IMG/VR virus record: IMGVR_UViG_3300042891_000690
Coordinates: 1 to 22,272 of that record
DNA from: a virus
Length of the DNA: 22,272 nucleotides
Reading direction: 5' to 3' (one strand)
The position numbers and the translations under genes are program-made. Shown in pieces: positions 1 through 22,272 of the stretch. Within the stretch, counting starts at the first letter, position 1. Each line of letters opens with the position of its first letter. The notes beneath the pieces are model-generated. The model had not been told where the DNA came from. It made no database searches and saw only the letters and a list, made by a program, of their open reading frames with translations.

Positions 1-2
1 TA

Positions 3-11
3 TGGTATAAT
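3..11 (+). promoter_or_regulatory. extended -10 promoter for the first + operon
   Basis: A TG at 3-4, one base, then a perfect TATAAT at 6-11. Transcription would begin near 18, about 30 bases before the ATG at 50. The -35 region lies outside the window. The same TGN-TATAAT form recurs elsewhere in the window. Confidence 0.6.
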
Positions 12-49
12 AAATATCTGATTATTTATAATCACTATCAAAGGAAATC

Positions 50-199
50 ATGGCAGAAGAAAAAAGTTCAAGGCCTAGAGTTATTGTAGATGTAAACAAG
101 CATGGAATTAGGCGAGAACGAAACATAGATTTTGTTAAGAAAAAGTTTAAAGATGAAGATGAGTTGAATCCTAAACGTAAAAAGAAAAACCAAAAGTGA
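50..199 (+). CDS. small highly charged protein, unknown function (49 aa)
   Basis: A 49-residue ORF starting at ATG 50, preceded by an AAGGA ribosome site at about 41-45 and by an extended -10 promoter at the window start. The product is very basic and hydrophilic, starts MAEEKSSRP and ends in a lysine-rich tail (KRKKKNQK). It has no membrane segment and no cysteine. The stop overlaps the GTG start of the next gene by four bases (GTGA), so the two are probably translationally coupled. I recognise no family. The start and operon position make it a likely real gene; the basic tail would fit nucleic-acid binding, but that is a guess. Confidence 0.65.
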   Translation: MAEEKSSRPRVIVDVNKHGIRRERNIDFVKKKFKDEDELNPKRKKKNQK

Positions 200-405
200 C
201 AACAACTCCTTTTTCAGTTATAAAAAATATGTTATGGGATGATTATGGATATACTCTTTCAGATGATCCTTCATATATGACTAAAAAAATTATTGACAAA
301 TTAGAAAATAATGGATATAAAATTATTCCTTTTATCTTAAATGATAATCCTGATGGAATGAACGGTAGAGAAAGTAATCCTAATAGACAAGGGCTAGATC
401 AATGA
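196..405 (+). CDS. small protein of unknown function (69 aa)
   Basis: The start is GTG at 196, inside a GTGA overlap with the gene before, and no clear ribosome site precedes it. An internal ATG at 229 (MLWDDYGYTL) is a possible alternative start giving 58 residues. The middle part (YMTKKIIDKLENNGYKIIPF) looks like one amphipathic helix followed by a strand. The end is polar (NPNRQGLDQ). The stop overlaps the ATG of the thioredoxin gene (ATGA, 402-405), so it belongs to the same operon. I do not recognise it. Confidence 0.6.
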   Translation: MTTTPFSVIKNMLWDDYGYTLSDDPSYMTKKIIDKLENNGYKIIPFILNDNPDGMNGRESNPNRQGLDQ

Positions 406-653
406 AACAGTTAATGCATTTTACTGCAAAATGGTGCACTCCATGCAAAGCAATGGAACCTGTTATTGAAGATTTCAGACGTAGACATCCAGATGTTATT
501 TATACTAAGGTAGATATTGATGATGATATGCAAACTGCGGTTGATTTTGCTGTAATGGGTGTTCCAACATTTATATCTATTATTGATGAAAATTTATTTG
601 AAAGAAAAAGTGGTCGGGCTACTATATTTCAATTAGAGGCATTGTTTAATTAA
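402..653 (+). CDS. thioredoxin-like protein
   Basis: An 83-residue minimal thioredoxin fold. The redox motif is WCTPCK, with cysteines at residues 12 and 15. The conserved cis-proline loop is VPTF (Pro55), and a typical strand VDIDDD lies between them. Such short thioredoxins are common in phages. They act in the cytoplasm as disulfide reductants, for example for a ribonucleotide reductase or as a polymerase partner. The gene overlaps its upstream neighbour by ATGA and its downstream neighbour by one base (TAATG), so it sits in a coupled operon with an SGNH-like gene. The partner protein cannot be told from the window. Family assignment is firm; the role is inferred. Confidence 0.9.
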   Translation: MKQLMHFTAKWCTPCKAMEPVIEDFRRRHPDVIYTKVDIDDDMQTAVDFAVMGVPTFISIIDENLFERKSGRATIFQLEALFN

Positions 654-1450
654 TGCAAACACATAAGGATTTTTTTGAACTTGACAAAGTTACTTGGGGT
701 CCATACTTAGATAAACAAGGACAAACAAAAAACAATATTCTTTATAGAAAAAATAACTATGAATATCGATGTGATGATTTTACCAATAAGCATGATAAAA
801 AACATATTTTATTTTCTGGTTGTTCTATGACTGCTGGCAATGGATTAGAAGAGTCTGAAGTTTGGTCTAAAATGTTATATAAAGAACTAAATAAAAATAA
901 TACACATTCTGGATATTTTAATTTAGCAATTTCTGGTCATTCTGTTGCAAAAATAATTCACAATTTATTTAAATATTTTAAATTATTTGGAAATCCAGAA
1001 ACTATTTTTTTGTTATTGCCACCCATAGATAGAGAGGATGCTTTTTATAAAGATAATGTTTGTGAAGAAATGTTTTTTTATAACTACCTTATGCTTGAAC
1101 AGTATTGTTTTTCTAATAAAATAACATTAATAACAACATTTTGGAAAGACTATCAAGATAGAAAAATTTCTTATAAATTTTTAAAATATAAATGGTGGGC
1201 TTTACATCGTGAGTTTGAAAAAAAAGATGTATTTAGTTGTTTTGATACAATTTTTCAACCTTTGGCTTCTGAAAATTATACAAAAGAAATATTTAATTAT
1301 TTAGAATTAAATAAAAATCATCCAAGATTATGGGATGCAAACGATGGGGACAATAGTGCTGATATTCATCCTCATCCAGGAATAGAAAGACAATACTTAT
1401 GGTATAGAGATTTCAAAAAACAATATGAAGATTCTTTAACTATTTTATAA
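653..1450 (+). CDS. SGNH/GDSL-like hydrolase, copy 1
   Basis: A 265-residue protein with the blocks of the SGNH hydrolase fold. Block I is FSGCSMT with candidate Ser58 (GCS in place of GDS). Block II is NLAISGHS with Gly95. A terminal block DIHPHPG has candidate Asp237 and His239. The family removes acyl groups from sugars and other esters. No signal peptide is seen, so it would act in the cytoplasm, probably on an activated sugar or glycan. It resembles the product of 2857-3606 (shared pattern Y-x-Y-R-x-D-[DE]-F, then GCS). The start overlaps the thioredoxin stop by one base. The 3' end overlaps the convergent carbamoyltransferase gene by 11 bases. Exact substrate unknown. Confidence 0.7.
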   Translation: MQTHKDFFELDKVTWGPYLDKQGQTKNNILYRKNNYEYRCDDFTNKHDKKHILFSGCSMTAGNGLEESEVWSKMLYKELNKNNTHSGYFNLAISGHSVAKIIHNLFKYFKLFGNPETIFLLLPPIDREDAFYKDNVCEEMFFYNYLMLEQYCFSNKITLITTFWKDYQDRKISYKFLKYKWWALHREFEKKDVFSCFDTIFQPLASENYTKEIFNYLELNKNHPRLWDANDGDNSADIHPHPGIERQYLWYRDFKKQYEDSLTIL

Positions 1451-2876
1451 TCTTACTATTATATTTATTTTCCCAATTAACTATATCTGTTTCATCATTT
1501 AAAAGTGGTTGCCCTTTTATATTTAAACTTGTATTTAAAAGAATTGGCACTCCAGTTTCTAAATAAAATTTATTAAGGACCCTGTATAATCCTGGATGCT
1601 GTTTTTCATTTACTGTTTGAACTCTAGAAGTTCCGTCAACATGAACTACAGAAGGAATATCCTTTGGTCTTTTACATTTAACCGCATACTGCATATATGG
1701 AATAGATGTAGTTGGCATTTCAAACCATTTATCTGCCAAGTGTTCTAATACTACTGGAGCAAATGGTCTAAATTCTTGTCTTTCTTTTATTTTATTTACC
1801 CTGTTTTTTATCTCGGGATCTCTTGGGTCTGCCAAAATACTTCTATTACCAAAGGCTCTAGGACCATACTCTGCTCTTCCAGAAGCAACTGCAACTATTT
1901 TTTCTTCTTTTAAACCTTTTAAAATTTTCTCAACTGGATATGCCCCACCTAAATCATGCCCTAAATATGGACCTTCCCATTTAATATGTTTGCCATATAA
2001 CGCTGCTGCTGCACCCAATGAACTTCCAGCATCTCCTGGATTAGGCATAATCCAAACACTATCAAAGACTTCCCACAATTGTGTATTAGCAGAACAATTT
2101 AAAGCACAACCACCCATAAAAACTAAATTCTTTTTACCTGAAATTTGTTTAGCCTTTAGCATAAAATCAAGTAATCTGATTTCATATACTTTTTGAACTG
2201 CTGCTGCAATGTCAAACTTATCTTGTGCAAAAATATTATAAGGCCAATCAGATATACCTTTATGAAAATTATATTTTTGTGTATCTACATTTGGAAAATA
2301 TTCTATAACTTCTTTATAATATTTTTTCCAATCTCCATATCCTGCCATTCCCATCATAATATACTCTTCCTCATTTGGTTTTAAACCAACTAATTGAGTA
2401 AAAGCAGAATAAAATAATCCAAAACTAAATGGATAGGTTTGTTTTTCTAATAAATTAATTTTATTATTTTCTCCATTGTAGATAGACGAAGTTGTCCACT
2501 CTCCAACTGAATCCAAAACTACTATAACTGCATCATCAAACTCACTTGTAAAATATCCTGCTGCTGCATGCGAATAATGGTGATTAAAATTTGTTATCTT
2601 TATTTTTGATGTATCAAATTTAGTTTTAAATTTGGGCTTCCAATCTGAAGCACCACCAAACAGTAGCCTTGATTTTTTTAACCAAGGTTTTTCATAGTAT
2701 GCTATCTGATCTGGATACCCATATTGAAATGCATCATCAAATAATTCTTGACAATTATACCAATCGTTTTTTATTTTACTATATCTTTCAGAATGCCCTG
2801 CAAATAATATATTTCCATCTTCTATTAAAGATATAGAGGCATCATGAGAAGTTCCATTAATTCCAAGAATAATCAT
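1440..2876 (-). CDS. NodU/TobZ-family O-carbamoyltransferase
   Basis: About 478 residues, with the two domains of the family. The N-terminal Kae1-like domain opens with ILGINGTSHDAS, carries the metal-binding HHYSHAA (about residues 99-105), VVLDSVGEW and MGGCALNC, and ends near GDAGSSLGAA. The C-terminal domain has the hallmark RAEYGPRAFGNRSIL and the FRPFAPVV strand. Known members move a carbamoyl group from carbamoyl phosphate, through carbamoyl-AMP, onto a sugar hydroxyl (Nod factor, tobramycin). The start is ATG 2876 because AAAGGA lies 6 bases upstream; a TTG lies one codon earlier. The C-terminus is slightly short for the family. The gene overlaps the SGNH-like gene upstream by 20 bases. 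Likely target: a phage or host surface sugar. Confidence 0.9.
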   Translation of the reverse strand: MIILGINGTSHDASISLIEDGNILFAGHSERYSKIKNDWYNCQELFDDAFQYGYPDQIAYYEKPWLKKSRLLFGGASDWKPKFKTKFDTSKIKITNFNHHYSHAAAGYFTSEFDDAVIVVLDSVGEWTTSSIYNGENNKINLLEKQTYPFSFGLFYSAFTQLVGLKPNEEEYIMMGMAGYGDWKKYYKEVIEYFPNVDTQKYNFHKGISDWPYNIFAQDKFDIAAAVQKVYEIRLLDFMLKAKQISGKKNLVFMGGCALNCSANTQLWEVFDSVWIMPNPGDAGSSLGAAAALYGKHIKWEGPYLGHDLGGAYPVEKILKGLKEEKIVAVASGRAEYGPRAFGNRSILADPRDPEIKNRVNKIKERQEFRPFAPVVLEHLADKWFEMPTTSIPYMQYAVKCKRPKDIPSVVHVDGTSRVQTVNEKQHPGLYRVLNKFYLETGVPILLNTSLNIKGQPLLNDETDIVNWENKYNSKIIK

Positions 2877-3606
2877 CAAAAATCCTTTCTAAAACTTTAT
2901 GTGCCCAATATAAATTTTCACCTTGACCTGCATGAATATTATCTTCGGCTTGTATAAATAAATCATTATTGTTATTTTTTAAAGAATTTGCTAAAAGATA
3001 GTTTTCAACCTCTTTATTAGTAATAAGAATGTATTCTTTAAGATTAGTTAAAAGACTATTTCCAAAAATAGTTAATTCATCACGCAAAGAAAATGATTTT
3101 AAAGGTTCATAATATGCCCAACTAAACATTATAAGTTTTATATTATTAGTTTTACAATACTCTGCAAACAATTTAATAATATCAAAACAATACATAGACA
3201 TAGACTCCATAATATTTTTATTTTTAACATTTTCTTGGAGTTGGGTATAGTTTAAAATTTTTTCATCAGGAAACTTTTTTTTATTTAATACCCCATATCC
3301 TCGCCAGCATTCTGTTAAATTTAAAACTATAATATCTGGTTTTCCATATTCATTAATATAGTTTATAGTATTTTTAATTATGCTAAAATTATTATTGCCA
3401 CCAAAAGCAATATTAAAATATCCAGAACAACTAACTTTATTATCTACATAGTTATAAACAATTTTACTCCAGGTATCTTCTAAATCAAGACCTTCTCCAA
3501 ATGTTTGAGAGCATCCATTAAAAAGTAAATGCTTTGCTTTATGAGACTTAATAAATTCATCAGATCTATATGAATAAGAGTTTAAGTTATATTCTTTTGC
3601 CTGCAA
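2857..3606 (-). CDS. SGNH/GDSL-like hydrolase, copy 2 (5' end uncertain)
   Basis: Paralogue of the product of 653-1450. It has Y-S-Y-R-S-D-E-F, then block I FNGCSQT with a candidate nucleophile Ser in GCS, block II NIAFGGNN, and a terminal DNIHAG with candidate Asp and His. The coordinates use TTG 3606, the only usual start codon in the open stretch, but it lacks a ribosome site. The frame stays open upstream for another 34 codons, to a TAA at 3709-3711, with sensible protein sequence (NNWIPHSS, KILPNPAI). The true start is therefore probably upstream: either an ATT codon after AAGGA at 3701-3705, or the gene is broken at the TAA. It overlaps the carbamoyltransferase gene and probably works with it on the same sugar. 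Confidence 0.72.
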   Translation of the reverse strand: MQAKEYNLNSYSYRSDEFIKSHKAKHLLFNGCSQTFGEGLDLEDTWSKIVYNYVDNKVSCSGYFNIAFGGNNNFSIIKNTINYINEYGKPDIIVLNLTECWRGYGVLNKKKFPDEKILNYTQLQENVKNKNIMESMSMYCFDIIKLFAEYCKTNNIKLIMFSWAYYEPLKSFSLRDELTIFGNSLLTNLKEYILITNKEVENYLLANSLKNNNNDLFIQAEDNIHAGQGENLYWAHKVLERIFDDYSWN

Positions 3607-3807
3607 AAATTTTTCAGTAATTGCTGGATTTGGTAAAATTTTGATTGAAACAAAATCTTTTGAACTATGAGGAATCCAATTATTTTTTTTAATAATACAA
3701 TCCTTACTTTAATATATAAACTTTCTTTTTTTAAATTGCTTTCTTATTTTATATAATACAAAAAAATTTTTAATTTTATTTATTATTTTAAAAAATAAAG
3801 TTTTCAT
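3607..3807 (-). pseudogene. possible severed 5' part of SGNH copy 2, with in-frame TAA
   Basis: This 200-base gap carries no ORF over 60 residues, yet the frame of the SGNH-like gene continues through it. From ATG 3807 the reading is MKTLFFKIINKIKNFF, then a basic stretch ending KKRKFIY. It stops at TAA 3709-3711 (32 aa). After that the frame resumes as SKDCIIKKNNWIPHSS and runs on into the hydrolase without another stop. ATG 3807 lies only 6 bases after the stop of the preceding gene, as expected for an operon. Either one gene has been interrupted by a nonsense change, or a tiny ORF precedes a hydrolase with a rare start. An 8-T run (3683-3690) is another possible error site. Confidence 0.45.
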
Positions 3808-3813
3808 TTGTAT

Positions 3814-4245
3814 TTAGTGCTTCGTAAATCTAAAAGCAGAACCATCCCATAAAGATTTTCCAAATGCAGGTTGTGCTTCATCTTGTAAACTAAAAGCACT
3901 TCCCTCCCAAATTTTTTCTTTCCTATTTTTTTCACGATTAACTATTGCACGACTCCAACTAAAACCAGCATCTCCACCCCATGCATCCCACATAATTCTT
4001 CCATTTGATGGGAACTCTGGGCCAGAATAAAATCCTTTACCTTTTTTATCTACTTCATGACGGGAAAAGAAAGAGTATATTCTTTTAACGGTGTCAAGGG
4101 ACATTGCTGAACCATTAACAATATCTGTTGCTCTACCCCAACCAACTGGAGTTCCTGCACCTGTTGCTTTTCCATCTTCTTTCCATTTAAGAGCACGTCT
4201 TGCAGCAGCCTTCATTCCAGAAGTTGGTGTATACGTCTCAGCCAT
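3814..4245 (-). CDS. conserved phage protein, tandem W-[DE]-G-S-A-F C-terminal motifs
   Basis: 143 residues. Residues 8-100 form a conserved block seen in many phages: GMKAAARRALKWKEDGK, then VKRIYSFFSRHEVDKK, then WDAWGGDAGFSWSR. In other phages I recall this block near, or fused to, head and structural proteins, but I cannot name a proven function. The C-terminal part holds two copies of a short motif, KIWEGSAF (about residue 111) and KSLWDGSAF (about residue 130). The upstream neighbour ends with a third copy. The ATG overlaps the previous stop by one base (TAATG), so the two are co-translated. A small virion-associated protein is a reasonable guess. Confidence 0.7.
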   Translation of the reverse strand: MAETYTPTSGMKAAARRALKWKEDGKATGAGTPVGWGRATDIVNGSAMSLDTVKRIYSFFSRHEVDKKGKGFYSGPEFPSNGRIMWDAWGGDAGFSWSRAIVNREKNRKEKIWEGSAFSLQDEAQPAFGKSLWDGSAFRFTKH

Positions 4246-4793
4246 TATTTACTAAAACCTCTTGTATCAAACATACTTCCATCCCAAATTGATTTTGCTG
4301 CAACTGAGTCTGATTTGTATGTTCCACCACGACGCTTGTATTCTTGAACTACCCAAGAATTTGCAACGGCTGATGGGTATACATCAAATTTATCTTTTGC
4401 TGCCTGTACAACTCTAGCATAAAGTTTTGGATTTGATGGAGTAGATCCACCACTTCTTGGTTTAATAAAATCAGCATAGTTTGGTTTCTTTGCCTTGTCA
4501 ATTGATTCGTAATTTTCTTCCATATTAGAGTTCTCCATTTCAGTATCTTTCATATCAACAACTGTAGCATCTTTATACATCATACCAATGCTGTATGCTG
4601 TTGGTTCCCACATACCGTTTTCTTTTTCATAAATTCTAACAGACATTGCTGGATTTTCTGGTGGCATAGATTCTAAAGCATACTCTGATCCAGGTGTGCC
4701 TAATGTTCCGCCTTCATTCATGATGTGTTCTACAACTCCATGCATTACGCCTTCAGTTGTTTGCCCCATCACAAAACTTCCTTCGTATATCAT
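4245..4793 (-). CDS. phage protein with DUF5872-like C-terminal domain
   Basis: Starts at ATG 4793 (MIYEGSFVMGQ), giving 182 residues, exactly 6 bases after a TATACT -10 box and therefore leaderless. A second plausible start is ATG 4769 (MGQTTEG), which has GAAGGAAG upstream. The middle is acidic. The C-terminal 65 residues (PKLYARVVQAAKDKFDVYPS, VVQEYKRRGGTYK) match my memory of a DUF5872-type domain found in phages and large viruses, function unknown. The protein ends in KSIWDGSMFDTRGF, related to the repeats in the next gene. The longer open frame up to 4856 crosses the promoter region and is rejected. Confidence 0.7.
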   Translation of the reverse strand: MIYEGSFVMGQTTEGVMHGVVEHIMNEGGTLGTPGSEYALESMPPENPAMSVRIYEKENGMWEPTAYSIGMMYKDATVVDMKDTEMENSNMEENYESIDKAKKPNYADFIKPRSGGSTPSNPKLYARVVQAAKDKFDVYPSAVANSWVVQEYKRRGGTYKSDSVAAKSIWDGSMFDTRGFSK

Positions 4794-4808
4794 GCTTTTA
4801 GTATAGCA
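4794..4808 (-). promoter_or_regulatory. leaderless extended -10 promoter
   Basis: On the - strand TGC is followed by TATACT (4805-4800), six bases (AAAAGC), then the ATG at 4793. The predicted transcription start coincides with the A of the ATG. It faces away from the + strand promoter at 4816-4824, whose -10 box is only 13 bases away. Confidence 0.6.
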
Positions 4809-4815
4809 TATATTC

Positions 4816-4824
4816 TGGTATAAT
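4816..4824 (+). promoter_or_regulatory. extended -10 promoter for the CgeB-like glycosyltransferase
   Basis: TGG then a perfect TATAAT (4819-4824). Transcription would begin near 4831, giving a leader of about 17 bases before ATG 4848. Its -35 region would overlap the -10 box of the divergent promoter at 4794-4808. Confidence 0.6.
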
Positions 4825-4847
4825 TGTAAAACTAACGATTGGAAAAA

Positions 4848-5807
4848 ATGGCTCATATTGTATTTTTAGGTAACTTTGAAGTCTCATATAGTAGTGAGAA
4901 TCATCATGCTAAGTCTTTAGAGTCTCTTGGCCATACCGTTTGCAAATTGCAAGAAAGAACAATTAAGGATAGTTTTGTTCTTGAACAAGCAATGAATAGT
5001 GATCTTTTTATATGGGTGCATACACACGGCTGGGTGACTCCTGGAAGGCTTGGAATGGGTCACGTGCTAGAAGAGTTAAAGAAGGCTAATATCCCCACAA
5101 TGACATACCATTTAGACCTATGGTTTGGTTTAGAAAGACAGAAAGACCTAGAAGAAGATGATTTTTATAAAACAATTGGGCACTTCTTTGCAACAGATAA
5201 ATTAATGACTGATTGGTTTAATGAGAACACTAATGTTAAAGGACACTTCTTACCTGCTGGGGTATATGATAAAGAGTGTTACATCCATGAGGATTATAAT
5301 AAAGATGAGTTTGAGTATGATGTAATATTTGTTGGTAGTAAAAGGTATCATCATGAACATAAATACCGTGCAGAATTAATAGACTTTTTAAGACGAATCT
5401 ATGGTAAAAGATTTTTACACGTTGGTGGAGATGGAGACACTGGAACTGTACGTGGAAATGATTTAAATAGAATTTATGCAAAAAGTAGAGTAGCAGTTGG
5501 TGATAGTCTTAACATTGATTTTAATTATCCATACTATACAAGTGATAGATTATTTGAAAGTACTGGTCGTGGTGGATTCACTATCTACCCTCGTATTAAA
5601 GGTCTTGAAGAATATTTTATTGATGGAGAAGAAATTGTTTTTTATGAGCATGGCAATCTTGAAGATCTAAAATCTAAGATAGATCAATATCTTAGTGATG
5701 ATTTAAACAGAGAACTAATTAGATTGAATGGTCATAAAAGAACAAAGAATGAGCATACCTATGTTCATCGTTGGCACAGCATTATAAATGAACTTGGTTT
5801 GTCTTAA
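4848..5807 (+). CDS. CgeB-like glycosyltransferase (GT-B fold)
   Basis: 319 residues from ATG 4848 (MAHIVFLGNFEVSYSSENHH). A TTG at 4839 in the same frame is less likely because it lies too close to the predicted transcript start. The protein looks like the CgeB / glycosyl transferase 1_2 group: an N-terminal Rossmann-like half, then YDVIFVGSKRYHHEH, then a C-terminal nucleotide-sugar half with NFNYPYYTSDRLFESTGRG and GLEEYF. These enzymes transfer sugars from NDP-sugars in the cytoplasm; acceptor unknown. The gene is transcribed alone from its own promoter and converges on a methyltransferase gene with a 4-base gap. Probably part of the glycan cassette. Confidence 0.8.
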   Translation: MAHIVFLGNFEVSYSSENHHAKSLESLGHTVCKLQERTIKDSFVLEQAMNSDLFIWVHTHGWVTPGRLGMGHVLEELKKANIPTMTYHLDLWFGLERQKDLEEDDFYKTIGHFFATDKLMTDWFNENTNVKGHFLPAGVYDKECYIHEDYNKDEFEYDVIFVGSKRYHHEHKYRAELIDFLRRIYGKRFLHVGGDGDTGTVRGNDLNRIYAKSRVAVGDSLNIDFNYPYYTSDRLFESTGRGGFTIYPRIKGLEEYFIDGEEIVFYEHGNLEDLKSKIDQYLSDDLNRELIRLNGHKRTKNEHTYVHRWHSIINELGLS

Positions 5808-5811
5808 TAAA

Positions 5812-6348
5812 TTATTTATATATAATAATCATTAAATCATCATATCTTCCAAGATGTCTAAGATCAATTATTTTATAGTTAAAATTAGTTAAGTGTTTTA
5901 CAAGATCATCAAGATCTTCATTTGATGCAATATCTTCAATAAAATACTTGCCGCCAACAGACAATTTGTTAAAATAAATATCAAAAGTTTTTATTTGAAA
6001 TTCAGATGTGTGAACTCCATCATCTATAATATAATCAAACATATTATCTTGAAAAATATCTGCATCATTTTTTATGGTTGAATCAATTGTAAATACATTG
6101 TATGGTAAATCAGATACTGATTTTGGCAATATCCCATTAAATTCAAAATATGGATCTATTCCATATATTTTTGCATCATTAAACCATTCATCCCATAAAA
6201 CTAAAGAGCCTCCATTATGGATACCAATCTCTAACAAAACTGTTTTATCTTTTTTGTCTAACTCTTTATCGTATATTTCAATATAATTGTGACAAGTACC
6301 TTTATCTGTAGGTTTATTTAATTTTTCAAAAATAGACATTAAACTCAT
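5812..6348 (-). CDS. class I SAM-dependent methyltransferase (MycE/TylF-like)
   Basis: 178 residues with a Rossmann methyltransferase core. Motif I is LLEIGIHNGGSLVLW (about residues 38-52), followed by the acidic loop IYGIDP. The motif DYIIDDGVHTSEFQ (about 105-118) and GGKYFIEDI come next. The double-Asp and His arrangement recalls the metal-dependent sugar O-methyltransferases of macrolide and glycan pathways (MycE/TylF type). That suggests methylation of a sugar hydroxyl, though the substrate is unproven. Start ATG 6348 lies 2 bases after the stop of the upstream glycosyltransferase; an alternative ATG is at 6339. The two genes form a small operon driven from about 7011. Confidence 0.8.
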   Translation of the reverse strand: MSLMSIFEKLNKPTDKGTCHNYIEIYDKELDKKDKTVLLEIGIHNGGSLVLWDEWFNDAKIYGIDPYFEFNGILPKSVSDLPYNVFTIDSTIKNDADIFQDNMFDYIIDDGVHTSEFQIKTFDIYFNKLSVGGKYFIEDIASNEDLDDLVKHLTNFNYKIIDLRHLGRYDDLMIIIYK

Positions 6349-6350
6349 AA

Positions 6351-7004
6351 TTAAATTATTTCCTTTATTTTTGCAACATCTTTATCAAATCGAATGTTTT
6401 TATAGAGCGCATAGTTTTCTTTGTCTTGAGACTGGCTTGACCAACCTCTTAAATATGTTTCGTCTACTTGAGTTTTTTTGTTATCTGGATGAATATGCTC
6501 CCAAACAACATTATCAAAATAGTTTATGCTTCCTATAGCAGTGCCCAAGTCTAACCAAAACTTATCTATATACGAGTGTTTTAATTCTGGTGGTGCCATA
6601 TACCCAATACGCTTAATAATTTCAGAACTTATTACTGAGCATGTAGGCAGTTCTTCTTTTTTATAAAGGTCGTTGCCATAAGATATACCAATTTTTTTTG
6701 ATAGTGGATTTATTAACATTTTATCCCACGCATATGTTTGCAAGAGGTGATCGTCTCCAATAAATGAAATAAACTTATAATCATTACAGTATTTTTTAGA
6801 AACTATGTTTAATTTTTCATTAAGCATTAGTGGTTCGCCTACTTCATAGATAACGTTGTCAAACCTTAAATAATTAGATTCATCATCAAAATCAAGGATA
6901 AAACAAACATCGCTAACTGTAGAATTTTTAAAAAAATACTCTAAAAACCTTTCTTGATTTTTGGGCCTTCCTCTGGATGGCACCAATACAAGTAAATCCT
7001 TCAT
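6351..7004 (-). CDS. glycosyltransferase-like protein (GT-A fold)
   Basis: 217 residues. The N-terminus MKDLLVLVPSRGRPKNQERF is typical of GT-A type sugar transferases. FISFIGDDHLLQTYAWD (GDDH at about residues 83-86) supplies the expected acidic metal and nucleotide motif, and a VVWEHIHPDN segment near the C-terminus fits the last metal-binding His. The ATG at 7004 lies 6 bases after a TACAAT -10 box, so the mRNA is predicted to be leaderless. It forms an operon with the downstream methyltransferase and is transcribed away from the epimerase gene at 7066. Donor and acceptor are unknown. Confidence 0.75.
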   Translation of the reverse strand: MKDLLVLVPSRGRPKNQERFLEYFFKNSTVSDVCFILDFDDESNYLRFDNVIYEVGEPLMLNEKLNIVSKKYCNDYKFISFIGDDHLLQTYAWDKMLINPLSKKIGISYGNDLYKKEELPTCSVISSEIIKRIGYMAPPELKHSYIDKFWLDLGTAIGSINYFDNVVWEHIHPDNKKTQVDETYLRGWSSQSQDKENYALYKNIRFDKDVAKIKEII

Positions 7005-7019
7005 TTAAACATTGTATCA
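7005..7019 (-). promoter_or_regulatory. leaderless extended -10 promoter
   Basis: On the - strand TGA precedes TACAAT (7016-7011), then six bases (GTTTAA), then ATG 7004. This is the same geometry as at 4794-4808 and 16825-16839. Confidence 0.55.
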
Positions 7020-7029
7020 CAAGACCTTG

Positions 7030-7038
7030 TGCTATAAT
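7030..7038 (+). promoter_or_regulatory. extended -10 promoter for the epimerase operon
   Basis: TGC then a perfect TATAAT (7033-7038), about 27 bases before ATG 7066. The box is part of a 12-base palindrome TATAATATTATA (7033-7044). It lies 16 bases from the divergent -10 box at 7011-7016. Confidence 0.6.
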
Positions 7039-7065
7039 ATTATAGAACTAAACAGATAGGGTAAT

Positions 7066-8067
7066 ATGAATATATTGATCACAGGAGTTGCTGGTTTACT
7101 AGGAAGCAGCATTGCAAGAAGCCTTTCAAATCATAATGTTGTTGGAGTAGATAATCTAGTTGGTGGTTATATTGATAACATACCCTCAGAAATTAAATGG
7201 GTCAATAAAAATTGTAATGAATTAACAAAAGAAGACTTCAAAGATATTGAAGTTGTAGTTCATGCAGCGTGTACTGCACATGAAGGTCTTTCTGTTTTTT
7301 CTCCTAAGTTTATTACAGATAACACATATGGAAATTCTATGAATGTTTTGAGTTGTGCAATTCAGGCGGGTGTAAAAAAGTTTATATTTACATCGAGTAT
7401 GGCTAGATATGGAACTCAAGACACTTTGCCTTTTACAGAAAACATGATACCAAAACCACAAGATCCATATGGTATTGCAAAACATGCTTTTGAGTTAACA
7501 TTAAAAAATCTTTCAAAAACTCATGGCATGGAATTTGTTATTCTTGTACCACACAACGTTGTTGGTCATGGACAAAACTACACAGATCCTTTTAGAAATG
7601 TTGCTGGAATTATGATTAACAGAATGCTTCAGGGAAAGCAACCAATTATTTATGGTGATGGTAATCAAAAAAGATGTTTTTCTGATATGAGAGATATTAT
7701 TGATCCATTTCACAAAGTTATTTTTTCTGATGTGGCTAATGGAGAAGTAATTAATATTGGTCCAGACAATAACTTTATAACAATTAATGAATTAGCAGAA
7801 GAGATAGCCTCCATTATTGGTTTTGATTTAGATCCAATTTATTTAGATGCAAGACCTTCTGAAGTAAGATTAGCCCACTGCTCTGCTGATAAAGCAAGAA
7901 AGTTGCTTGACTATTCAACACATTATGAATTAAAAGAAATTTTGTCAAACATGGTTGATTGGGTTAAAATAAGAGGAACTGGACCGTTTAATTTTAATTT
8001 ACCAGTTGAAATTCAAAATAGTTTAACTCCAAAAACTTGGGTAAACCAGGATATATTTAATAAATGA
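7066..8067 (+). CDS. NAD-dependent sugar epimerase/dehydratase (extended SDR)
   Basis: 333 residues. It has the N-terminal dinucleotide motif GVAGLLG (GxxGxxG, residues 7-13), the acidic VDNL after strand 2, and the catalytic set FTSSMARYG (Ser110/111) with YGIAK (Tyr135, Lys139). The C-terminal substrate domain carries GDGNQKRCF and DMRDI, as in UDP-glucose 4-epimerases and relatives. The likely job is interconversion of an NDP-sugar for the transferases downstream; the exact sugar cannot be read. AGGG lies just upstream of ATG 7066. It is the first gene of a coupled + operon to 12413 and overlaps the next gene by ATGA. Confidence 0.9.
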   Translation: MNILITGVAGLLGSSIARSLSNHNVVGVDNLVGGYIDNIPSEIKWVNKNCNELTKEDFKDIEVVVHAACTAHEGLSVFSPKFITDNTYGNSMNVLSCAIQAGVKKFIFTSSMARYGTQDTLPFTENMIPKPQDPYGIAKHAFELTLKNLSKTHGMEFVILVPHNVVGHGQNYTDPFRNVAGIMINRMLQGKQPIIYGDGNQKRCFSDMRDIIDPFHKVIFSDVANGEVINIGPDNNFITINELAEEIASIIGFDLDPIYLDARPSEVRLAHCSADKARKLLDYSTHYELKEILSNMVDWVKIRGTGPFNFNLPVEIQNSLTPKTWVNQDIFNK

Positions 8068-8837
8068 ACAATAAACTAAAGTTTTCATCAACGCAAGAAA
8101 GATTATTGGTAGATGAGTTAGTAAATTTATTTTTTTTAATTCAGGAAGAAGTAAAGCCAAAGATTAGCATTGAATTAGGAGCCAACTCTGCAGAGTTTTC
8201 TCAAAAAATAAAACAAGAGTATCCAAATATTAAATCTTGGGCATTTGAGGCTAACCCATACGTACATAAACACTATGCCGACAGTTTGCAAGATGTTGGA
8301 GTAGAATATATAAATGCTGCAATTACAAATAAAATAGGTAAAACTAGGTTTCTTATTCAAGAAGCATATTTAAATAATGGAGAGTGGGACGGTAAAAGAA
8401 TTAATAGGCTTATAGGAAATAATAGTCTTTTAATACGTGATCAAGACGATGTTTTGTATTCCGCCCCAAAAGTTGATTGCAATACTTTAGATGGATTTTT
8501 TATAGATTCGAATATTTTAAATAGTGATGATACAGTTTGTATTTGGATTGATGTTGAGGGAGCAATTGAGCAAGTACTTAGCAATTCATATAAAACATTA
8601 AAACAAACAGATTCGATATTTATTGAAGTAGAAGACTTTAAGTTTTGGCATGATCAATGGCTTGCTGAAGATGTTATAAAATTTTTAATATCTCAAGATT
8701 TTGTTCCAATAGCCAGAGACTATGAGCATGAAAAACAAAATAATTATATATTTATAAAGTCAAAACTTATGGATAATAATAAAATACTGGATCTTGTTAA
8801 AAATTGGCAAAACCTATATGAAAGCATTGAGTACTAA
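8064..8837 (+). CDS. FkbM-type methyltransferase
   Basis: 257 residues. Motif I is SIELGANSAEFSQKI (about residues 35-49), then WAFEANPYV after strand 2, then NTLDGFF and WIDVEGAIEQVL, the FkbM signature around the DVEG motif. FkbM proteins usually O-methylate sugars or polyketides. Here the surroundings point to a sugar or glycan methyl group; that is inference. The ATG overlaps the epimerase stop (ATGA). The C-terminal extension after about residue 230 is polar and looks like an added helix. Together with 5812-6348 the cassette has two different methyltransferases. Confidence 0.85.
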   Translation: MNNKLKFSSTQERLLVDELVNLFFLIQEEVKPKISIELGANSAEFSQKIKQEYPNIKSWAFEANPYVHKHYADSLQDVGVEYINAAITNKIGKTRFLIQEAYLNNGEWDGKRINRLIGNNSLLIRDQDDVLYSAPKVDCNTLDGFFIDSNILNSDDTVCIWIDVEGAIEQVLSNSYKTLKQTDSIFIEVEDFKFWHDQWLAEDVIKFLISQDFVPIARDYEHEKQNNYIFIKSKLMDNNKILDLVKNWQNLYESIEY

Positions 8838-8838
8838 A

Positions 8839-9669
8839 ATGAAATACGTTGTTGGTCTTCCATACAGAGTTAAGTCTTTTAGGGACAGTCTTATGGCAAC
8901 GTGTAAACTAGAAAATGTTTTTGAAATTGATAATACTGAAAACAATATTGGGTTTTCCGCAAGCCATAATCTTGGAATACAAAAAATGTATGATGACGGC
9001 GCTGATTGGTATATAGTTATGAGTGCTGCTGTTCGATTTGGTGAGCCTGGTGGGTTAGATTTTATTGAAATATTAAAAAATACAGAGTGTGTTATAGTTG
9101 AGGCACTTGGTGTTTATGGATGGCATTTTATAGCATTTCATAAAACCTTAATTGATAAGGTTGGACTATGGGATACAAACTTTACTCCGTATGGTTACGA
9201 AGACTTTGACTACAGCATGAGAATTCAAAGAGCATTTTTATTAGAATATGACGATCATTGGAAAAAAATTGTAGAAAATAAAACAATGTGGGACAAAGTT
9301 AAGATCGACATCAAAGACACAATAATGGCACACAGTTTAAAACTTGGCGGCGTAGATCCAAAAATGGGCAAAACAAGAGAATATTATAATAAAAAATGGG
9401 GAAGATATCCTTCAACTAGTGAAGATCCATATAACTCTTATTTTTACCCTTTTAATAATTCAGAAAATGGTTTAGGATATTTTACAAACGATTACTATAA
9501 TCACTGGATAATAAAAGAATCTAAAAAAGAAAAACAAAATTTTATTGAAGCAGTAGTTACATGTTTATGTGGAAATTCTTTTAAATCAATGTCTGTTAGC
9601 GGGGCGCTGGAAGTTAATACTTGTGCTGCATGCGATCCTGCTGAATTTATGCAAGATGGAACTAAATAA
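8839..9669 (+). CDS. GT2-like glycosyltransferase fused to a bL31-like zinc ribbon
   Basis: 276 residues from ATG 8839, one base after the previous stop; an open frame from TTG 8794 lies inside the previous gene and is rejected. Residues 1-130 look like a family 2 glycosyltransferase: NIGFSASHNLGI and YGYEDFDYSMRI with the usual Glu-Asp pair. The metal site expected near residues 61-66 reads MSAAVR, without the acidic DxD. Residues 238-276 differ: TCLCGNSFKSMS and TCAACDPAEF give C-x-C-x17-C-x2-C (Cys 242, 244, 262, 265), close to zinc-binding ribosomal protein bL31. The active state of the transferase is uncertain. Confidence 0.75.
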   Translation: MKYVVGLPYRVKSFRDSLMATCKLENVFEIDNTENNIGFSASHNLGIQKMYDDGADWYIVMSAAVRFGEPGGLDFIEILKNTECVIVEALGVYGWHFIAFHKTLIDKVGLWDTNFTPYGYEDFDYSMRIQRAFLLEYDDHWKKIVENKTMWDKVKIDIKDTIMAHSLKLGGVDPKMGKTREYYNKKWGRYPSTSEDPYNSYFYPFNNSENGLGYFTNDYYNHWIIKESKKEKQNFIEAVVTCLCGNSFKSMSVSGALEVNTCAACDPAEFMQDGTK

Positions 9670-10529
9670 TGAACAATATTAAAACCTATTTATATTCTTT
9701 TAATGAAGAAGACTGTGCTGCCGATAAGTGGGATTATGGTCTTTTAAAAGAAATGTTTGACAAATATAGTATAGAGCAAATCAAAGTTAATTCTTTGCCA
9801 ATAGAAGAAAGAGCATTTGTTGTAATTCCTGGACCACAAAATATAGGACATGAAGAAGATATATCAAAAGAGTTAAAAAATATATCTAGATTAGTTTTAT
9901 TTATAACAGGGGATGAAGAAGGAGTTTTTGGTATAGACAAAATAAATCATCCTAATGCTGAGGTTTGGATTCAATACCCTCATAAAAAACATGATAAGTA
10001 CAATAAACTTCCAATTGGTGTGCCACAGCATCTAAAAAATAATTTACCTAATTATAAAACTAAAACATATGATGTATTTTTTGGTGGACAAATCACACAT
10101 CAAAGGAGACAACAGTTAGCAGAAGTAATGCCCTCGATTGAGAATGCCCTATACAAGCCTACAGACGGCTTTGCTAAGGGAGATAATCCAGTTGACTACT
10201 ATGACAACCTAATGAATTCAAAAATTGCTCCTTGCCCTGCTGGTGCCGTATCAATTGAATCATTTAGGTTATTTGAAGCAATAGAAATGATGACTTTACC
10301 AATAGCAGACCTTGTAGATTCAAGTGGTTTAAAATATAATTTTTATAAAAATGTTTTTAATGAACTGGTTCCATTTTATCAAACAAGACATTGGAGTGAA
10401 TTGCCCATAATTGTATTAAATTTATTAGAAGAATATCCAAAAAATATGCATAATGTGGTATGCTGGTGGATTAAATACAAAAGAGATCTTGGAATAAAAT
10501 TAATGGAGCAAGTAAATGCAAAAATCTGA
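9669..10529 (+). CDS. exostosin-like glycosyltransferase
   Basis: 286 residues. The second half has VFFGGQITHQRRQQL followed by SKIAPCPAGAVSIESFRLFE and a PIAD loop. This is the pattern of exostosin/GT47-like transferases, with an acidic residue after the SFR segment. The first half has an Asp/Glu-rich Rossmann-type fold with LFITGDEEG. No signal peptide or membrane segment is seen, so it should act in the cytoplasm. The ATG overlaps the previous stop by one base. The next gene begins 14 bases before its end, so translation is coupled. Sugar donor unknown. Confidence 0.7.
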   Translation: MNNIKTYLYSFNEEDCAADKWDYGLLKEMFDKYSIEQIKVNSLPIEERAFVVIPGPQNIGHEEDISKELKNISRLVLFITGDEEGVFGIDKINHPNAEVWIQYPHKKHDKYNKLPIGVPQHLKNNLPNYKTKTYDVFFGGQITHQRRQQLAEVMPSIENALYKPTDGFAKGDNPVDYYDNLMNSKIAPCPAGAVSIESFRLFEAIEMMTLPIADLVDSSGLKYNFYKNVFNELVPFYQTRHWSELPIIVLNLLEEYPKNMHNVVCWWIKYKRDLGIKLMEQVNAKI

Positions 10530-11376
10530 CGTAACAATTATAATTCCAACATCTTATATACCTAGTCATCCTAGTATTAAAGTAATAGAAACAACAATTA
10601 AAAATACCAGATTTCATTTTCCAAATAATGAAATTATTTTACAAATAGATGGACTTAGAGCAGAACAGGCACAATATAAAAAAGATTATGATGAACATAA
10701 AAATAGGGTGCTTTGGAAATGTTTGCATGAATGGCAAAATGTATTGCCAATAATTTTTGACCAACATAGTCATCAAAGTACCATGATGAAAAAAACCATT
10801 AACTTAGTTCAAACACCATTAATTCTTTACATTGAAGGAGATCTTCCTTTAAGAACCGACAGAGATATTGACTGGAATAAGTGTTTAGACATGTTTGAAC
10901 ACAATAAAGCAAATACAATAAGGTTTTATTTAAGAGAAGAGATGCCACAAGAGCATGAGCACATGATGTGTGGTCAAGAAGATAGTTTTATAAAAACTGT
11001 TCAATGGAGTCAAAACCCACATTTAAGTTTTACTAGTTACTATAAAGACATTATTTTACCAAATGTTGGTGAAACAAATTATATTGAAGATGAATTTTAT
11101 GGAAAGGCCCAAACTGATTGCGAGTATTTGCCTGAAGAAGAACCTGTGATTGAGGAACCATACGTTTTTAAAATTAGAAATTGGGAAGCACACAAAATGT
11201 TTATTTATTATCCAGACAATGGACAAAACTTAAGTAGGGTTTTACATTTAGATGGAAGACAAAGCACTAAAAAATTTACACAAGATGATGACTTTTGGGA
11301 ATATACAAGCATTGAGGATGCAAAAAAAATATTAAGACAATCAGAAATGTTTAAAGATGACAAGGATATTTTATGA
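10516..11376 (+). CDS. glycosyltransferase-like protein (GT-A/GT2)
   Basis: 286 residues. The N-terminus DVTIIIPTSYIPSHPS and the strand EIILQIDG fit a GT-A nucleotide-sugar fold. PLILYIEGDLPLRTD (residues 101-115) supplies the acidic EGD at the usual DxD place. The C-terminal part (WEAHKMFIYYPDNGQNLSR, HLDGRQ) is not one I can assign. GGAG at about 10503 precedes the ATG at 10516, which lies inside the end of the previous gene. The stop overlaps the next ATG (ATGA). It belongs to the four-transferase run 8839-12413. Confidence 0.65.
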   Translation: MQKSDVTIIIPTSYIPSHPSIKVIETTIKNTRFHFPNNEIILQIDGLRAEQAQYKKDYDEHKNRVLWKCLHEWQNVLPIIFDQHSHQSTMMKKTINLVQTPLILYIEGDLPLRTDRDIDWNKCLDMFEHNKANTIRFYLREEMPQEHEHMMCGQEDSFIKTVQWSQNPHLSFTSYYKDIILPNVGETNYIEDEFYGKAQTDCEYLPEEEPVIEEPYVFKIRNWEAHKMFIYYPDNGQNLSRVLHLDGRQSTKKFTQDDDFWEYTSIEDAKKILRQSEMFKDDKDIL

Positions 11377-12413
11377 GATTAGGAATTATTGCTAGATCTG
11401 ATAACACTGGATTAGGCAATCAAACACGGGAATTAGTTAAAATGCTTAATCCCGACAAAATTTTATTGATTGATTCAAAACATTTTAATGGTAATAAGCA
11501 ACATCCAGAATGGTATAAAGATTACAATGTAATAACTACATCAGTTGGGTTTCCAACAAAACCAGAAGTAATAGAATTTTTAAGGGATATAGATATAGTT
11601 TTAAGTTGTGAAACTTTTTATAGGCAAGACTTTTTACATTATGCCAAACGAAGAGGCATTAAAACAATCTTACAATATAATTTTGAATTCTTATTAAATA
11701 TGTCTGTTCCAGAAGCAGAACTTCCAGATGTTTTACTTGCTCCAAGTTTATGGAACATAGATCAAATTGAAAAAATGGTTGATGGCAGATGTAAAATAAT
11801 TTCCCTTCCACCGCCAACCGATTCAACTTTGTTTGAAAATGTTAGACAAAACAATATGTCAAAAAATCATAATAGATTATTACATGTTGGTGGAAAGTTT
11901 GCAGCAAAAGATAGAAATGGAACTGAAACTGTTTTACAAATGCTTAAATATTCAAAAGCAAATTACGAGTTAGTAATTACAACACAAAAATTTCCAGAAT
12001 TAAATCTAAAAGATTCAAGAGTTACAGTTAACAATAATAATCCAGAGAATAGAGAAGAACTTTATAATGGATTTGATGCTATGGTTTTGCCAAGAAGATA
12101 TGCTGGTTTGTGTCTTCCAATGAATGAGGCATTGATTAGTGGACTGCCAGTATTTATGACAAATATATCTCCAAACAATTTAATTCTTCCTAAAGAATGG
12201 TTGGTAAAATCTGAACATGTTAATAGTTTTCAGGCCAAATCATTAATAGATGTTTATGAAGGAAGTCCTGAACATTTAGCAACAATTGTTGATGATTATA
12301 TGAATAACAAAGATAAGCGTGAAATGAAAGATTCTGCGTTACAAATAGGATTAAATAATTTTGCTAAAAATAATCTAAAGGATAAATATTTAGATCTTAT
12401 CGCTCATATGTAG
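11373..12413 (+). CDS. GT4-like glycosyltransferase (GT-B fold)
   Basis: 346 residues. The N-terminus MRLGIIARSDNTGLGNQTRE carries the glycine-rich loop of GT-B enzymes. The second domain starts near LLHVGGKFAAKDRNG. It contains DAMVLPRRYAGLCLPMNEAL followed by SGLPVFMT, the E-containing motif that binds the donor nucleotide-sugar in family 4. It is the last gene of the + operon that starts at 7066 and overlaps the previous gene by ATGA. Its end overlaps the convergent gene 12397-13086 by 17 bases, and no terminator hairpin is seen there. Confidence 0.8.
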   Translation: MRLGIIARSDNTGLGNQTRELVKMLNPDKILLIDSKHFNGNKQHPEWYKDYNVITTSVGFPTKPEVIEFLRDIDIVLSCETFYRQDFLHYAKRRGIKTILQYNFEFLLNMSVPEAELPDVLLAPSLWNIDQIEKMVDGRCKIISLPPPTDSTLFENVRQNNMSKNHNRLLHVGGKFAAKDRNGTETVLQMLKYSKANYELVITTQKFPELNLKDSRVTVNNNNPENREELYNGFDAMVLPRRYAGLCLPMNEALISGLPVFMTNISPNNLILPKEWLVKSEHVNSFQAKSLIDVYEGSPEHLATIVDDYMNNKDKREMKDSALQIGLNNFAKNNLKDKYLDLIAHM

Positions 12414-13086
12414 ATTTTTCTGGAAAGTTTGTAGTTAAATAATCTAACAAAAACACAAAAGAACTATCTGCGCTAGACAAGTAAGGAATTTGTTCTTTGT
12501 CTTGGTTGTATGATAATGCAACTAATGCACCACCTTTGTGAACCTTTACATCTTTTACTGTTTCTCCACCAATATTAAATGTATTTCCATACTTTGATCT
12601 CCAAAGTGTTGTATAATTTTCTTCAAGAATAGTTATTAATTTACTTTTTTTCATTGGCATTGGCACGTGAAGTTCGTAACTAATGGGACTTGGTATGTTT
12701 CTTTTTTGTAAATAAGAATATGTTTTTCCTAATCTATGTAAATAAGTAGATCTAATCCCAAGATTATGATACTGATTTATTTGATCTTCAAGTAATCCAT
12801 TATTATATATTTTTATTTCATTTACCTTATTTGTAATATAAAAATCATCATTCATTAATATAAAATCTTCGGGTATTTCTTCAGAGGCACAGGCAGCCCT
12901 AAGATTGTTAAGTGCATTTTGATACTTATGTTGATTTTGTAATACTGGAATATAATTGCCAAGATACCAATCTGGTTTTCCACCAACTACCCAAATTTTT
13001 GGATCATTAGTATTTTCTACAACAGATCTAATTGAATATCTAAGTTCTTCGTTTTCACCATCTTTACATATGTATACAAAATTCAT
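12397..13086 (-). CDS. Stealth-like sugar-phosphate transferase
   Basis: 229 residues. The layout matches the Stealth family: FVYICKDGENEELRYSIRSV (CR1-like start), KIWVVGGKPDW, then DFILMNDDFYI (NDDF at residues 79-82, CR2-like), and ELHVPMPMKKS. Stealth enzymes move hexose-1-phosphate in making bacterial capsules and are related to GlcNAc-1-phosphotransferase. A phage copy would extend the glycan theme and is inferred to be cytoplasmic. AAAGGAAA lies just before ATG 13086. A strong hairpin terminator sits directly upstream, so transcription may come from read-through or a promoter I cannot see. Confidence 0.6.
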   Translation of the reverse strand: MNFVYICKDGENEELRYSIRSVVENTNDPKIWVVGGKPDWYLGNYIPVLQNQHKYQNALNNLRAACASEEIPEDFILMNDDFYITNKVNEIKIYNNGLLEDQINQYHNLGIRSTYLHRLGKTYSYLQKRNIPSPISYELHVPMPMKKSKLITILEENYTTLWRSKYGNTFNIGGETVKDVKVHKGGALVALSYNQDKEQIPYLSSADSSFVFLLDYLTTNFPEKSTYER

Positions 13087-13105
13087 AAGTTTCCTTTATA
13101 TAAAA

Positions 13106-13135
13106 AAATAGGGACAGAAATATCCATCCCTATTT
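13106..13135 (-). terminator. rho-independent terminator after the holin-like gene
   Basis: Perfect 9-bp stem (AAATAGGGA with TCCCTATTT) around a 12-base loop. On the - strand it is followed by a run of about seven T. It lies between the end of the holin-like gene (13147) and the Stealth-like gene (13086). The + side has a weaker T run, so it may also stop + strand read-through. Confidence 0.8.
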
Positions 13136-13146
13136 ATTAAGTATAA

Positions 13147-13425
13147 TTACTTTACAGCCTTTTTAGCAACTTTCTTTTTTGCTGCTTTTTTAACTGGTTT
13201 GATATTTTTAAGTGCAACTTCTACATCTTTTGCAACTGCATCAAACTTACCAAAAGATTTGTCTTTTGGATTTGCTGCACGAAGTGCGACTGGAACTAGG
13301 GCTGCTACAAGTGCTGCCCACATATCTTTAGGATCTGTAATTCCAGCGGTATACAAAGCAATTACTGCTGCAAGAACTGAGCGACCGTAACTTGAAAGCA
13401 TTGCTTTTAGTTGTTCTTTATTCAT
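13147..13425 (-). CDS. holin-like small membrane protein with Lys/Ala tail
   Basis: 92 residues. Two hydrophobic helices lie at about residues 15-30 (SVLAAVIALYTAGI) and 35-51 (MWAALVAALVPVALRAA), joined by TDPKD. The last 17 residues are a basic VKKAAKKKVAKKAVK tail. Size, two membrane helices and charged C-terminus fit phage holins, which permeabilise the membrane at lysis. The same kind of tail ends the CHAP endolysin at 18395-18982. The ATG at 13425 has GAGGTGATT upstream, a strong ribosome site, and its own -10 box. A terminator follows. An alternative is a non-lytic phage membrane protein. Confidence 0.6.
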   Translation of the reverse strand: MNKEQLKAMLSSYGRSVLAAVIALYTAGITDPKDMWAALVAALVPVALRAANPKDKSFGKFDAVAKDVEVALKNIKPVKKAAKKKVAKKAVK

Positions 13426-13447
13426 TTAATCACCTCTTTCATATACC

Positions 13448-13469
13448 ATTATAGCGTATATTGCTATAA
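13448..13469 (-). promoter_or_regulatory. promoter with inverted repeat before the holin-like gene
   Basis: Perfect TATAAT on the - strand (13453-13448), about 22 bases before ATG 13425. It overlaps one arm of a 7-bp perfect inverted repeat (TTATAGC at 13449-13455, GCTATAA at 13463-13469). This could be an operator, but AT-rich repeats also arise by chance. Confidence 0.45.
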
Positions 13470-13475
13470 ATCTTT

Positions 13476-13865
13476 TTATTTTTGCTCAACTATAGGCTTG
13501 AGTTTTTCTAAAATAAACCTTAATTTTGCATCTGAGTATAAATCTGCTAACTTTGGCTGTTCAATTTGTTGTTCACAATATAAGATAATATCATTAACAG
13601 TAGCCATTGTTTCCTCAATATAATTAAAAGCCACGTCTCTAGAGTCTGATAGAAATTTAATAAAGTTCTCTTGAGTTTCATCCGTTTCATTTTTAATCAA
13701 ATCTAACTGATCTTTTAAGGTTTCAGAAAAAGCCTTTAGTATTCTTTGATCAAGAACAAGTTGTTTTAACATTGTTTTTAATGTATATACCTTATAGGAC
13801 AAAGATATAATAACGCACATGCTTAAAAATAATCCAGTAAACGTAATTAAATTAAAGAACTGCAT
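13476..13865 (-). CDS. membrane-anchored coiled-coil protein
   Basis: 129 residues. One N-terminal membrane helix (FFNLITFTGLFLSMCVIISLS, about residues 3-23) is followed by a long polar helical part rich in Leu, Glu and Lys, with a heptad-like pattern to about residue 100. This is the layout of a single-pass protein with a soluble coiled coil. In a lysis region a spanin-like or anti-host membrane role is possible, but actinophage spanins differ, so I keep it as unknown. The ATG at 13865 lies 14 bases inside the end of the glycosylase gene upstream. The promoter of the holin-like gene follows. Confidence 0.6.
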   Translation of the reverse strand: MQFFNLITFTGLFLSMCVIISLSYKVYTLKTMLKQLVLDQRILKAFSETLKDQLDLIKNETDETQENFIKFLSDSRDVAFNYIEETMATVNDIILYCEQQIEQPKLADLYSDAKLRFILEKLKPIVEQK

Positions 13866-14367
13866 TTAACAACTCATTTCTTTCTTCATGTGTTGGCCAA
13901 TAATATTGGCAAGGAACTTTGCGTTCTGGACAGCACGGAACATTGTATGGGCTTGATTCTGCATACTGATATTTAATATAATAGATAGGATCTTTTTTAA
14001 ATAGATTAGCCTTGTGGGTTGTTGTAATACGCATTACTTTATTATCATTAGACCAGAACATTGGCGGAGTCTTTCCCCATCTACCCGAACATTTTGCTTT
14101 AAGATCATTAAGGTTATTCTCATTGTTTATTGTCTTAATACCGCGAATCTTAGCCTCTTCTATCATGTGCTGTATATAAGACCACAGGCCAGTCTCATAG
14201 CCTTTCCACATAAGCACTGCAGGGTGATTACGCCATGCTCCTGAGATAGACTCTCCAGACAACACCTTGAGTATTTGATACCCTTCAAGGATTTGTTTAT
14301 TAAGTCTTTTATTGTCTAAAGATTTTGCGGTATATGAAATGTCGCTAGACGGCAGAAATGTTTGCAT
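13852..14367 (-). CDS. pyrimidine-dimer DNA glycosylase family protein
   Basis: 171 residues matching the Pyr_excise-type family related to T4 endonuclease V. It starts MQTFLPSSDISYTAKSLDNK, followed by RLNKQILEGYQIL and WRNHPAVLMWKGYE, all typical of bacterial members. The family cuts DNA at UV-made pyrimidine dimers through a glycosylase and lyase step. This would help a phage of sunlit water, which fits but does not prove the habitat. AGGAG lies 5 bases before ATG 14367. The gene follows a hairpin terminator, so it probably has its own promoter, which I do not see clearly. Confidence 0.85.
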   Translation of the reverse strand: MQTFLPSSDISYTAKSLDNKRLNKQILEGYQILKVLSGESISGAWRNHPAVLMWKGYETGLWSYIQHMIEEAKIRGIKTINNENNLNDLKAKCSGRWGKTPPMFWSNDNKVMRITTTHKANLFKKDPIYYIKYQYAESSPYNVPCCPERKVPCQYYWPTHEERNELLNAVL

Positions 14368-14391
14368 TTTTACTCCTATCTAAATTAAAAT

Positions 14392-14423
14392 TAAAGAGCA
14401 TCTGTATTAGCAAATGCTCTTTA
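14392..14423 (-). terminator. hairpin terminator after the subtilisin-like gene
   Basis: Perfect 10-bp stem (TAAAGAGCAT with ATGCTCTTTA) around a 12-base loop, followed on the - strand by AATTTTAATTT, a weak T-rich tail. It lies just after the protease stop at 14434. Confidence 0.65.
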
Positions 14424-14433
14424 GTATTTAATG

Positions 14434-15339
14434 CTACAAAGCAGACATGTATCCAGTTGAAAGATATCTACCAGATAGCCATTGATTGTTTGTAGGTATT
14501 GTTTTAGCAAGTAGAAAGTTGTAGGTTTCATCAAAAGAACCCTTAAGATTTAAAACCCAATAAGCAGATAATGTCGCAGTCGCGTTTGAAGTTCCTGCGG
14601 TGAATGTACGAGATCCATCTCTATTAGTTACATACCATCTACCATTTAAATAGAAGTCTGTTTGGTTCCAACCATTTGAATACCTTGCTATAGTTGGAAC
14701 TGCTTTAATATCATATGCAGAGCGCCCATCAATTGATGTATTATCTGTTGCTCCAACTGAAACAACATCATTAATACAAGCAGGTGAATTTACTGCTTTT
14801 CTATTTTGTAGATTGCCTGTTGCAGCAATTACCGGAATATTTAATTGTTTTAACGCTAAGACTTGCTCTTTCATACCATCTGGGACTGCACAATTAGCCT
14901 GAATTGAACCCTGAGAAATATTTACAGCGGCAATATTATATTTCTGAGCATTGGCAATCACCCAATCAAGTGCTGTCTTTACTGGTCTTAGAGAATAAAT
15001 ATCTACTTGTCCAGAATCTGTAACGCCAACTATTCTAATTGGAATTATTTTGACATCTGGATTTACTGCTAAGATAACGGAAATCATTTGAGATCCGTGA
15101 TTTAGTGTTTTGTTTGTACTTTTTGGAATTGCTGCTGCTCCAAGACCTTCCATATAATTTTTTCCATTGGCACAGAGATATCTTTCAATAATACAAACCT
15201 CAGTTGCAATTGATTGTTGAAATAGGTTTGTACCTGTATCAATTACAACAATTGATGAAGGCGTAGTTGCTTGAGATGGTGCTGGAACAAATGTTCCAAA
15301 TAAAATTAATGCTAATAGTGCAGATACTTTATACTTCAT
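14434..15339 (-). CDS. secreted subtilisin-like serine protease (S8)
   Basis: 301 residues. A clear signal peptide (basic MKYK, hydrophobic ALLALILFGTF, cleavage near SQA-TT) is followed by a compact subtilase domain. The triad is visible: Asp34 in VVIDTG, His81 in NHGSQM, Ser251 in AGTSNATA. The oxyanion Asn176 is in AATGN, and VNISQGS matches the family strand. No prodomain or C-terminal domain is obvious. It would be exported by the host and could cut envelope or neighbouring proteins. AAGGAAA precedes ATG 15339. Secreted proteases are unusual in phages and suggest capture from an actinobacterial host. Confidence 0.88.
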   Translation of the reverse strand: MKYKVSALLALILFGTFVPAPSQATTPSSIVVIDTGTNLFQQSIATEVCIIERYLCANGKNYMEGLGAAAIPKSTNKTLNHGSQMISVILAVNPDVKIIPIRIVGVTDSGQVDIYSLRPVKTALDWVIANAQKYNIAAVNISQGSIQANCAVPDGMKEQVLALKQLNIPVIAATGNLQNRKAVNSPACINDVVSVGATDNTSIDGRSAYDIKAVPTIARYSNGWNQTDFYLNGRWYVTNRDGSRTFTAGTSNATATLSAYWVLNLKGSFDETYNFLLAKTIPTNNQWLSGRYLSTGYMSAL

Positions 15340-15360
15340 TGCTTTCCTTTTCTATTGTAG

Positions 15361-15588
15361 TTATAGTGGTTTTCTAACTAGTAAAACTATTGCCCCTTCT
15401 GATTCCAAGGCTTTTTTAACCCTTACCATATATTCTACAGCAAGTCTCTTGTCCCTGTCAAATAACTGCATGAACTTATTTTCATCTGCTCTTACTGTAA
15501 TAAAATGCTCATTGTCAATAATGTCTACGCCAAACCCCTGTGGAGCAGTAATAGATCTAACGGCTCGTTTCATTGCATCTGTATACAT
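15361..15588 (-). CDS. small conserved-looking protein, unknown function (75 aa)
   Basis: 75 residues, MYTDAMKRAVRSI to LLVRKPL, with an alternating strand-helix-strand pattern (GVDIIDNEHFITVRADE, then a helix, then GAIVLLVRK). No cysteine or membrane helix. The start ATG 15588 has GAGGT just upstream, inside the end of the whiB gene, so expression is coupled to WhiB. I do not recognise a family. Confidence 0.65.
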   Translation of the reverse strand: MYTDAMKRAVRSITAPQGFGVDIIDNEHFITVRADENKFMQLFDRDKRLAVEYMVRVKKALESEGAIVLLVRKPL

Positions 15589-15589
15589 T

Positions 15590-15871
15590 TTACCTCATTG
15601 TCAGATTCTGCCATATTTCAGACCATTTAGATTTTGTTTTGTGGCTATTAAACTCTCTAGATATTTTACCTTTGTCCAAATAAATACCGCCCCAAATTCC
15701 ATATTCTTTCTGTGATATACCTACAGCAAAACATGTTGCTGCTACTGGACACTTAAGACACACGCTGTCAACACCATGACGAATATCTGGAGTTTCTTCA
15801 TACTTATCAAAGAATAAGTTTGTATCAAAATCTTTACAAGCAGCACTTTCTTTCCATAAATGTTTATTCAT
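15590..15871 (-). CDS. WhiB-family iron-sulfur transcription factor
   Basis: 93 residues from ATG 15871 (MNKHLWKESAAC). Four conserved cysteines (12, 38, 41, 47; C-x25-C-x2-C-x5-C) ligate a [4Fe-4S] cluster. YGIWGG (residues 57-62) is the family's turn that contacts the sigma factor. A basic C-terminus (HKTKSKW) can bind DNA. WhiB proteins occur essentially only in Actinobacteria and their phages. Phage copies can redirect host transcription by binding the main sigma factor. The longer start at 15904 adds 11 residues without a ribosome site and is less likely. The gene overlaps its upstream neighbour by 8 bases. Confidence 0.92.
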   Translation of the reverse strand: MNKHLWKESAACKDFDTNLFFDKYEETPDIRHGVDSVCLKCPVAATCFAVGISQKEYGIWGGIYLDKGKISREFNSHKTKSKWSEIWQNLTMR

Positions 15872-16079
15872 ATTGTTTATACTTATCTGGCATAGTCCAG
15901 CCATTGCGGTTTGCTACATATCTTTTTTGAATATTCCATTTATTGTTTTTATATACTCCGTTTTTTTCAAAGGCAGCAGAATCTAATGGAGTTAGTTCAA
16001 CAACATCCCAACCATCCCAAGACAACTTGCTATTAGTAGAAACAATAGTTTCCATTTGTTTTAAATTATTTACAATCAT
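15864..16079 (-). CDS. small protein, unknown function (71 aa)
   Basis: 71 residues with several aromatic residues: LSWDGWDVVELTPLDSAAF, KNGVYKNNKWNIQKRY, then NRNGWTMPDKY. This pattern of an N-terminal polar part and a basic Tyr/Trp-rich end is typical of small phage proteins of unknown role. AAGGAG lies a few bases before ATG 16079. The end overlaps the start of whiB by 8 bases, so WhiB translation probably depends on it. Confidence 0.7.
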   Translation of the reverse strand: MIVNNLKQMETIVSTNSKLSWDGWDVVELTPLDSAAFEKNGVYKNNKWNIQKRYVANRNGWTMPDKYKQYE

Positions 16080-16088
16080 TATTACTCC

Positions 16089-16439
16089 TTAGTATTGGAA
16101 TGTTCCAAATTCAAAATCTTGCGCTTGTGCAAGTTTTGCTACATTTGATAGTGCCTGGTTTGGTTTTGATAAATAGGAAAAGTAATCAATCTCATGTAAA
16201 TTTTCTTCAACCCATGTATAATGAACCTTGATAAACTTAACTTTGATTCCTCTAGCCTTTAGATTTCGTTCTGAAACATTACAAAACTCAGAAGCAAAAT
16301 CATTTACATTTGATGGCCCTAATGAATATACAATAAACTCATGATCAGTTTCTTTTAAACCAGACATCATTACACCCATAGAACGAAGGAAAACAGAATA
16401 CTCATCGAACTCATTGGTTCCCTGTACTACGACCTTCAT
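16089..16439 (-). CDS. possible SLOG-like nucleotide-binding protein
   Basis: 116 residues from ATG 16439 (MKVVVQGTNEFDEYSVFLRS); another ATG at 16451 adds four residues and is equally possible. The first strand and loop (VVVQGTNEF) recall the SLOG/YspA fold, VTGSRDF in others. GIKVKFIKVHYTW resembles its later strand. The usual GGA and GAD loops are not present, so I call this weakly. It starts inside the end of the membrane protein gene upstream. Otherwise it would be an unknown phage protein. Confidence 0.55.
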   Translation of the reverse strand: MKVVVQGTNEFDEYSVFLRSMGVMMSGLKETDHEFIVYSLGPSNVNDFASEFCNVSERNLKARGIKVKFIKVHYTWVEENLHEIDYFSYLSKPNQALSNVAKLAQAQDFEFGTFQY

Positions 16440-16824
16440 TTCTTTTTCCATTCTTTAGGTGATCTAATATATCTAACATCTTTGCTACTTCTTTATTATC
16501 CATATTTGTAAAGTCAATTGGTCTTGCATTTTCCCTATCGACTTCACCTTCTTCTACATCTGCTTGATAAAACACATTATTATTTACCCAGTAAGCGGTT
16601 GGGCCGATAACTAAAACACGAAAGGTATTTTTTTCTTTCAGTTTTGTGGTTTGAGATACACGCTTTATCTCTATACCTTCTGGCAAAAGGCTAGAAATAA
16701 TACTGTGAATCCTAGTCTGACTATATTTAATTTTTGGCAAAACTTTTTTTTCTTGTTTCTTTACTGTATAAAGTATAGCCCAAATGCCATAGATTGTCAA
16801 CAATAAAAGAACAATTTGATTCAT
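16411..16824 (-). CDS. membrane-anchored phage protein, unknown function
   Basis: 137 residues. An N-terminal membrane helix (IVLLLLTIYGIWAILYT, residues 4-20) is followed by a basic linker and a cytoplasmic domain with SQTTKLKEKNTFRVLVIG, AYWVNNNVFYQADVEEG, and MLDILDHL. I recall close relatives in actinophages, but none with known function. The ATG at 16824 lies 6 bases after TACAAT, so this is the third predicted leaderless start in the window. The end overlaps the next gene. Confidence 0.7.
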   Translation of the reverse strand: MNQIVLLLLTIYGIWAILYTVKKQEKKVLPKIKYSQTRIHSIISSLLPEGIEIKRVSQTTKLKEKNTFRVLVIGPTAYWVNNNVFYQADVEEGEVDRENARPIDFTNMDNKEVAKMLDILDHLKNGKRNEGRSTGNQ

Positions 16825-16839
16825 GTATCTATTGTATCA
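16825..16839 (-). promoter_or_regulatory. leaderless extended -10 promoter
   Basis: TGA then TACAAT (16836-16831), six bases (AGATAC), then ATG 16824 on the - strand. No -35 match is seen. It lies at the 3' end of the upstream gene and would give a separate transcript for the WhiB cluster. Confidence 0.6.
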
Positions 16840-17163
16840 CTGTTGCGATAAAATTCTTTTGATTTCGTTCAGAACTGTTTTATAAATATCATCTAACCAA
16901 GAAATAGCATTTTCATCAAAAGCCTTTTCTGTTAGTCCAACATCTGGATTATCTTGCAGTAAATCAATTATTAAAAATCCTTGTTCCCATAAAAACATTA
17001 CCTCACGGTTTAATTGTGTTTGATGTATGTCAAATAGATCTGGATTAATATCTTTTAATTTGTCGGTAAAGTTATAAATTGCTTCACCTTCTTCATTTAA
17101 GCCAACATACTCAATTGCACCTTGTTCAACTAGGTCTATAAAAATAAGATCTTCTTCTCTCAT
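16837..17163 (-). CDS. acidic protein, unknown function (108 aa)
   Basis: 108 residues, strongly acidic and largely helical: MREEDLIFIDLVEQGAIEYV, NEEGEAIYNFTDKL, then EVMFLWEQGFLIIDLLQ. The N-terminal part resembles a winged-helix-like pattern (helix, EYVGLNEEGEAIYNFT wing), but no key residue proves DNA binding. The ATG overlaps the stop of the upstream CxxC protein (ATGA). I recognise it only as a phage-type small protein. Confidence 0.65.
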   Translation of the reverse strand: MREEDLIFIDLVEQGAIEYVGLNEEGEAIYNFTDKLKDINPDLFDIHQTQLNREVMFLWEQGFLIIDLLQDNPDVGLTEKAFDENAISWLDDIYKTVLNEIKRILSQQ

Positions 17164-17414
17164 TGGTATGACTCACCTTGCAATCTATTTTCAACAAGTC
17201 TTTCTCTTTCATCTAGGAAAGAGTAGGCATAGGCCAACATTTTTTCTTTTCCAATTGGATCATTCATAATTTTATTATAATGGTGGCTACAAAACATTAG
17301 TTCGCCATTTACTCCAGTTACAGATACATATGCCTGTGCTGGACAAGAATCACACCTATCTAGGGGTGTAAGAAGCCATTTGCGTTCATCGGTTTGCTCA
17401 GTCATTCTATTCAT
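17160..17414 (-). CDS. DUF7455-like CxxC protein
   Basis: 84 residues from ATG 17414 (MNRMTEQTDERKW). AGAAGG lies 6 bases upstream, which decides the start; a longer frame to 17471 lies inside the neighbour. The core LTPLDRCDSCPAQAYVSVTG and ELMFCSHHYNK puts two cysteines and then C-x-H-H at the spacing of a zinc site. It is close to the short DUF7455 proteins found across Actinobacteria (function unknown). This supports an actinobacterial host. It lies one base after the FmdB-like gene. Confidence 0.75.
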   Translation of the reverse strand: MNRMTEQTDERKWLLTPLDRCDSCPAQAYVSVTGVNGELMFCSHHYNKIMNDPIGKEKMLAYAYSFLDERERLVENRLQGESYQ

Positions 17415-17415
17415 A

Positions 17416-17601
17416 TTATACCTTCTTATTGTCGGTGGAATAAAAACCCTTACTATTAAATTGTACACCAAATGGAGTGTATTGTCTAGTTAGGACACCG
17501 TTGCATTTTTCACAAAAATATTTAGGCTCATCTTCTAAGATAGATCTTTCTTTAGTGATGTTTATTGCACAACTATTACATAAATATTCATATTTTGGCA
17601 T
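17416..17601 (-). CDS. FmdB-like zinc-ribbon protein
   Basis: 61 residues. MPKYEYLCNSCAINITKER, then CEKCNGVLTRQYTPFG, then SKGFYSTDNKK match the FmdB zinc-ribbon family, with cysteines in two C-x2-C pairs. FmdB-type proteins are small regulators or ribbons of uncertain role. AGGA lies 7 bases before ATG 17601. It sits 9 bases after the HNH nuclease gene and just before the DUF7455-like gene, so two small Zn proteins are paired. Confidence 0.85.
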   Translation of the reverse strand: MPKYEYLCNSCAINITKERSILEDEPKYFCEKCNGVLTRQYTPFGVQFNSKGFYSTDNKKV

Positions 17602-17610
17602 AATTTAATC

Positions 17611-18252
17611 CTAAAGTGATGGTATTGTTATTTTTCGTTTAGGGCATTTAATAGATTTAATTGCAAACAATTCTTTTTCATCTACAGATAAAGACCATCT
17701 AATTTTAATAGATACCCAATTCATAATGTATTGACATTTATATTTTTGATTTGTTGGCATCCACTCAGCAGGATCTCTGTCTGATTTAGAACGATTTGAA
17801 GCACCAGTAACTGCAATTAAATGTATTGTATCTGTTTGATCATTTGCATATAGTTCACGCTTTTTATCATCCCATGCAGAGGCCCCAGAATCCCACGCTT
17901 CTGCAAGTGGAACCATATGATCTACATCTAATTTTCCAGCATCAATTACTTTTACACTGTCATAAATACTAAGCCATTCTCCGCCTTTAATCACACAACC
18001 TTTTTCAACAATTGGTTTAACAATTGCCTCTGAAATAATTACTGCTTTACGTGAATCACATCCATTACCAACCCCTACCCAATGCTTAAACTTAGTCCTT
18101 ACATATCCTGTACGTGACTCTGGAGTGACCTTAAGAACTTTAATAGCATCCTCTGTGGATTTATAGGAAACAATGCTTGGTGTGGCAGCAGTCGCTGGAT
18201 TAGTAAAGATAAAACTAATTAATAATAAGGCTAAGACTTTTTTTGATTTCAT
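17611..18252 (-). CDS. secreted HNH endonuclease (DUF1524-like)
   Basis: 213 residues. A signal peptide (MKSKK, hydrophobic VLALLLISFIFT, cleavage near TAA-TP) is followed by a DUF1524/GmrSD-like HNH domain. LDVDHMVPLAEAWDSGA has the Asp-His pair at residues 111-112, and SNRSKSDRDPAEWMP (about 152-166) has the last Asn and metal ligands. In Streptomyces and relatives such proteins are exported nucleases. It would degrade DNA outside the cell, for example released host or competitor DNA. Two cysteine pairs (GCD, GCV, KCQ, KCP) could form disulfides. AGGAC precedes ATG 18252. It shares the ATGA overlap with a 48-aa gene. Confidence 0.88.
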   Translation of the reverse strand: MKSKKVLALLLISFIFTNPATAATPSIVSYKSTEDAIKVLKVTPESRTGYVRTKFKHWVGVGNGCDSRKAVIISEAIVKPIVEKGCVIKGGEWLSIYDSVKVIDAGKLDVDHMVPLAEAWDSGASAWDDKKRELYANDQTDTIHLIAVTGASNRSKSDRDPAEWMPTNQKYKCQYIMNWVSIKIRWSLSVDEKELFAIKSIKCPKRKITIPSL

Positions 18253-18395
18253 TTTTGTCCTTTTGTTTTTACTGGCTCTCCAGTAATTCTGTCTTTTCTA
18301 TATCGTTCAGTTCCATCTTTATTTAAAGCAACGATATTTCCATCACGCAGGATCATATGATTAAAACCAATCTTAGTCTTAGCCTTGAATGACAT
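18249..18395 (-). CDS. small protein, unknown function (48 aa)
   Basis: A 48-residue ORF between the endolysin and the HNH nuclease: MSFKAKTKIGFNHMILRDGN, then IVALNKDGTERY and a basic end. Its ATG 18395 overlaps the endolysin stop by one base (TAATG), and its TGA overlaps the nuclease ATG (ATGA). These two overlaps argue strongly for a real gene. It is basic and polar with no membrane helix. I recognise no family. Confidence 0.7.
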   Translation of the reverse strand: MSFKAKTKIGFNHMILRDGNIVALNKDGTERYRKDRITGEPVKTKGQK

Positions 18396-18982
18396 TACTT
18401 TGCTGCCTTCTTTGCTACCTTTTTTGCTGCTGGACGTTCTAATTTTACTTCAAGTGGAGTTGCTTCTTCACCTTTATAAATTGGACGACCCCAGCCAACA
18501 ATAGTATTGACTAATTTTTTCTTATTATCTTTTACATATGCCCGAGTTTTTTCGGCACACATTCCACCATTACGTTGATCTCCTTTAGCAGATCCAGCAG
18601 TATTTCCTTCAATGGTTTGAATAGTTCCATCGCCATTATTTTTAATACATAGACCTACGTGAGAAATACGATTTACTCCATCATCTGGAAAGTCAAAATA
18701 AATCCAGTCTCCAGGTGTTGGATCATCATTGCGAGCATCTGCCCATCGTTTATTTTTCTTAAACCAATCTGATGCTGTTACTGTTGAAGCAGACTTTGGA
18801 TATTTCTTTGGATCTAGCCCTGATGTAAATGCAGACCAAGAAACAAAAGACTGGCACCAAGGAAGGAAATTTGCACCTGTCCATTTACCATATTTTGTTT
18901 CATTGTCTTTTGGACCTTCAATAGTTCCAACTTCTTTTTTAGCAATTTCAACGATTGCTTCTACTGTACCTTTTTCTGCCAT
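18395..18982 (-). CDS. CHAP-domain endolysin with Lys/Ala tail
   Basis: 195 residues. The CHAP domain shows PWCQSFVSWS (Cys43), ISHVGLC (His108) and TIEGNT (Glu125, Asn127), the expected cysteine amidase/peptidase set. It cuts peptidoglycan amide or peptide bonds at lysis. No signal peptide or separate wall-binding domain is seen, but the last 12 residues (PAAKKVAKKAAK) are a basic tail. A related tail ends the holin-like protein at 13147-13425. AAGGAG lies before ATG 18982 and an extended -10 box lies at 19022-19030. Alone among known lysis genes here, it is clear. Confidence 0.88.
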   Translation of the reverse strand: MAEKGTVEAIVEIAKKEVGTIEGPKDNETKYGKWTGANFLPWCQSFVSWSAFTSGLDPKKYPKSASTVTASDWFKKNKRWADARNDDPTPGDWIYFDFPDDGVNRISHVGLCIKNNGDGTIQTIEGNTAGSAKGDQRNGGMCAEKTRAYVKDNKKKLVNTIVGWGRPIYKGEEATPLEVKLERPAAKKVAKKAAK

Positions 18983-19021
18983 TTTATTCTCCTTTGTTAG
19001 TGTGCAAAGACATGCTAATTA

Positions 19022-19030
19022 ATTATATCA
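19022..19030 (-). promoter_or_regulatory. extended -10 promoter for the endolysin
   Basis: TGA then perfect TATAAT (19027-19022) on the - strand, just after the tRNA. It gives a leader of about 33 bases with AAGGAG before ATG 18982. Confidence 0.6.
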
Positions 19031-19050
19031 TGTTGATATTAATTATTTTG

Positions 19051-19121
19051 AGCCTCTTGTAAGAATCGAACTTACGCATCCCGCTTACAAGGCGGGGGCA
19101 CTGCCACTATGCTAAAGAGGC
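19051..19121 (-). tRNA. tRNA-Thr (anticodon UGU)
   Basis: A full cloverleaf reads on the - strand. The acceptor is GCCTCTT/AAGAGGC and a short D arm is visible. The anticodon stem is CCCGC/GCGGG with loop CTTGTAA (UGU, reads ACA), and the T arm is GTAAG/CTTAC with TTCGATT. The discriminator is U; no CCA is encoded. ACA codons suit the AT-rich coding of this window. Confidence 0.9.
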
Positions 19122-19133
19122 ATTGTTTTATTT

Positions 19134-19319
19134 TTATTCTAGTATCTTAAATACTACTTGACAGGGATCTCCACCTTCATCCCATTCTTGTGCTTCTTCT
19201 GGAGTCATGTATGGATCTCCATCATGTGTATTGCAAAATGGTGTTGTTATCCATCCCCGATCAATTCCATTATTGATCCATATATCAAATTCTAATTCAT
19301 CTGTTTTATTTATAGACAT
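19134..19319 (-). CDS. small acidic phage protein (61 aa)
   Basis: 61 residues, very acidic: ELEFDIWINNGIDRGWITTP, then FCNTHDGDPYMTPEEAQEW and EGGDPCQVVF. The pattern CxTHDGxPxTxEE is one I associate with small actinophage proteins of unknown function. The two cysteines and a His might bind metal. AAGGA lies 6 bases before ATG 19319. It follows the Ntn hydrolase gene by 8 bases and precedes the tRNA. Confidence 0.75.
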   Translation of the reverse strand: MSINKTDELEFDIWINNGIDRGWITTPFCNTHDGDPYMTPEEAQEWDEGGDPCQVVFKILE

Positions 19320-19327
19320 ATATATCC

Positions 19328-19852
19328 TTAAATACTAACTGTATCAATTGGGCCAAGACATGATGTAGAAAATTTAATAGCAGATTGAACTGCATTAATA
19401 GATCTTTTGCGAGCATCTTTTTGATTTTCTGTAGCGTGTAAATGTCCCAATGCATATTGCATTCCAGATCCCATTACTAAATAATCTCCAGTGTATTGTG
19501 TTAAAGACATATCTGCAGCACTATGTTCAAAGATCTTTCCTTTAACGCAAATGATCATTCCAAAATCAGAATCTTTTGATACATCTACCCACCACTCATT
19601 ATAAAAATCACGAAGTTCTTTAATAAATTTAGTGTACATAAATTTTTCAATATTATTTCCAGTTGGCACTGATGGTTTAAAATTATGTTTTATTCTATCG
19701 CCATCCATAGTTCCTGCATATCCAAATAGATATGGGCCTTGCTGCCAAACTTTTGACGTGGCACACTGAAGTATGATATCATCGTCAGACACGCCTCTTT
19801 CGCCAGACATATAGATCTTTTCATCTTTACGAACAACGGCAATACAGGTCAC
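19328..19852 (-). CDS. proteasome beta-like Ntn hydrolase
   Basis: 174 residues starting at GTG 19852 with AAAGGGG upstream. After Met removal the chain would begin TCIAVVR. Thr1 can be the N-terminal nucleophile, Lys33 (in ATSKVW) is at the exact proteasome position, and Glu17 takes the place of Asp17. MGSGMQYA puts Ser128-Gly129 at the place of beta Ser129-Gly130. The family forms Ntn-hydrolase folds that cut peptide bonds. Actinobacteria have true proteasomes, so a phage beta-like subunit may act alone or mix with host parts. No propeptide is present. It has its own promoter. Confidence 0.75.
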   Translation of the reverse strand: MTCIAVVRKDEKIYMSGERGVSDDDIILQCATSKVWQQGPYLFGYAGTMDGDRIKHNFKPSVPTGNNIEKFMYTKFIKELRDFYNEWWVDVSKDSDFGMIICVKGKIFEHSAADMSLTQYTGDYLVMGSGMQYALGHLHATENQKDARKRSINAVQSAIKFSTSCLGPIDTVSI

Positions 19853-19882
19853 AAAAGAACCCCTTTACTAGTAGATACATTA

Positions 19883-19891
19883 ATTGTACCA
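19883..19891 (-). promoter_or_regulatory. extended -10 promoter for the Ntn hydrolase
   Basis: TGG then TACAAT (19888-19883) on the - strand. Transcription near 19876 gives a leader of about 24 bases containing AAAGGGG before GTG 19852. Confidence 0.55.
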
Positions 19892-19927
19892 CCTAAAGGG
19901 GTCCTATGTCAAAGAAGGTCTTTGTCC

Positions 19928-20218
19928 TTATTTAGCCTTTTTGTCCACTGAAGAAAATGCTGCATTGATCTCTTCAATCGTGAGTTTGCCATCGTCAAGA
20001 AACCCTCTAGCCAGTCTCTCAACTACTGTTGCAACTCCTAACGTTCCAGCCAAGATAACAGCCTTTGCTGTGCTAATTCCTACTACTGCTCCAGCACCTA
20101 TTACAGATAGTCCTGATGCTGCAAATACCGCAACAATTCGCATAAAAATATTATTTATGCTTGCAATTGCTCCTGATCCGACTTGGGTAGCCTCTTCAAT
20201 TTGTTTTGCTCTTGCCAT
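19928..20218 (-). CDS. small membrane protein, holin-like, with EF-hand-like end
   Basis: 96 residues. A polar start (MARAKQIEEATQ) is followed by two hydrophobic segments (FMRIVAVFAASGLSVIGAGA and AKAVILAGTLGVATVV), then LARGFLDDGKLTIEEINAAF. The DDGKLTIEEI stretch resembles an EF-hand loop, though it may only be a helix-loop-helix. Two membrane helices and a charged tail would fit a holin. AAAGGA precedes ATG 20218, two bases after the small gene upstream. Since 13147-13425 is also holin-like, one of the two may serve another role. Confidence 0.6.
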   Translation of the reverse strand: MARAKQIEEATQVGSGAIASINNIFMRIVAVFAASGLSVIGAGAVVGISTAKAVILAGTLGVATVVERLARGFLDDGKLTIEEINAAFSSVDKKAK

Positions 20219-20220
20219 CT

Positions 20221-20400
20221 TTATTCCTTTCTATTTCTGATTGGACTTGTAATTATCCAAAGAGCAGTTGTTGCCATGATTCCATAGCCAACAATAGTCT
20301 TTGCACTTCCATCCAGAACAACCCAAGCAATAAACATACCGAGAAGGGTCCATGCTTGGTCCACCATATCTTTTAGGATATTTTTTATTATTCTTACCAT
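20221..20400 (-). CDS. small membrane protein (59 aa), start inside fibre gene
   Basis: A 59-residue ORF: MVRIIKNILKDMVDQAW, then a hydrophobic LLGMFIAWVVLDG and GYGIMATTALWIITSP, ending in basic IRNRKE. The two membrane helices and charged ends fit a holin-type or other small membrane protein. AGGAGG lies 6 bases before ATG 20400, a very strong ribosome site in the end of the fibre gene, which it overlaps by 7 bases. The stop is 2 bases before the next ATG. A longer open frame here (20231-20473) gives a cysteine-rich, implausible protein and is rejected. Confidence 0.75.
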   Translation of the reverse strand: MVRIIKNILKDMVDQAWTLLGMFIAWVVLDGSAKTIVGYGIMATTALWIITSPIRNRKE

Positions 20401-22272
20401 CTTCTTCCTCCTCTTGAACCTGGTGAATTGGCTCCTCCGCCTCCGCCAGAACTTCCTCCGCTAGTAGAGCCACCTGTGGCTCCTCCTGTTGCTACTGCTG
20501 CTGCGTTAATTGCAGCACCTGTTGCTACAACTGTTGCTACAACCATATCTGTTGCTTCTTCTCTTTCTTCTTCAGTCATGTCAGCACCAATACTTCCAAT
20601 TGCTGCAAGTGCTGCTCCTGGATCTGTAAATATTGCTTCTACCAATGCACCTGCATCTTCAACTAATTCAATATTTGCAGCAACTTCTGCAGTAATAACC
20701 AATGCATTTCCATTCTCATCTGTACGAACTTCAATTGGTGTTTCAGGTGGTAGGTCTGCATATGAAACTCCAGATGTCTGAACTTGTTCTGCTGATATTG
20801 ATTCTCCAGGTTTAAGGTTTTCAATTAATGCCTCAACAAGAATTTCTTTTTGTTCTTCAGTTAATTCTTTTCCATCTTTTGCTTCTTCAAGTATTTCTTT
20901 TAATTCTTCTTCAGCAGCCTTTTCTTCTTCTGCCTCAATAGCCTCTGCTTCTGCAATTTCCGCTAACTCTTCTGCAATTTCTGCTTCTTCTTCTGCTATG
21001 GCTGCTTCCGCTTCTGCTTTAGCATTTTCTATTTCTTGTTCCATAGCCTCTTGTTCAGCAGCAATTCTATCTGCTTCTGCTTGAGCATTTGCTTCTTCTT
21101 GTGCATTTGCTTCTTCTTGTGCAATGCGGTCTGCTTCTGCCTGTGCTTCTGCTCTCATCTGTGCTTCTATTGCTTCAAGTTCTGCTGCTATACGATCTGC
21201 CTCTGCATTTGCATCAATCTCTGCCTGTATCCTTGCTGCCTCTTCAGCCATTTCTGCTGCTTCTTCTGCTAATTTTGCAGCAAGTTCTGCTGCTATTCTA
21301 TTTGCTTCTGCATTGGCTGCAGCAAGGGCTGCAAGTCTGTTTGCTTCCGCTTGTGCTGCGGCTGCTTGTTCTGCAATCATTGCTGCTGCTTCAGCCTGTA
21401 TCCTTGCTGCCTCTGCTTGTTGTGCTGCTGCTTGGGCTGCTACTTGTGCTGCAATTGCTGCTTCGGCTTGTGCTTGTGCCAGTGCTTGGGCTACTGCTTG
21501 GGCTGCTGCTGCGGCTTCTGCTGCTGCAGCCTCTGTTGCCAACCTTATAGCCTCTTCTTCTGCAGCAATGGCTGCTAGTCTTGCATTTTCTGCATCAATA
21601 ATCGCTTGGGCTGCTGCCTCTTCTGCAGCAATTTCTTCTGCAGTTTTACCAATTTTTAATGTAACCACATTTGAATTTTCAGAATATAAAGGTAGTGTGT
21701 CATTATCTGATCTAATATGAAATGACCATACTGTTCCACTTGGCATTAGACTTTCAAGTAATGAGTGGCTAATTGTTATTGTTGTATTGAGGGAGTTAGG
21801 GCCACCAACATTTCCAGTTGCAATACCCCAGCCATTTTGTCCCTGAGTATTAAGACCTATAGCATATCTTTCTGGTTGAATATTGCCAGTATTTGGGGCT
21901 TCCCAAGTTAATACCGTTGATGTTTCTCCATCTACTACTGTTAAATTTTGTGGAGCACCTATGGTATTTATTATTGGGGCTGCTTGTGAAGTAAATGCTG
22001 ATGCTGGAATAATATCCATAGATCCAGATTGATCCCAATGAAGGAATACATTTGCTCCCCCGCCATTTTCATAGTACATCAATTCTATAGTTTTTGGAAC
22101 TCCTGCTGTAAAAGAAACTGGAGCACTTGTAGTTCCTCCACCACCTTTATCAACCCAGTCATTTGTTATTAAAGTTCCATCAAGATATAGTTTAGTTCCA
22201 TCATCTGCTGTTGCTAAAAATGATATTTCTTGGGTTGTATTGCTAAGTATTGATCCTGTAAATCTTACAATG
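20394..22272 (-). CDS. PA14-FN3-Ala/Glu coiled-coil fibre-like protein (partial)
   Basis: The frame is open to the right edge, so the N-terminus is missing; the ATG at 22079 is internal. At least 625 residues are in the window. First comes the end of a PA14 domain (ATADDGTKLYLDGTL, then MYYENGGGANVFLHWDQ), which binds sugars. An FN3 domain follows (GAPQNLTVVDGETSTVLTW). Next is a helical Ala/Glu/Gln-rich rod of about 230 residues, then an acidic helical part, and last a Gly/Ser-rich tail ending GGRRW. This fits a long surface or fibre protein that binds host glycans. Host surface proteins have similar layouts, so capture is possible. Confidence 0.75.
   Translation of the reverse strand, partial: IVRFTGSILSNTTQEISFLATADDGTKLYLDGTLITNDWVDKGGGGTTSAPVSFTAGVPKTIELMYYENGGGANVFLHWDQSGSMDIIPASAFTSQAAPIINTIGAPQNLTVVDGETSTVLTWEAPNTGNIQPERYAIGLNTQGQNGWGIATGNVGGPNSLNTTITISHSLLESLMPSGTVWSFHIRSDNDTLPLYSENSNVVTLKIGKTAEEIAAEEAAAQAIIDAENARLAAIAAEEEAIRLATEAAAAEAAAAAQAVAQALAQAQAEAAIAAQVAAQAAAQQAEAARIQAEAAAMIAEQAAAAQAEANRLAALAAANAEANRIAAELAAKLAEEAAEMAEEAARIQAEIDANAEADRIAAELEAIEAQMRAEAQAEADRIAQEEANAQEEANAQAEADRIAAEQEAMEQEIENAKAEAEAAIAEEEAEIAEELAEIAEAEAIEAEEEKAAEEELKEILEEAKDGKELTEEQKEILVEALIENLKPGESISAEQVQTSGVSYADLPPETPIEVRTDENGNALVITAEVAANIELVEDAGALVEAIFTDPGAALAAIGSIGADMTEEEREEATDMVVATVVATGAAINAAAVATGGATGGSTSGGSSGGGGGANSPGSRGGRRW

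Follow-up and report, generated by a model that had tools for sequence, protein, structure and literature searches.

A bL31-type zinc ribbon at the C-terminus of a GT-A-like protein in a phage glycosyltransferase cassette

The locus and its glycosyltransferase cassette

The window, meaning here the whole stretch of 22,272 bases that was analysed, is a virus record carrying a glycosyltransferase cassette (Table 1). One gene of this cassette encodes a 276-residue protein built of two parts: a core predicted to adopt a GT-A fold and, after a linker, a tail resembling the zinc ribbon of the ribosomal protein bL31. The start methionine of this product is kept in its relatives. The gene order is PF13524 glycosyltransferase, variable genes, the gene for this protein, RXYLT1_C-like gene, uncharacterised gene and glycosyltransferase. 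Nearly all of the larger loci conserve it, whether or not they have the ribbon; the RXYLT1_C-like gene in particular is kept downstream in nearly all of them. The product of this last gene has no match at E 1e-5 in the phage record collection.

Table 1. Features of the ribbon-bearing gene and of its cassette in the window
Feature	Coordinates	Strand	Basis or remark
Coding sequence of 276 aa: glycosyltransferase-like core (predicted GT-A fold) followed by a bL31-type zinc ribbon at the C-terminus	8839..9669	+	ATG start
GT-A-like core (predicted), residues 1-217	8839..9489	+	AF2 model, VIA-align, Foldseek, Pfam in relatives
SAA, residues 62-64, at the SND position of Pontimonas phage phiPsal1 GT2	9022..9030	+	42-member alignment; phiPsal1 sequence
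EDFD, residues 121-124, (E/D)DxD motif; D122 and D124 invariant	9199..9210	+	42-member alignment
H165 in MAHS, kept in 41/42	9331..9333	+	42-member alignment
Linker, predicted helix 218-228, to residue 233	9490..9537	+	AF2 model; ribbonless relatives stop at or near here
bL31-type zinc ribbon, residues 234-268	9538..9642	+	Pfam, NCBIfam and PDB matches, contig scans, profile comparison
First knuckle, C242-L-C244	9562..9570	+	Sequence; Cys invariant in relatives
Second knuckle, C262-A-A-C265	9622..9633	+	Sequence; Cys invariant in relatives
PF13524 glycosyltransferase, upstream in ribbon-bearing and ribbonless phages	4839..5807	+	Pfam; locus comparison
FkbM methyltransferase gene (PF05050), among the variable genes of the cassette	8064..8837	+	Pfam; locus comparison
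RXYLT1_C-like gene (PF24785, E 1.8e-6), overlaps the stop codon of 8839..9669	9669..10529	+	Pfam
Uncharacterised cassette gene without a Pfam match, also downstream in nearly all of the larger loci	10516..11376	+	Pfam; locus comparison
Glycosyltransferase (PF13692/PF00534), cassette neighbour	11373..12413	+	Pfam; locus comparison

The window also has an epimerase-like gene, recognised by eye, and near the cassette a carbamoyltransferase gene at 1440-2879 on the minus strand (Carbam_trans_C, E 5.5e-53; Carbam_trans_N, E 8.5e-36). Along with the FkbM gene, they are consistent with a cassette that decorates a glycan. Which cells does the phage infect? An actinobacterial host is suggested by a WhiB-type gene (15590-15904; PF02467, E 1e-12), WhiB being described as a key indicator of actinophages (PMC10202952). 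The same phage encodes, on the minus strand, a subtilase (14434-15339), a CHAP-domain protein (18395-18982) and a pyrimidine dimer DNA glycosylase (13852-14367). The product of 19328-19852 (minus strand) looks by eye like an Ntn-hydrolase or HslV-type protease (MTCIAVV...GYAGTMDG) and has no Pfam match at E 0.01, and a long, repetitive protein rich in Ala and Glu occupies 20394-22272 (minus strand) and runs past the end of the window.

The predicted GT-A core and its active-site positions

A GT-A fold related to GT2 and GT7 is predicted for the core. The AF2 model used was built from 42 diverse sequences, one built from 11 close sequences having been discarded (pLDDT 38.8). It reaches a mean pLDDT of 81.6 and a pTM of 0.78, with ten-residue block means of 85-98 at residues 1-130 and of 63-71 at residues 131-150 and 161-180. 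With a pLDDT of just 57-68, the ribbon (residues 231-270) is modelled too poorly for its fold and placement to be taken as established. VIA-align superposes the core on B4GalT1 (1tvy_A) with a Z-score of 12.3 and an rmsd of 3.1 over 172 residues, the top Foldseek match in the PDB is the fucosyltransferase WrtF, and the capsid glycosyltransferase of PBCV-1 is also among the structural matches from these two programs. There is no bL31 entry in the VIA-align list, an absence that carries no weight because its alignments barely cover the ribbon. PF10111 is matched by 18 and PF02709 by 8 of the 42 aligned family members (E<=0.1). The union of a GT2-like domain with a bL31-type ribbon in one protein, which the earlier note had put forward, is supported by this predicted core and by the tail profiles described below.

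How would such a protein work? The same note had pointed to MSAAVR in place of the acidic DxD of these enzymes. This stretch lies at residues 61-66, and not one of the 42 aligned members has an Asp or Glu at positions 60-68, where the consensus reads SAA[IV]RFG, so that an acidic DxD is lacking throughout the alignment. The suggestion that the protein is a binder rather than an enzyme has fared less well. Strong purifying selection acts on the core, in which D122, D124 and H165 are conserved; R128, W95 and H96, like D122 and D124, are invariant among the 42 members. The M-x-H-S around H165 may correspond to the Met and His of the B4GalT metal site. Catalysis without the DxD may occur, but we consider it doubtful.

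The ribbon, its relatives and bL31

The C-terminus had been described as a four-cysteine C-x-C-x17-C-x2-C tail with TCLCGNSFKS and TCAACDPAEF, bL31-like in spacing and flanks. All of these elements are present in the 276-residue product (cysteines 242, 244, 262 and 265), and the likeness has proved to be closer than in that first comparison with E. coli bL31: the tail has the bL31 pattern of a C-x-C-x17/18-C-x2-C ribbon with CGN, and B. subtilis bL31, in the phmmer alignment against the PDB, has exactly the x17 spacing. Tails and bL31 also have a consensus in common beyond the cysteines (FxExxVxCxCGNxFKxxSV..lxVxxCxxC). The likeness covers part of bL31. After C265 the window protein has neither the HPFYTG loop nor the C-terminal half with which bL31 touches the 30S head, and the MKxxIHP start is missing too. 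Each of H33, F35, T37 and G38, present in every member of the bL31 set (A7), has disappeared from most or all of the tails.

The ribbon is found in 48 virus contigs, which fall into two sister clades differing at the first knuckle: the clade of the window (clade 1, 32 contigs) has C-x-C and clade 2 (16 contigs, core about 59% identical to that of the window clade) has C-x2-C. Around 45 further contigs carry the same gene without the ribbon, mostly within the same glycosyltransferase cassette; these products end at about 207-243 residues and are roughly 33-54% identical. In the family alignment (A6) 18 of the 42 members have the ribbon and 17 match PF01197. The tree joins the ribbon clades as one group among ribbonless relatives (support 97/91), which is most simply explained by one gain. 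Since the root depends on a single outgroup with a very long branch it is not firm, and the ribbon was probably, rather than provably, gained once. Absent from many relatives and fitted by one gain, the ribbon is no normal part of this glycosyltransferase family as a whole. Two loci deserve mention: in L045 (298-435) the core frame ends prematurely with EWIKTDIC and a different frame encodes the ribbon, a frameshift that is either natural or due to assembly, and L121 has two sites similar to the family (38% and 35% identity), possibly a tandem pair.

Where it is present, the ribbon is kept by selection, under a constraint weaker than that on the core. The four cysteines occur in 18/18 full-length relatives of clade 1 and, at homologous places, in 12/12 of clade 2. 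Pairwise dN/dS is 0.086 for the core and 0.289 for the ribbon in clade 1, and 0.103 and 0.333, respectively, in clade 2; in the relatives the ribbon tolerates insertions and the CxxC knuckle.

Is the tail bL31 by sequence? The window tail alone matches Pfam PF01197 (Ribosomal_L31) with 21.2 bits (E 3.4e-4) and NCBIfam NF000612 (L31) with 25.5 bits (E 7.7e-6), short of the curated cut-offs of 27 and 70 bits; for the whole protein, Ribosomal_L31 is the sole Pfam match (E 0.0045). The clade-2 tail gives E 7.2e-8 against NCBIfam L31 and also matches Zn_ribbon_SprT and other ribbons weakly. For every tail tested, of both clades, bL31 is the top match in Pfam and NCBIfam and no other ribbon does better, the L31 E-value lying at least 35 times below that of the next family in the five tails tested. 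bL31 chains rank first in a phmmer search of the PDB (E 0.0013), and L31 is matched by 0/10 shuffles of the tail that preserve the cysteine positions. Profile comparison with cellular bL31 gave 99.1% for clade 1 and 96.1% for clade 2; the 55% identity of the bL31 set used there to the tail is inflated, since its members were picked with a pattern that includes CGNxFK[ST][TM]S, a bias from which the Pfam, NCBIfam and PDB results are free. The tail has no match in PHROGs, and the family alignment, run as a profile against the PDB, gave no significant hit. The sub-cut-off scores count against descent from bL31, as does the fact that a 34-residue ribbon can converge. On balance we infer that this piece derives from bL31 rather than from convergence and that its four cysteines would bind one zinc.

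Look-alikes elsewhere were sought by scanning contigs. With the tail alignment, all 29 confirmed loci in genome contigs are ordinary bL31 genes of 66-71 residues, and seven of nine weak plasmid matches are annotated rpmE, the other two lying where no gene is listed. In viral contigs, the tail of either clade leads to loci of this glycosyltransferase family; bL31 as query leads to stand-alone bL31 genes (two of them, L251 and L255, partial), the only fusion being this same family. Within the loci searched the tail was found on no other protein, and the glycosyltransferase family was not confirmed in any bacterial genome contig. One stand-alone viral bL31 (L245, 134-373) has a CxxC first knuckle (KCTSCGNEF) instead of CxC, so the knuckle of clade 2 occurs in bL31 itself too.

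Possible roles of the ribbon and comparison with known systems

What would a ribosomal ribbon do on a glycosyltransferase? We propose that it has been reused as a docking or stabilising module, a reading to which we give about an even chance. A GT-A protein of the GT2/GT7 kind would act in a conserved phage cassette that probably builds or attaches a glycan on a component of the virion or of the host surface. In one lineage its C-terminus would have acquired the zinc ribbon from the N-terminal part of a bL31 gene, either the host's or a phage copy. Folded round one zinc, this small module would then position the core on a partner, which may be another cassette protein or the acceptor. We prefer this reading because the tail corresponds to the N-domain ribbon stripped of the remaining parts of bL31.

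Alternatively, the ribbon could merely stabilise the fold or an oligomer of the core with no partner bound. Its weaker constraint would fit this, as would the relatives that manage without it in the same cassette, but the ribbon is preceded by a linker helix, and those relatives have a complete core. We consider this option rather improbable. Could the ribbon instead still bind the site of the bL31 N-domain on the central protuberance of the 50S subunit, and thereby tether the glycosyltransferase to ribosomes or, in infected cells, take the place of the host's own bL31? bL31 anchors to 5S rRNA and uL5 through its N-domain, the part captured here, and to the 30S head through its C-terminal part (PMC9966373; PMC7530986). 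Aquatic viruses carry stand-alone bL31, a loosely bound and exchangeable protein (PMC6375957). The net charge of the tail ribbon resembles that of the bL31 ribbon, although charge tells neither for nor against ribosome binding. Set against this are the bL31 elements and invariant residues lost from the tails, together with a ribbon that is less constrained than the core and accommodates insertions and a CxxC knuckle. We regard ribosome targeting as unlikely, and as distinctly unlikely that the captured domain occupies, or competes for, the place of bL31 on the host's ribosomes and so links glycan modification to translation during infection. Chance resemblance of an unrelated zinc ribbon would agree with the sub-threshold scores and with the CxxC and weak other-ribbon matches of clade 2, but the E-value gap to the next family, a likeness reaching past the cysteines and a natural CxxC bL31 make it very unlikely.

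The docking or stabilising module is the reading we carry forward. The fold is known and the ribbon is known; the combination is new. A literature search for L31 fusions or phage glycosyltransferases with a zinc ribbon found no account, most subscription journals being outside the search. This is a well-supported example of a viral GT-A protein in which the zinc ribbon of a ribosomal protein has been reused as an accessory domain. As ribbon-bearing and ribbonless states occur in otherwise alike cassettes, the added function is directly testable, and nature offers a test of whether a moved ribosomal domain retains ribosome affinity on another protein.

How does the protein compare with known systems? 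With zinc-binding bL31 (PF01197, NF000612) it shares the FxExxVxCxCGNxFxxxSxxxxxxVxxCxxC ribbon, spaced as in B. subtilis; bL31, however, stands alone with its MKxxIHP start, HPFYTG loop and 30S-bridging C-terminal half, whereas the phage ribbon lacks these and is fused to a GT-A core. GT2/GT7-like GT-A enzymes (PF10111, PF02709; WrtF, B4GalT1, the PBCV-1 capsid glycosyltransferase) have the same predicted fold and share the DNTxNNIG and (E/D)DxD...R motif regions with the phage core, which differs from them in lacking the acidic DxD and, in one clade, in carrying the bL31-type ribbon. A GT2 of Pontimonas phage phiPsal1 (MG835450.1), a phage of an actinobacterium in which the gene lies among structural genes, is 34.7% identical to the window protein over residues 35-132, but reads SND where the DxD would lie and lacks the ribbon. 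Finally, aquatic viruses likewise carry bL31 sequence (Mizuno et al. 2019, PMC6375957); theirs is a stand-alone ribosomal protein gene, whereas here a GT-A protein has a partial bL31 domain joined to it.
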